DNA of 64,000 bases from Aristaeella hokkaidonensis (GTDB taxonomy: Bacteria > Bacillota > Clostridia > Christensenellales > Aristaeellaceae), in assembly GCF_018128945.1 (NCBI RefSeq), contig NZ_CP068393.1, positions 1,674,001-1,738,000 on the forward strand, written 5' to 3'. This document shows positions 1 through 64,000 of this stretch, in pieces. Position numbers and translations under genes: made by a program. The first letter of the stretch is position 1, and each line of letters starts with the position of its first letter. The notes below the pieces were generated by a model, which saw only the letters and a program-made list of their open reading frames with translations, was not told where the DNA came from and did no database searches.

Positions 1-3000
1 CCTTATAGGTGAAGGCGATGACCGAATCTTCCTTGGTTTCTTCGGTTTCTTCACTGGGTTTGCCGCCCTGTTCAACATTCGGGTTGCAGCTGTATTCCAG
101 CTTGCCGGTGTTGACGTTGCCTTCAGCGCCCAGGGCTGCGTTCTCATTCAGGATTGCGGTGAAGAGCACTTCGATGACGGCCTTGTTCAGGCTTTCATCT
201 GTGATCTTTCTCTCACCGTCGCCCCATTCAAGCGTCAGGTCGAAGCTGTGTTCTTCGGAATCCAGAGTGTAGGCATCTGCCGTCACTTCTGTTCCGTTCA
301 CTGTCACCTTGTCGATTCCGTTGAAGGTCAGGCCTTCATCCATGTAATCGTGGAAGGTGATGTGGTACTTCAGGTAGTCGGTCACGTTGTCCGCCAGGGT
401 TGCCTGCAGTCTGTAAGGTACAGCGTCGCCGATGTCATAGTCTGCGCTGTCCTGCCAGCCGCTGGTCTCGCCCGTCGTGTCATTCGTGTCCTTAATCTTC
501 TTTTCGAACTTCGGCTTCTCGGCAAGCTTGTCTTCCAGCAGGAGCACACCGTCTTCGCGTGCCTTCAGTCCGCTGGTTGTGATCTTGCCTTCCTTGTCTA
601 CGCTGAATGTTGCGTCTGCCGTGAAGGCGTAATCCTTCGGAGTGATGGTTTCCGTCAGGGTATATTCTTCATCAATCTTCAGGTTCTTCGCTTCATGCGG
701 CTTGCCGGTTACGGAATCCCATTCATCGATCACAGCACCGGTCTTGTCCAGGATCTGGAGGTGTGCTCCACTCAGTTCTTTACCGGTAGCAACATCCGTC
801 TTCTGGATCTTCACAACCGTGTTGATGAAGGTGATTCCCAGGTCTCCGGTTTCGGGATCCGTGGTGATCGTGCCTTCCTGGTCATCTGTGAGTGTCACCG
901 TGATTTCCTTGACAGCGCCGTCATAGATGACCGTCTTGTCAAGTTCATCACCTTCGGGCTTCACTTCGCTGATGGTGTAAGTGTACTGCCGTTCGGTTAC
1001 GATCTTTCCGTCAACCACCATATCTTCTTCGCTGTAGGTGATCGGTGCGAACGTTACCTTGCCTTCAGCGTCGCAGGATGCGGTCTGCAGCGTGTTGCCG
1101 TCTTCATCCTTCAGTGCGAAGGTGTACATGCCTTCTGTCAGGTTGCGTCCGATCAGAATCTTCTTCGCGAAGAACTGGATTTCACCGCAGGATTCATACG
1201 GGTTCCTGATATCAACATATCCGTCGTTGGTAACGCTGTCAACATACAGGGCGCCAGCTCCGTTATCCTTGATAACAACGGTGAATACTTTGGGCTCGGT
1301 ATCATAGGTAACACCCTTGATATGGCCTTCGGTTTCAGTGATCGTGAACTTGTAGGTTCCGTACTTGTTGAACACGATATCGTCAAAGACAACAGACTTG
1401 CTGTTAATGTCTGCATACTTGACGGTCGTGGCCGGCAGCACCGCGCCGTCCGGATTGTCCTTATCCGCAGCCAGCGTGAATTCGAAGTTGTCCTCTGCAG
1501 TCCACATACGGCCTGTCAGGATCTTCGTCGCTTCAAGCGGCAGCCTGGTCGGCTTCACATAGTACGTGTTCGTCAGCGTCGTGACCTTGCCGTTCCTGGA
1601 CGTGTCAGTCAGTTCAAAGCCTTCCGGCAAGTCGACTTCTGTCCAGGTGTACTCAATCTCTTCGCCGAAGTTCCTGTATTTCGGCAGGTTTTCAATCGTC
1701 GCGCTCCAGTTATTGGCAGCGTTCAGTTCAACCGTCTGCCCGTCAGAGAGCATTACCGTCAGTTTTTCAGGCGGGTTCTTGTTTTCCTTGTTGTCCAGAA
1801 CCCAGACCTTCCTGATGCTGGCTTCGGTTTCTTCAGGCGTGTGATGGTTCGTCAGAGTGGTAAGTGTGCCTTCGGTCACATTGCCCGTCAGTTCATAGCC
1901 TTCCGGCAGGCCTTCTTCAGACCAGGAGTATTCAATTTCCTTCTTGCCGGAGAACTTCCGCAGGTTGTCAATCGTGGCAGTCCATTCATTAGCCGCTCTC
2001 AGCTTTACACTTAAGCCAGTGTCCTTGCCATCAGCAAGCAGCTTCACGTTAATGCTTATCGGACGTTTACCATCCTGGTTGTGGTTGTCATCCCAGACTT
2101 TCTTCACGCTTACGGAAGTGATCATATTATCTTCCACAAGAATGAGAGTCTTGCCATTCTTACCTGTTGTGATGGTAGCGCTGCCCGTTACCTTACCGGT
2201 AGCGTCAATGGTGAAGTTGGTATCGCTTGCAATCTCATAATCCTTAGGAGCAACAGTTTCATGCAGCGTGTATTCGGTATCAGTCAGCAGGCCTTCTACT
2301 ACGTGAGTCTTGTCTTTCTCAGACACCCACTCTTCGACGATTTCATAAGTCTTATCGTCCTTTTCAATGTAGTTCTTGCCTTCTGTCTGTTCCTCGCCCG
2401 CGGCCAGTTTTCTCAGGATCTGGATTGTCGCGCCTTCCAGTTCTTTGCCGTCTACCACGTCAACCTTGCTGATCTCGACGTGCGTCTTCGTGTCTTCAAC
2501 CAGCAGTATGGTATGTCCGTATTCATCCGTCGTTGTCGTACCGCTGCTCGTTACATCACCATTCACGTCGATCGTGAATGTGGTGTCAGACGTAATGGTA
2601 TAGCCTTCCGGTGCCACTTCCTCACGCAGGATGTATTCGGTCTCTGTCAGCAGGCCCTTCACTACGTGAGTCTTGTCTTTCTCAGACACCCACTCTTCGA
2701 CGACTTCATAAACCTTGCCGTCCTCTTCTACGTAGTTCTTGTCTGCCGCTTTCTCCTCGCCCGCGGCCAGTTCTCTCCGGATCTGGATTGTCGCGCCTTC
2801 CAGCTCTTCGCCGCCGACTACGTCAACCTTGCTGATCTCGACGTGTGTCTTCGTGTCTTCAACCAGCAGTATGGTATGTCCGTATTCATCCGTCGTTGTC
2901 GTACCGCTGCTCGTTACATCACCATTCACGTCGATCGTGAATGTGGTGTCAGACGTAATGGTATAGCCTTCCGGTGCCACTTCCTCACGCAGGATGTATT

Positions 3001-3503
3001 CGGTCTCTGTCAGCAGGCCCTTCACTACGTGAGTCTTGTCTTTCTCAGACACCCACTCTTCGACGACTTCATAAACCTTGCCGTCCTCTTCTACGTAGTT
3101 CTTGTCTGCCGCTTTCTCCTCACCCGCGGCCAGTTCTCTCCGGATCTGGATTGTCGCGCCTTCCAGCTCTTCGCCGCCGACTACGTCAACCTTGCTGATC
3201 TCGACGTGTGTCTTCGTGTCTTCAACCAGCAGTATGGTATGTCCGTATTCATCCGTCGTTGTCGTACCGCTGCTCGTTACATCACCATTCACGTCGATCG
3301 TGAATGTGGTGTCAGACGTAATGGTATAGCCTTCCGGTGCCACTTCCTCACGCAGGATGTATTCGGTCTCTGTCAGCAGGCCCTTCACTACGTGAGTCTT
3401 GTCTTTCTCAGACACCCACTCTTCGACGACTTCATAAACCTTGCCGTCCTCTTCTACGTAGTTCTTGTCTGCCGCTTTCTCCTCACCCGCGGCCAGTTCT
3501 CTC
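1..3503 (-). CDS. Giant adhesin, C-terminal part in window (continues beyond left edge)
   Basis: Reading the minus strand with codons starting at plus positions 2 mod 3 gives a stop-free frame from ~3,502 to the window edge. In order: two full 121-residue repeats and a diverged last one (GKELEGATIQILRKLA, ~2,470-2,115); two Cna-B domains (KVWDDNHNQDGKRPISI at ~2,100-1,840; KVWVLDNKENKNPPEKL at ~1,840-1,570); two FctA-like pilin isopeptide domains (ATKILTGRMW, FFAKKILIGRN); a SpaA-like domain (IQKTDVATGKELSGA); and from ~520 a domain like the fimbrial isopeptide-forming D2 domain (AEKPKFEKKIKDTN ... YDIGDAVPY). A sortase signal, if any, would lie outside the window. Domain names are by motif recognition only. 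Confidence 0.85.
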
Positions 3504-5755
3504 GGATCTGGATTGTCGCGCCTTCCAGCTCTTCGCCGCCGACTACGTCAACCTTGCTGATCTCGACGTGTGTCTTCGTGTCTTCAACCAGCAGTATGGT
3601 ATGTCCGTATTCATCCGTCGTTGTCGTACCGCTGCTCGTTACATCACCATTCACGTCGATCGTGAATGTGGTGTCAGACGTAATGGTATAGCCTTCCGGT
3701 GCCACTTCCTCACGCAGGATGTATTCGGTCTCTGTCAGCAGGCCCTTTACTACGTGAGTCTTGTCTTTCTCAGACACCCACTCTTCGACGACTTCATAAA
3801 CCTTGCCGTCCTCTTCTACGTAGTTCTTGTCTGCCGCTTTCTCCTCACCCGCGGCCAGTTCTCTCCGGATCTGGATTGTCGCGCCTTCCAGCTCTTCGCC
3901 GCCGACTACGTCAACCTTGCTGATCTCGACGTGTGTCTTCGTGTCTTCAACCAGCAGTATGGTATGTCCGTATTCATCCGTCGTTGTCGTACCGCTGCTC
4001 GTTACATCACCATTCACGTCGATCGTGAATGTGGTGTCAGACGTAATGGTATAGCCTTCCGGTGCCACTTCCTCACGCAGGATGTATTCGGTCTCTGTCA
4101 GCAGGCCCTTTACTACGTGAGTCTTGTCTTTCTCAGACACCCACTCTTCGACGACTTCATAAACCTTGCCGTCCTCTTCTACGTAGTTCTTGTCTGCCGC
4201 TTTCTCCTCACCCGCGGCCAGTTCTCTCCGGATCTGGATTGTCGCGCCTTCCAGCTCTTCGCCGCCGACTACGTCAACCTTGCTGATCTCGACGTGTGTC
4301 TTCGTGTCTTCAACCAGCAGTATGGTATGTCCGTATTCATCCGTCGTTGTCGTACCGCTGCTCGTTACATCACCATTCACGTCGATCGTGAATGTGGTGT
4401 CAGACGTAATGGTATAGCCTTCCGGTGCCACTTCCTCACGCAGGATGTATTCGGTCTCTGTCAGCAGGCCCTTCACTACGTGAGTCTTGTCTTTCTCAGA
4501 CACCCACTCTTCGACGACTTCATAAACCTTGCCGTCCTCTTCTACGTAGTTCTTGTCTGCCGCTTTCTCCTCGCCCGCGGCCAGTTCTCTCCGGATCTGG
4601 ATTGTCGCGCCTTCCAGCTCTTCGCCGCCGACTACGTCAACCTTGCTGATCTCGACGTGTGTCTTCGTGTCTTCAACCAGCAGTATGGTATGTCCGTATT
4701 CATCCGTCGTTGTCGTACCGCTGCTCGTCACATCACCATTCACGTCGATCGTGAATGTGGTGTCAGACGTAATGGTATAGCCTTCCGGTGCCACTTCCTC
4801 ACGCAGGATGTATTCGGTCTCTGTCAGCAGGCCCTTCACTACGTGAGTCTTGTCTTTCTCAGACACCCACTCTTCGACGACTTCATAAACCTTGCCGTCC
4901 TCTTCTACGTAGTTCTTGTCTGCCGCTTTCTCCTCACCCGCGGCCAGTTCTCTCCGGATCTGGATTGTCGCGCCTTCCAGCTCTTCGCCGCCGACTACGT
5001 CAACCTTGCTGATCTCGACGTGTGTCTTCGTGTCTTCAACCAGCAGTATGGTATGTCCGTATTCATCCGTCGTTGTCGTACCGCTGCTCGTTACATCACC
5101 ATTCACGTCGATCGTGAATGTGGTGTCAGACGTAATGGTATACCTTCCGGTGCCACTTCCTCACGCAGGATGTATTCGGTCTCTGTCAGCAGGCCCTTCA
5201 CTACGTGAGTCTTGTCTTTCTCAGACACCCACTCTTCGACGACTTCATAAACCTTGCCGTCCTCTTCTACGTAGTTCTTGTCTGCCGCTTTCTCCTCACC
5301 CGCAGCCAGTTCTCTCCGGATCTGGATTGTCGCGCCTTCCAGCTCTTCGCCGCCGACTACGTCAACCTTGCTGATCTCGACGTGTGTCTTCGTGTCTTCA
5401 ACCAGCAGTATGGTATGTCCGTATTCATCCGTCGTTGTCGTACCGCTGCTCGTCACATCACCATTCACGTCGATCGTGAATGTGGTGTCAGACGTAATGG
5501 TATAGCCTTCCGGTGCCACTTCCTCACGCAGGATGTATTCGGTCTCTGTCAGCAGGCCCTTCACTACGTGAGTCTTGTCTTTCTCAGACACCCACTCTTC
5601 GACGACTTCATAAACCTTGCCGTCCTCTTCTACGTAGTTCTTGTCTGCCGCTTTCTCCTCACCCGCGGCCAGTTCTCTCCGGATCTGGATTGTCGCGCCT
5701 TCCAGCTCTTCGCCGCCGACTACGTCAACCTTGCTGATCTCGACGTGCGTCTTCT
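2115..5755 (-). repeat. Ten tandem 363-bp (121-residue) SpaA-like modules
   Basis: Nine almost identical 363-bp copies and one diverged copy at the C-terminal end (~2,115-2,475). Differences between the nine are mostly silent single bases (for example CTCACC/CTCGCC in the hinge). Two copies carry single-base deletions (at ~3,502 and ~5,142) that break the reading frame. Near-identity at silent sites suggests recent duplication or gene conversion. Confidence 0.93.
3454..5106 (-). CDS. Giant adhesin, 121-residue SpaA-like repeat part
   Basis: A 550-codon open frame made of four complete and one partial nearly identical 121-residue modules (GGEELEGATIQIRREL ... EEVAPEGYTITSDTTF). It restores the adhesin frame after the deletion at ~5,142 and loses it again at ~3,502, where CTCGG replaces CTCCGG of the sister copies. 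The apparent start (MNGDVTSSG) is a module residue. The module has the SpaA/prealbumin-like pattern: K in EISK, E in LREEVAPEGY, and a C-terminal LLVEDTKTHVE strand. It is part of the same polypeptide unless the frameshifts are genuine. Confidence 0.85.
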   Translation of the reverse strand: MNGDVTSSGTTTTDEYGHTILLVEDTKTHVEISKVDVVGGEELEGATIQIRRELAAGEEKAADKNYVEEDGKVYEVVEEWVSEKDKTHVVKGLLTETEYILREEVAPEGYTITSDTTFTIDVNGDVTSSGTTTTDEYGHTILLVEDTKTHVEISKVDVVGGEELEGATIQIRRELAAGEEKAADKNYVEEDGKVYEVVEEWVSEKDKTHVVKGLLTETEYILREEVAPEGYTITSDTTFTIDVNGDVTSSGTTTTDEYGHTILLVEDTKTHVEISKVDVVGGEELEGATIQIRRELAAGEEKAADKNYVEEDGKVYEVVEEWVSEKDKTHVVKGLLTETEYILREEVAPEGYTITSDTTFTIDVNGDVTSSGTTTTDEYGHTILLVEDTKTHVEISKVDVVGGEELEGATIQIRRELAAGEEKAADKNYVEEDGKVYEVVEEWVSEKDKTHVVKGLLTETEYILREEVAPEGYTITSDTTFTIDVNGDVTSSGTTTTDEYGHTILLVEDTKTHVEISKVDVVGGEELEGATIQIRENWPRVRRKRQTRTT

Positions 5756-8700
5756 TGTCCTCGACCAGGATGACTGTCTCGCCGTCCTTGGTCTCCGTCC
5801 TTGCGCCCGTCACATGGACATCGCCGGTCTCGTCAATCCAGAACGTGATGTTCGTTGTGATTTCGTAGCCTTCAGGCGCCACAGTCTCAATCAGGGTGTA
5901 GACGTTCTCTTCGCCCGTCTTCAGTCCTTCGATGATGTGATTATTGCCGTCCGCTTCTGTCGTCCAGGAATCGACTTCTTCGTCGTCCTTGTCCGTCACG
6001 ATCAGTTTCGCTCCGGCAACTTCCTCGCCGTTCGCAATATCGGTCTTCTTGACTTCGACGTGCGTAATACTATTGGTAATGGTATAAGCCCATCCGTTAT
6101 CGGAAATCTTCGTGATAACAGGAGTCTTATATCCGGAAACCTGGGCTTCAGTGACTGTGTACTGAATCTCACCGTTTTCATCAACCTCGACCAGGTCAGG
6201 CCAGGTATGCTTCCATTTGTTTCCGGCGTTCAGTTCAACAGCTTCGCCAAAGTCTGCTCCGTTAGCCTGCAGCTGGACCATTACGTTATCCGGCCGTTTG
6301 TCACTCTGATTGTCTTTGTCATCCCAAATCTTCTCAACAGTGACTTCGGTCATCTTACGCGTATTCGTGAATGCGGCTACGCCAATCTTTTCGCTGATTG
6401 TTCCAGTTGTGCCTTCGTATGTTGTTGTAAACTCGTTGTAGTTTTCTTCTGTTACCGTGTATCTGACACCCTTCGGCAGACCGGTGGCTTTCTTCACCTG
6501 GTTATCCTTGAGGTCAAATTCCGCCACACCGTTTTCGAACGTCATCTCACCGTAGGTACCGTTGATCGTTGTATCGTCCAGCGTTACCGTGAAGTGGAAG
6601 AGCCGTTCCTTGTCTGTCGCAATTTCGCTGCTGACAGTCTTGGCAACCTGCAGGTCTCCTTCTTCCTTCGTGTTGTTGAAGGATGCGGTGGACAGCGTCG
6701 TTTTGATCGTGCCGTTTTCATCGGAGCTGATCACAATGAAGCCATCAGGCTTATCTTCAACAACTTCGTATGCGATTCCGGTCGGAAGGCCTTCCGCCTT
6801 TCTGGATTCGCCATGTTTCAGAGTGAAGGCAGCCACACCATTGGTGAAGGTCATCCATCCGTAGGTGCCGTTAATGGTGTTGTCACTCAGCGTCACCGTG
6901 AACGAATAATCTTTGCTCAGGTCCGCGGCGGTGCTGCTGGTAACTGTCTTTTTGACTTCCAGGTCGCCCGTCTCGCGGGTGTTCGTGAAGGTCGCTGCAG
7001 ACTTCGTCGTGCTGATCGTGCCGGTGTCTCCGGTCTTGCCTGTCAGCTGGAAGCCTTCCGCATCTGCTTCTGTAATGCTATAGGTGATGTCGGTCGGCAG
7101 ACCCGTCGCTGTAGCCTTCTCACCGCCCTTCAGCTCAACGGTCGCCACGCCCTTCTCAAACTTCATGTCGCCGTAAGTGCCGTTGATACTGTCGTCACCC
7201 AGCTTCACCGTGAAGGTAAACTGAACATCCTTATCCGCTGCCGCGTCACTGACCAGCACCTTGCTCAGCTCCAGATCGCCGGTGTCACGGGTGTTCGTGA
7301 AGGCCGCCGTGGACTTCGTCGTACTGATGGAGCCGGTATCTCCGGTCTTGCCGATCAGCTGGAAGCCTTCCGCCGTTGCTTCGGTGATCGTATAGGTGAT
7401 GTCGGTCGGCAGACCTGTCGCTTCAGCCTTCTCGCCGCCCTTCAGTTCAACTGTCGCCACACCATCCGTGAACGCAATGTCGCCGTAAGTGCCGCTGATG
7501 CCGGTATCGCCCAGTGTCACTGTGAAGGTGAATATCTGGTTCTTGTCCGCTGCCCTGTCGCTGACCAGCACTTTGCTCAGCTCCAGGTCGCCTGTGTCAC
7601 GGGTATTCGTGAAGGTCGCTTCAGACTTCGTCGTCGTGATGAAACCGGTATTTCCGGTTACGCCCGTCTGCTGGAAGCCTTCTGCATTCGCTTCAGTAAT
7701 GCTGTAGTTGATATCAGTCGGCAGGCCTGTCGCTGTGGACTTCTCGCCGCCCTTCAGCTCAACTGTTGCTACGCCGCTTTCAAATGTCATGTCTCCGTAG
7801 CTGCCGTTGATGCTGTCATCGCCCAGCGTCACCGTGAAGGTGAACACCTGGTTCTTGTCTGCGGTCCGGTCACTGATCAGTTTCTTGCTCAGCTCCAGAT
7901 CGCCGGTGTCACGGGTGTTCGTGAAGGTCGCTTCAGACTTCGTCGTGCTGATGGAACCGGTGTCTCCGGTCTTGCCCGTCAGCTTGAAGCCTTCCGCATC
8001 CGCTTCGGTGATCTCATAGGAAATCTCGGTCGGCAGGCCTGTCGCTGTGGCCTTTGCGCCGCCCTTCAGTTCAACCGTCGCCACGCCGTTCGTGAACGTC
8101 ATGTCGCCGTACTTACCGTTGATGCCGGTGTCGCCCAGTGTCACCGTGAAGGTGAACACCTGGTCCGCATCCGCGGCCCTGTCACTGACCAGTTTCTTGC
8201 TCAGCTCCAGGTCGCCGGTGTCACGAGTGTTCGTGAAGACCGCTTCAGTTGTCGTCTTGCTGATCGTGCCTTCTTCACCGGTCTTGCCCGTCAGCTTGAA
8301 GCCTTCCGCATCCGCTTCGGTGATCGTATAGGAAATCTCGGTCGGCAGGCCTGTCGCTGTAGCCTTCGCGCCGCCCTTCAGCGTTACCGTCGCCACGCCG
8401 TCAGCAAACGTCATGTCGCCGAAGGTGCCGCTGATGCCGGTGTCGCCCAGTGTCACGGTGAAGGTGAATACCTGGTCCTTGTCCGCAGTCCGTTTGCTGA
8501 TCAGTTCCTTGCTCAGCTCCAGATCGCCGGTGTCACGGGTATTCGTGAAGGTCGCTTCAGATGTCGTCTTGCTGATCGTGCCTTCTTCACCGGTCTTGCC
8601 CGTCAGCTTGAAGCCTTCCGCGTCAGCTTCGGTGATCTCATAGGTAATCTCGGTCGGCAGGCCCTTAGCGGTGGCTTTTGCACCGCCCTTCAGTTCAACC

Positions 8701-11700
8701 GTCGCCACGCCGTTTTCGAACGTCATGTCGCCGTACTTACCGTTGATGCCGGTATCGCCCAGTGTCACGGTGAACGTGAATACCTGGTCCTTGTCCGCGG
8801 TCCGTTTGCTGACCAGTTCCTTGCTCAGCTCCAGATCGCCGGTGTCACGGGTATTCGTGAAGGTTGCCTCAGACTTCGTTGTGCTGATGGAACCGGTGTC
8901 TCCGGTCTTGCCCGTCAGCTTGAAGCCTTCCGCGTCTGCTTCGGTAATCTCATAGGTGATCTCGGTCGGCAGGCCCGTTGCGGTGGCCTTTGCACCGCCC
9001 TTCAGTTCAACCGTCGCCACGCCGTTTTCGAACGTCATGTCGCCGTACTTACCGTTGATGCCGGTATCACCCAGTTTCACCGTGAAGGTGAACACCTGGT
9101 TCTTGTCCGCGGTCCGTTTGCTGACCAGTTTCTTGCTCAGCTCCAGGTCGCCGGTGTCACGGGTGTTCGTGAAGGTCGCTTCAGACTTCGTCGTGCTGAT
9201 GGAACCGGTGTCTCCGGTCTTGCCCGTCAGCTTGAAGCCTTCCGCGTCTGCTTCGGTGATCTCATAGGTGATCTCGGTCGGCAGGCCCTTAGCAGTGGCC
9301 TTCTCGCCGCCCTTCAGTTCAACCGTCGCTACACCCTCAGCAAACGTCATGTCGCCGTAGGTGCCGCTGATCGTCTTGTCACTCAGCGTCACGGTGAAGG
9401 TGAACACCTGATCCGCATCCGCAGTCCTTTCACTGATCAGTTCCTTGCTCAGCTCCAGGTCACCGGTGTCACGGGTGTTCGTGAAGGTCGCCGTGGACTT
9501 CTTCGTGCTGATCGTGCCGGTATCTCCGGTCTTGCCGGTCAGTTCAAAGCCTTCCGCGTCTGCTTCAGTAATGGTATAGGTGATCTCGGTCGGCAGGCCC
9601 TTGGCTGTCGCTGTCTTGCCGCCCTTCAGGTCGACCGTCGCCACGCCCTTCGCAAACGTCATGTCGCCGTAGGTGCCGCTGATCGTCTTGTCACTCAGCG
9701 TCACGGTAAACGTGAACACCTGGTCCGCATCCGCCGCCCGGTCGCTGATCAGAACCTTGCTCAGATCCAGGTCGCCCGTGTCGCGGGTGTTCGTGAATTT
9801 CGCCGTGGTCTTCCCTGTCTTGATGGAACCGGCGTCTCCGGTCACACCCGTCTGCTGGAAGCCCGTGGCGGAAGCTTCGGTAATCGTGTAGCTGATGGCG
9901 GTCGGCAGGCCAGTTGCGGTCGCCGTCTCGCCGCCCTTCAGCTCAACCGTCGCCACGCCGTTCACGAACGTCATGTTGCCATAGGTGCCGCTGATCGTGC
10001 TTTCACCCAGTTTCACTGTGAAGGTGAATACCTGGTTCTTGTCCGCTGCCCTGTCGCTGATCAGTTTCTTGCTCAGCTCCAGGTCGCCCGTCTTACGGGT
10101 GTTCGTGAAGGCTGCCACACACGTCGTTCCGCTGATCGTGCCGGTCTCGCCTGTCCATGTGGTTGTAAACAGTTCATCGTCCGCTTCGGTTACAGTGTAC
10201 TTAATTCCCTTCGGCAGGCCGGAAGCCTTCTTCACCTGGTTGTCTTTCAGGTCGAAGGTCGCCACGCCGTTCTCAAATGTCATCTCACCGTAGTCACCGT
10301 TGATCGTCGTGTCATCCAGTGTCACTGTGAAATGGAAGAGCCGGTCTTTGTCCGCTGCAATATCGCTGCGTACGGTCTTGGTAACCTGCAGGTCGCCCTC
10401 TTCCTTCGCGTTGTTGAAGGATGCGGTCGACATTGTTGTCTTAATGGTACCTTCAGCATCGGATTCAGTCACAATAAATCCATCCGGCTTTTCTTCCACA
10501 ACCTTGTAAGTAATGCCGGTCGGGAGTCCTTCCGCTTTCTTGGTCTCATTGTGCTTCAGGGTGAAGTTCGCCACGCCGTTGGTGAATATCATTCCGCCAT
10601 AAGTACCGGTAATGGTGTTGTCACTCAGCGTCACGGTAAACTTGTAATCCCTGCTCAGATCCGTACTGGTAGTGCTGGTAACTGTTTTCTTGACTTCCAG
10701 GTCACCGGTGTCACGGGTGTTCGTGAAGACAGCTTCAGACTTCGTTGTGCTGATCGTGCCCTTGTCGCCGGTCTTGCCTGTCACCTGGAATCCGTCAGCA
10801 GAAGCTTCGGTGATCTCATAAGTGATTTCAGTCGGCAGGCCTGTCGCTGTAGCCTTCGCGCCGCCCTTCAGTTCAACTGTCGCCACGCCGCCGACAAACG
10901 TCATGTCGCCGTAGGTGGCATTGATGCTTTCGTCACCCAGTGTCACTGTAAAGGTAAACTTAACATCCTTATCTGCCGCCGCGTCACTGATCAGTTTCTT
11001 GCTCAGCTCCAGATCGCCGGTGTCACGGGTGTTCGTGAAGGTCGCTTCAGACTTCGTCGTGCTGATGGATCCGGTGTCTCCGGTCTTGCCCGTCAGCTTG
11101 AAGCCTTCCGCATCCGCTTCGGTGATCGTATAGGAAATCTCGGTCGGCAGGCCTGTCGCTGTAGCCTTCGCGCCGCCCTTCAGCGTTACCGTCGCCACGC
11201 CGTCAGCAAACGTCATGTCGCCGAAGGTGCCGCTGATGCCGGTGTCGCCCAGTGTCACTGTGAAGGTGAACACCTGGTTCTTGTCCGCTGCCGCGTCGCT
11301 GACAAGTTTCTTGCTCAGCTCCAGGTCTCCGGTGTCACGGGTGTTCGTGAAGACCGCTTCAGATGTCGTCTTGCTGATCGTGCCTTCTTCACCGGTCTTG
11401 CCCGTCAGCTTGAAGCCTTCCGCGTCAGCTTCGGTGATCTCATAGGTGATCTCGGTCGGCAGGCCCTTAGCGGTGGCTTTTGCACCGCCCTTCAGTTCAA
11501 CCGTCGCCACGCCGTTTTCGAACGTCATGTCGCCGTACTTACCGTTGATGCCGGTATCGCCCAGTGTCACTGTGAAGGTGAATACCTGGTCCTTGTCCGC
11601 AGTCCGTTTGCTGATCAGTTCCTTGCTCAGCTCCAGATCGCCGGTGTCACGGGTATTCGTGAAGGTCGCTTCAGATGTCGTCTTGCTGATCGTGCCTTCT

Positions 11701-14700
11701 TCACCGGTCTTGCCCGTCAGCTTGAAGCCTTCCGCGTCAGCTTCGGTGATCTCATAGGTAATCTCGGTCGGCAGGCCCTTAGCGGTGGCTTTTGCACCGC
11801 CCTTCAGTTCAACCGTCGCCACGCCGTTTTCGAACGTCATGTCGCCGTACTTACCGTTGATGCCGGTATCGCCCAGTGTCACGGTGAACGTGAATACCTG
11901 GTCCTTGTCCGCGGTCCGTTTGCTGACCAGTTCCTTGCTCAGCTCCAGATCGCCGGTGTCACGGGTATTCGTGAAGGTTGCCTCAGACTTCGTTGTGCTG
12001 ATGGAACCGGTGTCTCCGGTCTTGCCCGTCAGCTTGAAGCCTTCCGCGTCTGCTTCGGTAATCTCATAGGTGATCTCGGTCGGCAGGCCCGTTGCGGTGG
12101 CCTTTGCACCGCCCTTCAGTTCAACCGTCGCCACGCCGTTTTCGAACGTCATGTCGCCGTACTTACCGTTGATGCCGGTATCACCCAGTTTCACCGTGAA
12201 GGTGAACACCTGGTTCTTGTCCGCGGTCCGTTTGCTGACCAGTTTCTTGCTCAGCTCCAGGTCGCCGGTGTCACGGGTGTTCGTGAAGGTCGCTTCAGAC
12301 TTCGTCGTGCTGATGGAACCGGTGTCTCCGGTCTTGCCCGTCAGCTTGAAGCCTTCCGCGTCTGCTTCGGTGATCTCATAGGTGATCTCGGTCGGCAGGC
12401 CCTTAGCAGTGGCCTTCTCGCCGCCCTTCAGTTCAACCGTCGCTACACCCTCAGCAAACGTCATGTCGCCGTAGGTGCCGCTGATCGTCTTGTCACTCAG
12501 CGTCACGGTGAAGGTGAACACCTGATCCGCATCCGCAGTCCTTTCACTGATCAGTTCCTTGCTCAGCTCCAGGTCACCGGTGTCACGGGTGTTCGTGAAG
12601 GTCGCCGTGGACTTCTTCGTGCTGATCGTGCCGGTATCTCCGGTCTTGCCGGTCAGTTCAAAGCCTTCCGCGTCTGCTTCAGTAATGGTATAGGTGATCT
12701 CGGTCGGCAGGCCCTTGGCTGTCGCTGTCTTGCCGCCCTTCAGGTCGACCGTCGCCACGCCCTTCGCAAACGTCATGTCGCCGTAGGTGCCGCTGATCGT
12801 CTTGTCACTCAGCGTCACGGTAAACGTGAACACCTGGTCCGCATCCGCCGCCCGGTCGCTGATCAGAACCTTGCTCAGATCCAGGTCGCCCGTGTCGCGG
12901 GTGTTCGTGAATTTCGCCGTGGTCTTCCCTGTCTTGATGGAACCGGCGTCTCCGGTCACACCCGTCTGCTGGAAGCCCGTGGCGGAAGCTTCGGTAATCG
13001 TGTAGCTGATGGCGGTCGGCAGGCCAGTTGCGGTCGCCGTCTCGCCGCCCTTCAGCTCAACCGTCGCCACGCCGTTCACGAACGTCATGTTGCCATAGGT
13101 GCCGCTGATCGTGCTTTCACCCAGTTTCACTGTGAAGGTGAATACCTGGTTCTTGTCCGCTGCCCTGTCGCTGATCAGTTTCTTGCTCAGCTCCAGGTCG
13201 CCCGTCTTACGGGTGTTCGTGAAGGCTGCCACACACGTCGTTCCGCTGATCGTGCCGGTCTCGCCTGTCCATGTGGTTGTAAACAGTTCATCGTCCGCTT
13301 CGGTTACAGTGTACTTAATTCCCTTCGGCAGGCCGGAAGCCTTCTTCACCTGGTTGTCTTTCAGGTCGAAGGTCGCCACGCCGTTCTCAAATGTCATCTC
13401 ACCGTAGTCACCGTTGATCGTCGTGTCATCCAGTGTCACTGTGAAATGGAAGAGCCGGTCTTTGTCCGCTGCAATATCGCTGCGTACGGTCTTGGTAACC
13501 TGCAGGTCGCCCTCTTCCTTCGCGTTGTTGAAGGATGCGGTCGACATTGTTGTCTTAATGGTACCTTCAGCATCGGATTCAGTCACAATAAATCCATCCG
13601 GCTTTTCTTCCACAACCTTGTAAGTAATGCCGGTCGGGAGTCCTTCCGCTTTCTTGGTCTCATTGTGCTTCAGGGTGAAGTTCGCCACGCCGTTGGTGAA
13701 TATCATTCCGCCATAAGTACCGGTAATGGTGTTGTCACTCAGCGTCACGGTAAACTTGTAATCCCTGCTCAGATCCGTACTGGTAGTGCTGGTAACTGTT
13801 TTCTTGACTTCCAGGTCACCGGTGTCACGGGTGTTCGTGAAGACAGCTTCAGACTTCGTTGTGCTGATCGTGCCCTTGTCGCCGGTCTTGCCTGTCACCT
13901 GGAATCCGTCAGCAGAAGCTTCGGTGATCTCATAAGTGATTTCAGTCGGCAGGCCTGTCGCTGTAGCCTTCGCGCCGCCCTTCAGTTCAACTGTCGCCAC
14001 GCCGCCGACAAACGTCATGTCGCCGTAGGTGGCATTGATGCTTTCGTCACCCAGTGTCACTGTAAAGGTAAACTTAACATCCTTATCTGCCGCCGCGTCA
14101 CTGATCAGTTTCTTGCTCAGCTCCAGATCGCCGGTGTCACGGGTGTTCGTGAAGGTCGCTTCAGACTTCGTCGTGCTGATGGATCCGGTGTCTCCGGTCT
14201 TGCCCGTCAGCTTGAAGCCTTCCGCATCCGCTTCGGTGATCGTATAGGAAATCTCGGTCGGCAGGCCTGTCGCTGTAGCCTTCGCGCCGCCCTTCAGCGT
14301 TACCGTCGCCACGCCGTCAGCAAACGTCATGTCGCCGAAGGTGCCGCTGATGCCGGTGTCGCCCAGTGTCACCGTGAAGGTGAACACCTGGTCCGCATCC
14401 GCGGCCCTGTCACTGACCAGTTTCTTGCTCAGCTCCAGGTCGCCGGTGTCACGAGTGTTCGTGAAGACCGCTTCAGTTGTCGTCTTGCTGATCGTGCCTT
14501 CTTCACCGGTCTTGCCCGTCAGCTTGAAGCCTTCCGCATCCGCTTCGGTGATCGTATAGGAAATCTCGGTCGGCAGGCCTGTCGCTGTAGCCTTCGCGCC
14601 GCCCTTCAGCGTTACCGTCGCCACGCCGTCAGCAAACGTCATGTCGCCGAAGGTGCCGCTGATGCCGGTGTCGCCCAGTGTCACTGTGAAGGTGAACACC

Positions 14701-17700
14701 TGGTTCTTGTCCGCTGCCGCGTCGCTGACAAGTTTCTTGCTCAGCTCCAGGTCTCCGGTGTCACGGGTGTTCGTGAAGACCGCTTCAGATGTCGTCTTGC
14801 TGATCGTGCCTTCTTCACCGGTCTTGCCCGTCAGCTTGAAGCCTTCCGCGTCAGCTTCGGTGATCTCATAGGTAATCTCGGTCGGCAGGCCCTTAGCGGT
14901 GGCTTTTGCACCGCCCTTCAGTTCAACCGTCGCCACGCCGTTTTCGAACGTCATGTCGCCGTACTTACCGTTGATGCCGGTATCGCCCAGTGTCACGGTG
15001 AACGTGAATACCTGGTCCTTGTCCGCGGTCCGTTTGCTGACCAGTTCCTTGCTCAGCTCCAGATCGCCGGTGTCACGGGTATTCGTGAAGGTTGCCTCAG
15101 ACTTCGTTGTGCTGATGGAACCGGTGTCTCCGGTCTTGCCCGTCAGCTTGAAGCCTTCCGCGTCTGCTTCGGTAATCTCATAGGTGATCTCGGTCGGCAG
15201 GCCCGTTGCGGTGGCCTTTGCACCGCCCTTCAGTTCAACCGTCGCCACGCCGTTTTCGAACGTCATGTCGCCGTACTTACCGTTGATGCCGGTATCACCC
15301 AGTTTCACCGTGAAGGTGAACACCTGGTTCTTGTCCGCGGTCCGTTTGCTGACCAGTTTCTTGCTCAGCTCCAGGTCGCCGGTGTCACGGGTGTTCGTGA
15401 AGGTCGCTTCAGACTTCGTCGTGCTGATGGAACCGGTGTCTCCGGTCTTGCCCGTCAGCTTGAAGCCTTCCGCGTCTGCTTCGGTGATCTCATAGGTGAT
15501 CTCGGTCGGCAGGCCCTTAGCAGTGGCCTTCTCGCCGCCCTTCAGTTCAACCGTCGCTACACCCTCAGCAAACGTCATGTCGCCGTAGGTGCCGCTGATC
15601 GTCTTGTCACTCAGCGTCACGGTGAAGGTGAACACCTGATCCGCATCCGCAGTCCTTTCACTGATCAGTTCCTTGCTCAGCTCCAGGTCACCGGTGTCAC
15701 GGCTGTTCGTGAAGGTCGCCGTGGACTTCTTCGTGCTGATCGTGCCGGTATCTCCGGTCTTGCCGGTCAGTTCAAAGCCTTCCGCGTCTGCTTCAGTAAT
15801 GGTATAGGTGATCTCGGTCGGCAGGCCCTTGGCTGTCGCTGTCTTGCCGCCCTTCAGGTCGACCGTCGCCACGCCCTTCGCAAACGTCATGTCGCCGTAG
15901 GTGCCGCTGATCGTCTTGTCACTCAGCGTCACGGTAAACGTGAACACCTGGTCCGCATCCGCCGCCCGGTCGCTGATCAGAACCTTGCTCAGATCCAGGT
16001 CGCCCGTGTCGCGGGTGTTCGTGAATTTCGCCGTGGTCTTCCCTGTCTTGATGGAACCGGCGTCTCCGGTCACACCCGTCTGCTGGAAGCCCGTGGCGGA
16101 AGCTTCGGTAATCGTGTAGCTGATGGCGGTCGGCAGGCCAGTTGCGGTCGCCGTCTCGCCGCCCTTCAGTTCAACTGTTGCCACGCCGTCCTTGAACGTC
16201 ATGTTGCCGAATTTGCCGTTGATGCTGTTATCGCCCAGCGTCACCGTGAAGGTGAACACCTGGTCTGCATCCGCAGCCCTGTCACTGATCAGTTCCTTGC
16301 TCAGCTCCAGATCGCCCGTCTTACGGGTGTTCGTGAAGGCTGCAATGCTTGTCACGTCACCGATGGTGCCGGTCTTTGCGTTCCAGCTTGTTGTAAACAG
16401 ATCGTTATCCGTTTCTGTTACGGTGTATTCAAGTCCCTTCTCCAGGCCTGTCGCGCTCTTGATCTCTCCGCTCGCCAGTTCGAAGGTCGCTACACCGTTT
16501 TCGAACGTCATGTCACCGTAAGTGCCGTTGATCGTCGTATCCTTCAGGGTTACGGTGAATGTGAACTTAATGCTCTTGTCAGCTTCGATAATGCTCTGTA
16601 CCGTCTTGCTGACCTGCAGCCCGCCCTCGTCCTTCGCGTTGGAGAAACTCGCGGTGATTGTACCTGTCGCGATCGTTCCGGTTTCTCCTGTCTTGGTGGT
16701 GATGAACTTACCGTCCCTCTCCTCTTCGACAGTGTAGCTGATTCCGGTCGGCAGGCCTTTCGCCTTCTTGGTCTCATTGTGCTTCAGGGTGAAGGTCGCC
16801 ACGCCGTTTTCGAACGTCATATCGCCGTATGTACCGTTGATCGTCGTGTCGCTCAGCGTTACGGTGAAGCTGAAGTCCTTGTTCTTGTCGTTCGGCGTGG
16901 AACTCGTCACGCTCTTGGTAACATCCAGGTCGCCGGTGTCACGGGTGTTGGTAAACTCTGCCTTCGACTTCGTCGTGCTGATCGTACCCTTGTCTCCGGT
17001 CTTGCCCGTCACCTGGAATCCGTCTGCGGAAGCTTCGGTAACTGTGTATCCGACGCCGGTCGGCAGGCCTTCAATCAGCTTGCTCTCGCCGCCCTTCAGT
17101 TCGACCGTCGCCTTGCCGCCGATAAACTGCACGCCGCTGTATGTCTTTGTAATAGAAGTGTCATCCAGCTGAATCGTGAAGGTGAACACCTGATCCTTAT
17201 CCGCTGCTGCGTCGCTGATCAGTTTCTTGATCAGCTCCAGCTTGCCCGTCTCACGGGTGTTCGTGAAGGTCGCTTCAGACTTCGTCGTGCTGATGGATCC
17301 GGTGTCTCCGGTCTTGCCCGTCAGCTTGAAGCCTTCCGCATCCGCTTCGGTGATCGTATAGGAAATCTCGGTCGGCAGGCCTGTCGCTGTAGCCTTCGCG
17401 CCGCCCTTCAGCGTTACCGTCGCCACGCCGTCAGCAAACGTCATGTCGCCGAAGGTGCCGCTGATGCCGGTGTCGCCCAGTGTCACTGTGAAGGTGAACA
17501 CCTGGTTCTTGTCCGCTGCCGCGTCGCTGACAAGTTTCTTGCTCAGCTCCAGGTCTCCGGTGTCACGGGTGTTCGTGAAGACCGCTTCAGATGTCGTCTT
17601 GCTGATCGTGCCTTCTTCACCGGTCTTGCCCGTCAGCTTGAAGCCTTCCGCGTCAGCTTCGGTGATCTCATAGGTGATCTCGGTCGGCAGGCCCTTAGCG

Positions 17701-19625
17701 GTGGCTTTTGCACCGCCCTTCAGTTCAACCGTCGCCACGCCGTTTTCGAACGTCATGTCGCCGTACTTACCGTTGATGCCGGTATCGCCCAGTGTCACGG
17801 TGAAGGTGAATACCTGGTCCTTGTCCGCAGTCCGTTTGCTGATCAGTTCCTTGCTCAGCTCCAGATCGCCGGTGTCACGGGTATTCGTGAAGGTCGCTTC
17901 AGATGTCGTCTTGCTGATCGTGCCTTCTTCACCGGTCTTGCCCGTTAGCTTGAAGCCTTCCGCGTCAGCTTCGGTGATCTCATAGGTAATCTCGGTCGGC
18001 AGGCCCTTAGCGGTGGCTTTTGCACCGCCCTTCAGTTCAACCGTCGCCACGCCGTTTTCGAACGTCATGTCGCCGTACTTACCGTTGATGCCGGTATCGC
18101 CCAGTGTCACGGTGAACGTGAATACCTGGTCCTTGTCCGCGGTCCGTTTGCTGACCAGTTCCTTGCTCAGCTCCAGATCGCCGGTGTCACGGGTATTCGT
18201 GAAGGTTGCCTCAGACTTCGTTGTGCTGATGGAACCGGTGTCTCCGGTCTTGCCCGTCAGCTTGAAGCCTTCCGCGTCTGCTTCGGTAATCTCATAGGTG
18301 ATCTCGGTCGGCAGGCCCGTTGCGGTGGCCTTTGCACCGCCCTTCAGTTCAACCGTCGCCACGCCGTTTTCGAACGTCATGTCGCCGTACTTACCGTTGA
18401 TGCCGGTATCACCCAGTTTCACCGTGAAGGTGAACACCTGGTTCTTGTCCGCGGTCCGTTTGCTGACCAGTTTCTTGCTCAGCTCCAGGTCGCCGGTGTC
18501 ACGGGTGTTCGTGAAGGTCGCTTCAGACTTCGTCGTGCTGATGGAACCGGTGTCTCCGGTCTTGCCCGTCAGCTTGAAGCCTTCCGCGTCTGCTTCGGTG
18601 ATCTCATAGGTGATCTCGGTCGGCAGGCCCTTAGCAGTGGCCTTCTCGCCGCCCTTCAGTTCAACCGTCGCTACACCCTCAGCAAACGTCATGTCGCCGT
18701 AGGTGCCGCTGATCGTCTTGTCACTCAGCGTCACGGTGAAGGTGAACACCTGATCCGCATCCGCAGTCCTTTCACTGATCAGTTCCTTGCTCAGCTCCAG
18801 GTCACCGGTGTCACGGGTGTTCGTGAAGGTCGCCGTGGACTTCTTCGTGCTGATCGTGCCGGTATCTCCGGTCTTGCCGGTCAGTTCAAAGCCTTCCGCG
18901 TCTGCTTCAGTAATGGTATAGGTGATCTCGGTCGGCAGGCCCTTGGCTGTCGCTGTCTTGCCGCCCTTCAGGTCGACCGTCGCCACGCCCTTCGCAAACG
19001 TCATGTCGCCGTAGGTGCCGCTGATCGTCTTGTCACTCAGCGTCACGGTAAACGTGAACACCTGGTCCGCATCCGCCGCCCGGTCGCTGATCAGAACCTT
19101 GCTCAGATCCAGGTCGCCCGTGTCGCGGGTGTTCGTGAATTTCGCCGTGGTCTTCCCTGTCTTGATGGAACCGGCGTCTCCGGTCACACCCGTCTGCTGG
19201 AAGCCCGTGGCGGAAGCTTCGGTAATCGTGTAGCTGATGGCGGTCGGCAGGCCAGTTGCGGTCGCCGTCTCGCCGCCCTTCAGTTCAACTGTTGCCACGC
19301 CGTCCTTGAACGTCATGTTGCCGAATTTGCCGTTGATGCTGTTATCGCCCAGCGTCACCGTGAAGGTGAACACCTGGTCTGCATCCGCAGCCCTGTCACT
19401 GATCAGTTCCTTGCTCAGCTCCAGATCGCCCGTCTTACGGGTGTTCGTGAAGGCTGCAATGCTTGTCACGTCACCGATGGTGCCGGTCTTTGCGTTCCAG
19501 CTTGTTGTAAACAGATCGTTATCCGTTTCTGTTACGGTGTATTCAAGTCCCTTCTCCAGGCCTGTCGCGCTCTTGATCTCTCCGCTCGCCAGTTCGAAGG
19601 TCGCTACACCGTTTTCGAACGTCAT
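5103..19625 (-). CDS. Giant Cna-B/FctA-repeat adhesin, middle part
   Basis: This 4,840-codon open frame continues the same protein after the one-base deletion at ~19,647. Its first Met (MTFENGV) is an internal module residue, and I see no ribosome binding site suited to an independent start, so I read it as a continuation, not a gene. It carries about 42 more ~104-residue modules, then at ~6,358 the array ends (FTNTRKMTEVTVEK) and gives way to a Cna-B domain (KIWDDKDNQSDKRPDNV), a SpaA-like domain and the first 121-residue SpaA-like repeats (HVEISKVDVVGGEELEGA). The frame breaks again at ~5,142, where every sister repeat has TAGCC on the plus strand but this one has TACC, giving a short nonsense tail. 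Confidence 0.88.
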   Translation of the reverse strand: MTFENGVATFELASGEIKSATGLEKGLEYTVTETDNDLFTTSWNAKTGTIGDVTSIAAFTNTRKTGDLELSKELISDRAADADQVFTFTVTLGDNSINGKFGNMTFKDGVATVELKGGETATATGLPTAISYTITEASATGFQQTGVTGDAGSIKTGKTTAKFTNTRDTGDLDLSKVLISDRAADADQVFTFTVTLSDKTISGTYGDMTFAKGVATVDLKGGKTATAKGLPTEITYTITEADAEGFELTGKTGDTGTISTKKSTATFTNTRDTGDLELSKELISERTADADQVFTFTVTLSDKTISGTYGDMTFAEGVATVELKGGEKATAKGLPTEITYEITEADAEGFKLTGKTGDTGSISTTKSEATFTNTRDTGDLELSKKLVSKRTADKNQVFTFTVKLGDTGINGKYGDMTFENGVATVELKGGAKATATGLPTEITYEITEADAEGFKLTGKTGDTGSISTTKSEATFTNTRDTGDLELSKELVSKRTADKDQVFTFTVTLGDTGINGKYGDMTFENGVATVELKGGAKATAKGLPTEITYEITEADAEGFKLTGKTGEEGTISKTTSEATFTNTRDTGDLELSKELISKRTADKDQVFTFTVTLGDTGINGKYGDMTFENGVATVELKGGAKATAKGLPTEITYEITEADAEGFKLTGKTGEEGTISKTTSEAVFTNTRDTGDLELSKKLVSDAAADKNQVFTFTVTLGDTGISGTFGDMTFADGVATVTLKGGAKATATGLPTEISYTITEADAEGFKLTGKTGDTGSISTTKSEATFTNTRETGKLELIKKLISDAAADKDQVFTFTIQLDDTSITKTYSGVQFIGGKATVELKGGESKLIEGLPTGVGYTVTEASADGFQVTGKTGDKGTISTTKSKAEFTNTRDTGDLDVTKSVTSSTPNDKNKDFSFTVTLSDTTINGTYGDMTFENGVATFTLKHNETKKAKGLPTGISYTVEEERDGKFITTKTGETGTIATGTITASFSNAKDEGGLQVSKTVQSIIEADKSIKFTFTVTLKDTTINGTYGDMTFENGVATFELASGEIKSATGLEKGLEYTVTETDNDLFTTSWNAKTGTIGDVTSIAAFTNTRKTGDLELSKELISDRAADADQVFTFTVTLGDNSINGKFGNMTFKDGVATVELKGGETATATGLPTAISYTITEASATGFQQTGVTGDAGSIKTGKTTAKFTNTRDTGDLDLSKVLISDRAADADQVFTFTVTLSDKTISGTYGDMTFAKGVATVDLKGGKTATAKGLPTEITYTITEADAEGFELTGKTGDTGTISTKKSTATFTNSRDTGDLELSKELISERTADADQVFTFTVTLSDKTISGTYGDMTFAEGVATVELKGGEKATAKGLPTEITYEITEADAEGFKLTGKTGDTGSISTTKSEATFTNTRDTGDLELSKKLVSKRTADKNQVFTFTVKLGDTGINGKYGDMTFENGVATVELKGGAKATATGLPTEITYEITEADAEGFKLTGKTGDTGSISTTKSEATFTNTRDTGDLELSKELVSKRTADKDQVFTFTVTLGDTGINGKYGDMTFENGVATVELKGGAKATAKGLPTEITYEITEADAEGFKLTGKTGEEGTISKTTSEAVFTNTRDTGDLELSKKLVSDAAADKNQVFTFTVTLGDTGISGTFGDMTFADGVATVTLKGGAKATATGLPTEISYTITEADAEGFKLTGKTGEEGTISKTTTEAVFTNTRDTGDLELSKKLVSDRAADADQVFTFTVTLGDTGISGTFGDMTFADGVATVTLKGGAKATATGLPTEISYTITEADAEGFKLTGKTGDTGSISTTKSEATFTNTRDTGDLELSKKLISDAAADKDVKFTFTVTLGDESINATYGDMTFVGGVATVELKGGAKATATGLPTEITYEITEASADGFQVTGKTGDKGTISTTKSEAVFTNTRDTGDLEVKKTVTSTTSTDLSRDYKFTVTLSDNTITGTYGGMIFTNGVANFTLKHNETKKAEGLPTGITYKVVEEKPDGFIVTESDAEGTIKTTMSTASFNNAKEEGDLQVTKTVRSDIAADKDRLFHFTVTLDDTTINGDYGEMTFENGVATFDLKDNQVKKASGLPKGIKYTVTEADDELFTTTWTGETGTISGTTCVAAFTNTRKTGDLELSKKLISDRAADKNQVFTFTVKLGESTISGTYGNMTFVNGVATVELKGGETATATGLPTAISYTITEASATGFQQTGVTGDAGSIKTGKTTAKFTNTRDTGDLDLSKVLISDRAADADQVFTFTVTLSDKTISGTYGDMTFAKGVATVDLKGGKTATAKGLPTEITYTITEADAEGFELTGKTGDTGTISTKKSTATFTNTRDTGDLELSKELISERTADADQVFTFTVTLSDKTISGTYGDMTFAEGVATVELKGGEKATAKGLPTEITYEITEADAEGFKLTGKTGDTGSISTTKSEATFTNTRDTGDLELSKKLVSKRTADKNQVFTFTVKLGDTGINGKYGDMTFENGVATVELKGGAKATATGLPTEITYEITEADAEGFKLTGKTGDTGSISTTKSEATFTNTRDTGDLELSKELVSKRTADKDQVFTFTVTLGDTGINGKYGDMTFENGVATVELKGGAKATAKGLPTEITYEITEADAEGFKLTGKTGEEGTISKTTSEATFTNTRDTGDLELSKELISKRTADKDQVFTFTVTLGDTGINGKYGDMTFENGVATVELKGGAKATAKGLPTEITYEITEADAEGFKLTGKTGEEGTISKTTSEAVFTNTRDTGDLELSKKLVSDAAADKNQVFTFTVTLGDTGISGTFGDMTFADGVATVTLKGGAKATATGLPTEISYTITEADAEGFKLTGKTGDTGSISTTKSEATFTNTRDTGDLELSKKLISDAAADKDVKFTFTVTLGDESINATYGDMTFVGGVATVELKGGAKATATGLPTEITYEITEASADGFQVTGKTGDKGTISTTKSEAVFTNTRDTGDLEVKKTVTSTTSTDLSRDYKFTVTLSDNTITGTYGGMIFTNGVANFTLKHNETKKAEGLPTGITYKVVEEKPDGFIVTESDAEGTIKTTMSTASFNNAKEEGDLQVTKTVRSDIAADKDRLFHFTVTLDDTTINGDYGEMTFENGVATFDLKDNQVKKASGLPKGIKYTVTEADDELFTTTWTGETGTISGTTCVAAFTNTRKTGDLELSKKLISDRAADKNQVFTFTVKLGESTISGTYGNMTFVNGVATVELKGGETATATGLPTAISYTITEASATGFQQTGVTGDAGSIKTGKTTAKFTNTRDTGDLDLSKVLISDRAADADQVFTFTVTLSDKTISGTYGDMTFAKGVATVDLKGGKTATAKGLPTEITYTITEADAEGFELTGKTGDTGTISTKKSTATFTNTRDTGDLELSKELISERTADADQVFTFTVTLSDKTISGTYGDMTFAEGVATVELKGGEKATAKGLPTEITYEITEADAEGFKLTGKTGDTGSISTTKSEATFTNTRDTGDLELSKKLVSKRTADKNQVFTFTVKLGDTGINGKYGDMTFENGVATVELKGGAKATATGLPTEITYEITEADAEGFKLTGKTGDTGSISTTKSEATFTNTRDTGDLELSKELVSKRTADKDQVFTFTVTLGDTGINGKYGDMTFENGVATVELKGGAKATAKGLPTEITYEITEADAEGFKLTGKTGEEGTISKTTSEATFTNTRDTGDLELSKELISKRTADKDQVFTFTVTLGDTGISGTFGDMTFADGVATVTLKGGAKATATGLPTEISYTITEADAEGFKLTGKTGEEGTISKTTTEAVFTNTRDTGDLELSKKLVSDRAADADQVFTFTVTLGDTGINGKYGDMTFTNGVATVELKGGAKATATGLPTEISYEITEADAEGFKLTGKTGDTGSISTTKSEATFTNTRDTGDLELSKKLISDRTADKNQVFTFTVTLGDDSINGSYGDMTFESGVATVELKGGEKSTATGLPTDINYSITEANAEGFQQTGVTGNTGFITTTKSEATFTNTRDTGDLELSKVLVSDRAADKNQIFTFTVTLGDTGISGTYGDIAFTDGVATVELKGGEKAEATGLPTDITYTITEATAEGFQLIGKTGDTGSISTTKSTAAFTNTRDTGDLELSKVLVSDAAADKDVQFTFTVKLGDDSINGTYGDMKFEKGVATVELKGGEKATATGLPTDITYSITEADAEGFQLTGKTGDTGTISTTKSAATFTNTRETGDLEVKKTVTSSTAADLSKDYSFTVTLSDNTINGTYGWMTFTNGVAAFTLKHGESRKAEGLPTGIAYEVVEDKPDGFIVISSDENGTIKTTLSTASFNNTKEEGDLQVAKTVSSEIATDKERLFHFTVTLDDTTINGTYGEMTFENGVAEFDLKDNQVKKATGLPKGVRYTVTEENYNEFTTTYEGTTGTISEKIGVAAFTNTRKMTEVTVEKIWDDKDNQSDKRPDNVMVQLQANGADFGEAVELNAGNKWKHTWPDLVEVDENGEIQYTVTEAQVSGYKTPVITKISDNGWAYTITNSITHVEVKKTDIANGEEVAGAKLIVTDKDDEEVDSWTTEADGNNHIIEGLKTGEENVYTLIETVAPEGYEITTNITFWIDETGDVHVTGARTETKDGETVILVEDKKTHVEISKVDVVGGEELEGATIQIRRELAAGEEKAADKNYVEEDGKVYEVVEEWVSEKDKTHVVKGLLTETEYILREEVAPEGYTITSDTTFTIDVNGDVTSSGTTTTDEYGHTILLVEDTKTHVEISKVDVVGGEELEGATIQIRRELAAGEEKAADKNYVEEDGKVYEVVEEWVSEKDKTHVVKGLLTETEYILREEVAPEGIPLRLTPHSRST

Positions 19626-22600
19626 GTCACCGTAAGTGCCGTTGATCTCGTATCCTTCAGGGTTACGGTGAATGTGAACTTAATGCTCTTGTCAGCTTCG
19701 ATAATGCTCTGTACCGTCTTGCTGACCTGCAGCCCGCCCTCGTCCTTCGCGTTGGAGAAACTCGCGGTGATTGTACCTGTCGCGATCGTTCCGGTTTCTC
19801 CTGTCTTGGTGGTGATGAACTTACCGTCCCTCTCCTCTTCGACAGTGTAGCTGATTCCGGTCGGCAGGCCTTTCGCCTTCTTGGTCTCATTGTGCTTCAG
19901 GGTGAAGGTCGCCACGCCGTTTTCGAACGTCATATCGCCGTATGTACCGTTGATCGTCGTGTCGCTCAGCGTTACGGTGAAGCTGAAGTCCTTGTTCTTG
20001 TCGTTCGGCGTGGAACTCGTCACGCTCTTGGTAACATCCAGGTCGCCGGTGTCACGGGTGTTGGTAAACTCTGCCTTCGACTTCGTCGTGCTGATCGTAC
20101 CCTTGTCTCCGGTCTTGCCCGTCACCTGGAATCCGTCTGCGGAAGCTTCGGTAACTGTGTATCCGACGCCGGTCGGCAGGCCTTCAATCAGCTTGCTCTC
20201 GCCGCCCTTCAGTTCGACCGTCGCCTTGCCGCCGATAAACTGCACGCCGCTGTATGTCTTTGTAATAGAAGTGTCATCCAGCTGAATCGTGAAGGTGAAC
20301 ACCTGATCCTTATCCGCTGCTGCGTCGCTGATCAGTTTCTTGATCAGCTCCAGCTTGCCCGTCTCACGGGTGTTCGTGAAGGTCGCTTCAGACTTCGTCG
20401 TGCTGATGGATCCGGTGTCTCCGGTCTTGCCCGTCAGCTTGAAGCCTTCCGCATCCGCTTCGGTGATCGTATAGGAAATCTCGGTCGGCAGGCCTGTCGC
20501 TGTAGCCTTCGCGCCGCCCTTCAGCGTTACCGTCGCCACGCCGTCAGCAAACGTCATGTCGCCGAAGGTGCCGCTGATGCCGGTGTCGCCCAGTGTCACT
20601 GTGAAGGTGAACACCTGGTTCTTGTCCGCTGCCGCGTCGCTGACAAGTTTCTTGCTCAGCTCCAGGTCTCCGGTGTCACGGGTGTTCGTGAAGACCGCTT
20701 CAGATGTCGTCTTGCTGATCGTGCCTTCTTCACCGGTCTTGCCCGTCAGCTTGAAGCCTTCCGCGTCAGCTTCGGTGATCTCATAGGTGATCTCGGTCGG
20801 CAGGCCCTTAGCGGTGGCTTTTGCACCGCCCTTCAGTTCAACCGTCGCCACGCCGTTTTCGAACGTCATGTCGCCGTACTTACCGTTGATGCCGGTATCG
20901 CCCAGTGTCACGGTGAAGGTGAATACCTGGTCCTTGTCCGCAGTCCGTTTGCTGATCAGTTCCTTGCTCAGCTCCAGATCGCCGGTGTCACGGGTATTCG
21001 TGAAGGTCGCTTCAGATGTCGTCTTGCTGATCGTGCCTTCTTCACCGGTCTTGCCCGTCAGCTTGAAGCCTTCCGCATCTGCTTCAGTGATCGTATAGGA
21101 AATCTCGGTCGGCAGGCCCTTAGCGGTGGCCTTCGCGCCGCCCTTCAGTTCAACCGTCGCCACGCCGTTTTCGAACGTCATGTCGCCGTACTTACCGTTG
21201 ATGCCGGTATCGCCCAGTGTCACGGTGAAGGTGAATACCTGTTCCTTGTCCGCGGTCCGTTTGCTGACCAGTTCCTTGCTCAGCTCCAGATCGCCGGTGT
21301 CACGGGTATTCGTGAAGGTTGCTTCAGACTTCGTTGTGCTGATGGAACCGGTGTCTCCGGTCTTGCCCGTCAGCTTGAAGCCTTCCGCGTCAGCTTCGGT
21401 GATCGTATAGGAAATCTCAGTCGGCAGGCCTGTTGCGGTGGCCTTCTCGCCGCCCTTCAGTTCAACCGTCGCCACGCCGTTTTCGAACGTCATGTCGCCG
21501 TACTTACCGTTAATGCCGGTATCACCCAGTTTCACCGTGAAGGTGAACATCTGGTTCTTGTCCGCGGTCCGGTTGCTGACCAGTTTCTTGCTCAGCTCCA
21601 GGTCACCGGTGTCACGGGTGTTCGTGAAGGTCGCTTCAGACTTCGTCGTGCTGATGGATCCGGTGTTTCCGGTCACACCCGTCTGCTTGAAGCCTGTGGC
21701 GGAAGCTTCAGTGATCGTATAGCTGATAGCGGTCGGCAGGCCCTTAGCAGTGGCCTTCTCGCCGCCCTTCAGTTCAACCGTCGCTACACCGTCAACAAAC
21801 GTCATGCCGCCGAATTCGCCGTTGATGCTTTCATCACCCAGCGTCACGGTGAAGGTGAATACCTGGTCTGCATCCGCCGCCCGGTCGCTGATCAGTTTCT
21901 TGCTCAGCTCCAGGTCTCCCGTCTTACGGGTGTTCGTGAAGGCTGCCACGCCAGTCACATCACCGATGGTGCCGGTGGCCCCGTTCCAGCTTGTTGTAAA
22001 CAGATTGTTGTCAGTTTCTGTTACGGTGTATTCAAGTCCCTTCTCCAGGCCTGTTGCGCTCTTGGTCTCTCCGCTCGCCAGTTCGAAGGTCGCCACACCG
22101 TTTACGAACTTCATACCACCGTAGGTTCCGTTGATCGTCGTATCATTCAGCGTTACGGTGAATGTGAACTTAATGTTCTTGTCAGCTTCGATAATGCTCT
22201 GTACTGTTTTGCTGACCTGCAGCCCACCTTCGTCCTTCGCGTTGGAGAAACTTGCGGTAGTAGTGCCCGTTGCGATCGTTCCGGTTTCTCCTGTCTTGGT
22301 GGTGATGAACTTCCCGTCCCTCGCCTCTTCGACTTTATAGGTGATTCCTGTGGGCAGACCTTCTGCCTTCTTGGTCTCGCCGTGCTTCAGGGTGAAGTTC
22401 GCCACACCGTTTTCGAACGTCATGCCGCCGTAAGTACCGTTGATCGTTGTATCGCTCAGCGTCACGGTGAAACTGAAGTCCTTCTTCAGGTCATTCGGCG
22501 TAGAACTCGTCACGCTCTTGGTAACTTCCAGATTACCTTTGTCACGGGTATTCTCGAAGATTACGTCAGACTTCGTCGTGCTGATCGTGCTCTTGTCACC

Positions 22601-25600
22601 GGTCTTGCCCGTCACCTGGAATCCGGATACGGATGCTTCAGTAACTGTGTATCCGACGTCGGTCGGCAGGCCCTTAATCAGCTTGCTCTCGCCGCCCTTC
22701 AGTTCGACCGTCGCCCTACCGCCGGTAAACTGCACGCCGCTGTATGTCTTATTAATGGAAATGTCATTCAGCTGGATTGTGAATGTGAACACCTGGTTCT
22801 TATCCGCGGCCGCGTCACTGAACAGTTTCTTGCTCAGCTCCAGGTCGCCTGTCTCACGGGTATTCGTGAAGACCGCTTCAGACTTCGTCGTGCTGATGGA
22901 ACCGGTGTTTCCGGTCGCACCTGTCTGCTGGAAACCCGTAGCAGAAGCTTCGGTGATCGTATAGGCGATCTCGGTCGGCAAGCCCGTCGCTTCAGCCTTC
23001 TCGCCGCCCTTCAGCTCTACCTTCGCCACGCCGTTCTTGAACGTCATGTCGCCGAAGGTGCCGCTGATGCCGGTATCGCCCAGTGTTACCGTGAAGGTAA
23101 ACACCTGGTTCTTGTCTGCTGCACGGTCGCTGACCAGTACCTTGCTCAGCTCCAGATCGCCGGTGTCGCGGGTGTTCGTAAAGACCGCTTCAGATGTCGT
23201 TTTGCTGATTGTGCCTTCGTCGCCGGTTTTACCGGTCAGTTCAAAGCCTTCCGCGTCTGCTTCTGTGATCGTGTAGCTGATGTCGGTCGGCAGGCCCTTA
23301 GCGGTCGCCTTCTCGCCGCCCTTCAGTTCAACCGTCGCTACGCCGTTTTTGAACGACATATTGCCGTATGTGCCGCTGATGCTTTCATCGCCCAGCGTCA
23401 CGGTGAAGGTGAATACCTGTTCCTTGTCCGCGGTCCGTTTGCTGATCAGTTTCTTGCTCAGTTCCAGATCGCCGGTGTCACGTGTATTCGTGAAGGTCGC
23501 TGTGGACTTCGTTGTCTTGATGGAACCGGCGTCTCCGGTCTTGCCCGTCAGCTTGAAGCCCGTAGCGGAAGCTTCGGTGATCGTATAGGTAATATCAGTC
23601 GGCAGGCCTTCCGCTGTCTTGCTTACGCCGCCCTTCAGTTTTACGGTCGCCACGCCGTTCGTAAACGTCATATCACCATAGGTGCCACTGATCGTCTTGT
23701 CGCCCAGCGTCACTGTGAAGGTAAATACCTGGTCTGCATCCGCTGCCCGGTCGCTGATCAGAACCTTTCTCAGTTCCAGTTCGCCCTTCTCACGACTGTT
23801 CGTGAAGCTCGCTTCAGACTTCGTTGTGCTGATGGAACCGGTATCTCCGGCCTTACCCGTCACCTGGAATCCGGTAGCGGAAGCTTCAGTGATGGCGTAG
23901 GTAATGTCGGTCGGCAGGCCTGTTGCGCTGGCCTTCTCGCCGCCCTTCAGTTCAACCGTCGCCACACCGTTTTCGAACGTCATGTTGCCGTAGGTGCCGT
24001 TGATGCCGGTATCGCCCAGTGTCACGGTGAAGGTGAACACCTGGTTCGCATCCGCTGCCCGGTCACTGATCAGTTCCTTGCTCAGCTCCAGATCCCCCGT
24101 CTCACGGGTGTTCGTGAAGACCGCTTCAGCCTTCGTTGTGCTGATGGAACCGGTGTCTCCGGTCACACCCGTCTGCTGGAAGCCCGTAGCAGAAGCTTCG
24201 GTAATCGTATAGCTGATCTCGGTCGGCAGGCCGTTAGCGATGGCCTTCTCGCCGCCCTTCAGTGCAACCGTCGCCACGCCGTCAGCAAACGTCATGTCGC
24301 CGTAGGTGCCGTTGATGCTGTCGTCGCCCAGCGTTACCGTGAAGGTGAACTCCTGGTCCGCATCCGCAGTCCGGTTGCTGATCAGTTTCTTGCTCAGTTC
24401 CAGATCGCCGGTGTCGCGGGTGTTCGTGAAGGTCGCCGTGGACTTCGTCGTGCTGATGGAACCGGTGTCACCTGTCTTGTTCGTCAGCTTGAAGCCCGTA
24501 GCGGAAGCTTCAGTGATCGTATAGGTGATATCGGTCGGCAGGCCTGTCGCTTCAGCCTTCTTGCCGCCCTTGAGTTTCACTGTCGCCACGCCATTCGTGA
24601 ACGTCATGTCGCCGTAAGTGCCGTTGATGCCGGTATCTCCCAGCGTCACTGTGAAGGTGAACACCTGGTCCGCATCCGCTGCCCGGTCGCTGATCAGAAC
24701 CTTGCTCAGCTCCAGGTCGCCCGTGTCGCGGGTGTTCGTGAATTTCGCCGTGGTCTTCCCTGTCTTGATGGAACCGGTGTCTCCGGTCACACCCGTCTGC
24801 CGGAAGCCCGTAGCGGAAGCTTCGGTAATCGTGTAGCTGATAGCAGTCGGCAGGCCTTTCGCTGTCTTGCTTGCGCCGCCCTTCAGCTCAACCGTCGCCA
24901 CACCGTTCACGAACGTCATGTCACCGAATTCGCCGTTAATGGTGTCATTGCCCAGCGTCACCGTGAAGGTGAATACCTGGTCTGCATCCGCTGCACGGTC
25001 GCTGATCAGTTTCTTACTCAACTCCAGGTCGCCCGTCTTACGGGTGTTCGTGAAAGCGGCAATGCTTGTCTGAGCACCGATGGTGCCGGTCTTTGCGTTC
25101 CAGCTAGTTGTAAACAGATCGTTATCCGTTTCTGTTACGGTGTATTCAAGTCCCTTCTCCAGACCTGTCGCGCTCTTGCTCTCTCCGCTCGCCAGTTCAA
25201 AGGTCGCTACGCCGTTTTCAAACGTCATGTCACCGTAAGTGCCGTTGATAGTCGTATCCTTCAGCGTTACGGTGAACGCGAACTTGATGCTCTTGTCAGC
25301 TTCGATAATGCTCTGTACCGTCTTGCTGACCTGCAGCCCGCCCTCGTCCTTCGCGTTGGAGAAACTCGCGGTGATTGTACCTGTCGCGATCTTGCCGGTT
25401 TCTCCTGTCTTGGTGGTGATGAACTTACCGTCCCTCTCCTCTTCGACAGTGTAGCTGATCCCGGTCGGCAGGCCTTTTGCTTTCTTGGTTTCGCCGTGCT
25501 TCAGGGTGAAGTTCGCCACGCCGTTCGCAAACGTCATATCACCGTATGTACCGTTGATCGTTGTATCGCTCAGCGTTACGGTGAAGCTGAAGTCCTTGTT

Positions 25601-28600
25601 CAGGTCGTTCGGCGTGGAGCTCGTCACGCTCTTGGTGACGTCCAGGTCACCGGTGTCACGGGTATTGGTAAACTCTGCCTTCGACTTCGTCGTGCTGATC
25701 GTACCGGTGTCGCCGGTCTTGCCTGTCACCTGGAATCCGTCAGCGGAAGCTTCGGTAACTGTATATCCGACGCCGGTCGGCAGGCCCTTAATCAGCTTGC
25801 TCTCGCCGCCCTTCAGTTTGACCGTCGCTTTGCCGTCGGTAAACTGCACGTCGCTGTATGTCTTATTAATGGAAATGTCATCCAGCTGAATCGTGAAGGT
25901 GAATACCTGGTCCTTGTCTGCTGCCGCGTCGCTGATCAGTTTCTTGCTCAGCTCCAGGTCGCCCGTCTCACGGGTGTTTGTGAAGGTTGCTTCAGCCTTC
26001 GTAGTGCTGATGGAACCGGTGTCTCCCGTCTTGCCAGTCACCTGGAATCCGTCAGCGGAAGCTTCGGTAATCTCATAGGTGATGTCGGTCGGCAGGCCCG
26101 TCGCTTCAGCCTTTTCGCCGCCCTTCAGCATAACCGTCGCAACACCGTCAACAAACGTCATGTCCCCGTAGGTGTCGTTGATGCCGGTGTCGAACAGCTT
26201 CACCGTGAAGGTGAACACCTGGTTCTTGTCCGCAGCCCGGTCGCTGATCAGAGCTTTGCTCAGCACCAGGTTGCCCTTCTCACGGGTATTCTCGAAATTC
26301 GCTTCAGACTTTGTTGTGCTGATTGTGCCGCTGTCTCCGGTCACACCCGTCAGCTGGAAGCCCGTAGCGGAAGCTTCGGTAACCGTATAGGTGATATCGG
26401 TCGGCAGGCCCTTAATCACCTTGCTCTGGCCGCCCTTCAGTTTAACCGTTGCTTTGCCGTTGGTAAACTGCACACCATTGTATTCTTTTGTAATGGATGT
26501 GTCACTCAGTTCGATTGTGAATGTGAATACTTTATCCGTATCTGCAGTCCTGTCGCTGATCAGTTCCTTGCTCAGCTCCAGGTCACCGGTATCGCGGGTG
26601 TTCGTGAAGGTCGCAGTGGACTTCGTCGTCTTGATGGAACCGGTTTTCCCGGTCACACCCGTCTGCTTGAATCCGGTAGCGGAAGCTTCGGTGATCGTAT
26701 AGGTGATTTCGGTCGGCAGGCCTGTTGCGGTGGCCGTCTCGCCGCCCTTCAGTTCAACCGTCGCTACACCCTTCGTAAATGTCATGCCGCCGTAGGTGCC
26801 GTTGATGCCGGTATCGTTCAGCTTGACCGTGAAGGTAAACACCTGGTCCTTGTCAGCTGCCCGGTCGCTGACCAGTTCCTTGCTCAGCTCCAGGTCGCCC
26901 GTGTCACGGGTGTTCGTGAAGGTCGCTTCAGATTTCGTCGTGCTGATGGAGCCTGTGTCGCCGGTCTTACCAGTCACCTGGAATCCGGTAGCGGAAGCTT
27001 CGGTAATCGTATAGGTGATGTCAGTCGGCAGGCCCGTTGCGGTGGCCTTCTCGCCGCCCTTCAGCTCAACCTTCGCCACGCCCTTCTTGAACGTCATGCC
27101 GCCGTAAGTGCCGCTGATGCCCGTATCGCCCAGCGTCACTGTGAAAGTAAACACCTTGCTCTTATCCGCAGTCCTGTCGCTGACCAGCACTTTGCTCAGC
27201 TCCAGGTCGCCGGTATCACGGGTGTTCGTGAAGGTCGCGACAGACTTTGTCGTGCTGATCGTGCCGGTATCGCCGGTCTTGCCAGTCACCTGGAATCCGG
27301 TAGCAGAAGCTTCGGTAATCGTATAGGTGATGTCGGTCGGCAGGCTTGTCGCTGTGGCCTTTGCGCCGCCCTTCAGTTCAACCGTCGCCACGCCGTTCGT
27401 AAACGTCATGCCGCCGTAGGTACCGTTGATGCTGTTGTCGCCCAAAGTTACCGTGAAGGTGAATACCTGATCCTTGTCCGCGGTCCGTTTGCTGATCAGT
27501 TCCTTGCTCAGCTCCAGGTCGCCCGTCTTACGGGTATTTGTGAAGGTCGCGATGGACTTCGTCGTGCTGATTGTGCCGTTCTTTCCGGTCTCACTCGTCA
27601 GCTTGAAGCCCGTAGCGGAAGCTTCGGTAATCGTATAGGTGATGTCAGTCGGCAGGCCTATCGCTTCAGCCTTCTCGCCGCCCTTCAGTTCGACCGTCGC
27701 CACGCCGTTCGTGAACGTCATGTCGCCGTAGGTGCCGTTGATGCTTTCATCGCCCAGTGTCACTGTGAAGGCGAAATGAATATCCTTGTCAGCTGCCCGG
27801 TCGCTGATCAGAACCTTGCTCAGCTCCAGGTCACCCGTGTCACGGGTGTTCGTGAAAGTCGCGATGGACTTCGTTGTGCTGATCGTGCCTTCTTCACCGG
27901 TCTTGCTGGTCAGTTCAAAACCGTCCGCAGATGCTTCGGTAATCGTGTAGCTGATAGCTGTCGGCAGTCCTTCCGCCGTCTTGGTCTCGCCGCCCTTAAG
28001 CTGAACCGTCGCCACGCCGTCCTTGAACGTCATTCCGCCGAATTCGCCGTTGATGCTGCTATCTCCCAGTGTCACCGTGAAGGTGAACTCCTGGTCTGCA
28101 TCCGCTGCCCGGTCGCTGACCAGGATCTTGTTCAGCTCCAGGTCGCCCGTCTTACGGGTGTTTGTGAAGGCTGCCACGCTTGTCTCGTCACCGATGGTGC
28201 CGGTCTTTGCGTTCCAGCTTGTTGTAAACAGATCGTTGTCAGTTTCTGTTACGGTGTATTCGAGTCCCTTCTCCAGGCCTGTCGCGGTCTTGATCTGTCC
28301 GCTCACCAGTTCGAAGGTTGCCACGCCGTTTGTGAACGTCATGTCACCGTATGTGCCGTTGATCGTCTTGTCATTCAGCGTTACGGTGAACGCGAACTTG
28401 ATGTTCTTGTCAGCCTCAATAATACTCTTTACTGTCTTGCTGACCTGCAGTCCGCCTTCATCCTTCGCGTTGGAGAAACTCGCGGTCATTGTGCCCGTCG
28501 CGATTTTTCCGGTTTCTCCCGTCTTGGTGGTGATGAACTTCCCGTCTGCCGCCTCTTCGACTTTATAGGTGATTCCGGTCGGCAGTCCCTTCGCCGTCTT

Positions 28601-30345
28601 GGTCTCGTTGTGCTTCAGGGTGAAGTTCGCCACACCGTTCGTGAACGTCATATCACCGTATGTACCGTTGATCGTTGTATCGCTCAGCGTTACGGTGAAG
28701 CTGAAGTCCTTGTTCTTGTCGTTCGGCGTGGAGCTCGTCACGCTCTTGGTGACGTCCAGATTGCCGGTGTCACGGGTGTTCGTAAAGGTCGCGGTGGACT
28801 TCGTCGTGCTGATCGTGCCGGTGTCGCCGGTCTTGCCCGTCACCTGGAATCCGGCTACGGACGCTTCGGTCACTGTATATCCGACGCCGGTCGGCAGGCC
28901 CGTAATCAGCTTGCTCTCGCCGCCCTTCAGTTTAACCGTTGCCTTACCGTCGGTAAACTGTACGCCGCTGTATTTCTTTGTAATAGAAATGTCATCCAGC
29001 TGGATCGTGAAGGTGAATACCTGGTTCTTGTCCGCGGCCGCGTCGCTGACCAGTACTTTGCTCAGTTCCAGGTCACCTGTCTCACGGGTATTCGTGAAGG
29101 TCGCAGTGGCCTTTGTCGTGCTGATGGAACCTTTGTTCCCGGTATCGCCTGTCTGCTGGAAGCCCGTAGCGGAAGCTTCGGTAATCGCATAGAGGATGTC
29201 GGTCGGCAAGCCCGTCGCCGTTGCACTTTCGCCGCCCTTCAGCGTAACCGTCGCTACGCCGTTATCGAAATCCATGTCGCCGAAGATGCCGTTGATGCCG
29301 GTGTCGAACAGCTTCACCGTGAAGGTAAACACCTGTTCCTTATCAGCAGCCCTGTCGCTGATCAGTACTTTGCTCAGCTCCAGGTCGCCGGTTTCGCGGG
29401 TGTTCGTGAAGATCACATTGGACTTCGTCGTACTGATCGTGCCTTCATCGCCAGTCCTGCCCGTCACCTGGAATCCGGGAACGGACGCCTCGGTAACTGT
29501 AAAACCGACTTCGGTCGGTAGGCCCTCGATCAGCTTGTTCTCGCCGCCCTTCAGTTCTACCGTCGCCACGCCGTCGGTAAACTGCACGCCGCTGTATTCT
29601 TTTGTGATGGATGTGTCGCTGAGTTCGATTGTGAATGTGAACACCTGGTTCGCATCCGCAGTCCGGTAGCTCATCAACACCTTGCTCAGTTCCAGGTCAC
29701 CGGTGTCACGGGTATTCGTGAAGGTGGCCGTGGACTGCGTCGTGCTGATTGTACCGGTGTCTCCGGTCTTCCGGGTCAGTTCAAAGCCTTCTGCAGACGC
29801 TTCTGTGATCGTATAGGAAATATCGGTCGGCAGGCCCTTCGCGGTGGCCGTCTCGCCGCCCTTCAGTTCAACCGTCGCCACACCGTCAACGAACGTCATA
29901 CCGTCGTAGGTACCGTTGATATCGGTGTCGCCCAGTGTCACCGTGAAGGTGAACACCTGGTCCGCATCTGCCGCCCGGTCGCTGACCAGGATCTTGTTCA
30001 GCTCCAGGTCGCCGGTTTCGCGGACGTTCGTGAAACTCGCTTCAGACTTCGTCGTGCTGATCGTACCCGTATTACCGGTTATACCCGTCTGCTGGAAGCC
30101 TGTAGCGGAAGCTTCCGTGATTATATAGCCGGTACCTGTCGGCAGGCCGGTCGCGGTGGCCTTCTGGCCGCCCTTCAGCTGCACTGTCGCTACACCGTTC
30201 CTGAACGTCATGCCGCCATAGGTACCGTTGATACCGGTATCACTCAGCGTCACCGTGAAGGTGAACATCTGGTCCGCATCCGCTGCCCGGTCGCTGATCA
30301 GGTTCTTGCTCAGCTCCAGGTCGCCTTTTTCCTGGATGTTGTTGA
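6358..30345 (-). repeat. Array of about 77 tandem ~312-bp (104-residue) FctA/Cna-B-like modules
   Basis: The period of 312 bp is plain from recurring motifs (GDLELSK at the start, ATVELKGG in the middle, FTNTRDT at the end). The count is the span divided by the period. Two diverged module types recur as a pair: one with SFTVTLSD...LKHNETKKA and no DLELSK, the next with LQVSKTV or LQVTKTV. Copies differ in stretches such as DRAADADQ, KRTADKDQ and DAAADKNQ. Predicted isopeptide residues (Lys in LSK, Glu in TITEA, Asn in FTNT) are kept in nearly all copies. Confidence 0.93.
8671..21125 (-). repeat. Higher-order repeat: four ~3,114-bp units of ten modules
   Basis: Identical landmarks recur at exactly 3,114 bp: 8,671, 11,785, 14,899 and 18,013, and likewise 9,673, 12,787, 15,901 and 19,015. 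The fourth unit is 3,113 bp because it holds the one-base deletion near 19,647. Units 1 and 2 share one diverged pair (VKKTVTSTTSTDLSRDYKF); units 3 and 4 share another (VTKSVTSSTPNDKNKDFSF). Copies differ by rare point changes, for example C for G at ~15,703 turning FTNTRD into FTNSRD. Outside this block the same pair recurs at ~28.7, 25.6, 22.5 and 6.9 kb with spacing of 8-12 modules and more divergence. Confidence 0.9.
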
Positions 30346-33220
30346 ATACCGGGGTTCCCTCAAGTTTCTTTGTGCAATTCTCGTCCTTGTAGTATGTTGT
30401 TACAGCCTTATAGGAAGTAACATTGCCCATCTGGGATTTCGTTACAACAACTTTTGCATAATATATGGTACTGTCCGGAGAATAGGTGGCGCCATTAACT
30501 GTTACCTGACCGGAACTTTCAGTAATCCTGTAAATATGCGTTCCTTCATTTTTATACTGTATCTCTTTGAATGTGATACTGGAACTCACATTATTTACAC
30601 TGTCTATCTGTTTCCACCGATTGTTTGTTTTTTCATACAGCTTAAAGGTAAACTTCTGATTAAGTGCATCTTCTGTTAAAACGTCCCCATCTATATGCTT
30701 TGCAGCGCCAAGTGCTGCAGAATCAAAATGATAGGACGGAATGTGCGCATTCAGGTTATGCCATTCGCACTGATGCTTCATGGTTTTGGAAACCATCCAG
30801 CCTCCGCCTACACCGTCTGCGGTAGCCGCTGCTTTGGGTGCCAGGAATACACCACAGGAAGAAGAGACATTTAGATTAGAAGCGTTCGGACAATTGAATA
30901 CAACCTTTTCGACATAATCGCTGTATTTTCCATCTTTAACTATCTCATCAGTGCCAATCTCATTTCCGCCATTAATTGACAGCATATATTTCGCTACGTT
31001 AATGTAGCCAGTGTTTTTCATGTTGAAAACAACACGCTGATCACTGTTTACTTTTAAATGCAGCTGGCCGGAGGTAGCGATCACCTTTTCCAGGTTGGAA
31101 CCCGCAGGCACGTCAATGTAGAAGGTTCCGGCGCCCGCCCTGGTGAAATCAAGATACAGGTGATTGCCGTTTGTATTGGGCAACTCTCCGCCGTTGCTTC
31201 CTTTATTTCCGCCGTTAATAGTTGTACGGGAAGCCAGGGTCGAAGACATCGTGCCGGAGATCATATTGTCAACGGCTGTATTGATATCAGACTGGCTGCG
31301 ATAGATCAGTTCATATATGCCTGAAAAATCACTTGCTTTGAAATCGATATTTTTCTCCACGCCTTCCGGCAGCGTGATGACAGCACTGTGACCCTTAATC
31401 TTTGCCGTCTGACCTTCCCATTTACCCAGCATCCAGTACTGTGTGTCCGAATTGTTTCTTGCATTTGTGTCGCCCAGCTGACCGCCGCCGGAGTGAAAAA
31501 CCTTGGTGGCAAAGCTGGATTCTGATTCTCCGGGGGCATAGTAATCTTCAGTTACAATACCGTAACTGTATGCATCGCCCAGAATACCTGTTGTACTGAT
31601 GGCCGCTCCCGGCGTTTTATCAATCTCAACCTTGTTAACATTTGTTCCGGTAATGGAGATAATGGAGAAACCGTCCAGTTTGAATTCCGTAATGCTGTTG
31701 TCGTTGGAATCTTTGGAGTCCGTGGAATCCACGGGCGTGACTTCGATATTATTCTTGGACGCGTTCTGTGATGCTTCCAGTGTTGTATCGCCGCTGGCTT
31801 TGGTTTCCTCATCCAGCGTCAGGTGGTTGACTTCAGACTCATCAAAACCGTTTTCCTTGATGACGATTTTGATATCCACACTGCCATCTACAGGCTGATA
31901 TTCATATTCAGAGCCTTCAATGGGATTGCCGTCTTCATCATATTTGCAGTCAATAAACGCGACGTCAAACAGATAGGTATTGCTCGCGTCATAGACTTTG
32001 TTCTGTTCTATTTCTTCCTGCGTTCTCGCATCATTCAGCGCAGCAATATATGTTTCAAAGATTTCGCCGGATTTAATCTGAGTAACCTTCAGTTCAGCCG
32101 TATCCGGCACAGCGTTTTTATACTGAAGACGTGCGGTTACCTTTACAGTCGCATCTTCATAGGAATAGAAATATCTGCTTCCGTCGCTGAAAACAAACCG
32201 TACAGTTGTATCTTCTGTCAGTTTCTTCCATTCATTCATATATAATAATTTATATGAATAGGAATAAACCGGAACAGAAGCGTCAATGCCTTCTTCAAGA
32301 TACTCTGGATCAATCTGTTCCCTCTTCAGGGCGGAAATGCGTCTGTTATTGATCATCGCATATTCGAATGTATACTTGATGATCTTATCGGAAGCTCCCT
32401 GTTCAATGACGAGATCATTAACCGCACGGGTTTCTCCGTTGTTGACCAGATTCAGAATATCGTCCGTAAACTCGGGCAGGGGAAGCCCGATATATTCATC
32501 GCCGATTCCTTCAGAGAATGTATTGTAATAATCTGCCCTGACATCAACGACCGTGGCTTCTTTTGCATCAAATACGAACTGGATAGTGGTGTCTTCTGTC
32601 AGCTGAGTCCATTCATTGTTGATCCTGGCCTGATAAGTAGTAATCGTTTCATTCTCATCAGTGGTTTCTGTTGAATCGGAACCCTGGTTGTCATCGTCCG
32701 GAATTGCAGCGCTGATCTGTTCCTCTGTAGGATCAGAAATCACATTGCCTTCAGCATCATAATAGGAGCGAATTGTCTCGTATGCCTCTTCCTCCTGCTT
32801 CCGGATGCCTTCGACCGTCTGTCCGTTCAGAAGAGCTCTGTTAAATACGTAAGCGGTTGTCCCTTTATCATTGGCAATTCTGATCGTATTAACAGGAGCA
32901 GAGATCAGATCCAGTTCCTCTTCAAATGCAGGAAGCTGAAGCTTGGTGAAATCCTCACCAAGGGCATTCTGTTCCTCATTGACATAATCAACATCAATGC
33001 TGATCTGTCCCGCATTCTCCTTCGGAACTTTCTCATCCCTGTATCTGACAGTCTCATCTGTCTCGATATCGGTTTCTCCCTGACTGTTGTCATCAATAAT
33101 ACCGATCTGATAGCTTTCAGATGAGCTGTCAGGGCCCTCAGCAAAAGCAGCAAGAGGTGCGCTCTGGAAAAGCATCATCAAAGAGAGCACGATCGCGAGA
33201 AGTCTATTGGTTTTCTTCAT
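19622..33220 (-). CDS. Giant secreted Cna-B/FctA-repeat adhesin, N-terminal part (frame broken at 3' end)
   Basis: Start chosen at the ATG at 33,220 (MKKTNRLL...) because a GGGGAAA-type ribosome binding site lies just upstream; the frame is open 11 codons further. Residues 1-27 are a signal peptide ending AFA. Residues ~75-222 and ~223-370 are a diverged duplication (both end in an NEW..LTEDTT..FVF motif). Residues ~555-835 look like a choice-of-anchor-A/ice-binding-like adhesin head with late motifs VVFNCPNA, GVFLAPKA and WHN. Residues ~835-960 resemble an FctA/Spy0128 pilin isopeptide domain. After that come ~104-residue modules with ELSK near the start, TITEA and FTNTR at the end, the expected Lys-Glu-Asn triad for an intramolecular isopeptide bond. 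The frame is lost near 19,647, where sister repeats have one more G, and ends in a short nonsense tail. The role as surface fibre or adhesin is inferred; no ligand can be named. Confidence 0.9.
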   Translation of the reverse strand: MKKTNRLLAIVLSLMMLFQSAPLAAFAEGPDSSSESYQIGIIDDNSQGETDIETDETVRYRDEKVPKENAGQISIDVDYVNEEQNALGEDFTKLQLPAFEEELDLISAPVNTIRIANDKGTTAYVFNRALLNGQTVEGIRKQEEEAYETIRSYYDAEGNVISDPTEEQISAAIPDDDNQGSDSTETTDENETITTYQARINNEWTQLTEDTTIQFVFDAKEATVVDVRADYYNTFSEGIGDEYIGLPLPEFTDDILNLVNNGETRAVNDLVIEQGASDKIIKYTFEYAMINNRRISALKREQIDPEYLEEGIDASVPVYSYSYKLLYMNEWKKLTEDTTVRFVFSDGSRYFYSYEDATVKVTARLQYKNAVPDTAELKVTQIKSGEIFETYIAALNDARTQEEIEQNKVYDASNTYLFDVAFIDCKYDEDGNPIEGSEYEYQPVDGSVDIKIVIKENGFDESEVNHLTLDEETKASGDTTLEASQNASKNNIEVTPVDSTDSKDSNDNSITEFKLDGFSIISITGTNVNKVEIDKTPGAAISTTGILGDAYSYGIVTEDYYAPGESESSFATKVFHSGGGQLGDTNARNNSDTQYWMLGKWEGQTAKIKGHSAVITLPEGVEKNIDFKASDFSGIYELIYRSQSDINTAVDNMISGTMSSTLASRTTINGGNKGSNGGELPNTNGNHLYLDFTRAGAGTFYIDVPAGSNLEKVIATSGQLHLKVNSDQRVVFNMKNTGYINVAKYMLSINGGNEIGTDEIVKDGKYSDYVEKVVFNCPNASNLNVSSSCGVFLAPKAAATADGVGGGWMVSKTMKHQCEWHNLNAHIPSYHFDSAALGAAKHIDGDVLTEDALNQKFTFKLYEKTNNRWKQIDSVNNVSSSITFKEIQYKNEGTHIYRITESSGQVTVNGATYSPDSTIYYAKVVVTKSQMGNVTSYKAVTTYYKDENCTKKLEGTPVFNNIQEKGDLELSKNLISDRAADADQMFTFTVTLSDTGINGTYGGMTFRNGVATVQLKGGQKATATGLPTGTGYIITEASATGFQQTGITGNTGTISTTKSEASFTNVRETGDLELNKILVSDRAADADQVFTFTVTLGDTDINGTYDGMTFVDGVATVELKGGETATAKGLPTDISYTITEASAEGFELTRKTGDTGTISTTQSTATFTNTRDTGDLELSKVLMSYRTADANQVFTFTIELSDTSITKEYSGVQFTDGVATVELKGGENKLIEGLPTEVGFTVTEASVPGFQVTGRTGDEGTISTTKSNVIFTNTRETGDLELSKVLISDRAADKEQVFTFTVKLFDTGINGIFGDMDFDNGVATVTLKGGESATATGLPTDILYAITEASATGFQQTGDTGNKGSISTTKATATFTNTRETGDLELSKVLVSDAAADKNQVFTFTIQLDDISITKKYSGVQFTDGKATVKLKGGESKLITGLPTGVGYTVTEASVAGFQVTGKTGDTGTISTTKSTATFTNTRDTGNLDVTKSVTSSTPNDKNKDFSFTVTLSDTTINGTYGDMTFTNGVANFTLKHNETKTAKGLPTGITYKVEEAADGKFITTKTGETGKIATGTMTASFSNAKDEGGLQVSKTVKSIIEADKNIKFAFTVTLNDKTINGTYGDMTFTNGVATFELVSGQIKTATGLEKGLEYTVTETDNDLFTTSWNAKTGTIGDETSVAAFTNTRKTGDLELNKILVSDRAADADQEFTFTVTLGDSSINGEFGGMTFKDGVATVQLKGGETKTAEGLPTAISYTITEASADGFELTSKTGEEGTISTTKSIATFTNTRDTGDLELSKVLISDRAADKDIHFAFTVTLGDESINGTYGDMTFTNGVATVELKGGEKAEAIGLPTDITYTITEASATGFKLTSETGKNGTISTTKSIATFTNTRKTGDLELSKELISKRTADKDQVFTFTVTLGDNSINGTYGGMTFTNGVATVELKGGAKATATSLPTDITYTITEASATGFQVTGKTGDTGTISTTKSVATFTNTRDTGDLELSKVLVSDRTADKSKVFTFTVTLGDTGISGTYGGMTFKKGVAKVELKGGEKATATGLPTDITYTITEASATGFQVTGKTGDTGSISTTKSEATFTNTRDTGDLELSKELVSDRAADKDQVFTFTVKLNDTGINGTYGGMTFTKGVATVELKGGETATATGLPTEITYTITEASATGFKQTGVTGKTGSIKTTKSTATFTNTRDTGDLELSKELISDRTADTDKVFTFTIELSDTSITKEYNGVQFTNGKATVKLKGGQSKVIKGLPTDITYTVTEASATGFQLTGVTGDSGTISTTKSEANFENTREKGNLVLSKALISDRAADKNQVFTFTVKLFDTGINDTYGDMTFVDGVATVMLKGGEKAEATGLPTDITYEITEASADGFQVTGKTGDTGSISTTKAEATFTNTRETGDLELSKKLISDAAADKDQVFTFTIQLDDISINKTYSDVQFTDGKATVKLKGGESKLIKGLPTGVGYTVTEASADGFQVTGKTGDTGTISTTKSKAEFTNTRDTGDLDVTKSVTSSTPNDLNKDFSFTVTLSDTTINGTYGDMTFANGVANFTLKHGETKKAKGLPTGISYTVEEERDGKFITTKTGETGKIATGTITASFSNAKDEGGLQVSKTVQSIIEADKSIKFAFTVTLKDTTINGTYGDMTFENGVATFELASGESKSATGLEKGLEYTVTETDNDLFTTSWNAKTGTIGAQTSIAAFTNTRKTGDLELSKKLISDRAADADQVFTFTVTLGNDTINGEFGDMTFVNGVATVELKGGASKTAKGLPTAISYTITEASATGFRQTGVTGDTGSIKTGKTTAKFTNTRDTGDLELSKVLISDRAADADQVFTFTVTLGDTGINGTYGDMTFTNGVATVKLKGGKKAEATGLPTDITYTITEASATGFKLTNKTGDTGSISTTKSTATFTNTRDTGDLELSKKLISNRTADADQEFTFTVTLGDDSINGTYGDMTFADGVATVALKGGEKAIANGLPTEISYTITEASATGFQQTGVTGDTGSISTTKAEAVFTNTRETGDLELSKELISDRAADANQVFTFTVTLGDTGINGTYGNMTFENGVATVELKGGEKASATGLPTDITYAITEASATGFQVTGKAGDTGSISTTKSEASFTNSREKGELELRKVLISDRAADADQVFTFTVTLGDKTISGTYGDMTFTNGVATVKLKGGVSKTAEGLPTDITYTITEASATGFKLTGKTGDAGSIKTTKSTATFTNTRDTGDLELSKKLISKRTADKEQVFTFTVTLGDESISGTYGNMSFKNGVATVELKGGEKATAKGLPTDISYTITEADAEGFELTGKTGDEGTISKTTSEAVFTNTRDTGDLELSKVLVSDRAADKNQVFTFTVTLGDTGISGTFGDMTFKNGVAKVELKGGEKAEATGLPTEIAYTITEASATGFQQTGATGNTGSISTTKSEAVFTNTRETGDLELSKKLFSDAAADKNQVFTFTIQLNDISINKTYSGVQFTGGRATVELKGGESKLIKGLPTDVGYTVTEASVSGFQVTGKTGDKSTISTTKSDVIFENTRDKGNLEVTKSVTSSTPNDLKKDFSFTVTLSDTTINGTYGGMTFENGVANFTLKHGETKKAEGLPTGITYKVEEARDGKFITTKTGETGTIATGTTTASFSNAKDEGGLQVSKTVQSIIEADKNIKFTFTVTLNDTTINGTYGGMKFVNGVATFELASGETKSATGLEKGLEYTVTETDNNLFTTSWNGATGTIGDVTGVAAFTNTRKTGDLELSKKLISDRAADADQVFTFTVTLGDESINGEFGGMTFVDGVATVELKGGEKATAKGLPTAISYTITEASATGFKQTGVTGNTGSISTTKSEATFTNTRDTGDLELSKKLVSNRTADKNQMFTFTVKLGDTGINGKYGDMTFENGVATVELKGGEKATATGLPTEISYTITEADAEGFKLTGKTGDTGSISTTKSEATFTNTRDTGDLELSKELVSKRTADKEQVFTFTVTLGDTGINGKYGDMTFENGVATVELKGGAKATAKGLPTEISYTITEADAEGFKLTGKTGEEGTISKTTSEATFTNTRDTGDLELSKELISKRTADKDQVFTFTVTLGDTGINGKYGDMTFENGVATVELKGGAKATAKGLPTEITYEITEADAEGFKLTGKTGEEGTISKTTSEAVFTNTRDTGDLELSKKLVSDAAADKNQVFTFTVTLGDTGISGTFGDMTFADGVATVTLKGGAKATATGLPTEISYTITEADAEGFKLTGKTGDTGSISTTKSEATFTNTRETGKLELIKKLISDAAADKDQVFTFTIQLDDTSITKTYSGVQFIGGKATVELKGGESKLIEGLPTGVGYTVTEASADGFQVTGKTGDKGTISTTKSKAEFTNTRDTGDLDVTKSVTSSTPNDKNKDFSFTVTLSDTTINGTYGDMTFENGVATFTLKHNETKKAKGLPTGISYTVEEERDGKFITTKTGETGTIATGTITASFSNAKDEGGLQVSKTVQSIIEADKSIKFTFTVTLKDTRSTALTVT

Positions 33221-33305
33221 TGTGATTTCCCCTTTTTCACAATCATTTGACACGACTCGTCAGGGTTGATTGATTAATATGCGTTATTGATTTGTATATT
33301 CTGTT

Positions 33306-35699
33306 TTATTTCAGGAAAACGCTGACTCTCCAGAAGAAGTTGTTATTCTCTTCAGTAATCTGCAGATCGAACGTCTCATCATTTGCACCCGGATAATCTG
33401 TCCATTCAGAGGTATCAGGGTTTTCGCTGTACTGCCACTGGAGTACATAATCAACATCTTCATACCCTGTTACCGTTGCTTTCATATGAACGATAGAACC
33501 GATGGAAGGTTTTTCGTCATCCCAGGAATAAGTGAAAGACACTTTCCGTTCTTTAGTCTCTGTTTCACCGTTTTCTTCGTCTTCATTCACTTCTTCGGAA
33601 TCCGTAAGCCCTTCATCTTCAACGGTTTCATCGTTTTCCGCATCTTCTTCGGGCACATTGTAGACTTCGGTCTCTTTTTCAGTTTCCTCGTCTTTCTCTG
33701 CTTCCTCAGGTATTACTTCCTCGGAGGATTCATTTTCTTTTTCTTCATTATTATATTCCGCTTCTTCCACGGGCTCTTCGGTCTGCTCCGTAGCAGCTTC
33801 TGCCTCAGCGACGGATTCCTCATCTGTCACCTCGTCCGGAGTTACGTCTTCAGCCGTAGGCTCTTCGGTTTGCTCATCAGGAGTTTCTGCTTCAACTGCA
33901 GGTTCTTCAGTCTCTTCAACGGGAGCCTCGTTTTCCATGACAGGCTCTTCAGTCTCTTCAGCAGGAGCTTCTGTCTTTACCGCAAAGGAACTCAGCGTGA
34001 ACGCCAGATTCTGTTTTGCGGAAATCGTAATGTTGAATTTACGGAATGCAATGTTCTTCAGTTCGCAGACATAGGTGCCGTTACCGATAGATGTGAACTG
34101 GATATCGCTTCCTTCAATAGATACATTCACATCGTCCGGGCTGGCAACAAATTTCAGTGTGACATTCTCGTTCTTGCCGCACTTGATCTGAATCTTTCCC
34201 TTCTGTCCTGAAACCAGATTGTCGCTGATCTGGAATCCAACCTTCAGCGCATCATAATTCTTATCGGAAGGCTGTACGGTGGGAGCAGGAGTTTCAGCAG
34301 GAGCAGCCGGTACTTCTTCTGCAGTTTCTTCTGCAGTTTCTTCTGCAGTTTCTTCTGCAGTTTCTTCTGCGGATACTTCGGCAGGCACCTCAGACGGTAT
34401 CTCAGCGGATACTTCATCAGTATCTTCCGTGGGCGCTTCGGTCGGCACTTCCTCGGCTGCAGAGGCTTCAGCCGGCACTTCAACCGGAGCGGTTGTTTCA
34501 GCCTCGTTCACAGTGGGAACGCTCTCTTCAGCAGGAATCGGTTGCGGGACAGGAACTACTTCTTCGACAGGAATCGGCTGCGGAATCGGTACAACTTCCT
34601 CGACAGGAATCGGTTGCGGAGCCGGTACAGAACCTTCAGTGGGAATCGGCTGCGGAGCGGCAGCAGTCTGTTCTTCGCTGACAGGTGCGGAAGCAGCCTC
34701 ATTCTGAATAGGCGCAGCGTTATCGGTTACTGCCTCGACAGCAGGCGCTGTTTCCTGGGCATCCGGAGCTTCAACAGCTTCGTTCTGTTTTTCGCTGGCA
34801 ACCAGTCTGAAAGAAACAGTATCTATAGAAGAAAGAATAATCTCATGTTTACGGCCGGCAGGGTTGGATATTTCATATACATACAGCTTCATGTTCGGGA
34901 TGTCGCTGTCAACAGGGGTAAAGTTGACAGCCTTCCCATCAAGCACTGTACGGATAGATGCACTATTGGAAGCGTAGAGTTTCAGTTCAACAGGATTCTT
35001 TCCGCATCCCTTCAGGGCAATGATCAGTTCGTCGTTCAGGCCGATGGTATCAGACAGGGTCTGACCAAGGTTCATTTCAATGTTCCGGATACCCTTCAGC
35101 TCATCGGTGATATCCGGTACGTTTTCACTGATAACCTCAGGATCAACGTAACCCCAGTCATCATCGAGCTCAACCAGATCATCGTCTTCTTCCACAATAA
35201 CAGGTGCTTCCGTCGGAGCGGCAGTGGGAGCAGCGGTCGGTTCTTCGATCGGTGCTTCAACAGGAGCTTCGGTCGGAGCGGCAGTGGGCGCCTCGGTCGG
35301 AGCAGCTGTAGGCGCTTCGGTAGGAGCAGCCGTAGGCGCTTCAGTCGGAGCAGCCGTGGGTGCTTCGGTCGGAGCAGCCGTGGGTGCTTCGGTCGGAGCC
35401 GGAGTCGGGGCTTCCGTAGGAGCAGCCGTGGGTGCCTCAGTCGGAACAGGCGTAGGCGCTTCAGTCGGAGCTTCCGTAGGTGCCGGAGTAGGCGCCTCGG
35501 TAGGAACCGGCGTAGGAGCCTCAGTCGGTTCGGGAGTCGGAGCTTCCGTCGGCGCTTCCGTAGGAGCCTCCGTTGGCGCTTCAACCGGAGCGACCGCCAC
35601 CTCGGTCCCTTCATCTTCTGCATACACCATAGCCGTGCTGGAAATCAGCAAGGCGATAGCACACAGGATGGAGAAAACCTTTTTGAGCTGCTTCATCAT
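33306..35699 (-). CDS. Secreted Pro/Thr-rich and Glu-rich surface protein with C-terminal Ig-like domain
   Basis: 797 residues from tandem start codons (ATGATG) behind GGGAGGGG. Signal peptide ends about residue 27 (MVYA). Residues ~36-160 are low-complexity PTEAP/PTPAP repeats typical of wall-spanning spacers. Two related beta-type domains follow (~185-305 and ~470-570; both contain LK.(Y/V)AS, a Gly-Lys-Asn start and a final FRL/FTL strand), separated by QPIPVEE repeats and an EETA tandem, then a very acidic Glu/Thr stretch (~575-715), and an Ig-like end (FTYSWDDEKPSIGSIV...WQYSENPD). No LPxTG or membrane anchor is visible. It lies 85 bp upstream of the giant adhesin on the same strand with no clear terminator between, so co-expression is likely. 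Function unknown; a spacer or partner of the adhesin is my inference. Confidence 0.85.
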   Translation of the reverse strand: MMKQLKKVFSILCAIALLISSTAMVYAEDEGTEVAVAPVEAPTEAPTEAPTEAPTPEPTEAPTPVPTEAPTPAPTEAPTEAPTPVPTEAPTAAPTEAPTPAPTEAPTAAPTEAPTAAPTEAPTAAPTEAPTAAPTEAPTAAPTEAPVEAPIEEPTAAPTAAPTEAPVIVEEDDDLVELDDDWGYVDPEVISENVPDITDELKGIRNIEMNLGQTLSDTIGLNDELIIALKGCGKNPVELKLYASNSASIRTVLDGKAVNFTPVDSDIPNMKLYVYEISNPAGRKHEIILSSIDTVSFRLVASEKQNEAVEAPDAQETAPAVEAVTDNAAPIQNEAASAPVSEEQTAAAPQPIPTEGSVPAPQPIPVEEVVPIPQPIPVEEVVPVPQPIPAEESVPTVNEAETTAPVEVPAEASAAEEVPTEAPTEDTDEVSAEIPSEVPAEVSAEETAEETAEETAEETAEEVPAAPAETPAPTVQPSDKNYDALKVGFQISDNLVSGQKGKIQIKCGKNENVTLKFVASPDDVNVSIEGSDIQFTSIGNGTYVCELKNIAFRKFNITISAKQNLAFTLSSFAVKTEAPAEETEEPVMENEAPVEETEEPAVEAETPDEQTEEPTAEDVTPDEVTDEESVAEAEAATEQTEEPVEEAEYNNEEKENESSEEVIPEEAEKDEETEKETEVYNVPEEDAENDETVEDEGLTDSEEVNEDEENGETETKERKVSFTYSWDDEKPSIGSIVHMKATVTGYEDVDYVLQWQYSENPDTSEWTDYPGANDETFDLQITEENNNFFWRVSVFLK
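34321..34368 (-). repeat. Four perfect 12-bp tandem repeats encoding EETA
   Basis: The unit GCAGTTTCTTCT occurs four times in a row. It is in frame with the surface protein and encodes (EETA)n. As a multiple of three it can change copy number without breaking the frame. Confidence 0.9.
35190..35620 (-). repeat. PTEAP / PTPAP low-complexity coding repeat
   Basis: Degenerate repeats of four to six codons encode PTEAPTxAP motifs near the N-terminus of the Pro/Thr-rich protein. Pro-rich stretches of this kind usually span the cell wall. The codons are varied enough that the repeat is clearer in protein than in DNA. Confidence 0.85.
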
Positions 35700-36271
35700 A
35701 TCTTTACCCCTCCCATATTACTGGGTGATTGATATCTTTTCAGGTCTGCTTCCGATTTTGCGTTACATAAAAGTTACATCGAATCATTTTCGGAAGTGTA
35801 ATATATGGTCAAAATGGGCATAGTTAACCACACAAATCATACCACACAAGAAAATTGTTTTCAACCCTTTTATATCCATTTTCTGTAAGCGCTAATAAAT
35901 ATGGACATTCCTGATGATACATCCCTGTATACAATCTGTTTTTGGATGCATTTTCATAATTACTCGTCTGTTTTTGCATTATTGCATAAAGTAACCTGTT
36001 TTTTAGCGTTTTTTTACCATTTTTATCCATAAAATTACATCATTTTTCTGCAAAAGCTTGATAATCTGGTTCGTACAACACCCATATTTTACTTTCCAAT
36101 GACGTGTAACAATGCAATGTAACCCATGTAATTATGCTGTAGGCCTTGATATCACTTGCATGGTATCGGTTTCATAATAGTTTTTTTTGTTTTTTCCTTA
36201 TAATTCGGGTCGAAATTACATGTTTTGTTGCATCCTTATTCATCGAATTGATATCTCAAATATTCGCAAAA
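35700..36271. other. AT-rich intergenic region with six ATGTAA/TTACAT motifs
   Basis: No gene supported. Much richer in A+T than its surroundings. The hexamer TTACAT (ATGTAA on the other strand) occurs at 35,763, 35,774, 36,035, 36,117, 36,126 and 36,216. The first two are 11 bp apart (one helical turn) in the transcribed leader; two others are 9 bp apart and inverted relative to them. This could be a regulator binding region for the surface-protein genes. Confidence 0.45.
35836..35864 (-). promoter_or_regulatory. Sigma-A promoter of the Pro/Thr-rich protein gene
   Basis: On the minus strand, TTGAAA (35,859-35,864), 17 bp, TATGAT (35,836-35,841). It predicts a 5' leader of about 130 nt before the start at 35,699. 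It may also drive the giant adhesin by read-through. Confidence 0.75.
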
Positions 36272-36320
36272 GACAAAAATAATGAAGGAACAGACATTTT
36301 TTGAAACGCCTGTTCCTTCA
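36272..36320 (-). terminator. Terminator after the ROK kinase gene
   Basis: An 11-bp stem (TGAAGGAACAG, 36,283-36,293, with CTGTTCCTTCA, 36,310-36,320) followed on the minus strand by TTATTTTTG. Confidence 0.75.
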
Positions 36321-36358
36321 ATGGGTTCTGCACTTTTTCTGTTTCTATTTGTACTGTT

Positions 36359-37252
36359 TTATGCGTTCATTTTGGTTTCTTCGAAAGCCTGTTGTGCAAG
36401 AAGCAGTGCTCCGGTTGCTCCACTTTTTGTCCCCAACCCCGGTTCAACAATAAAATGATCAATATCCTCAAGAATCTCTTTCGCCTGTACATATCCGTTC
36501 AGCAGTGAAAGCGTCTTCCGGCGGATCAGCGGGAAAAGGTGCTTCTGCTGCATCACACCGCCGCCCAGGATAATCTTCTCCGGGGAGAAAGCGCAGATCA
36601 TATTCACGCACATCTGGGCCAGGTATGCTGCTTCCAGGTCCCAGGCCGGATGGTCCTCCGGAAGTTCGTACCCTTTCCTTCCCCATCGCTTCTCTATAGC
36701 GGGTCCTGAAGCCAGTCCCTCCAGGCATCCTGTATGGTATGGACAAAAACCGACCGGAGTTTGATCCTGGGTCTCCTGGCGCAGCAGCATGTGCCCAAGT
36801 TCCGGATGTACAAGGCCGTGAACCAGTTTTCCCTCAATGACCAGACCAGCCCCGATCCCTGTCCCGACCGTGACATATGCGCAGCTGTTCAGTCCCCTGG
36901 CCGCACCCAGCTTCCACTCTGCCAGGGCGGCAGCATTCACATCCGTATCAATAAGTGCCGGTATGCCCAGTTCATCCCGCATGGGCGGCAGAAGTGGCTT
37001 ATCGCTCCAGCCAGGCTTCGGTGTTTTAGTGATCCATCCGTATGTGGAAGACTCCCTCTTCAGATCAACAGGGCCGAATGTACCGATTCCCAGGGACACG
37101 ATTCCTTTTCCCCTGAACCAGTCAATCATCGCCGGAATTGTTTTTTCCGGCGCTTCTGTCGGAATACTGACCTGTTCCAGAAGTTCATTCTGCTCATTCC
37201 CTACAGACAGAACCATTTTGGTTCCGCCGGCTTCCAGTGTTCCAAAGAGCAT
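36359..37252 (-). CDS. ROK-family sugar kinase (fructokinase-like)
   Basis: 297 residues from the ATG at 37,252, chosen because GGAAGG lies five bases upstream and ROK kinases begin like this (MLFGTLEAGGTK). A longer start at 37,303 overlaps the stop of the upstream gene in TAATG. Visible features: N-terminal phosphate-binding EAGGTK; catalytic Asp in IDTDVNAAALAEW; glycine-rich VTVGTGIGAGLV; GH...CPYHTGCLEGLASGPA, the ROK zinc-binding region; and a C-terminal GGGVMQQ. The arrangement fits the ScrK/GmuE-like fructokinase branch, which phosphorylates fructose or a related hexose in the cytoplasm, but the substrate is not certain. It follows directly after a sugar isomerase-like gene. Confidence 0.85.
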   Translation of the reverse strand: MLFGTLEAGGTKMVLSVGNEQNELLEQVSIPTEAPEKTIPAMIDWFRGKGIVSLGIGTFGPVDLKRESSTYGWITKTPKPGWSDKPLLPPMRDELGIPALIDTDVNAAALAEWKLGAARGLNSCAYVTVGTGIGAGLVIEGKLVHGLVHPELGHMLLRQETQDQTPVGFCPYHTGCLEGLASGPAIEKRWGRKGYELPEDHPAWDLEAAYLAQMCVNMICAFSPEKIILGGGVMQQKHLFPLIRRKTLSLLNGYVQAKEILEDIDHFIVEPGLGTKSGATGALLLAQQAFEETKMNA

Positions 37253-37302
37253 GTTTCCTTCCTCGCTTTCCATGCTTATCAATTTGTCTGCCTGTATGAT
37301 CA

Positions 37303-38130
37303 TTATACCTGATTCAGGTACTTTCTGGCCAGAGCAAACTGTTCATTCAGGTTCCGGATGTTCACTGTGCCTGTCTTATCGAAGCCCGTGGCTTCAAACG
37401 TGAAATCTCCTGCATACCCTGTCTCTCTGACAAACCGGAAAAAGCGTTCAAAATCAATATGTCCTTTTCCCATCGGCAGGACCTTCAGGTTGCTCCAGTC
37501 CTTATATCCGCCGCCATAATCATTTACATGGTAATGCAGGATATGTTTTTCCTTCCAGAGCCAGTCATATTCCGGCTCATACAGCAGCTCCAGCTGGCGG
37601 TGAAAATCCGCCATCTTGGTATCAAATACAAACCGGATCTCCGGATAATGCTGATAAAGCTCCACCCAGTGGGTCATCGGATCGGTTCCGTTGCAGATTA
37701 CGTTCTCAACCAGCAGCGTCAGTCCGTGTTTCTCTGCCCTTTCCCGCAGTTCCGAATAAGCCCGGAGATTGTTCTCAAAATTTGAATCTGAGATAATCCC
37801 GTTCCACAGGTGGAAAACCATTTTCTCCGCGCCTGCCGCTTCCGCCACGCTGCAGTTTATTTCAAACAGCCGGAAGGCCTCGCGCAATTCCTCGTCTCCG
37901 CCGATGGAAATATGCTCTGAAAGGGATTTCTCGCAGTGCATAACCGGGATATTCAGCTGAATTGACTTCAGAAAGGTTGTCAGTTGTTCAATCTGATCAT
38001 ACCAGGTGCTGTACAGCATAAACTCGAATCCGTCGCATTCAAGCCGGGGACAGAATTGTTTCAGCAAGCGGTAATCCCTGCCGTTGGGTCTTCCGATCAG
38101 TGCCCCCGTGGAGCAAAGGATCTGGTGCAT
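37303..38130 (-). CDS. Sugar phosphate isomerase/epimerase family protein (AP endonuclease 2-like TIM barrel)
   Basis: 275 residues. The ATG at 38,130 is preferred (AGGAG nine bases upstream) over the in-frame TTG two codons earlier. The sequence shows the xylose-isomerase-like TIM-barrel pattern with likely metal ligands: VFDTKMADFH (Asp/His), HYHVNDYGGG, LPMGKGHIDFERF and FTFEATG. The family interconverts sugars or cleaves DNA abasic sites; the neighbouring ROK kinase supports a sugar role. Its stop overlaps a possible kinase start (TAATG), so translational coupling is possible. It has no clear promoter of its own: an intrinsic terminator sits 15-50 bp upstream. Confidence 0.75.
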   Translation of the reverse strand: MHQILCSTGALIGRPNGRDYRLLKQFCPRLECDGFEFMLYSTWYDQIEQLTTFLKSIQLNIPVMHCEKSLSEHISIGGDEELREAFRLFEINCSVAEAAGAEKMVFHLWNGIISDSNFENNLRAYSELRERAEKHGLTLLVENVICNGTDPMTHWVELYQHYPEIRFVFDTKMADFHRQLELLYEPEYDWLWKEKHILHYHVNDYGGGYKDWSNLKVLPMGKGHIDFERFFRFVRETGYAGDFTFEATGFDKTGTVNIRNLNEQFALARKYLNQV

Positions 38131-38144
38131 GGTCAAATTCTCCT

Positions 38145-38180
38145 GTCAAAAAACCGGGCGCTGTGTACAGCGCCCGGTTT
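38145..38180 (-). terminator. Terminator after the solute-binding protein gene
   Basis: A perfect 13-bp stem (38,151-38,163 with 38,168-38,180, loop TGTA) followed on the minus strand by a run of seven T. The next gene starts 15 bp further on, so that gene must rely on read-through or an unseen promoter. Confidence 0.85.
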
Positions 38181-38191
38181 GGTTCTTTGGA

Positions 38192-40516
38192 TCACTCGAA
38201 GGTTTCGAAGTCGCCTTCCGCTTCTGTCGCCGCAGCGGGTGTCTCCATATTCTCCAGTGCGAAGTATGCAGGGAGAATTGCCTGGGACCACGTCACCTGT
38301 CCGGTGATATAGTAGTTCTGGAGATACTGGTTGAAGAAGTCGAAGTAGATGTTCGAATAGATCGGGATCGTGGGCAGTACTTCGTTGTACCGTTCCTGGA
38401 AGGTAACCCACTTGGATACATATTCGAAGACGTCACCCGGCTCAGTCCGGCGCATGGCCTTGGCGTCATACCAGAGTTCCTCGTCATCCGAATAGGTGTT
38501 GTTCCAGATTTCGTGGTTCTTCGTGGTATCCGTGGAATAGGTGATGGACGGGTCCACGATCACGTGGAAGTTCGTCGCGAGGTAGATCATGTCGGTGGTG
38601 CGTTCCTTCTGCCGGTAGTAGGACTTCAGCAGTTCTTCCATCGGTTCGGGCACCAGCTCCAGCTTGATGCCGACGGCAGCAAGATTGTCCACGAAGCTTC
38701 CGACACCGGCGTCCGGCTGTACGTCTTCAGGCGCTGCGATAGTATCTGTACGTACCGCGGTCTGCATGAGTTCCGCCATATGGTTGCCTTCCGGATACAT
38801 CAGCTTCAGGTCCAGGGCAACCAGGGTGCCGTCGTCCATCTTCTTACAGCGGACGTCATCCACGCCTTCCGTGAAAGCGTCACCGTTGCGGTTCAGGGTC
38901 CAGCCGGCCTTTTCCAGCAGCTTCTTCGCCTTGGACAGATCCACGGTATACTTTACCAGCTTGTCTTTCCATTCATCAGCAAGAGCCTGCCAGGCAGCAA
39001 TGGCCTTCTCATAGTCTTCCTGGGTTTCCACGTAACGATTCTTATACTTCTTGGTCAGGTCTTCTTCCTCGCCGTCCTTTGTCAGGACCTGGGGCAGAGT
39101 CACCTGATCCAGGAAATTGACGGGATAACTGATTTCGCCCTTCAGCAGTTTGTATTCCCACTGCTCAATGCCGTAGTAGCCATCCACACGGGTGAAGAAA
39201 GACTGACCGCCGTCAGCGCTTCCGCAATACAGGGAGCCCAGCAGGTCACGGTCCATACACCAGGCGATCGCCTGGCGGACTTCCTTGTCATGGACGGTGG
39301 GCCAGTCATAGGTGAAGGTCAGGAAGGAAAGGCCGATCCGGGGATAGGGCTGGCTGCGGATACCGAATTCTCCGCCCTTCTGCAGGCCTTCCAGAATCGT
39401 CTGGCCATAAGTCACCTTGTTGACCAGGTGCAGTTCACCGTCAGCAAGCTGCTGGATCAGGGTGTCATTGTCAGCCACAACGAACTTGATCTTCTCAATG
39501 GTGGGTTTCACCAGCCAGATCTCATCGCCGTTGGCATCCAGCTTGGGCGTCTCATTGTCAATATCCATGACCTGGATATAGTTTGCCGGACCGGAATAGT
39601 CTGGACCGGGCAGGTTGTTGTGCATCCAGGCACCCTTAAAGTAGGGGTTGATTTCGTAGTGGCCTTCGCCTGTCGCGGCGTCCCAGGAAACCATCTTGTA
39701 GGGGCCGGACACCACGGACGGATGGGAATTGTATCCGGTTTCCGGATCCAGGATGGTCTTCTGCAGCAGTTCAGGGGTGAACACAGGCTCGCTGACGTAC
39801 AGGTCTTCGTTTCCGAGATATACGCCGAAGCCGTCGTCATAAACCTTGCATCCGGGAGCGATTACGCCGATCGGATATGGCACAGTCAGCAGCAGACCGG
39901 TTTCGAAGAAGTAAGGCAGGAATTCGCCGTCCAGGTGGAACCAGATCTCATGGTCGCTATGGACTTCCACACCGCTCAGGCTCCGGACGTCATCGTCCGT
40001 CAGCTCTTCGCCGGCCATGATCTTTTTCCGGGTGGCAATATAGTCATCGTAGCCCAGCAGATGCTCGGCGCGATAAATCTTACCGCCGATTGCTTCGATT
40101 TCAGGGCTCATCATCAGCAGCAGGGAGAATGCGTAGTCCCAGGCTGTGATGGGCGTTCCGTCGGAATAATACAGATCGTCGCAGAGGATCATCTTGTAGG
40201 TGTGGTTGCCCACTTCGTCAACCTCCACCGGTCCGATCGTTTCCACAACGCTGGGATCAAACACGTATGTACCCTGGTTCTGGTCCCAGTTTACCAGGTT
40301 GTATCCGTGGATCAGGGCACGAACGTCGATATCAGCGGTATCATTGCCGAACAGCTCGGTAAAGAAGTCGCCCTTGGTGATTGTGGGATGTCCGACAATC
40401 AGTTCCTCAGGAGCTTCAAACTCGGCCTGTTCTCCTTCTGCCAGTGACAGCAGGGGCGCCTGGGCCATCAGGAGCACGGTCAGAAGCAGGCACAGGATTC
40501 GTTGCAGTTTGTTCAC
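38192..40516 (-). CDS. Family 5 extracellular solute-binding protein (oligopeptide type), no lipobox
   Basis: 774 residues from a GTG start at 40,516 (AAGGAAGG upstream). Signal peptide ends about residue 26 (LLSLA). The body matches family 5 binding proteins of peptide/nickel ABC transporters: YKMILCDDLYYSDGTPITAWDYAFSL near residue 110, VSGPYKMVSWD, FVVADNDTLIQQLADGELH, VRQAIAWCMDRDLL and the late LKLMYPEG. At 774 residues it is longer than the usual 500-600. A Gram-positive binding protein should be a lipoprotein, but the only Cys in the signal peptide is at residue 9 in the hydrophobic core. No permease or ATPase gene is next to it. It sits 21 bp after the Cna-B protein gene in one operon, so a substrate-sensing or surface-complex role is possible. 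Ligand unknown. Confidence 0.85.
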   Translation of the reverse strand: MNKLQRILCLLLTVLLMAQAPLLSLAEGEQAEFEAPEELIVGHPTITKGDFFTELFGNDTADIDVRALIHGYNLVNWDQNQGTYVFDPSVVETIGPVEVDEVGNHTYKMILCDDLYYSDGTPITAWDYAFSLLLMMSPEIEAIGGKIYRAEHLLGYDDYIATRKKIMAGEELTDDDVRSLSGVEVHSDHEIWFHLDGEFLPYFFETGLLLTVPYPIGVIAPGCKVYDDGFGVYLGNEDLYVSEPVFTPELLQKTILDPETGYNSHPSVVSGPYKMVSWDAATGEGHYEINPYFKGAWMHNNLPGPDYSGPANYIQVMDIDNETPKLDANGDEIWLVKPTIEKIKFVVADNDTLIQQLADGELHLVNKVTYGQTILEGLQKGGEFGIRSQPYPRIGLSFLTFTYDWPTVHDKEVRQAIAWCMDRDLLGSLYCGSADGGQSFFTRVDGYYGIEQWEYKLLKGEISYPVNFLDQVTLPQVLTKDGEEEDLTKKYKNRYVETQEDYEKAIAAWQALADEWKDKLVKYTVDLSKAKKLLEKAGWTLNRNGDAFTEGVDDVRCKKMDDGTLVALDLKLMYPEGNHMAELMQTAVRTDTIAAPEDVQPDAGVGSFVDNLAAVGIKLELVPEPMEELLKSYYRQKERTTDMIYLATNFHVIVDPSITYSTDTTKNHEIWNNTYSDDEELWYDAKAMRRTEPGDVFEYVSKWVTFQERYNEVLPTIPIYSNIYFDFFNQYLQNYYITGQVTWSQAILPAYFALENMETPAAATEAEGDFETFE

Positions 40517-40537
40517 AGTGATCAGATCCTTCCTTCT

Positions 40538-42463
40538 TTAATCGAAACAATCTCCGACGTGGTTAATGATAACTTCCACACCCAGAGGCGTATCATACTC
40601 TTCAAAGAAATACCAGGTTTCACCAGCGGTCTTCGGGGTCTTGCCTTCCGTCGGCTTTTCCGGTCTCTCCCAGATGGTGTTGGTGAAGGTCATGGCGTTG
40701 CCCTCTTCCTTTACACCGGTCAGGGTATACCCGATGACTTCCTGTTCCTTCCAGCCGTACTTGGCAGGCTGGCCGTTCACAACAGTGGGAAGGTCATTGA
40801 CTGTAGCGGTCCATCCGTTCGTCGCATCCAGGACGACTACCTTGACCACCTTCTGGCCGTCAGAGAGGGTCATCGCGATGCTGCTCGGCCGGATACCGGC
40901 GGCGTTATCCTTGTCCACCCAGATCTTGCTGACGGAAATGCTCGTCACTTCGGGGCGGTACTGGTTGACAATGTTGTAACCGTTGATCTCCGCGGCGTAC
41001 ATGGGCACCGCGTCTTCATTGATCGTGTAGACGACTTCTGTCTTGTTGTCTTCCTGGTAACGGGGCTTTTCAACAAAGGTGAAGGCCCAGTTCTCGCCGG
41101 CGGTCAGGATGTGGCTGTCCACTTCCACGCCGTCCGCGAACAGGCGCACCGTAATCGCGTCAGGACGGTTGCCGTCCTTGTTGTTATTGTCATTCCAGGT
41201 CTTGGTAACCGGAATATCCACAAACTCGGCGTCGGGTTCGGGTGTCGGGGCGGGCACATACTGGTTGAACAATTTGGCTGTCGCCGTTCCATCCGGAGTA
41301 ACCTCCAGCTTCATGCCGGTCACGCTGGCGCCGGTCAGGGTGTAGTACTTCACCAGCGTTTCCGCGTTCCGCTCCACCACTGTGTATACGCCGGGAACCA
41401 GGTCGCCCAGTTCATACTGGCCGTTCGTGAACTGGCTGTATGTGATTGTGACGGGCATCCGGTCATCCGGTCCCAGGATTTCAAAGCTCAGCGCGCCGAT
41501 GTTGGCCATCGGATCATAATCTTCCTCTGCTTCAATCGCTTCGGGAAGTTTATAGGCGTATTTGTATGTCAGGGTAGCGGCTTCTCCGGCCTTGACCATC
41601 ACGGCGTCGGATACCTTGCTGTTCGCCGTGTCCATGGAATAGCCTTCCACCAGCGTATCGGCGTTGGTGCCGCGGACCAGGTAGGCACCGGGCAGCACAT
41701 TGTCGAAGCTGAAAGAACCGCCGGAGATCTGTGCCCAGGTAAGGGTCCTGGGCATGGAAGGATCCGGACCGTCCACTGTCAGGGTCAGTGCGGAAAGATC
41801 TGCGCCTTCCGGTGCGCCGGTAACGGCGGCCGTCAGGTTCAGGGATCCGGTTTGGAGGGTGTTTTTCACTTCCAGCCCGGAGGCGGTGGAAGTATAGCCG
41901 TCGGGAGTCTGCAGCTGCTTAACCGTATATTCAATTTTGGTATCGGCATTGGGCTTGAAGACCGGCAGGTCATTCCAGGTTACTTTCCAGCCCGGGTTCT
42001 TCGCAGTCAGCGGTTCGCCGTAGGCTTCCCCGTCAGCCAGCAGCATCAGCTGTACGGATTCAGGCCGGATTTTGCCGGCGTTGTCGGAATCATCCCATGC
42101 AACCGTAGCGGATACGGAAATGGCCGGGGCCACGGGACGGTTGAAGGTCACCACGGAAACAGCATCCTTGCTCAGGGTTGCGGCATATCCTTCAACACTG
42201 TCATAAGTCCATTCATTATCAGTGTCAGCAGGTACTGAGACCACTCCGGTCCAGCCGTTTTCCTCATTCAGCGTTGCCTTCTGTCCGGCCAGGTACGCAT
42301 TTACGGATTCAGGGCGAACACCGTCATAATTATCCCCGTCCATCCATTTGGCAGTAATGATACGGTCTTCATACTGTATTTCTTCTGCCAGAGCGCAGAC
42401 ACAGCCCAGCGCAAGAGCAAGAACACACAGCAAAGACATGATTCGCTGAAGGTGCTTTTTCAT
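40538..42463 (-). CDS. Secreted Cna-B-domain surface protein
   Basis: 641 residues from ATG at 42,463 behind GAGGGGAG. Signal peptide ~1-26 (CALA). At least four Cna-B-type repeats with the K.WDD...RP.S pattern: residues ~38 (AKWMDGDNYDGVRPESV), ~115 (VAWDDSDNAGKIRPESV), ~425 (KTWNDNNNKDGNRPDAI) and ~520 (KIWVDKDNAAGIRPSSI). Between them lie two related domains with DGPDPSMPRTLTW and LGPDDRMPVTITYSQF. The last ~45 residues (PEKPTEGKTPKTAGETWYFF...NHVGDCFD) contain no LPxTG or transmembrane anchor. It probably works outside the cell with the solute-binding protein encoded just downstream; its exact role is unknown. Confidence 0.85.
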   Translation of the reverse strand: MKKHLQRIMSLLCVLALALGCVCALAEEIQYEDRIITAKWMDGDNYDGVRPESVNAYLAGQKATLNEENGWTGVVSVPADTDNEWTYDSVEGYAATLSKDAVSVVTFNRPVAPAISVSATVAWDDSDNAGKIRPESVQLMLLADGEAYGEPLTAKNPGWKVTWNDLPVFKPNADTKIEYTVKQLQTPDGYTSTASGLEVKNTLQTGSLNLTAAVTGAPEGADLSALTLTVDGPDPSMPRTLTWAQISGGSFSFDNVLPGAYLVRGTNADTLVEGYSMDTANSKVSDAVMVKAGEAATLTYKYAYKLPEAIEAEEDYDPMANIGALSFEILGPDDRMPVTITYSQFTNGQYELGDLVPGVYTVVERNAETLVKYYTLTGASVTGMKLEVTPDGTATAKLFNQYVPAPTPEPDAEFVDIPVTKTWNDNNNKDGNRPDAITVRLFADGVEVDSHILTAGENWAFTFVEKPRYQEDNKTEVVYTINEDAVPMYAAEINGYNIVNQYRPEVTSISVSKIWVDKDNAAGIRPSSIAMTLSDGQKVVKVVVLDATNGWTATVNDLPTVVNGQPAKYGWKEQEVIGYTLTGVKEEGNAMTFTNTIWERPEKPTEGKTPKTAGETWYFFEEYDTPLGVEVIINHVGDCFD

Positions 42464-42579
42464 GAGTGATTCTCCCCTCTGGTTATACCTTCGGTTTTCA
42501 GTTTATAAACGCTTCATCCAATTATTTCCATGTAAAGCGAAGAGAAATCCCCTTACATGTACATACTTCTACAGATTTG

Positions 42580-42608
42580 ATTATAGGTCTCCCACATCAA
42601 AAAAGCAA
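42580..42608 (-). promoter_or_regulatory. Sigma-A promoter of the Cna-B/solute-binding operon
   Basis: TTGCTT (42,603-42,608), 17 bp, then a perfect TATAAT (42,580-42,585) on the minus strand. The leader to the start at 42,463 is about 110 nt. Confidence 0.75.
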
Positions 42609-42638
42609 GTCAGAAAGCGACTTTTTGCAGTGTGTTTG

Positions 42639-42682
42639 AAAAAAATAAACCGGAAAGTCTACGTATGACTTTATCCGGCTTA
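42639..42682 (-). terminator. Terminator after the glycosyltransferase gene
   Basis: An imperfect stem of AAGCCGGATAAAGTC with GACTTTCCGGTTT around a 7-nt loop (two-base bulge), then ATTTTTTT on the minus strand. It separates the ktrB-ktrA-glycosyltransferase unit from the Cna-B operon. The rest of 42,464-42,776 holds only the promoter and leader. Confidence 0.7.
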
Positions 42683-42776
42683 AATTGTTTTTATCTTGTT
42701 TTTGAAAAAGTGCAAAAATGGTAACGATTCCAATAAAATCAACGCTTCCAGGGCTTTGCAAGTTTTGTCTTTCCGG

Positions 42777-43763
42777 TCAGGAGTTATTGTCTTCCAGGTA
42801 CTTTCTTTCCTCTTTTTCCCAGGTCCTGGCAGAGATGATATACCGGGGACGGTGTTTGGTCTCCAGGTATGTCTTTCCGATATACTGGCCCAGGATTCCG
42901 ATGCTGATCAGCTGGATACCGCCCAGCAGGCAGATGATACAGATTGTGGAAGCCCAGCCGACAACCGTCTGGCCCATAATCGCCCGTATAACGGCCCATA
43001 TCATCAGGATCAGGCCTACTACGCTGAATCCGATCCCGAAGGAGGTAATCAGGCTGATGGGTTTCACGGAGAGGCTTGTGATCCCGTTGAACGCCAGTGC
43101 CAGCATCTTCCGCAGCGGATAATGGCTCTTCCCCGCCAGGCGCTCCGCGCGGTCATAGGTTACCGTAGCGCTCTGGAAGCCCACCAGCGGCACCATGCCC
43201 CGAAGGAAGATATTGACTTCCTCAAAGTCTGCCAGGTGCTGCAGCACCCGTGCGGAAATCAGCCGGTAGTCCGCGTGGTTGAACACCACCTCAGCCCCAA
43301 GGAATTTCATGAACTTATAGAAGCCTTCTGCTGTAAACCGCTTGAAAAAGGAATCTTTGTCCCTTTTTGCGCGTACACCGTACACGATCTCCACGCCGTT
43401 CAGGTACTCATCCACCATGCGGTCCATGGCATTGATATCATCCTGTCCGTCACAATCGATGGAAATGGTGATATCACACTTGTCCTTTGCTTCCATAAGC
43501 CCGGCAAGCACCGCGTTCTGGTGTCCCCGGTTCCGACTCTGGCAGATGCCGATATAGTGTTCATCCTGCGCAGCCAGATCCCGGATAATTTCCCATGTTT
43601 TGTCCGCCGATCCGTCGTTAACAAACAGGATCCGGCTGTTTATGCTGATTTTTTCAGCCTCTGTCAGCTCCTGAATCTTCTTCAGGAACCAAGGGGCGGT
43701 AATGGGTAATACCTGTTCCTCGTTGTAGCAGGGAATCACGACCCACAGAACCGGTTTCGCCAT
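42777..43763 (-). CDS. GT2 family glycosyltransferase with two C-terminal membrane helices (GtrB/DPM1-like)
   Basis: 328 residues, start behind AAGGAGG. N-terminal GT-A domain: VVIPCYNEEQVLP (nucleotide-sugar binding), FVNDGSADKTW, and the metal-binding SIDCDGQDD region at ~105. The acceptor-side AERLAGKSHYPLRKM follows at ~225. Two hydrophobic helices lie at ~245-270 and ~280-305, then a conserved IGKTYLETKHRPRYI tail. Members transfer a sugar to undecaprenyl- or dolichyl-phosphate at the inner membrane leaflet, to modify surface polymers; the sugar cannot be told. It is the last gene after ktrB-ktrA (26-bp gap). Confidence 0.9.
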   Translation of the reverse strand: MAKPVLWVVIPCYNEEQVLPITAPWFLKKIQELTEAEKISINSRILFVNDGSADKTWEIIRDLAAQDEHYIGICQSRNRGHQNAVLAGLMEAKDKCDITISIDCDGQDDINAMDRMVDEYLNGVEIVYGVRAKRDKDSFFKRFTAEGFYKFMKFLGAEVVFNHADYRLISARVLQHLADFEEVNIFLRGMVPLVGFQSATVTYDRAERLAGKSHYPLRKMLALAFNGITSLSVKPISLITSFGIGFSVVGLILMIWAVIRAIMGQTVVGWASTICIICLLGGIQLISIGILGQYIGKTYLETKHRPRYIISARTWEKEERKYLEDNNS

Positions 43764-43789
43764 TGTTTCCTCCTTGGCAGCAGCCTTGA

Positions 43790-44440
43790 TTATTTCTTCT
43801 TCAGGCTTTCAAACATTTCATACTTTCCGAGCATCACCATGACCACGTCTTCGGGTATGGGGGTGTCAATGTCCGGCGGGATTTTGATCGTATCACCCTC
43901 GCCTCGGACAGCAATCACGTTCACGCCGTACCGGGTGCGCAGCTCCAGCTCCCGGATGGTCTTCCCCACCCATTCGGCAATCGGCTGCATTTCCACAATG
44001 CCGAATTCCTGGGACAGCTCAATGTATTCCATAACGCCGGCCTGGGTCATGCCCAGAGCCAGTTTGTCCGCCACTTCCCGTTCCGGAATGATCACCTTGT
44101 CAGCGCCCAGCCGTTCCAGGATTTCCCGGTAGGTATCGTCATGGGCCTTGCAAAGGATGTAGGGCACGTTCAGGCTCTTCAGGTTCATGGTAATCAGCGC
44201 TGAGGATGCGAGGTCGGAACCCACGGCTACGATCGCATGTTCAAAGTTCTCAACGCCCAGCTTCGTCAGCACGTCCAGGTCGCGCGCATCCGCCGCTACC
44301 GCCCGTGTCACCTTGTCGGCAATTTTGTCAATCAGCTGCTCGTCGGTATCAATAACCATCACTTCTTCACCGCGGGCATAAAGACGGGTCGCCAGCTCCG
44401 TTCCGAAACGGCCCAGGCCGATCACAACATAGGATTTCAT
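43790..44440 (-). CDS. ktrA: KtrA/TrkA-family potassium uptake regulatory subunit
   Basis: 216 residues from ATG at 44,440 (AGGAGG nine bases upstream; an in-frame TTG three codons earlier is less likely). RCK N domain with Rossmann motif VVIGLGRFGTELA and acidic nucleotide-binding MVIDTDEQ; RCK C domain from ~135 (IVEMQPIAEWVGKTIRELELR). It forms the cytoplasmic gating ring of the K+ transporter and responds to ATP/ADP or NAD(H). The gene begins 16 bp after ktrB. Confidence 0.93.
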   Translation of the reverse strand: MKSYVVIGLGRFGTELATRLYARGEEVMVIDTDEQLIDKIADKVTRAVAADARDLDVLTKLGVENFEHAIVAVGSDLASSALITMNLKSLNVPYILCKAHDDTYREILERLGADKVIIPEREVADKLALGMTQAGVMEYIELSQEFGIVEMQPIAEWVGKTIRELELRTRYGVNVIAVRGEGDTIKIPPDIDTPIPEDVVMVMLGKYEMFESLKKK

Positions 44441-44456
44441 CGAACGCAACCTCCTG

Positions 44457-45827
44457 TTATCCGATCAGCAGATCGGTATTCGCATATTTATACTTTTCCC
44501 CGGAAGGCTTTTTCTTCAGGAAACCGAAGCTGAGGGTCAGCAGGCCCACCCTTCCGAAGTACATAAACACAATAATCATGCATTTGGACACTGTGCTCAG
44601 CCTCGGCGTAGCTCCTGCCGTCAGGCCCACCGTACCGATCGCTGAGACTGTTTCAAACAGGCTGTCCGCAAAGCCCACCTGGGAGGTGGCGCAGATCAGT
44701 GTCGCGCCGGCGAATGCCAGCAGCACCATCAGCATGAAGATGGTAATGGCATTGAGCACATGATCGTCGGAGATTGTCCGGCTGAAGACGCTCACGGTAT
44801 GGCGTCCGCGCATCCGGTTCCACAGGAACAGCAGCAGCACCACAAACGTCACCGTCTTCAGGCCGCCTGCCGTGGATCCGGAGGAACCGCCGATCAGCAT
44901 CATAAAGATGGAAACTGCTTTACCAGCGGATGTCAGCATGCCCTGGTCCACTCCGGCAAAGCCTGCGGTACGCAGGGTCATGGACTGGAAGAAGGCTGCC
45001 AGGATCTTTTTCGGTACCGAAAGCGGTCCCAGCGTGGAGGGATTGCGCCATTCAATCAGGCAGAACAGCACTGTGCCTGCCAGGAGCAGCGTCCCCGTGG
45101 TGATCATCACCAGTTTGGTGTATACGCTCCACTTTTTCGGACTTCTTTCACGCAGGAGTTCGTCCCATACCAGGAAACCAAGTCCACCGAGGATAACCAG
45201 CGCGCTCAGCGTCAGGCAGATCACCGGATCCGTCTGGTAAACAATCAGGCTTGCACCGGGTTTGATAAAGCCCAGCACGTCAAATCCCGCATTGCAGAAG
45301 GCCGAAACAGAATGGAATATACCCAGTTTCAGTGCCAGCGGGAAAGAATATTCCGTCAGGAAACGCGCGGTAAGAATCACGGCACCGACGCCTTCAACCG
45401 TAAAGGCCCGGATCAGCAGCCGCTTCTGGTGCTCCACCACGTCGTTCATGTTCGATCCGATTGCTTCAGCCATCACCAGCTGCTGCTGGATGGAGATCTT
45501 CCTTCTTAGGCTGAAATAGGCCAGAGAGGCCGCGGACATAAACCCGAGTCCGCCCACCTCAATCATCATCAGGATAACCACCTGGCCGAAATTGCTCCAC
45601 TGGCTCCAGGTATCCGCCAGCACCAGCCCTGTAACACAGGTGGCAGACGTGGCGGTAAACAGCGCTGTCATAACGCTTGCACCCTGTCCGTTCCGGGACA
45701 ATACCGGCAGGGTCAGCAGCAGTGTGCCGAGCAGGATAATCCCCAGGAACGTAAAAGCCATGATCCGGCCGATACTGACGGACTGCCGTTTCTTTTTCGG
45801 CCGCCAGGCCGGTTTTCCTCTGGTCAT
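44457..45827 (-). CDS. ktrB: KtrB/TrkH-family potassium transporter membrane subunit
   Basis: 456 residues from ATG at 45,827 (GAAGGG upstream); the frame is open 13 codons earlier, without a good site. Multiple membrane helices with the four P-loop filter motifs of the SKT superfamily: ATSATCVTGL (~residue 60), SVSAFCNAGFD (~185), MTLRTAGFAG (~295) and SAIGTVGLTAG (~400). A GGSSGSTAGGLKT loop after M6 is typical of KtrB/TrkH. It imports K+ together with the adjacent ktrA product and has its own promoter. Confidence 0.94.
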   Translation of the reverse strand: MTRGKPAWRPKKKRQSVSIGRIMAFTFLGIILLGTLLLTLPVLSRNGQGASVMTALFTATSATCVTGLVLADTWSQWSNFGQVVILMMIEVGGLGFMSAASLAYFSLRRKISIQQQLVMAEAIGSNMNDVVEHQKRLLIRAFTVEGVGAVILTARFLTEYSFPLALKLGIFHSVSAFCNAGFDVLGFIKPGASLIVYQTDPVICLTLSALVILGGLGFLVWDELLRERSPKKWSVYTKLVMITTGTLLLAGTVLFCLIEWRNPSTLGPLSVPKKILAAFFQSMTLRTAGFAGVDQGMLTSAGKAVSIFMMLIGGSSGSTAGGLKTVTFVVLLLFLWNRMRGRHTVSVFSRTISDDHVLNAITIFMLMVLLAFAGATLICATSQVGFADSLFETVSAIGTVGLTAGATPRLSTVSKCMIIVFMYFGRVGLLTLSFGFLKKKPSGEKYKYANTDLLIG

Positions 45828-45850
45828 CTGTTTCCCTTCTTTCGGCAAAA

Positions 45851-45880
45851 AGTATACACCATTCACCTGTACAGGATCAA
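45851..45880 (-). promoter_or_regulatory. Sigma-A promoter of ktrB-ktrA-glycosyltransferase
   Basis: TTGATC (45,875-45,880), 18 bp, TATACT (45,851-45,856) on the minus strand, with a short leader to 45,827. Confidence 0.65.
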
Positions 45881-45898
45881 TATCCCGCCTGTCCGGGC

Positions 45899-46381
45899 TT
45901 ACTCATCGTCGTTTGCAAACTCGATTTTCTTCACGCTCTGGATCTTTCCGCCGCGCAGAACAAGCTTGGCCATGGTCACGTCGCTGCCAAAGCGGGCCCG
46001 TCCGCAGCTGCCCGGGTTCAGCCAAAGCCGTCCGTCTGTCCATTCCTCGCTGTAGCGGTGGGAATGCCCGTAGATCACCGCGTCCACACCCTCCAGGTCC
46101 CGTGGAACGTCCCTGTGGTCATGAACCATGCAGAACGATACCCCGCCGATCTGGAAGCGGAGAATACCTGCCAGGTCACAGACGCCCGGCATCCAGATAT
46201 CATTGTTTCCCCGGACAGCGTATATGCTTCCGTTTACGGCCAGCTCATCCAGGTCGCTTTCCCGGATGATATCTCCGGCATGCAGGATGCAGCTGCAGTC
46301 CTGCACTTCAGCCATCACGCATCTGCGCAGCATCCCGTGCGTATCGGATATCACCGCGATCCTGATCTCGTCTCCGCTCAT
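45899..46381 (-). CDS. YfcE/MJ0936-family metallophosphoesterase
   Basis: 160 residues, start behind AGGAG. All metal-site motifs of small calcineurin-like phosphoesterases are present in order: ISDTHG (DxH), HAGDII, RGNND, MVHDH and YGHSHR. Such enzymes hydrolyse phosphodiesters; the natural substrate is usually unknown. It lies just after a terminator hairpin, so it may depend on read-through from the efp operon. Confidence 0.9.
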   Translation of the reverse strand: MSGDEIRIAVISDTHGMLRRCVMAEVQDCSCILHAGDIIRESDLDELAVNGSIYAVRGNNDIWMPGVCDLAGILRFQIGGVSFCMVHDHRDVPRDLEGVDAVIYGHSHRYSEEWTDGRLWLNPGSCGRARFGSDVTMAKLVLRGGKIQSVKKIEFANDDE

Positions 46382-46395
46382 CTGTCTTCTCCTAT

Positions 46396-46422
46396 AAAAG
46401 AAGGGCTGCCTTCAGGCAGCCC
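46396..46422 (-). terminator. Terminator after the M24-efp-CD1247-like operon
   Basis: A perfect 8-bp GC stem (GGGCTGCC with GGCAGCCC, loop TTCA) followed on the minus strand by TTCTTTT. The tail is modest, so some read-through into the phosphoesterase gene is likely. Confidence 0.65.
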
Positions 46423-46509
46423 ATAAAAACAATTCCGGTAAATCATGGCAGGAGGCTCTGTGCGGAGTCTCCCTTCGCACCGTGCTGATTCCGGATCACA
46501 GAAGCAGGA

Positions 46510-46941
46510 TTACTCCTCTTCTTCCGTTTCTCCGTCGGCTTCTTCCTCCGGCAGTTCGGGGAAAAGTTCCTTGCCGCACTGGGGGCAAAGGGCGTCCTCA
46601 TCAAAGTCCACTTCGTCCGGATCAATCTCGACAGAAGCGCCGCAGTGAGGGCATTCATACTCGATCACGCCTTCAAAAGCCTGATCCTCGTCCTCTTCTG
46701 CCAGTTCTTCGTCTTCATCGTCATAAAGATCCGCTTCCAGATCAGCCAGATCCTCATCGATGCTCTCCACGTAGTCGCTCAGCTCCCCGTGGGATTCTGC
46801 CAGGGCTTCAAAGGATTCGCCAACTTCACCCAGCACTTCCAGAATGCCGAGAATCAGCTTGTGGGAATCCTTGTCCGGATTCAGCTTCATGCCTTCCGCC
46901 AGTCCCTGAAGATAACTGATCCTGTCAGTCAGTCTGCTCAT
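46510..46941 (-). CDS. CD1247-like acidic protein with C-terminal zinc ribbon
   Basis: 143 residues from ATG at 46,941 (GGGAGG seven bases upstream). The N-terminal helical part (RLTDRISYLQGLAEGMKLNPDKDSHKLI) resembles the CD1247 N-terminal domain found in Clostridia; then a very acidic linker (~65-95) and a CPHCG...CPQCG zinc ribbon, ending in EEEADGETEEEE. Function unknown. It starts 43 bp after efp, an association I recall in related genomes. Confidence 0.75.
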   Translation of the reverse strand: MSRLTDRISYLQGLAEGMKLNPDKDSHKLILGILEVLGEVGESFEALAESHGELSDYVESIDEDLADLEADLYDDEDEELAEEDEDQAFEGVIEYECPHCGASVEIDPDEVDFDEDALCPQCGKELFPELPEEEADGETEEEE

Positions 46942-46984
46942 TTCCGTTCCTCCCGGTCCGTATGCGGTCGTCACAGTTCGCCGA

Positions 46985-47542
46985 TCAGGCGCGCTTGAGG
47001 TACTCGCCGCTGCGGGTATCGATCTGGATCTTGTCGCCGGTGTTGATGAACAGCGGCACCTGCAGGCTGAAGCCGGTCTCCAGCGTAGCGGGCTTGTAGG
47101 TGTTGGATGCGGTATCGCCGGCGAAGCCGGGTTCGGTATCGGTCACTTCCAGCACAACAAAGTTCGGAGCTTCCACGGAGAAGGCGCTGCCCTTGAAGAA
47201 GCGGACGGTCACGTTGGTGCCTTCCTTCACGAAGGGGATCGCGTCTTCGACCTGGTCCTTGCTCAGCGGCAGCTGTTCATAGGTTTCCACGTCCATGAAG
47301 TAGTACAGGTCGCCGTCGTTGTAGACGTACTGCATTTCCTTGGTCTCGATGATGGCCTTGGGCATTTTGTCCGTCGGGTTGAAGCTGCGTTCAACCACAG
47401 CACCGGTCATCACGTTCTTGATCTTGGTGCGGACGAAAGCCGCTCCCTTGCCGGGCTTCACGTGCTGGAAATCGACGATATTCCAGACGCCACCGTCCCA
47501 TTCAATCGTAATGCCCTTTTTGAAATCGCCAGCGGTAATCAT
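46985..47542 (-). CDS. efp: Elongation factor P
   Basis: 185 residues, the usual length. N-terminal KOW-like domain with the tip loop [10 protein letters not shown] carrying Lys32, the residue modified in many Bacillota; then two OB domains ending in the signature [14 protein letters not shown]. It relieves ribosome stalling at polyproline, which is relevant here because the Pro/Thr-rich surface protein carries many Pro-containing repeats. Located in an operon 40 bp after the M24 peptidase gene. Confidence 0.97.
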
Positions 47543-47582
47543 TGTGTCATTCCTCCGTTCAATTCGTTCTGGGATTCTGTAT

Positions 47583-48656
47583 TTACAGGATGATAAGCTG
47601 CTTATCCGCCGTCGTCAGCGGTACACAGCCGTTTTCCTTCACCAGGCAGGTGTCCTCGATCCTCACGCCGCCAATGCCGGGCAGGTAGATGCCAGGCTCC
47701 ACCGTAACCACATGGCCGGCCTGCAGGATGTCATTGCAGGTCTGGCTCAGCCGGGGATCTTCGTGGATATCAATGCCCACGGAATGTCCCAGCCCATGCC
47801 CGAACCGTCCCGCGTAGCCCCGGGCGTCGATATAGTCCCGGGCCAGCTTGTCGATATCGGAGCAGGTCTTTCCGGCCATAAGCGCGTCTTCACACATCGA
47901 CTGGGCCCGCAGCACGGTTTCATAGACCTTGCGCATCTCGTCTGACGGCTGTCCCAGCGCGACCGTACGGGTCATATCGCTGCAGTAACCGCCCACCTTC
48001 GCGCCGAAATCCATGGTGATCATGTCGCCGTTCTTCAGCGTCCGGCTTCCCGGGATCGCGTGGCAGAGGCTGCCGTTCTCCCCGGAGGCGATGATGGTGT
48101 CGAATGCAAGTTCATCCGCGCCCAGGCGCAGCATTGTGAAGTCCAGTTCAATCTGAAGTTCCTTCTCGGTCATGCCGGGCTGGATCTTCGGAAGGATCGC
48201 GTTGAAAGCTTCGGATGTGATATCGCAGGCCTTGCGGATTACCACGATCTCGTTGGGGGTTTTTATCTGTCTCAGCTGCTGGAGAACCTTGTTCAGCGGC
48301 ACACAGGAGACTTCCTCTCCCACCGCGCCGCGCAGCGCCTCAAAGTCGTCAACGGACAGGTAATTCGTTTCCACCCGCAGTTCGGTAATTGCTTCCGCTT
48401 TGACCAGTTCCGCGAGGATCTTGTTGTGGTTCCGGCCCTTCCCGATCATTTCCACCCGGAAGTCCGGGGCCTGTCTTTCCGCCTGTTCTGTGTAGCGGAA
48501 GTCTGTAATGATTACTCTGCTGGCCTCGGAGATGTATACCAGGCCTTCGCCCGTATACCCCTCGGTCAGATAAAACATATTGGATGGATCATGCACCGCG
48601 ACAGCCGCTTTGGGGCCGAGGCGGAGCTGATTGATCAGCCGCTCCGATGCGGTCAA
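47583..48656 (-). CDS. M24B family Xaa-Pro aminopeptidase
   Basis: About 357 residues. The frame is open to 48,698, but a -10 element at 48,708-48,718 would put the transcript start next to that ATG, so I prefer the TTG at 48,656 (GGAAAGG upstream); a GTG at 48,668 is an alternative. Creatinase-like N-terminal domain, then the pita-bread fold with all five metal ligands: MDFGAKV (Asp), CSDMTRT (Asp), [11 protein letters not shown] (His), [10 protein letters not shown] (Glu) and VRIEDTCLV (Glu). It removes an N-terminal residue before proline. The pairing with efp is common in Bacillota. Confidence 0.9.
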
Positions 48657-48707
48657 AAAGATCACGCCTTTCCGGATATAACCCTTATGTGGGCACATCC
48701 ACAGGAC

Positions 48708-48736
48708 ATTTTATCATATACAAAGCCGTTTGAAAA
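48708..48736 (-). promoter_or_regulatory. Possible promoter of the M24-efp operon
   Basis: TTTTCA (48,731-48,736), 17 bp, TAAAAT (48,708-48,713) on the minus strand; an overlapping TATGAT at 48,713-48,718 is an alternative -10. The -35 is weak. Confidence 0.4.
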
Positions 48737-48748
48737 GAAAAAACTGAC

Positions 48749-48783
48749 AAAAAAGCCTGTATTCATTTTATACAGGCTTTTTT
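48749..48783. terminator. Bidirectional terminator hairpin
   Basis: A 14-bp perfect stem (AAAAAAGCCTGTAT with ATACAGGCTTTTTT, loop of 7) with U-rich ends in both directions. It shields the M24 promoter from upstream transcription. Confidence 0.8.
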
Positions 48784-48846
48784 GTCATCCTGAGCACAGT
48801 CGAAGGATCCCTTACTAAGAGCCATCCGCGTGATGGCTCCATCAAA

Positions 48847-49113
48847 TCAAAAGAACAGCTTCCATTTGGAAGCTGTTCTCTCCACCATTTTTAAGTTATT
48901 GAGCAGTTGTCCAAATCTTTGATTTGGGCGAAGAGCCGATGACCGCCAGTGGCGGGAATCTCATCGGGTCTGAGGTCAATCGAAAGGGAGTAAGCTCTAC
49001 AGTGTAGAGTTGCGACCATTGAGATTGCGGAATACAACTGCCATGCTACAGCCGTCCATTTCTGCGAACCATAGGCGATGCAGAAATGGAATACGGCGAT
49101 CGCAAAGTTTTCA
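48847..49113 (+). repeat. Dispersed structured element, copy A
   Basis: Begins with hairpin AGAACAGCTTCC/GGAAGCTGTTCT, then TTAAGTTATTGAG, stem GCAGTTGT (48,903-48,910) with ACAACTGC (49,034-49,041), CATGCTACAG, and the core hairpin GCCGTCCATTTCTGC with GCAGAAATGG...ACGGC, ending GATCGCAAAGTTTTCA. This copy is longer than the others: about 120 nt inside the outer stem contain more small hairpins, such as CTCTACAGTGTAGAG. Same core and direction as copies at 58.5 and 61.2 kb. It fills most of the 450-bp gap between the M24 and thrC genes. Confidence 0.8.
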
Positions 49114-49115
49114 CG

Positions 49116-49147
49116 AAAAAGATGGTGCAGATACTGCACCATCTTTT
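49116..49147 (-). terminator. Terminator after thrC
   Basis: A perfect 14-bp stem (49,117-49,130 with 49,134-49,147, loop ATA) directly after the thrC stop, with a T run on the minus strand. Confidence 0.85.
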
Positions 49148-49148
49148 A

Positions 49149-50645
49149 TTACAGCTCAAAGGCTTTGAGCACCGCTTCTCCCATGGCGTCGCGCTCGCAC
49201 TCCGCCGTATGGCGTACGGGCAGATCCTTCAGCGCTTTTACCTGTGCGGGCATCGGTACGCCCGTCAGTTTCTCCAGCTCTTCGCTGCATGCAAAGGCGT
49301 CCTTGCCTTCCGCGGCGTCTGCTCCCGCAATTCCGCGCAGCACGTCCGCCGCGAACTTGTAGGGGCTCGCCGTGGACAGCAGAACGGTCGGGGTGGCGTC
49401 ATTTGTCTTCAGCCGGTACTGGCGGAGCACATGGCCGCCCACAGCCGTATGCGGATCCATAAGGTAATGATCCTCAAGGAACCGCTTCCCGATCTCCTTC
49501 AGCGTATCCTTGTTGTCTGCGCAGTCTCCCCAGAACACGTCTGCCATCCAGTCTCTCCGCTGCTCACCGATGGAATAGCTTCCGCTTTCCTTCAGCTGCT
49601 CCATCCACCGTTTGATCAGCGCGCCGTCCCGGTCTGCGGCTTCATACAGCAGCCGTTCCAGGTTGGAGGAAACGAGAATGTCCATGCTGGGGCTCAGTGT
49701 CTTGAAGAATGTGCGGTGTGTGGAATAGGTGCCGCTGTTGAAGAAGTCCGTCAGCACGTTGTTCCGATTGCTGGCACAGATCAGCTTGTTCACCGGCAGT
49801 CCCATATTCCGGGCATAGTACCCAGCCAGGATATCGCCGAAGTTTCCGGTCGGAACGCAGAAATTCACGGGATCCCCCGGGGTGATGGCGTGTTTGTTGA
49901 CCAGGTCCGCGTATGCGGAGAAGTAATACACAATCTGGGGAACAAGCCGTCCGAAGTTGATGGAGTTGGCAGAAGACAGGATCTTGCCCCGCTCTTCCAT
50001 CTGCTTGACAAACTCCGGAGAGGAGAAAAGCTCCTTCACACCGGTCTGGGCGTCGTCAAAGTTGCCCTTGACCGCGATAACATGCGTGTTGTTTCCTCCG
50101 GTGGTGACCATCTGCAGCTTCTGTACGTCGCTGACGCCTTCCTGCGGATAGAACACGGTACAGCTTGTGCCGGGTACATCGCGGAAGCCTTCAAGTGCCG
50201 CTTTGCCTGTATCGCCGCTGGTAGCAACCAGGATGCTGATTTCCCGCTTTTCACCGTTCTTCACAGCGGCAAGACGGGTCAGGTGCGGAAGCAACTGAAG
50301 CGCCATGTCCTTGAAGGCCAGCGTCGGTCCGTGGAAAAGTTCCAGCACCCAGGTGGCGTCATCAATCTGTTTCACCGGGGCAATTTCCGGCGTATCAAAA
50401 CGTTCCGTGTTATAGGCTGCGCGGACTGCTTCCTCAATTTCCGGAATGTTGAAGTCCTCCAGGTACCGCTTCAGGATGGAAACCGCGCGTGCGGCATAAT
50501 CCATCTCGCAGAAGGAGGAAATTCTGTTCATCGGAACAGACGGGAACATAGCGGGGACGTACAGGCCTCCGTCCGGCGCCAGACCATGCAGGATTGCCTG
50601 GCTGGCCGTAACACAGCTTTCACCGCGGGTGGAGAAGAAAGACAC
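49149..50645 (-). CDS. thrC: Threonine synthase
   Basis: 498 residues, GTG start at 50,645 (GGAG upstream). Fold-type II PLP enzyme of the longer (fungal/proteobacterial-like) threonine synthase class: N-terminal STRGE and GLAPDGGLYVP; PLP lysine K112 in HGPTLAFKDMALQ; phosphate-binding ATSGDTGKAAL; NSINFGRLVPQIVYY; and VPTGNFGDILAGYYA. It converts O-phosphohomoserine to threonine. No other threonine genes are next to it. Confidence 0.96.
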   Translation of the reverse strand: MSFFSTRGESCVTASQAILHGLAPDGGLYVPAMFPSVPMNRISSFCEMDYAARAVSILKRYLEDFNIPEIEEAVRAAYNTERFDTPEIAPVKQIDDATWVLELFHGPTLAFKDMALQLLPHLTRLAAVKNGEKREISILVATSGDTGKAALEGFRDVPGTSCTVFYPQEGVSDVQKLQMVTTGGNNTHVIAVKGNFDDAQTGVKELFSSPEFVKQMEERGKILSSANSINFGRLVPQIVYYFSAYADLVNKHAITPGDPVNFCVPTGNFGDILAGYYARNMGLPVNKLICASNRNNVLTDFFNSGTYSTHRTFFKTLSPSMDILVSSNLERLLYEAADRDGALIKRWMEQLKESGSYSIGEQRRDWMADVFWGDCADNKDTLKEIGKRFLEDHYLMDPHTAVGGHVLRQYRLKTNDATPTVLLSTASPYKFAADVLRGIAGADAAEGKDAFACSEELEKLTGVPMPAQVKALKDLPVRHTAECERDAMGEAVLKAFEL

Positions 50646-50686
50646 GAATGAATCACACTCCGGTTCTTTAATATGTTTCCGTTCTG

Positions 50687-50721
50687 GAAAAAAGAGGCGC
50701 CGGGAAATGCCGCCGCCTCTT
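50687..50721 (-). terminator. Terminator after the small P-loop gene
   Basis: AAGAGGCG (50,692-50,699) pairs with CGCCTCTT (50,714-50,721) with further GC pairs inside; a run of T follows on the minus strand. Confidence 0.7.
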
Positions 50722-50739
50722 CCGTGTTTGCTTGTCAGA

Positions 50740-51150
50740 TCAGATCAGATACTGTTTGAAGAACACCGGGATCTCTTCCGGATCGGCGCTCAGGCTCAGT
50801 ACAAAATCAACATCATGCTTTGCACCCAGTTCAACCAGCACCTTCACAATCGGCTCCGTATCAGCCAGCTCAGTATGGCTCAGCTTCAGGAAAGCGTCAA
50901 TAAAGATGGTGCCGACGTCGAAGTTGGATGAAAGGATTCCGCACAGGAAGCCGATAAACATATCGGTGCTGTGAATATGATAATCTTCGGCGTTGATAAA
51001 ACGAACCTTGTGGTCCACGTCGAACATGTAGCGATTGTCATCATCCAGGAAAATGACGTCGTGTACCGCGTCGCGGGCAGTGGTATTGGTCAGGTCAATC
51101 AGCCGCTTCGTTTTTCCGGAGCCCTTTTTGCCTGCAATTACCTGTATCAT
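50740..51150 (-). CDS. Small P-loop (Walker A) protein of unknown function
   Basis: 136 residues, start behind AAAGGAGG. Walker A GKKGSGKTK at residues 7-15, and a plausible Walker B at VGTIFIDAF (~84-92). It is too short for a full RecA or PilT ATPase and no helicase motifs are visible. Similar short P-loop proteins in Clostridia are often labelled PilT-like without evidence. It has its own promoter, which overlaps the end of addB. Confidence 0.75.
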   Translation of the reverse strand: MIQVIAGKKGSGKTKRLIDLTNTTARDAVHDVIFLDDDNRYMFDVDHKVRFINAEDYHIHSTDMFIGFLCGILSSNFDVGTIFIDAFLKLSHTELADTEPIVKVLVELGAKHDVDFVLSLSADPEEIPVFFKQYLI

Positions 51151-51188
51151 GGGAACCAGCCTCCTTTTATGGGGTTTTCTCTGAGAGC

Positions 51189-51217
51189 ATTATACGCTAC
51201 TTTTGGTTTTAGCGCAA
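51189..51217 (-). promoter_or_regulatory. Sigma-A promoter of the small P-loop gene
   Basis: TTGCGC (51,212-51,217), 17 bp, perfect TATAAT (51,189-51,194) on the minus strand. Its -35 lies inside the last codons of addB. Confidence 0.65.
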
Positions 51218-54200
51218 CGTGTTTTTCCCGGCGATATCCTGATAAGTTATCCCGGTGTTCAGCTTGCGTGTTTCCCTGCCGCCGTTGCGGCAGATTGCCT
51301 TGTAATCACAGTATCGGCATACCGGTCCGAGGGAATCCTCGCCCGGCATGGCGGCAATATCACCGTCCCGCATACGGCCGCAGAGTTCTCCTGCTTTTTC
51401 AACCGCCGCGTCCATCAGGCCGCTGAGCGTCTTTTCTTCCACGGCCCAGGATGCGGATTTGCTGATGGTTCCGTCCTTATTGAACACCTTGTCCACGGAG
51501 AACGGATGCACGTCCCGGTCCATGGCCCGGATCAGGTCTTCCTCAGCCGTGACCAGGCCCTTCATCCGAACCTCGCTGATCCGGTCGTTCTCAATCTTTT
51601 CCGGATTATCCTCATCCGTGGACACTTCTTTATCCTCAATGGGAAAGAACATGGCGCCGGCCGGCCGGGTGCCCGGCATGCTGTCAGCCGCGGCTTTCAG
51701 GTAAATCATCAGCTGCAGCTGCTCTCCGTCCTCCATTTTAGCGGGATCCGGTTTCTTTCCCCTGCTCTTGTTGTCTACCACCCGCAGCCAGACGCCTTCG
51801 CCGTTTTCATAGGTGTCAATCCGGTCAATCTGTCCCCGAATCGCCGTCTTGCTTCCGTCCGCGAGTGTGATGATCACCGGCGGAAGGCCTTCATTTTCAC
51901 CGAAGGGCTGCTCCGTTGCTATCGTCCGGAATTCGCTGTTTGCGGCAAACCGGGTCAGCACCTGCGCAGCCCGGCGGACGCGGCGCAGGTATCCCTCGCC
52001 CGTCCATTCTCCCATCGCGTCTTCCCGCAGCGGTGTATCCTTCCACTCCTCTGTCAGCTCCGTCAGGATGGTATCCATGACGTTGTCCACCTGCTCCGCC
52101 GTAAAATACGGCCAGTCTTTCTGCGTGCCGGCCTGCTTCATATACCGGTCCAGCGCTTCATGGAAGAAAGTCCCCGCGTCGTTGCTCTCATAGGTAAATT
52201 CTTCCTGTTTCACCGGCCGCAGGCCATAATCAATAAAGTGCCTGTACGGGCAGGATGCAAACTGCTCCAGCCGGCTGATGGACAGCCGGTCTGTCATAAA
52301 CAGTTTCCTGGCTGTATCCTTTTCCAGCTTCTGCTCTTCTTTCTGCGGCAGCATTTCCTCCAGGAGCCGGTGCGCCGCCTTTCCGTATGTACCGTTGTGC
52401 AGCAGCTGAACCAGGGCCGTTCTCCAGACCTGAGGCATTTCCGGTATCATACCGTCCTTCAACTCTGTCAGCCAGTTTCCCACACCTTCCAGTGCTTCCC
52501 GAGGCGTTGCCGGATCCTTCCGGTTCTCCTGGCCCAGCATGCCGCCCTCTTCATGGATATTCGGATACAGTTCCCTGATCTGGGCGATCAGTCCGTCCGG
52601 CTGCAGTGCGCCTCCTTCTTCCGAACGCAGGCTCCAGCTGATCATCAGCTTCTCCCGCGGCAACGTCAGGGTACGATAGAAGTCATATTTCCGGATCAGG
52701 CAGCCTGCCTCCCGGCTGATGCCGATGGTTTTCCCGGTGGCTTCCTCCATCCTTTTCCGTTCGGTATCCGTCAGCCAGCCGCTTTCCGGTGCTGTAAGCA
52801 TGCCATCCTGCGCCTGCGGAAGAATCAGTGCCCGGATATCGCCTGCCAGCAGATGCCCTGTCTCACCGATTATGACGCCGTCTTCCTGCTCCGGCAGCGC
52901 AGCAAGCGACACCGGATTCAGTGCGCTTTCCAGCATATACCGCAGATCCCTGATTGCCGCGCGCCGCACGCCCAGAAGCGTACCAAGCTGATCCAGCAGA
53001 TCCATCAGCAGTTTCCAGATCTGCCTGTTGATAATCGCTTCCCTGTACATTTCATGTTGCAGGAGCATTTCTTCCTCTTCCTGCAGCCTGTTCCATACGT
53101 TTTGCGCCTCCAGGAATCCAACCAGCGCCTCCGCGGACTCCGCCGCGTTCCTGGCTTCCTTCAGGTTCGTCCGCAGTTCCTCCACCGGCTCCAGCAGCCG
53201 CTGCCGGAGCGCTTCCGTTTCCTCCGCGTCCTCCCCGTTTGTAAAGGGGCGCTGCCATCTTCTTCCCTCTATGCCGTGTGCCCGGGCATAGTCCTCCAGG
53301 CACAGGCCTTCTGCTTCCGTCAGTGTGCAGAAGCCGCTCCGCGCCACTGTGATCACCTTGTCCGTGCGATAGCCGTCACTCAGGATGGACAGTGCACTGA
53401 GCAGCATACGGCATACGGGATGATTCACCGCTTTGTCCTTTTGCTGCCACACAAAGGGAATACCGCTGATCTTCAGATTTGCCCTCAGGATTCCTTCAGA
53501 TCCGGCTCCCGGCGGAAGGGCAATTGCCATCTGGTTCCACGGAATGCCTTCCTCATGCCATCCCCGCAGCGTGGACGCAACGGTTTCCGCCTCATCCCAC
53601 GGAGAACTGCCGGCATATAGTTTCAGCACGCCTTCCGTTTCCCCCGTCCAGGTTTCCGGATTCAACGCAAACAGATTCCGGTCCAGGAACTGCAGTGCCG
53701 GGGCACAGCCTTCCCGTACGCTGTGCGGATAGACTTCATCTGAAAGCGTCCTGACTTCCTCGAGGGCCTTGATCAGCTGGTCTGTGCTTTCATGCTGCTG
53801 TGTAAAGATCCGTCCGTCCGGAGCCTGTTTTTCATCCATGATCAGATAAACCGACAGGCTGTTTACCTTGCCGCAAAGGTGGGCAATCAGTTCCCTCAGG
53901 TCCGGCCGGATCGCGTCAAAACCGTAAACCGCTACGTCTGCACCGTTCCACAATCCGCTGTTTTCCAGCCGGCTTACAGCATCGGTCCAGATAGCTTTTT
54001 CTTCATCAAACTGTTCCGAGATCAGCGTCTCATATCCATCCCAGAGGATTTTCAGGTCGTTCAGCTTGGCGCGTTCCGCGCCTGTTCCCGTGCCGGCGGC
54101 GTACTCATCCAGTTCCTCCGGCGTTATATCGCTTTCCCGCAGTTCATCCAGCGCCCCGCTGACGCGGGACACCGCGCCGGACAACTCCGTCATGTTCCGG

Positions 54201-54520
54201 TAGTAGGACAGGTTTTCCTCCTGTTCCGTCATCACCCGGTGAACCGCCATTGCCCGGCCCATTTCATTCAGCGGGCGCCTTGTTCCCGTCCCCGTCTGCT
54301 CTTTAACCTGCTGTTTCAGTTTCCGCGGGCTGATCACCTGGATGTCCAGCAGTCCCGGCAGCTTCAGGCCGGTAATGATGTCCCGCTCCGCCTGCAGGGT
54401 ATACTGCTCGGGCACATACAGAATCAGCCTTCGTCCGGCTTTTCTGCTTTCCTCCGCGTCACGGAGTACCAGCGGCCAGACCCGCCCATTCCTGTCTCCG
54501 ATGATTTTCACCCTGCTCAT
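51209..54520 (-). CDS. addB: AddB, subunit of the AddAB helicase-nuclease
   Basis: 1,103 residues, start behind GGAGG. N-terminal region matches clostridial AddB (LILYVPEQYTLQAERDII; LLDIQVISPRKL), and the C-terminal nuclease domain has the PD-(D/E)xK pattern GQIDRID...VVDNKSRGK plus QLQLMIYLKA. Four iron-sulfur cysteines are visible: FASCPYRHF (~770) and CRYCDYKAIC (~1,078). It processes double-strand breaks with AddA. Two oddities: the N-terminal Walker A site is degenerate (GDRNGRVWPL instead of GxxGSGKT), and addA, usually the next gene, is absent; the next gene is the small P-loop protein. Confidence 0.92.
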   Translation of the reverse strand: MSRVKIIGDRNGRVWPLVLRDAEESRKAGRRLILYVPEQYTLQAERDIITGLKLPGLLDIQVISPRKLKQQVKEQTGTGTRRPLNEMGRAMAVHRVMTEQEENLSYYRNMTELSGAVSRVSGALDELRESDITPEELDEYAAGTGTGAERAKLNDLKILWDGYETLISEQFDEEKAIWTDAVSRLENSGLWNGADVAVYGFDAIRPDLRELIAHLCGKVNSLSVYLIMDEKQAPDGRIFTQQHESTDQLIKALEEVRTLSDEVYPHSVREGCAPALQFLDRNLFALNPETWTGETEGVLKLYAGSSPWDEAETVASTLRGWHEEGIPWNQMAIALPPGAGSEGILRANLKISGIPFVWQQKDKAVNHPVCRMLLSALSILSDGYRTDKVITVARSGFCTLTEAEGLCLEDYARAHGIEGRRWQRPFTNGEDAEETEALRQRLLEPVEELRTNLKEARNAAESAEALVGFLEAQNVWNRLQEEEEMLLQHEMYREAIINRQIWKLLMDLLDQLGTLLGVRRAAIRDLRYMLESALNPVSLAALPEQEDGVIIGETGHLLAGDIRALILPQAQDGMLTAPESGWLTDTERKRMEEATGKTIGISREAGCLIRKYDFYRTLTLPREKLMISWSLRSEEGGALQPDGLIAQIRELYPNIHEEGGMLGQENRKDPATPREALEGVGNWLTELKDGMIPEMPQVWRTALVQLLHNGTYGKAAHRLLEEMLPQKEEQKLEKDTARKLFMTDRLSISRLEQFASCPYRHFIDYGLRPVKQEEFTYESNDAGTFFHEALDRYMKQAGTQKDWPYFTAEQVDNVMDTILTELTEEWKDTPLREDAMGEWTGEGYLRRVRRAAQVLTRFAANSEFRTIATEQPFGENEGLPPVIITLADGSKTAIRGQIDRIDTYENGEGVWLRVVDNKSRGKKPDPAKMEDGEQLQLMIYLKAAADSMPGTRPAGAMFFPIEDKEVSTDEDNPEKIENDRISEVRMKGLVTAEEDLIRAMDRDVHPFSVDKVFNKDGTISKSASWAVEEKTLSGLMDAAVEKAGELCGRMRDGDIAAMPGEDSLGPVCRYCDYKAICRNGGRETRKLNTGITYQDIAGKNTLR

Positions 54521-54810
54521 GACATGCCTCCGTTAATGTCAGCTCTTCGCTGCCCCTGAAGGGGCAACTCATCACTCTTCACTCTAAACTCATTCACTCA
54601 ACAACGACCAACGTCCGCCCAACCTTCTCAATTATGAATTATGAATTATGAATTGTGAATTGTGCAAGAGCTTGCGCATTCTTATATGAATTATATTCTT
54701 CCCGGAACATATGCACAAGCTCTTGCCTGCAAGCAACGATTATGATAAAGTTTCTTTGTATTTATTTTGTATTTCAGTCAGCCTCAATGGCCCGGAAGGG
54801 GTGTTCTCTC
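54521..54810. other. Divergent intergenic region with short tandem repeats
   Basis: No gene seen. It contains hairpin GCCCCTTCAGGGGC (54,551-54,564), a low-complexity ACTCATCACTCTTCACTC stretch, about three ATTATGAATT-like repeats (54,634-54,660), and an 11-bp inverted repeat GCAAGAGCTTG (54,664) with CAAGCTCTTGC (54,716). Promoters for addB and the YitT gene must lie here, but I cannot place them with confidence. Confidence 0.5.
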
Positions 54811-55689
54811 ATGGTTAAATCTCTGCGTTCCGCTATCAGCAAAAGGCCTGCAGCTGCGGAGCGTTTCTTCTCTTATGCCCAGATTATTCTGGGCGCCATG
54901 GTCGGCGGCGCGGCCTATCCCCTGTTCATGACGCCCAACAAAATTGCCCCTGGCGGCATAACCGGTATCGCCACCATCCTGAATCACCTGTTCCATTGGC
55001 CGGTTGGTACCGTCACCCTGATCATGAACATTCCGCTTTTCCTGATCAGCTACAGGGCCATGGGCCGGATCTTCGCCTTCCGCAGCCTGGTCGCCACCCT
55101 GTTCTTCACCCTGTTCATTGACGTTCTTCCCCTGCAGCCCATGACGACAGATCCGCTGCTCGGCGCCCTTTACGGCGGTGTCATGCTGGGCGCCGGCCTG
55201 GGACTGATCATGCGCGGCGGCGCAACCACCGGCGGATCGGACATGGTAGCCCGGATGGTTAATAAACGCTTCCAGTTTATTTCCACCGGTTCCTTCCTTT
55301 TTGCGATTGATTTCGCCGTTGTGGTCTCTGCCGGTTTCCTGATCGGCGCAACAGAAGCGCTTTATTCCCTGATCTGCATTTTCCTTTCCGCGCGGGTTAT
55401 GGACACCATCATCATTGGTTTCTCTTCCAACAAAGCCTGCTTCATCATTTCCTCCCGCTGGCAGGAAATCTCCGACCGGATCATGCGGGATATGGACCGA
55501 GGCGTTACCCAGCTGACTGCCCGCGGCGCCTATACCGGTGCAGAGCGTCCCACCCTCCTGTGTGTCATCGGCCGCAGCGAGATTATGGCCCTGAAGCGGA
55601 TCCTGCGGGAAGAGGACGAAAAAGCCTTCGTCATCATTGTTGAAGCTCACGAAGCCATCGGTGACGGCTTCACTCACCTGACTGACTGA
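54811..55689 (+). CDS. YitT-family membrane protein (DUF161 plus DUF2179)
   Basis: 292 residues from ATG at 54,811, chosen for GGAAGGGG upstream; the frame is open further upstream but reads as non-coding. Membrane helices fill residues ~25-195, with family motifs NKIAPGGITGIATIL, GGVMLGAGLGLIMRGGATTGGSDMVARM and LFAIDFAVV. The C-terminal ~80 residues form the soluble DUF2179 domain (RGVTQLTARGAYTG...LLCVIGRSEIMALKRI). Likely a transporter, substrate not established. Confidence 0.9.
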   Translation: MVKSLRSAISKRPAAAERFFSYAQIILGAMVGGAAYPLFMTPNKIAPGGITGIATILNHLFHWPVGTVTLIMNIPLFLISYRAMGRIFAFRSLVATLFFTLFIDVLPLQPMTTDPLLGALYGGVMLGAGLGLIMRGGATTGGSDMVARMVNKRFQFISTGSFLFAIDFAVVVSAGFLIGATEALYSLICIFLSARVMDTIIIGFSSNKACFIISSRWQEISDRIMRDMDRGVTQLTARGAYTGAERPTLLCVIGRSEIMALKRILREEDEKAFVIIVEAHEAIGDGFTHLTD

Positions 55690-55703
55690 TAATGCCTGAT
55701 TGC

Positions 55704-55740
55704 AAACAAAGCGGGGAGCCTTCCGGCTCCCCGCTGTTTC
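55704..55740. terminator. Bidirectional terminator between convergent genes
   Basis: A 10-bp GC stem (GCGGGGAGCC with GGCTCCCCGC, loop TTCC), with a T-rich tail on both strands. It ends both the YitT gene (+) and the SPFH gene (-). Confidence 0.85.
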
Positions 55741-55751
55741 TTTGGGGTATG

Positions 55752-56621
55752 TTACTGGGCAGCTTCCGTTTCGCCCATGTTCAGGATCGGTACGGTGGTA
55801 GCGCCCTGTCCCGCCATATAGGTGGGCAGTTTGCCGTCCCAGCTCTTGATCTCGTTGAAGCGGATCAGGTTTTCCGTCAGGGATTCGGCGATCTTCTTGT
55901 TCGCCTCAGCTTCAGCTTCGCTGCGCACCTGCAGGGCATAAGCGTCTGCGTCCGCGTTGATCTTCGCCACATTGGCTTCCGCTTCAGCATTGATGCGTTT
56001 CCGCTCTGCCTGCTGCTGGGTTTCCATGGTCATCTGGTTCTGCTCAATTTCAGCCTGCAGCTTCTTCTGGGCAGCCACCTGCTTGGCTTCAACGGCATCG
56101 GTAAAGGCGTCGGTGAAGTCCAGGTTCTCAATGCTCACGCTGATTACGTTGATGCCGTATTCATCCAGTTCATTGTCCAGGCCTTCGCGGATGGATTCGC
56201 TCAGCTTCTGGCGGTTTGCCACCAGGTTCTCGGCAGTGTATTTGCTGAACACGCCCTTGGTAATCTCCAGCATCCGGGGATAAACCAGCTTGTTGAAGTA
56301 GTCTGTACCGACTTCCTTGAACAGGTTCATCGCCGTGCTCTTGTTGATCGCATAGTTGATGGATCCGGTAATCTGCACCTGCTGGATGTCACTGGAGAAC
56401 GCTTCCGTGTTGAAGGTGCTCTTCTGCTCACGGTTATCCATGGGAATAATTCTCTGGAAGGGGCTCTTGAAGTGCAGTCCCGCCTCCAGCGTAACGTCTT
56501 CAACCTTGCCGAAGGTCGTCACAATACCGGTATACCCCGTCTGCACCGTCGCGGTGCACGTTGTCGCCACCAGCAGCACCAGCACAATGGCGGCAATCAG
56601 AATAATCAGTCCCTTTTTCAT
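55752..56621 (-). CDS. SPFH/prohibitin-family membrane protein
   Basis: 289 residues, start behind AAAGGAACGAG. N-terminal membrane helix (4-26), then the SPFH domain (TGYTGIVTTFGKVEDVTLEAGLHFKSPFQRI) and a long helical, Ala/Glu-rich coiled-coil (~175-250: AEIEQNQMTMETQQQAERKRINAEAEAN). Such proteins form ring-like scaffolds in membrane microdomains and may regulate proteases. The upstream 56,622-56,790 holds small GC hairpins (GCCCCTCTTCGGGGC) but no clear promoter. Confidence 0.92.
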   Translation of the reverse strand: MKKGLIILIAAIVLVLLVATTCTATVQTGYTGIVTTFGKVEDVTLEAGLHFKSPFQRIIPMDNREQKSTFNTEAFSSDIQQVQITGSINYAINKSTAMNLFKEVGTDYFNKLVYPRMLEITKGVFSKYTAENLVANRQKLSESIREGLDNELDEYGINVISVSIENLDFTDAFTDAVEAKQVAAQKKLQAEIEQNQMTMETQQQAERKRINAEAEANVAKINADADAYALQVRSEAEAEANKKIAESLTENLIRFNEIKSWDGKLPTYMAGQGATTVPILNMGETEAAQ

Positions 56622-56789
56622 CGTTTCTCGTTCCTTTCATGCCCCTCTTCGGGGCTTAATGCCGGCCCTGTTTACCGGCTGAAAAGAGAATAGCAGAAAG
56701 AAAGCCCCCGGTAAATATCGTATTTCGCAATTTACCAGGGGTTATTTCTCCATTTTCAGTTATGGCTTTCATCCAGTCTCTTAGGCAAC

Positions 56790-57268
56790 CTTTCTCTATG
56801 CTTTTCTCTTCACTCTTCTGTCGGTTTTCTCACCTTATAGTAATAACTTCTTGATATGCCCAGCACCTTGCATACTTTACTTACCGGATATTCCTTGAGT
56901 TCCTTCTGTGCAAATCTCACTCGTCTGTCGGGTTTTTCGCATAGTATGCTGTTGCATTTTCTTAGAATCTCATTCTCCATCTTCAGCTCTGCATTCTCTT
57001 TGCGACGTTTTCTCAGCTCAGCATCCTCTGCCCTCTGATGTCCTTTCCCTACGAACACTTTTTCACCATTGATCTCGTATGCGCTCGTCCACTGATAAAG
57101 CAGGATCTTGTTGATTCCCAGCCTTTCCGCTGCTTCTGCATGCTTCATTCCATCTTTTAGAACCATTTCACATGCTTTGACCTTAAACTCCTTGCTGTAT
57201 GTCTTATGCATTTGTGTTCACCTCTTCCCTTTACTTTACCATTCAGTCTTTGATGTGTCCACTACTGC
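56790..57268 (-). mobile_element. IS3-family insertion sequence remnant
   Basis: The 5' end is suggested by TGGACACATCA on the minus strand near 57,265, typical of IS3-type ends, about 50 bp before the transposase start. The DDE integrase part is missing, so the other end is lost or undefined. It cannot move by itself. Confidence 0.6.
56810..57211 (-). CDS. Truncated IS3-family transposase (OrfA fused to start of OrfB)
   Basis: 133 residues. Residues 1-55 are the IS3 OrfA helix-turn-helix (YSKEFKVKACEMVLKDGMKHAEAAERLGI), ~65-95 a leucine-zipper-like coiled coil (LRKRRKENAELKMENEILRK), and ~100-130 the N-terminal HTH of OrfB (EYPVSKVCKVLGISRSYYYKVRK). OrfA and OrfB are joined in one frame, where intact IS3 elements use a frameshift, and the protein stops before the catalytic DDE domain. 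It is probably a decayed gene. Confidence 0.8.
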   Translation of the reverse strand: MHKTYSKEFKVKACEMVLKDGMKHAEAAERLGINKILLYQWTSAYEINGEKVFVGKGHQRAEDAELRKRRKENAELKMENEILRKCNSILCEKPDRRVRFAQKELKEYPVSKVCKVLGISRSYYYKVRKPTEE

Positions 57269-57321
57269 CGTACAGCATTTTTATTTTTCAGTTTTAAGTC
57301 TTAAGTTTTCAGTATTCATTA

Positions 57322-57356
57322 AAACAACCTTCGGAATCACATTCCGAAGGTTGTTT
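57322..57356 (-). terminator. Terminator after the DegV gene
   Basis: A perfect 16-bp stem (57,322-57,337 with 57,341-57,356, loop CAC), four bases after the DegV stop, with TTTT on the minus strand. Confidence 0.85.
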
Positions 57357-57359
57357 GAT

Positions 57360-58223
57360 TTATCTCTCTTTTCCCATAAAGAACAGTGCCAGGGTTCCGG
57401 GACCGGCGTGGGCGCCGATTACAGAACCAATGCTGGTAATCAGCGTCACATCCATGCCGCATTCGTTCTTAATGATATCCTTCAGCATCTCTGCGTCTTC
57501 CAGGCAGTCAGCATTGGAAATGAAGATCGGGGAATCCGGCCGGATCGTCTGGCCCAGTTTCTCTGCCAGCGTCTTGATGGACTTTTTCCGTCCGTGCACC
57601 TGGGTCATCTTGATCAGGTGGCCTTCATTGTCCACATGCAGCACCGGCTTCACATTCAGCGCCGTACCCAGCAGAGCTGTGGCTGCGCTGACCCGTCCGC
57701 CGCGCTTCAGGTATACCAGGTCTTCCACCGTAAACCAGTGGCACACATGGGGAATCTCCTTCCGGAGCGCTTCCGCGTTTTCTTCCAGCGTCATGCCTGC
57801 GTCCCGGTTCTTCACGGCCAGATACACAAACAGGCCTTCGCCGGCGGAAGCGGACAGAGAATCGATCGCTTCGATTTTCCTGTCAGGATACTTTTTTGCC
57901 AGTCTTTCTGCAACCTTCTTGGCATTGTCAGGGGTCACGCTCAGTCCGCCGGACAATCCCAGGTACAGGATATCCTGACCAGCTTCAAGGATCTCAGTGA
58001 ACGCGTTTTCAAACGCGTCTTCATTGACGCAGGAGGTCTTGGCAACCCGTCCCGCGCGCATGGACTTGTAGAACTCGCCGATCGGTTCGTCGTGATCTTT
58101 CTGTTCCACGTTTGTATCTGTAAACAGGAACGCCAGCGGAAGCATCTTTACATTCCATTCCGCCAGTTTGTCCGGATGAATATCACAAGCGGAATCTGTA
58201 AACAATACATAATTCTCAGCCAT
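57360..58223 (-). CDS. DegV-family fatty-acid-binding protein
   Basis: 287 residues from ATG at 58,223 (AGGAGG six bases upstream; the frame extends seven codons further). Family motifs: FTDSACDI at the N-terminus, KTSCVNEDAF (~70), LGLSGGLSVT (~95), LVYLKRGGRVSAATALLG (~170) and the terminal GSVIGAHAGPGTLALFFMG. DegV/FakB proteins bind fatty acids and present them to the FakA kinase; no fakA is seen here. Confidence 0.93.
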   Translation of the reverse strand: MAENYVLFTDSACDIHPDKLAEWNVKMLPLAFLFTDTNVEQKDHDEPIGEFYKSMRAGRVAKTSCVNEDAFENAFTEILEAGQDILYLGLSGGLSVTPDNAKKVAERLAKKYPDRKIEAIDSLSASAGEGLFVYLAVKNRDAGMTLEENAEALRKEIPHVCHWFTVEDLVYLKRGGRVSAATALLGTALNVKPVLHVDNEGHLIKMTQVHGRKKSIKTLAEKLGQTIRPDSPIFISNADCLEDAEMLKDIIKNECGMDVTLITSIGSVIGAHAGPGTLALFFMGKER

Positions 58224-58272
58224 TTTTTTCCTCCTGCTATACACTGCCGGCCGGTAGGCCGGCGACAGTGAG

Positions 58273-58301
58273 AATATATCATTCGTGCCATTTTATGTCA
58301 A
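58273..58301 (-). promoter_or_regulatory. Sigma-A promoter of the DegV gene
   Basis: Perfect TTGACA (58,296-58,301), 17 bp, TATATT (58,273-58,278) on the minus strand. It is divergent from the paaK leader promoter 40 bp away. Confidence 0.8.
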
Positions 58302-58341
58302 CCAACCCATTGTAAAAACATCAACAATACAAAAGAGCCTG

Positions 58342-58371
58342 TTGACAACCTTCCCCTTCCGGGCATATAGT
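58342..58371 (+). promoter_or_regulatory. Sigma-A promoter of the Phe leader-paaK-ACT operon
   Basis: Perfect TTGACA (58,342-58,347), 18 bp, TATAGT (58,366-58,371). Transcription would start about 40 nt before the leader peptide and about 380 nt before paaK. Confidence 0.8.
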
Positions 58372-58418
58372 CATTGCAACGGTAATGAGATCCGTTTTTC
58401 AGAAAGGAGATTTCAGCA

Positions 58419-58469
58419 ATGAAATCATTCGCAGCTATCTTCTTCTTTACCAAGTCAGCGATGGATTAA
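58419..58469 (+). CDS. Phe-rich leader peptide (attenuator)
   Basis: A 16-codon ORF, MKSFAAIFFFTKSAMD, with a strong ribosome binding site (AAAGGAG) nine bases upstream. Four of 16 residues are Phe, three of them consecutive (TTC TTC TTT at 58,440-58,448), as in the pheL and pheM leader peptides of enterobacteria. It is followed after 25 nt by an intrinsic terminator, in front of an aryl-acid CoA ligase gene. The inferred role is sensing charged tRNA-Phe. Confidence 0.75.
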   Translation: MKSFAAIFFFTKSAMD

Positions 58470-58493
58470 TCAGACGCACAGAGCGCTTTGAAT

Positions 58494-58532
58494 CCACCGC
58501 CTTTTGAGATGAAAAAAGGCGGTGGTTTTTTT
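58494..58532 (+). terminator. Attenuator terminator with competing antiterminator
   Basis: Terminator: CCACCGCCTTTT (58,494-58,505) pairs perfectly with AAAAGGCGGTGG (58,514-58,525), then TTTTTTT. Antiterminator: GCGATGGATT (58,458-58,467) pairs 9/10 with AATCCACCGC (58,491-58,500), which uses the terminator's left arm. Protector: AATCATTCGC (58,423-58,432) inside the leader ORF can pair 8/10 with GCGATGGATT. A ribosome stalled on the Phe codons would free that strand and favour read-through. This is the classical 1:2, 2:3, 3:4 layout. Confidence 0.75.
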
Positions 58533-58534
58533 CT

Positions 58535-58676
58535 GGAAACTATCTGGCTTTCTTGATAGTTCCGCTCCATCGGTTGAGGATGCGTCTAAATCTCCGATTT
58601 GCGTAACGCTTCCCATGCTACAGCCGTCCATTACTGCAAGCCGAAGGCGCCGCAGAAATGGGTAACGGCGATCACA
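58535..58676 (+). repeat. Dispersed structured element, copy B (in the paaK leader)
   Basis: Starts right after the attenuator. Hairpin GGAAACTATC/GATAGTTCC, CTCCATCGGTTGA, outer stem GGATGCGT (58,578-58,585) with ACGCTTCC (58,606-58,613; one mismatch) enclosing AAATC/GATTT, then CATGCTACAG and core hairpin GCCGTCCATTACTGC with GCAGAAATGG...ACGGC. Same order as copies A and C, with different stem sequences. Confidence 0.75.
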
Positions 58677-58758
58677 GACCGATACCCATCGCTGACTAAT
58701 ACCTTAAGGCTTAATGCGCTCTACACAGTTTTGCAACATCACAAAGGAGTGAACGCTT

Positions 58759-60063
58759 ATGAAGAGATATTACCAGCCGGAAATTGAAACAGCCCCAAGG
58801 GAAAAAATCCTGGAAATCCAGAATGAAAAGCTCGTCAAACAAATCCACCATGTCTGGGACAACGTCCCCTATTACCGTCATCTGATGGAAGAGAGAGGTC
58901 TCACGCCGGATGATATCAAAACCGTGGACGACATCAAAAAGCTCCCCTTCCTCAGCAAAGCGGACCTGCGGGACACATATCCCTATGGACTGCTGGGCAC
59001 TGATCTGAAGGACTGTGTCCGCATCCATTCCACCTCCGGTACTACCGGCAAGCGTGTTGTCGCCTTCTACACCCAGCACGATATCGACCTGTGGGAAGAC
59101 TGCTGTGCCCGGGCGATCGTCGCTGCCGGCGGCACAGAAGAAGACGTGGTACAGGTTTGCTACGGCTACGGCCTCTTCACCGGCGGTTCCGGCCTGCATG
59201 GCGGTTCCCATAAGGTAGGCTGCCTGACCCTGCCCATGTCTTCCGGTAACACAGAGCGCCAGATCCAGTTCATGATGGACCTGGAATCCACCATCATCTG
59301 CTGCACGCCTTCCTACGCCGCCTACATCGGCGAATCCCTGAAAGAGCAGGGATTCAAGCCTGAAGATAACAAGCTCAAAGCCGGCATCTTCGGTGCGGAG
59401 CCCTGGACTGAAGAGATGCGCCATGAAATCGAAAAGAGCCTGGGTATCAAAGCCTACGATATCTACGGTCTCACTGAAACCAGCGGCCCCGGGGTGGCTT
59501 TCGAGTGTGAAGAGCAGAAGGGCATGCACATCAATGAAGACCACTTCTACGCTGAAATCATCGATCCCGATACAGGCGAAGTCCTGCCGGAAGGTTCTGT
59601 CGGTGAGCTGGTCTTCACCGCGCTGGATAAGGAAGCCTTCCCGCTGCTCCGCTACCGTACCCGTGACCTTTGCGTGCTGAACCGTACGCCCTGCTCCTGC
59701 GGCCGTACTCATGTCCGCATGGCCAAGCCCATGGGCCGCAGTGACGATATGCTAATCATCCGCGGCGTCAACGTCTTCCCGAGCCAGATCGAAACCGTCC
59801 TGCTCAACGAAGGCTATACGCCCAACTATCAGATCGTCCTCGACCGTGAACGGAACACTGATACCTTCGATGTCTATGTTGAAGTCAGTCCGGACCAGTT
59901 CTCCGACCTGATGGGCCAGATCCAGAAGATGGAAAAGGGGCTTGAGTCCGCCATGCGCACAATGCTTGGTATCGGACCCAAGATCCACCTGGTTGCCCCC
60001 AAGACCATTACCCGCAGCGAAGGTAAAGCCGTCCGCGTCATCGACAAACGCAAACTCCACTGA
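58759..60063 (+). CDS. paaK: Phenylacetate-CoA ligase
   Basis: 434 residues, start behind AAAGGAG. ANL-superfamily adenylating enzyme of the PaaK type: phosphate-binding STSGTTGKRVVAFYT (~95), YGYGLFTGGSGLHGG (~135), FGAEPWTEEMR (~215), YDIYGLTETSGPG (~235), RTRDLCVL (~295) with a CSCGRTH Cys motif (~310), hinge GRSDDMLIIRGVNVFPSQIE (~330) and C-terminal Lys in SEGKAVRVIDKR. It makes an aryl-acetyl-CoA from phenylacetate (or indole-/hydroxyphenylacetate), ATP and CoA. In anaerobes such ligases can feed reductive carboxylation to the aryl pyruvate and so to Phe, which fits the Phe leader peptide upstream. Confidence 0.93.
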   Translation: MKRYYQPEIETAPREKILEIQNEKLVKQIHHVWDNVPYYRHLMEERGLTPDDIKTVDDIKKLPFLSKADLRDTYPYGLLGTDLKDCVRIHSTSGTTGKRVVAFYTQHDIDLWEDCCARAIVAAGGTEEDVVQVCYGYGLFTGGSGLHGGSHKVGCLTLPMSSGNTERQIQFMMDLESTIICCTPSYAAYIGESLKEQGFKPEDNKLKAGIFGAEPWTEEMRHEIEKSLGIKAYDIYGLTETSGPGVAFECEEQKGMHINEDHFYAEIIDPDTGEVLPEGSVGELVFTALDKEAFPLLRYRTRDLCVLNRTPCSCGRTHVRMAKPMGRSDDMLIIRGVNVFPSQIETVLLNEGYTPNYQIVLDRERNTDTFDVYVEVSPDQFSDLMGQIQKMEKGLESAMRTMLGIGPKIHLVAPKTITRSEGKAVRVIDKRKLH

Positions 60064-60131
60064 TATAATATAGAAAAACATTGCACGTTCCTTATGTCAT
60101 CCTTTCTCTTTTCGGCATGAACCCAAGCAAT

Positions 60132-60164
60132 AATTCTGAATTCTGAATTCTTAATTCTGAATTG
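60132..60164 (+). repeat. Short AATTCTGAATTC-like tandem repeat
   Basis: About four degenerate copies of a TTCTGAA unit between paaK and the ACT gene. It resembles the ATTATGAATT repeat at ~54,640, so these look like dispersed low-complexity intergenic repeats. Confidence 0.6.
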
Positions 60165-60178
60165 AACAGGAGGTTCCT

Positions 60179-60604
60179 ATGGCTATTACGCAATTGTCCG
60201 TCTTTCTGATGAACCAGCCCGGCGCGCTGATCGAAGCCATCCAGGCCCTTTCCGACGCAGGCATCAATATCCGTGCCATGAGTATTGCCGAAGCCAATGA
60301 CTTTGGTATTCTCCGCATCATCGTTTCCGATACTGACACCGCCTGCAAGGTCCTGGGTGATAAGTATCTCTTCTCCAAAACAGAAGTGGTTGCCGCACTC
60401 ATGAGCGACCGCAGCGGCGCCCTCTACCCCATCCTTACGGCTCTCAACGAGGCAAACATCAATATTGAATATATGTACGCTTTCACCGGTTCCGGCCCGG
60501 AAGAAGCCTATGTGGTCATCCGGGTCAATGATGTAAAAACCGCGGAAGAGCTGCTGAATGCCAACGGCATCCGGACTCTTTCCGATGAAAGCCTGAAAAT
60601 CTGA
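60179..60604 (+). CDS. Tandem ACT-domain amino-acid-binding protein
   Basis: 141 residues, start behind AGGAGG. Two ACT domains: residues ~3-70 (QLSVFLMNQPGALIEAIQALSDAGINIRAM) and ~72-141 (ALMSDRSGALYPILTALNEANINIEYMYAF). No catalytic domain is present. Stand-alone tandem ACT proteins of this type commonly sit beside PaaK-like ligases and may sense an aromatic amino acid; effector not shown. Separated from paaK by 115 bp with no terminator. Confidence 0.9.
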   Translation: MAITQLSVFLMNQPGALIEAIQALSDAGINIRAMSIAEANDFGILRIIVSDTDTACKVLGDKYLFSKTEVVAALMSDRSGALYPILTALNEANINIEYMYAFTGSGPEEAYVVIRVNDVKTAEELLNANGIRTLSDESLKI

Positions 60605-60707
60605 AATCTGCTTTCATTCTTTACGATTTTTGCATTGTTTTCGCCGTACAAACTCCCATTTCATGGGAATTTGCCTCATTTGGTTTTCTTTTGCCATTTG
60701 CAGTCCA

Positions 60708-60736
60708 TTGTTGCTGAAGCCCTTATGTGATATAGT
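60708..60736 (+). promoter_or_regulatory. Promoter of the 75-residue protein gene
   Basis: TTGTTG (60,708-60,713), 17 bp, TATAGT (60,731-60,736), about 70 bp before the start codon. Confidence 0.65.
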
Positions 60737-60805
60737 ATCTTTTGGCGGAACGATCCGCAGAACACATTTTCAGTATCAGGCGCACAGCGCGAAAGGAAGA
60801 GGCAT

Positions 60806-61033
60806 ATGAAGAAGGTTATCTGCAAGATCGAGTACGATACCGACGCTTCCGAACTGATCCAGAAGAAAGTTTTCGGCGTATTCGGCGATCCCAAGGGCTA
60901 TGAAGAGTCCCTGTACAAGACCCAGGGCGGCAAGTTCTTCCTGTATGGTTACGGCGGAACTGAGTCCCCCTATCCGGAAGAGACCATCAAGCGTCTCGCC
61001 GCTGACAAGGTTAAGGCCTGGCAGAATAGTTAA
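60806..61033 (+). CDS. Small protein of unknown function
   Basis: 75 residues, start behind AAAGGAAGAGG. Sequence begins MKKVICKIEYDTDASE, contains aromatic/Gly stretch KFFLYGYGGTESPYPEET and a charged helical end. No signal peptide or membrane segment. It has its own promoter and two downstream terminators, so it is very probably a real, independently expressed gene. I do not recognise the family. Confidence 0.8.
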   Translation: MKKVICKIEYDTDASELIQKKVFGVFGDPKGYEESLYKTQGGKFFLYGYGGTESPYPEETIKRLAADKVKAWQNS

Positions 61034-61042
61034 GTGAAAAGC

Positions 61043-61067
61043 AGCCGCCCTTCGGGGCGGCTCTTTT
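61043..61067 (+). terminator. Terminator after the 75-residue protein gene
   Basis: AGCCGCCC, loop TTCG, GGGCGGCT, then CTTTT. The UUCG tetraloop makes it very stable. Confidence 0.85.
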
Positions 61068-61069
61068 AC

Positions 61070-61141
61070 ACTTAACTATTAACTCTGCACTCTTCACTTT
61101 TCACTCATCACTCTTAACTCATCACTCTTAACTCATCACTT
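61070..61141 (+). repeat. Low-complexity ACTCTTAACTCATC tandem repeat
   Basis: A 14-bp unit (TCATCACTCTTAAC) is repeated in tandem with degenerate copies around it. A similar stretch occurs at ~54,565. Confidence 0.7.
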
Positions 61142-61163
61142 GCCTGCCTCCGGCAGGCTTTTT
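61142..61163 (+). terminator. Second terminator downstream
   Basis: GCCTGCC, loop TCC, GGCAGGC, then TTTTT. Confidence 0.75.
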
Positions 61164-61167
61164 CAAT

Positions 61168-61331
61168 TCAAAAGAACAGCTTCCGCTCCGGAAGCTGTTC
61201 TCCCCACCATTATTAAGTTATTGAGGAGTCATCCGTGCTTTAGCACGGCTAATGACTCCCATGCTACAGTCGTCCATTTCTGCAAGCCATAGGCGCCGCA
61301 GAAATGGATTACGACGATCGCAAAGTTTTCA
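61168..61331 (+). repeat. Dispersed structured element, copy C
   Basis: Hairpin AGAACAGCTTCC/GGAAGCTGTTCT, TTAAGTTATTGA, outer stem GGAGTCAT (61,225-61,232) with ATGACTCC (61,252-61,259) enclosing CCGTGC/GCACGG, then CATGCTACAG and core hairpin GTCGTCCATTTCTGC with GCAGAAATGG...ACGAC. Compared with copy A, three outer-stem pairs and one core pair are changed on both sides. Confidence 0.8.
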
Positions 61332-61351
61332 TTTTTCAGTATTCATTACAT

Positions 61352-61386
61352 AAAAAAGAATGGTGCTTTATGCACCATTCTTTTTT
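61352..61386. terminator. Terminator after gdhA (bidirectional)
   Basis: A perfect 15-bp stem (61,352-61,366 with 61,372-61,386, loop TTTAT) with six T at either end. Confidence 0.9.
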
Positions 61387-61393
61387 GTATTAA

Positions 61394-62755
<1,362 letters not shown>

Positions 62756-62775
62756 TTATGTTCTGATAGAACAAA

Positions 62776-62804
62776 GCGCCTTTAACACACACTGTTAAAG
62801 ACGC
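62776..62804 (-). promoter_or_regulatory. Hairpin at the 5' end of the gdhA leader
   Basis: CTTTAACA pairs with TGTTAAAG around CACAC, with GC pairs below, beginning about 15 nt after the predicted transcript start. It may be an operator or an mRNA-stabilising stem; no U-run follows. Confidence 0.4.
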
Positions 62805-62823
62805 CCTTGCCTTTACGGGAGAA

Positions 62824-62852
62824 AGTGTATGCCTGCCCGGCGCCTTTGTCAA
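62824..62852 (-). promoter_or_regulatory. Sigma-A promoter of gdhA
   Basis: Perfect TTGACA (62,847-62,852), 17 bp, TACACT (62,824-62,829) on the minus strand, about 95 bp before the start codon. Confidence 0.7.
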
Positions 62853-62893
62853 TGCGCCGGAAGGTCGTTTTCCGTATTAATCCTGTTTTTTTG

Positions 62894-64000
62894 TCATTCA
62901 GCTTTTTCCGCTGAAGGCGTGTACTCCGCATCCATCCAGGCTGTGCGTTCAGCAATCCACTTCTTCAGGTAGACCACCGCCCTCTCAAAGCTCCCTCCGG
63001 ATCCGGGACCTGTCGCGTCCCGGCTGACGTTCCATCTGGTATAGTTCATCTTCACTGAAGCGTCGATCCGATCCGCGTACTCATCCAGGGAACGGACTTC
63101 CCCTTCCGTTTCGGCCTCTTTATCGCCCAGCAACACCGCAGTTGCGGAACGGAAGGTCTTCGCCCAGATCTCCCCGACCTTCTGCCTGAAAGCCATGTGA
63201 TTGTACAGCAGCCAGTACAGATTGCCGTTTCTCCGGTAAGCCGTCAGGTACTTTCCTGTCGGAGGGTATCCCCTGTCATTCATATTACCGAAGCAAAGGT
63301 CATAGTCCCAGGAAGGCCCTGCGTAAATCAGCGGATCATTCAGGTCCGAATCCTTGTACAGGAACTGGCTTCCGCCGGTAAAGTCATAGTTCTTGGTCCA
63401 TTCCTCAATCAGGAACCGCTGGGCAAAAGAGGTTACATCCAGGTATTCCTCATAGGACTTTCCAGTTTCTGGTTCAATCCCGTCCTTTGCCAGGAGGGCC
63501 TTGTGCATTTCTGTTATCCGTGCAAACAGGTATTCCGCCTGACCCCGGCTGGGATAAGTCGGTTCCTTGATCCGGATGTTCAGTTCTTCCTTTGTCCGGA
63601 ACCCAGCCAGCACGTAATTCTTCATCCTGGCCTTTTTTTCAATGGTCAGGATGTATCCGCCGGTAACATCCTCCGGATCCTTTATGTCGGGATAGCTCCG
63701 GATCAGCGGATACGCGGATGACTTTTCCGTGATGATCGGTCCGGCGTTGAACGGTTCACTGTTAACCTTTTCCGTCGCCTTTTCCAGGTTGGCGATGTCA
63801 ATCCTGTCCCCGCCGATCTGGATCTTTTCCGTGATCAGATATAGTCCCTGATAGTTCCCGTTGATCCATACGTCTGCCTGGACGCAGTCCACAGCATTCT
63901 TCAGCCCGATTTCCCGGCTCATATCCAGCACGATCTGATTCCGCAGCAGGCTGACGTCCACCCAGTTGGCAAGCAGCACCCAGGTTTTCCCTTTCCCCAT
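62894..64000 (-). CDS. CotH-kinase-family protein, C-terminal part (N-terminus outside window)
   Basis: 368 codons to the right edge; the gene very likely starts outside. CotH motifs in order: LLANWVDVSLLRN; WINGNYQGLYLITEKIQIGGDRIDI (~50-75); FLIEEWTKNYDFTGGSQFLYKD (~190); and GPSWDYDLCFGN (~225) with the metal-binding Asp pair. CotH proteins are atypical protein kinases that act on spore-coat or secreted proteins. In gut Clostridia CotH domains are often part of secreted proteins; a signal peptide cannot be checked here. Confidence 0.85.
   Translation of the reverse strand: MGKGKTWVLLANWVDVSLLRNQIVLDMSREIGLKNAVDCVQADVWINGNYQGLYLITEKIQIGGDRIDIANLEKATEKVNSEPFNAGPIITEKSSAYPLIRSYPDIKDPEDVTGGYILTIEKKARMKNYVLAGFRTKEELNIRIKEPTYPSRGQAEYLFARITEMHKALLAKDGIEPETGKSYEEYLDVTSFAQRFLIEEWTKNYDFTGGSQFLYKDSDLNDPLIYAGPSWDYDLCFGNMNDRGYPPTGKYLTAYRRNGNLYWLLYNHMAFRQKVGEIWAKTFRSATAVLLGDKEAETEGEVRSLDEYADRIDASVKMNYTRWNVSRDATGPGSGGSFERAVVYLKKWIAERTAWMDAEYTPSAEKAE

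Follow-up and report, generated by a model that had tools for sequence, protein, structure and literature searches.

A putative phenylalanine-sensing leader-peptide attenuator upstream of paaK-ACT in Aristaeella hokkaidonensis

In Aristaeella hokkaidonensis, paaK-ACT is very probably controlled by ribosome-mediated transcription attenuation in response to charged tRNA-Phe, and would serve a phenylacetate-to-Phe salvage step. The mechanism is a known one, and on our best reading the scaffolds and the target paaK-ACT are new. At the level of sequence, the parts of the device, their geometry, their conservation and the match between codons and gene are documented below.

Organization of the leader region

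The window analysed was a stretch of 64,000 nucleotides, in which the features of Table 1 were recognized. The promoter, the leader ORF, the antiterminator (9/10 pairs between GCGATGGATT and AATCCACCGC) and the 12-bp terminator are real and above chance. All four had been proposed in the first-pass annotation, including FFF in a 16-codon ORF, an antiterminator that uses the left arm of the terminator and a run of seven T ahead of paaK, and all four were borne out. Since the gene upstream of the leader is transcribed divergently, there is no upstream transcript for the terminator to end.

Table 1. Features of the paaK leader region, in window coordinates
Feature	Position	Strand	Remarks
Promoter TTGACA-18-TATAGT	58342..58371	+	11/12 consensus matches
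Shine-Dalgarno (SD) AAAGGAG of leader ORF	58403..58409	+	
Leader ORF MKSFAAIFFFTKSAMD, 16 codons + stop	58419..58469	+	Phe codons TTC TTC TTT in tandem, 58440-58448
Antiterminator 5' strand GCGATGGATT	58458..58467	+	Ala-Met-Asp codons and beginning of stop codon
Small hairpin within antiterminator loop	58471..58490	+	CG/CG core; outer pairs differ between orthologs (A-U, G-U, G-C)
Antiterminator 3' strand AATCCACCGC	58491..58500	+	Shares letters with left arm of terminator
Intrinsic terminator	58494..58532	+	Stem 58494-58525, 12 pairs (7 G-C); T7 = 58526-58532
Dispersed repeat, attenuator-paaK gap	58611..58676	+	Further copies at 61257-61322 and 49041-49104
CCATCGCTGAC	58686..58696	+	Exact complement of leader tail GTCAGCGATGG
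paaK, AMP-forming phenylacetate-CoA ligase-like	58759..60063	+	434 aa
ACT domain-pair protein (ACT_8)	60179..60604	+	141 aa; presumed cotranscribed with paaK

Folding energies were -16.7 kcal/mol for the antiterminator segment (z -4.05) and -22.2 kcal/mol for the terminator (z -5.58); in each case none of 200 shuffles was equally stable. On both strands of the window only one SD-preceded ORF of 8-35 aa contained FFF, with a terminator at most 110 nt past its stop. One hundred dinucleotide shuffles of the window held a mean of 0.05 SD-preceded FFF ORFs and none with a terminator.

A protector pairing inside the leader ORF, also claimed in the first pass, was rejected. The best pairing of 8/10 (G-U counted) is present, but 172 of 200 shuffles equalled it, and the pairing stood at chance level in all 21 aligned leaders, the shuffle rate falling below 5% in none of them. 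The trp and his attenuators have a protector stem inside the leader ORF; in our judgement the stem is an accessory, not a defining, feature of an attenuator.

Conservation in the genus

The first-pass annotation had named homologous loci lacking a Phe-rich ORF or terminator as evidence against its reading. Among 26 full-length genus orthologs, 21 had both leader and terminator, in favour of the reading, and five had neither, which speaks against it. The same device was found at paaK loci of two other genera (L007 and L027).

When the leaders of related paaK-ACT loci were aligned, a check also suggested there, Phe codons and antiterminator were kept in all 21: FFF (18 leaders) or FAF (3) was followed by three residues and then by AMD. 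The FAF leaders (L006, L055 and L058) were recognized by reading the sequences, not by the FFF filter. GCGATGGA was invariant, and the minimum-energy fold of the segment was the antiterminator in every one of these leaders; the core, being invariant, gives no covariation. TTGACA-like boxes were seen by eye, uncounted, 5' of many orthologous leaders, and reading of the leader sequences revealed purine-rich SD-like motifs before them.

The scaffold in other genomes

The scaffold is characterized by GCGATGGAT in the leader, encoding Ala-Met-Asp (AMD), and by the terminator arm ATCCACCGC. A search of 308 genomes with this pattern hit 30 of them, giving 33 matches, of which two are not leaders; the reversed-pattern control gave none. 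In the AMD-scaffold (scaffold-A) leaders read, the codon run ended two or three codons 5' of GCG, and L069 had an extra Phe immediately 5' of GCG. A covariance model (R2) run on the 308 genomes returned 33 strong matches, 24 before paaK (in one of them the contig stops right past the start codon) and nine before pheA/aro genes; 18 of the 33, including all nine at pheA/aro, are the model's own members. Among these matches R2 gives no new strong case and shows no other gene class appearing.

The R2 leaders carry Phe codons at paaK, and Phe or Tyr/Phe codons at pheA/aro genes. With Phe codons the scaffold precedes a prephenate dehydratase gene, and in the aro-gene leaders Tyr and Phe are mixed. 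Residue totals in 23 paaK leaders were 96 F, 14 Y and one W. The 42 leaders together contained eight W, six of them in three trpB leaders, which also had 11 F. As judged from the codons, leader content follows the gene, which makes paaK look like a Phe-biosynthesis gene.

Twenty regions, part of the weak R2 matches, were read for the scaffold on non-aromatic genes, and none was convincing. One weak match before a P-type-ATPase-like ORF (L300) was ambiguous.

Phe devices at paaK outside the genus

Some paaK loci of other gut Clostridia lie behind an unrelated Phe-leader scaffold, which elsewhere bears Trp codons at trpB, Tyr/Phe codons at aroF and Tyr codons at a transporter. Other paaK loci have a T-box; in all 16 of these the specifier was read as UUC (Phe). 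L011 is a lone fourth leader type. Of the 128 distinct paaK loci compared in the tree, no device was found at 82, comprising 48 behind iorA/iorB and 34 further loci, and the Rfam scan covered all of these 34. At the 33 loci in reach, the 420 nt upstream of the iorA starts showed no Phe-rich leader with an SD; in this interval L103 has a Tyr-rich ORF preceded by an SD. The weak R3 matches L354-L358 held no leader on reading, nor did L342; L346 holds part of paaK, its leader not recovered.

We think it likely that, in gut and rumen Clostridia, at least two unrelated re-codable scaffolds (fixed antiterminator/terminator plus exchangeable codon cassette), Phe T-boxes and L011 place paaK under Phe control repeatedly. 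The cassette would consist of Phe codons at paaK and pheA, of Tyr/Phe codons at aro genes, of Trp codons at trpB and of Tyr codons at the transporter. On sequence evidence by itself, the convergence would settle paaK-ACT with indolepyruvate-type ferredoxin oxidoreductase (IOR) as a salvage route that makes Phe from phenylacetate.

paaK, the ACT protein and genome context

PaaK scored 523.1 bits against TIGR02155, below the equivalog cut-off of 646.3, and its best solved matches are the phenylacetate-CoA ligases 4r1l, 2y4o and 2y27. Equivalence to TIGR02155 members aside, it likely works as a phenylacetate-CoA ligase. An ACT homologue lies downstream of paaK in 129 of 134 homologous loci. The recommended look for iorAB elsewhere in the genome found two IOR alpha genes above the family cut-off.

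A prephenate dehydratase gene, pheA, is also present in this genome, so by genome content the phenylacetate route is not essential. No AMD-scaffold leader was found on its aroF-tyrA-pheA operon, where a different Tyr/Phe leader is located. The whole Rfam library gave no match in the window at the gathering threshold, and covariance search of the window found no T-box upstream of this paaK; elsewhere in the same genome 11 T-box matches were detected, three of them above the gathering score.

Proposed mechanism

Transcription from the promoter at 58342-58371 would give the leader RNA. With ample Phe, the ribosome would pass the three Phe codons, reach the stop codon and mask GCGAUGGAUU, so that the terminator (58494-58525) forms and paaK-ACT stays untranscribed. 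With scarce Phe, it would stall at UUC-UUC-UUU, three codons 5' of GCGAUGGAUU; the exposed GCGAUGGAUU would pair with AAUCCACCGC, the small hairpin lying in the loop, and this would remove the left arm of the terminator and let RNA polymerase continue into paaK-ACT. We infer the switching itself, and the freeing of the antiterminator by stalling from the geometry of the codon run. PaaK and an IOR encoded elsewhere would then convert phenylacetate to phenylacetyl-CoA, phenylpyruvate and finally Phe.

That the device should turn the gene on only at Phe shortage suggests that paaK helps to make Phe, not to degrade it. The earlier view of paaK as a biosynthetic salvage gene is supported by Phe devices at other paaK genes and by the same scaffold, with Phe codons, before a prephenate dehydratase gene.

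The attenuator could be real and PaaK-ACT still serve Phe catabolism or phenylacetate detoxification, the leader acting as a general translation-stress sensor. PaaK is best known from aerobic phenylacetate degradation. Separately, PMC13285125 mentions work in which a Bacteroides IOR participates in the conversion of Phe to phenylacetate. However, the device would switch the gene off at ample Phe, the opposite of the catabolic need; the scaffold with Phe codons also precedes a prephenate dehydratase gene; paaK T-boxes of other clades, read as Phe, would likewise be induced on Phe starvation; and none of the six other neighbouring proteins scanned matched phenylacetate-degradation families. PMC13285125 itself makes the case that ligases of the AMP-forming type run preferentially towards acyl-CoA. 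We hold the catabolic role to be improbable.

That the leader senses tyrosine or aromatic amino acids in general, suggested by one Tyr in many paaK leaders and by Tyr/Phe mixtures in sibling scaffolds at aro genes, is very unlikely, since the codon run that stands at a fixed distance from the antiterminator, on its 5' side, is FFF/FAF in 21 of 21 leaders with Tyr outside the run, and Tyr-rich and Trp-containing versions occur on other genes. Random DNA can hold short FFF ORFs, and five of the 26 orthologs are without the device, but it is hardly credible that an FFF micro-ORF stands by chance beside an ordinary terminator serving an upstream transcript: this is already contradicted by conservation in 21 of 26 orthologs, no shuffle gave FFF ORF and terminator together, strong matches elsewhere precede aromatic genes, and the divergent upstream gene leaves no upstream transcript to end. 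The Phe-sensing attenuator is our preferred reading.

Relation to known systems

The pheL/pheM-type attenuators of enterobacteria combine tandem Phe codons in a short leader with exclusive antiterminator and terminator structures at Phe genes. Compared by description, the present device shares the tandem Phe codons and mutually exclusive structures, but it has its own scaffold, has no protector stem above chance, occurs in gut Clostridia and targets paaK-ACT instead of pheA or pheST. T-boxes, usual in Firmicutes, bind uncharged tRNA directly, without translation. The Phe T-boxes preceding paaK in 16 related loci are likewise sensors of tRNA-Phe charging, although this paaK has none upstream.

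Leader-peptide attenuation in Gram-positives, sometimes replacing T-boxes, is described for His leaders of Firmicutes (PMC9413887, PMC2965389) and for a Leu-rich ilv attenuator of Staphylococcus aureus (PMC5794164). Those systems, as given in the accessible parts of the three papers, have other amino acids and genes, and these parts mention neither paaK nor a single scaffold that varies among Phe, Tyr/Phe and Trp codons from gene to gene. The Acholeplasma uORFC-13-1 motif upstream of aroF, in the accessible part of PMC8632094, is alike by description in having a candidate Phe-codon uORF, and then a terminator, ahead of a gene for aromatic biosynthesis, but differs in lineage and gene. The literature matches listed, mostly outside subscription journals and seen in part, named no attenuator or T-box on paaK.

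According to PMC13285125, it is an open question whether gut anaerobes use IOR plus an AMP-forming arylacetate-CoA ligase to degrade aromatic amino acids or to make them. Control of the ligase gene by Phe starvation, with unrelated sensors across clades, would offer a testable answer: the system makes Phe. The device would also extend the set of Firmicutes leader-peptide attenuators, with scaffolds whose amino acid apparently changes by codon change. Rumen bacteria reportedly synthesise Phe from phenylacetate, and repeated Phe control of paaK by re-codable scaffolds, if true, would provide a gene-level explanation for this old observation. Such a role would bear on gut and rumen phenylacetate levels; in people, phenylacetylglutamine is formed from phenylacetate.

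Sequences between the terminator and paaK

The small hairpin, the dispersed repeat and CCATCGCTGAC had gone unmentioned in the first-pass annotation. A second regulator between terminator and paaK was considered for 58611-58676 and rejected, this segment being a dispersed repeat. A leader-tail complement like CCATCGCTGAC was at chance level in 13 of the 21 aligned loci; in the remaining eight it was present and matched by at most eight of 500 shuffles.

Probable attenuator ahead of paaK

The first-pass annotation had claimed a promoter, a 16-codon leader, an antiterminator and a 12-bp terminator with seven T before paaK. All of these were located, and the folds lay beyond 200 shuffles. The antiterminator pairs GCGAUGGAUU with AAUCCACCGC with one A-C mismatch and encloses a hairpin. 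Folded from the leader end to the terminator left arm, this segment reached -16.7 kcal/mol (z -4.05) and the terminator -22.2 (z -5.58), and none of the 200 shuffles was equally stable in either case. The paaK leader was the only Shine-Dalgarno (SD)-preceded ORF of 8-35 aa with FFF in the window; shuffled controls (n=100) gave a mean of 0.05, and 0 with a terminator.

Coordinates in the window and elsewhere in the same genome (contig C1)
Feature	Position	Remark
DegV-family gene	57360-58244	divergent from leader; common to many genus loci
Promoter	58342-58371	TTGACA-18-TATAGT, then Shine-Dalgarno
Leader ORF	58419-58469	MKSFAAIFFFTKSAMD*, 16 codons
Terminator	58494-58532	12-bp stem, seven T
Dispersed repeat, ~65 bp	58611-58676, 61257-61322, 49041-49104	other copies 83-88% identical
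Leader-tail complement	58686-58696	CCATCGCTGAC
paaK	58759-60063	
ACT domain-pair gene	60179-60604	
IOR alpha gene	C1:305810	iorB and another paaK-like ligase alongside; adjoins a T-box
IOR alpha gene	C1:1637435	order ligase-iorA-iorB
T-box L046	C1:2102032-2102276	before ABC-transporter-like substrate-binding protein gene
Tyr/Phe leader L255	C1:3233705	MRQAFVYYYYYFTFTKTV*, before aroF-tyrA-pheA

One repeat copy lies between the attenuator and paaK. Eight of the 21 aligned loci have such a leader-tail complement 3' of the terminator, though not at a fixed distance; it may act on the read-through transcript.

Conservation within the genus

The paaK search covered 45 genus genomes, of which 38 match at E <= 1e-150, and yielded 26 places with full-length orthologs of at least 85% identity; one more, partial (G168), is outside the count. 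The expectation that homologs carry a Phe-rich ORF and terminator was borne out in 21 of the 26 but failed in five (L060, L061, L067, L070, L072), which form one group in the paaK tree with modest support (SH-aLRT 93).

Twenty distinct genus leaders (L052 duplicates L001) were aligned with one from another genus (L007). All 21 share GCGATGGA, CCACCGCCTTTT and three positions of the T run without variation, spacer and upstream sequence being variable, and each antiterminator segment folds, at minimum energy, into the antiterminator. The three Phe codons differ solely at third positions, except in the FAF variants L055, L006 and L058. In the enclosed hairpin a C-G/G-C/C-G core is conserved and the outer pairs change. 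They are A-U/G-U/A-U in L056, L057 and L059 and G-U in L008; seven loci have G-C, and L063 has an inner U-A and an outer G-C. L001, L004, L005, L053 and L054 show direct stacking of the three core pairs alone. A cruder anchored count, with some rows misanchored, missed the outer pair in 6 of 21 rows. Because the antiterminator core is invariant, it yields no covariation, and the covariation support as a whole is modest.

Scaffold A on aromatic genes

R1, a model built from the paaK leaders, yielded more copies of this scaffold (A) in the genus, including L183 and L219 (leader MRPYVSGFFFSRSAMD) before a prephenate dehydratase (PDT) and DAHP synthase pair, named from ORF reading and, for PDT, also by PF00800. 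The pattern GCGATGGATN{23,53}ATCCACCGC gave 33 matches in 30 of 308 family genomes and 0 when reversed; two matches (L212, L217) have no leader and overlap longer ORFs. R2, a broader model from 18 scaffold-A leaders, was searched against the 308 genomes and gave 33 matches with E no higher than 1.5e-14: 24 precede paaK (G170:C26 stops just past the start codon) and nine precede pheA/aro genes (for example FAYSYFYFYSIAMD, VFGYYYFRNAMD, MYYYFYFNTAMD). Its value is mainly that no further gene class appeared, because its 18 members were bound to match and all other hits were already known. Among weaker R2 matches, none of 20 regions fetched was convincing. One locus, L300 (G039:C154), has an AMD-like short ORF and a CCACCGC terminator before a P-type-ATPase-like gene, with no aromatic codon run.

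In the scaffold-A leaders read, the aromatic run stops two or three codons ahead of GCG; L069 has one extra Phe immediately before it. By our own reasoning, this spacing fits a ribosome that, stalled on the run, would leave the GCG-containing strand free.

A second scaffold and its codon content

Among the 80 best of 596 relatives in a scan of GTDB genomes, most of them MAGs from gut and rumen, at least six loci (L084, L085, L087, L090, L096, L104) have an unrelated scaffold (B) before paaK. Its leader alternates Phe with Ser/Thr and ends in V-[ND]-L-[LS]-C. The antiterminator, GGUURAU-U-UGCUAUGCU x GGUGUGGCA-C-AUUAACC, formed in all six folded. Across these six sequences, pairing held for 94.8% of antiterminator cells and 98.3% of terminator cells. 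The antiterminator shows a single double change, A-U to G-C, in three of the six, and the terminator has double changes at three pairs; shuffles reached the covariation score in 19/500 cases for the antiterminator and 1/500 for the terminator.

The scaffold B model, R3, had matches in 10 of 17 host genomes and in 14 of 299 genomes from one family, and downstream genes were named from ORF reading. It found trpB leaders with Trp codons and also Phe (L338, L339, L348), a PDT leader with FFFF (L353), aroF leaders with Tyr/Phe (L340, L349-L352), a further paaK leader (L347) and a sodium/solute symporter leader with YYYFYFY (L341). The 299-genome run gave 13 new matches, seven with aromatic leaders, five without (L354-L358), and L346, counted in neither group. 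Codon content tracks the downstream gene: the 23 paaK leaders entered, omitting eight near-identical or duplicate scaffold-A leaders, hold F 96, Y 14 and W 1, and the three trpB leaders W 6, F 11 and Y 3; the full set of 42 leaders has only two further W. The relative of the L341 symporter in the window's genome, L043, has instead a T-box with specifier UAC (Tyr) by our reading; the sensor is swapped and the amino acid is the same. A fourth paaK leader type, FYAYFYFYFFGFF with a terminator and without SD by the criterion used, was seen once (L011, G024:C10).

T-boxes and the paaK tree

A T-box lies directly 5' of paaK in at least 16 loci, counting L021 (88.5 bits, below the gathering score of 93), and the specifier was read as UUC in 16/16. 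The presumed specifier is the triplet just ahead of the final base on the 3' side of the loop, in most cases following GAA or GAA and a further base (GUA in L146). As a calibration, the same reading in the window's genome gave UAC for the T-box of an aminotransferase-tyrS pair and UGG for those of trpE- and trpB-like genes; it is partial, 5 of 11 own T-boxes (L041, L047, L049-L051) being unreadable by this rule. In one MAG, two TPP riboswitches lie within 450 bases 3' of paaK-ACT (L140:6632-7078).

On a quickly built tree with 128 paaK proteins and an outgroup (6 of 134 loci, repeating a genome, omitted), scaffold A (23 rows) needed two changes, scaffold B (6) two and the T-box (16) three, of which starred branches force at least two, one and two, respectively. 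The Phe devices are therefore clustered, yet not of single origin without loss. Of the tree loci, 48 lie behind iorA/iorB; 34 are without any device found. An Rfam search of all 34, part at gathering score only, found none, short-upstream loci being not judgeable. No SD-preceded Phe-rich leader was found up to 420 nt 5' of iorA in 33 loci with the start in fetched DNA, and no Rfam T-box at gathering score in 13 iorA-linked loci. Three T-box loci (L129, L132, L149) also have iorB upstream. In L103 a Tyr-rich SD-preceded ORF of 36 codons stands 5' of iorA, some 2480 bases before paaK.

Phenylalanine physiology

The T-boxes of other clades are evidence, at the sequence level, that paaK would belong to Phe biosynthesis. 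The nearest solved structures of PaaK are phenylacetate-CoA ligases, but the protein scores below the TIGR02155 cut-off. The iorAB genes expected elsewhere in the genome are there, with two IOR alpha genes above cut-off. The genome also holds a PDT gene in aroF-tyrA-pheA order (names by ORF reading), and 38 of the 45 genus genomes have PDT, including 13/13 of high quality; paaK would therefore be a parallel route, not a replacement. L255 has a terminator-like hairpin (own reading) on another scaffold, and such a Tyr/Phe leader precedes 11 of 26 genus aroF orthologs by the criterion used.

PMC7356843 presents Phe synthesis from phenylacetate as possible in the rumen context, citing Allison 1965, and PMC13285125 leaves the direction of IOR and AMP-ligase open, leaning to biosynthesis. 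PMC2965389 reports Firmicutes leader peptides on hisS paralogs, PMC9413887 His attenuators in Eubacteriales, and PMC8632094 a candidate Phe-uORF on aroF. Neither PMC2494555 nor PMC3766115 has 'paaK' or 'phenylacet' in its main text. Among the matches listed in open-licence literature, we found no report that paaK is controlled by an attenuator or a T-box, and no description of either scaffold. The mechanism is known and the target paaK is new; the finding first noted holds and is broader, with two apparently re-codable scaffolds and T-boxes in other clades.

The L046 T-box, with specifier read UUC (Phe), precedes a gene that is possibly a Phe transporter.
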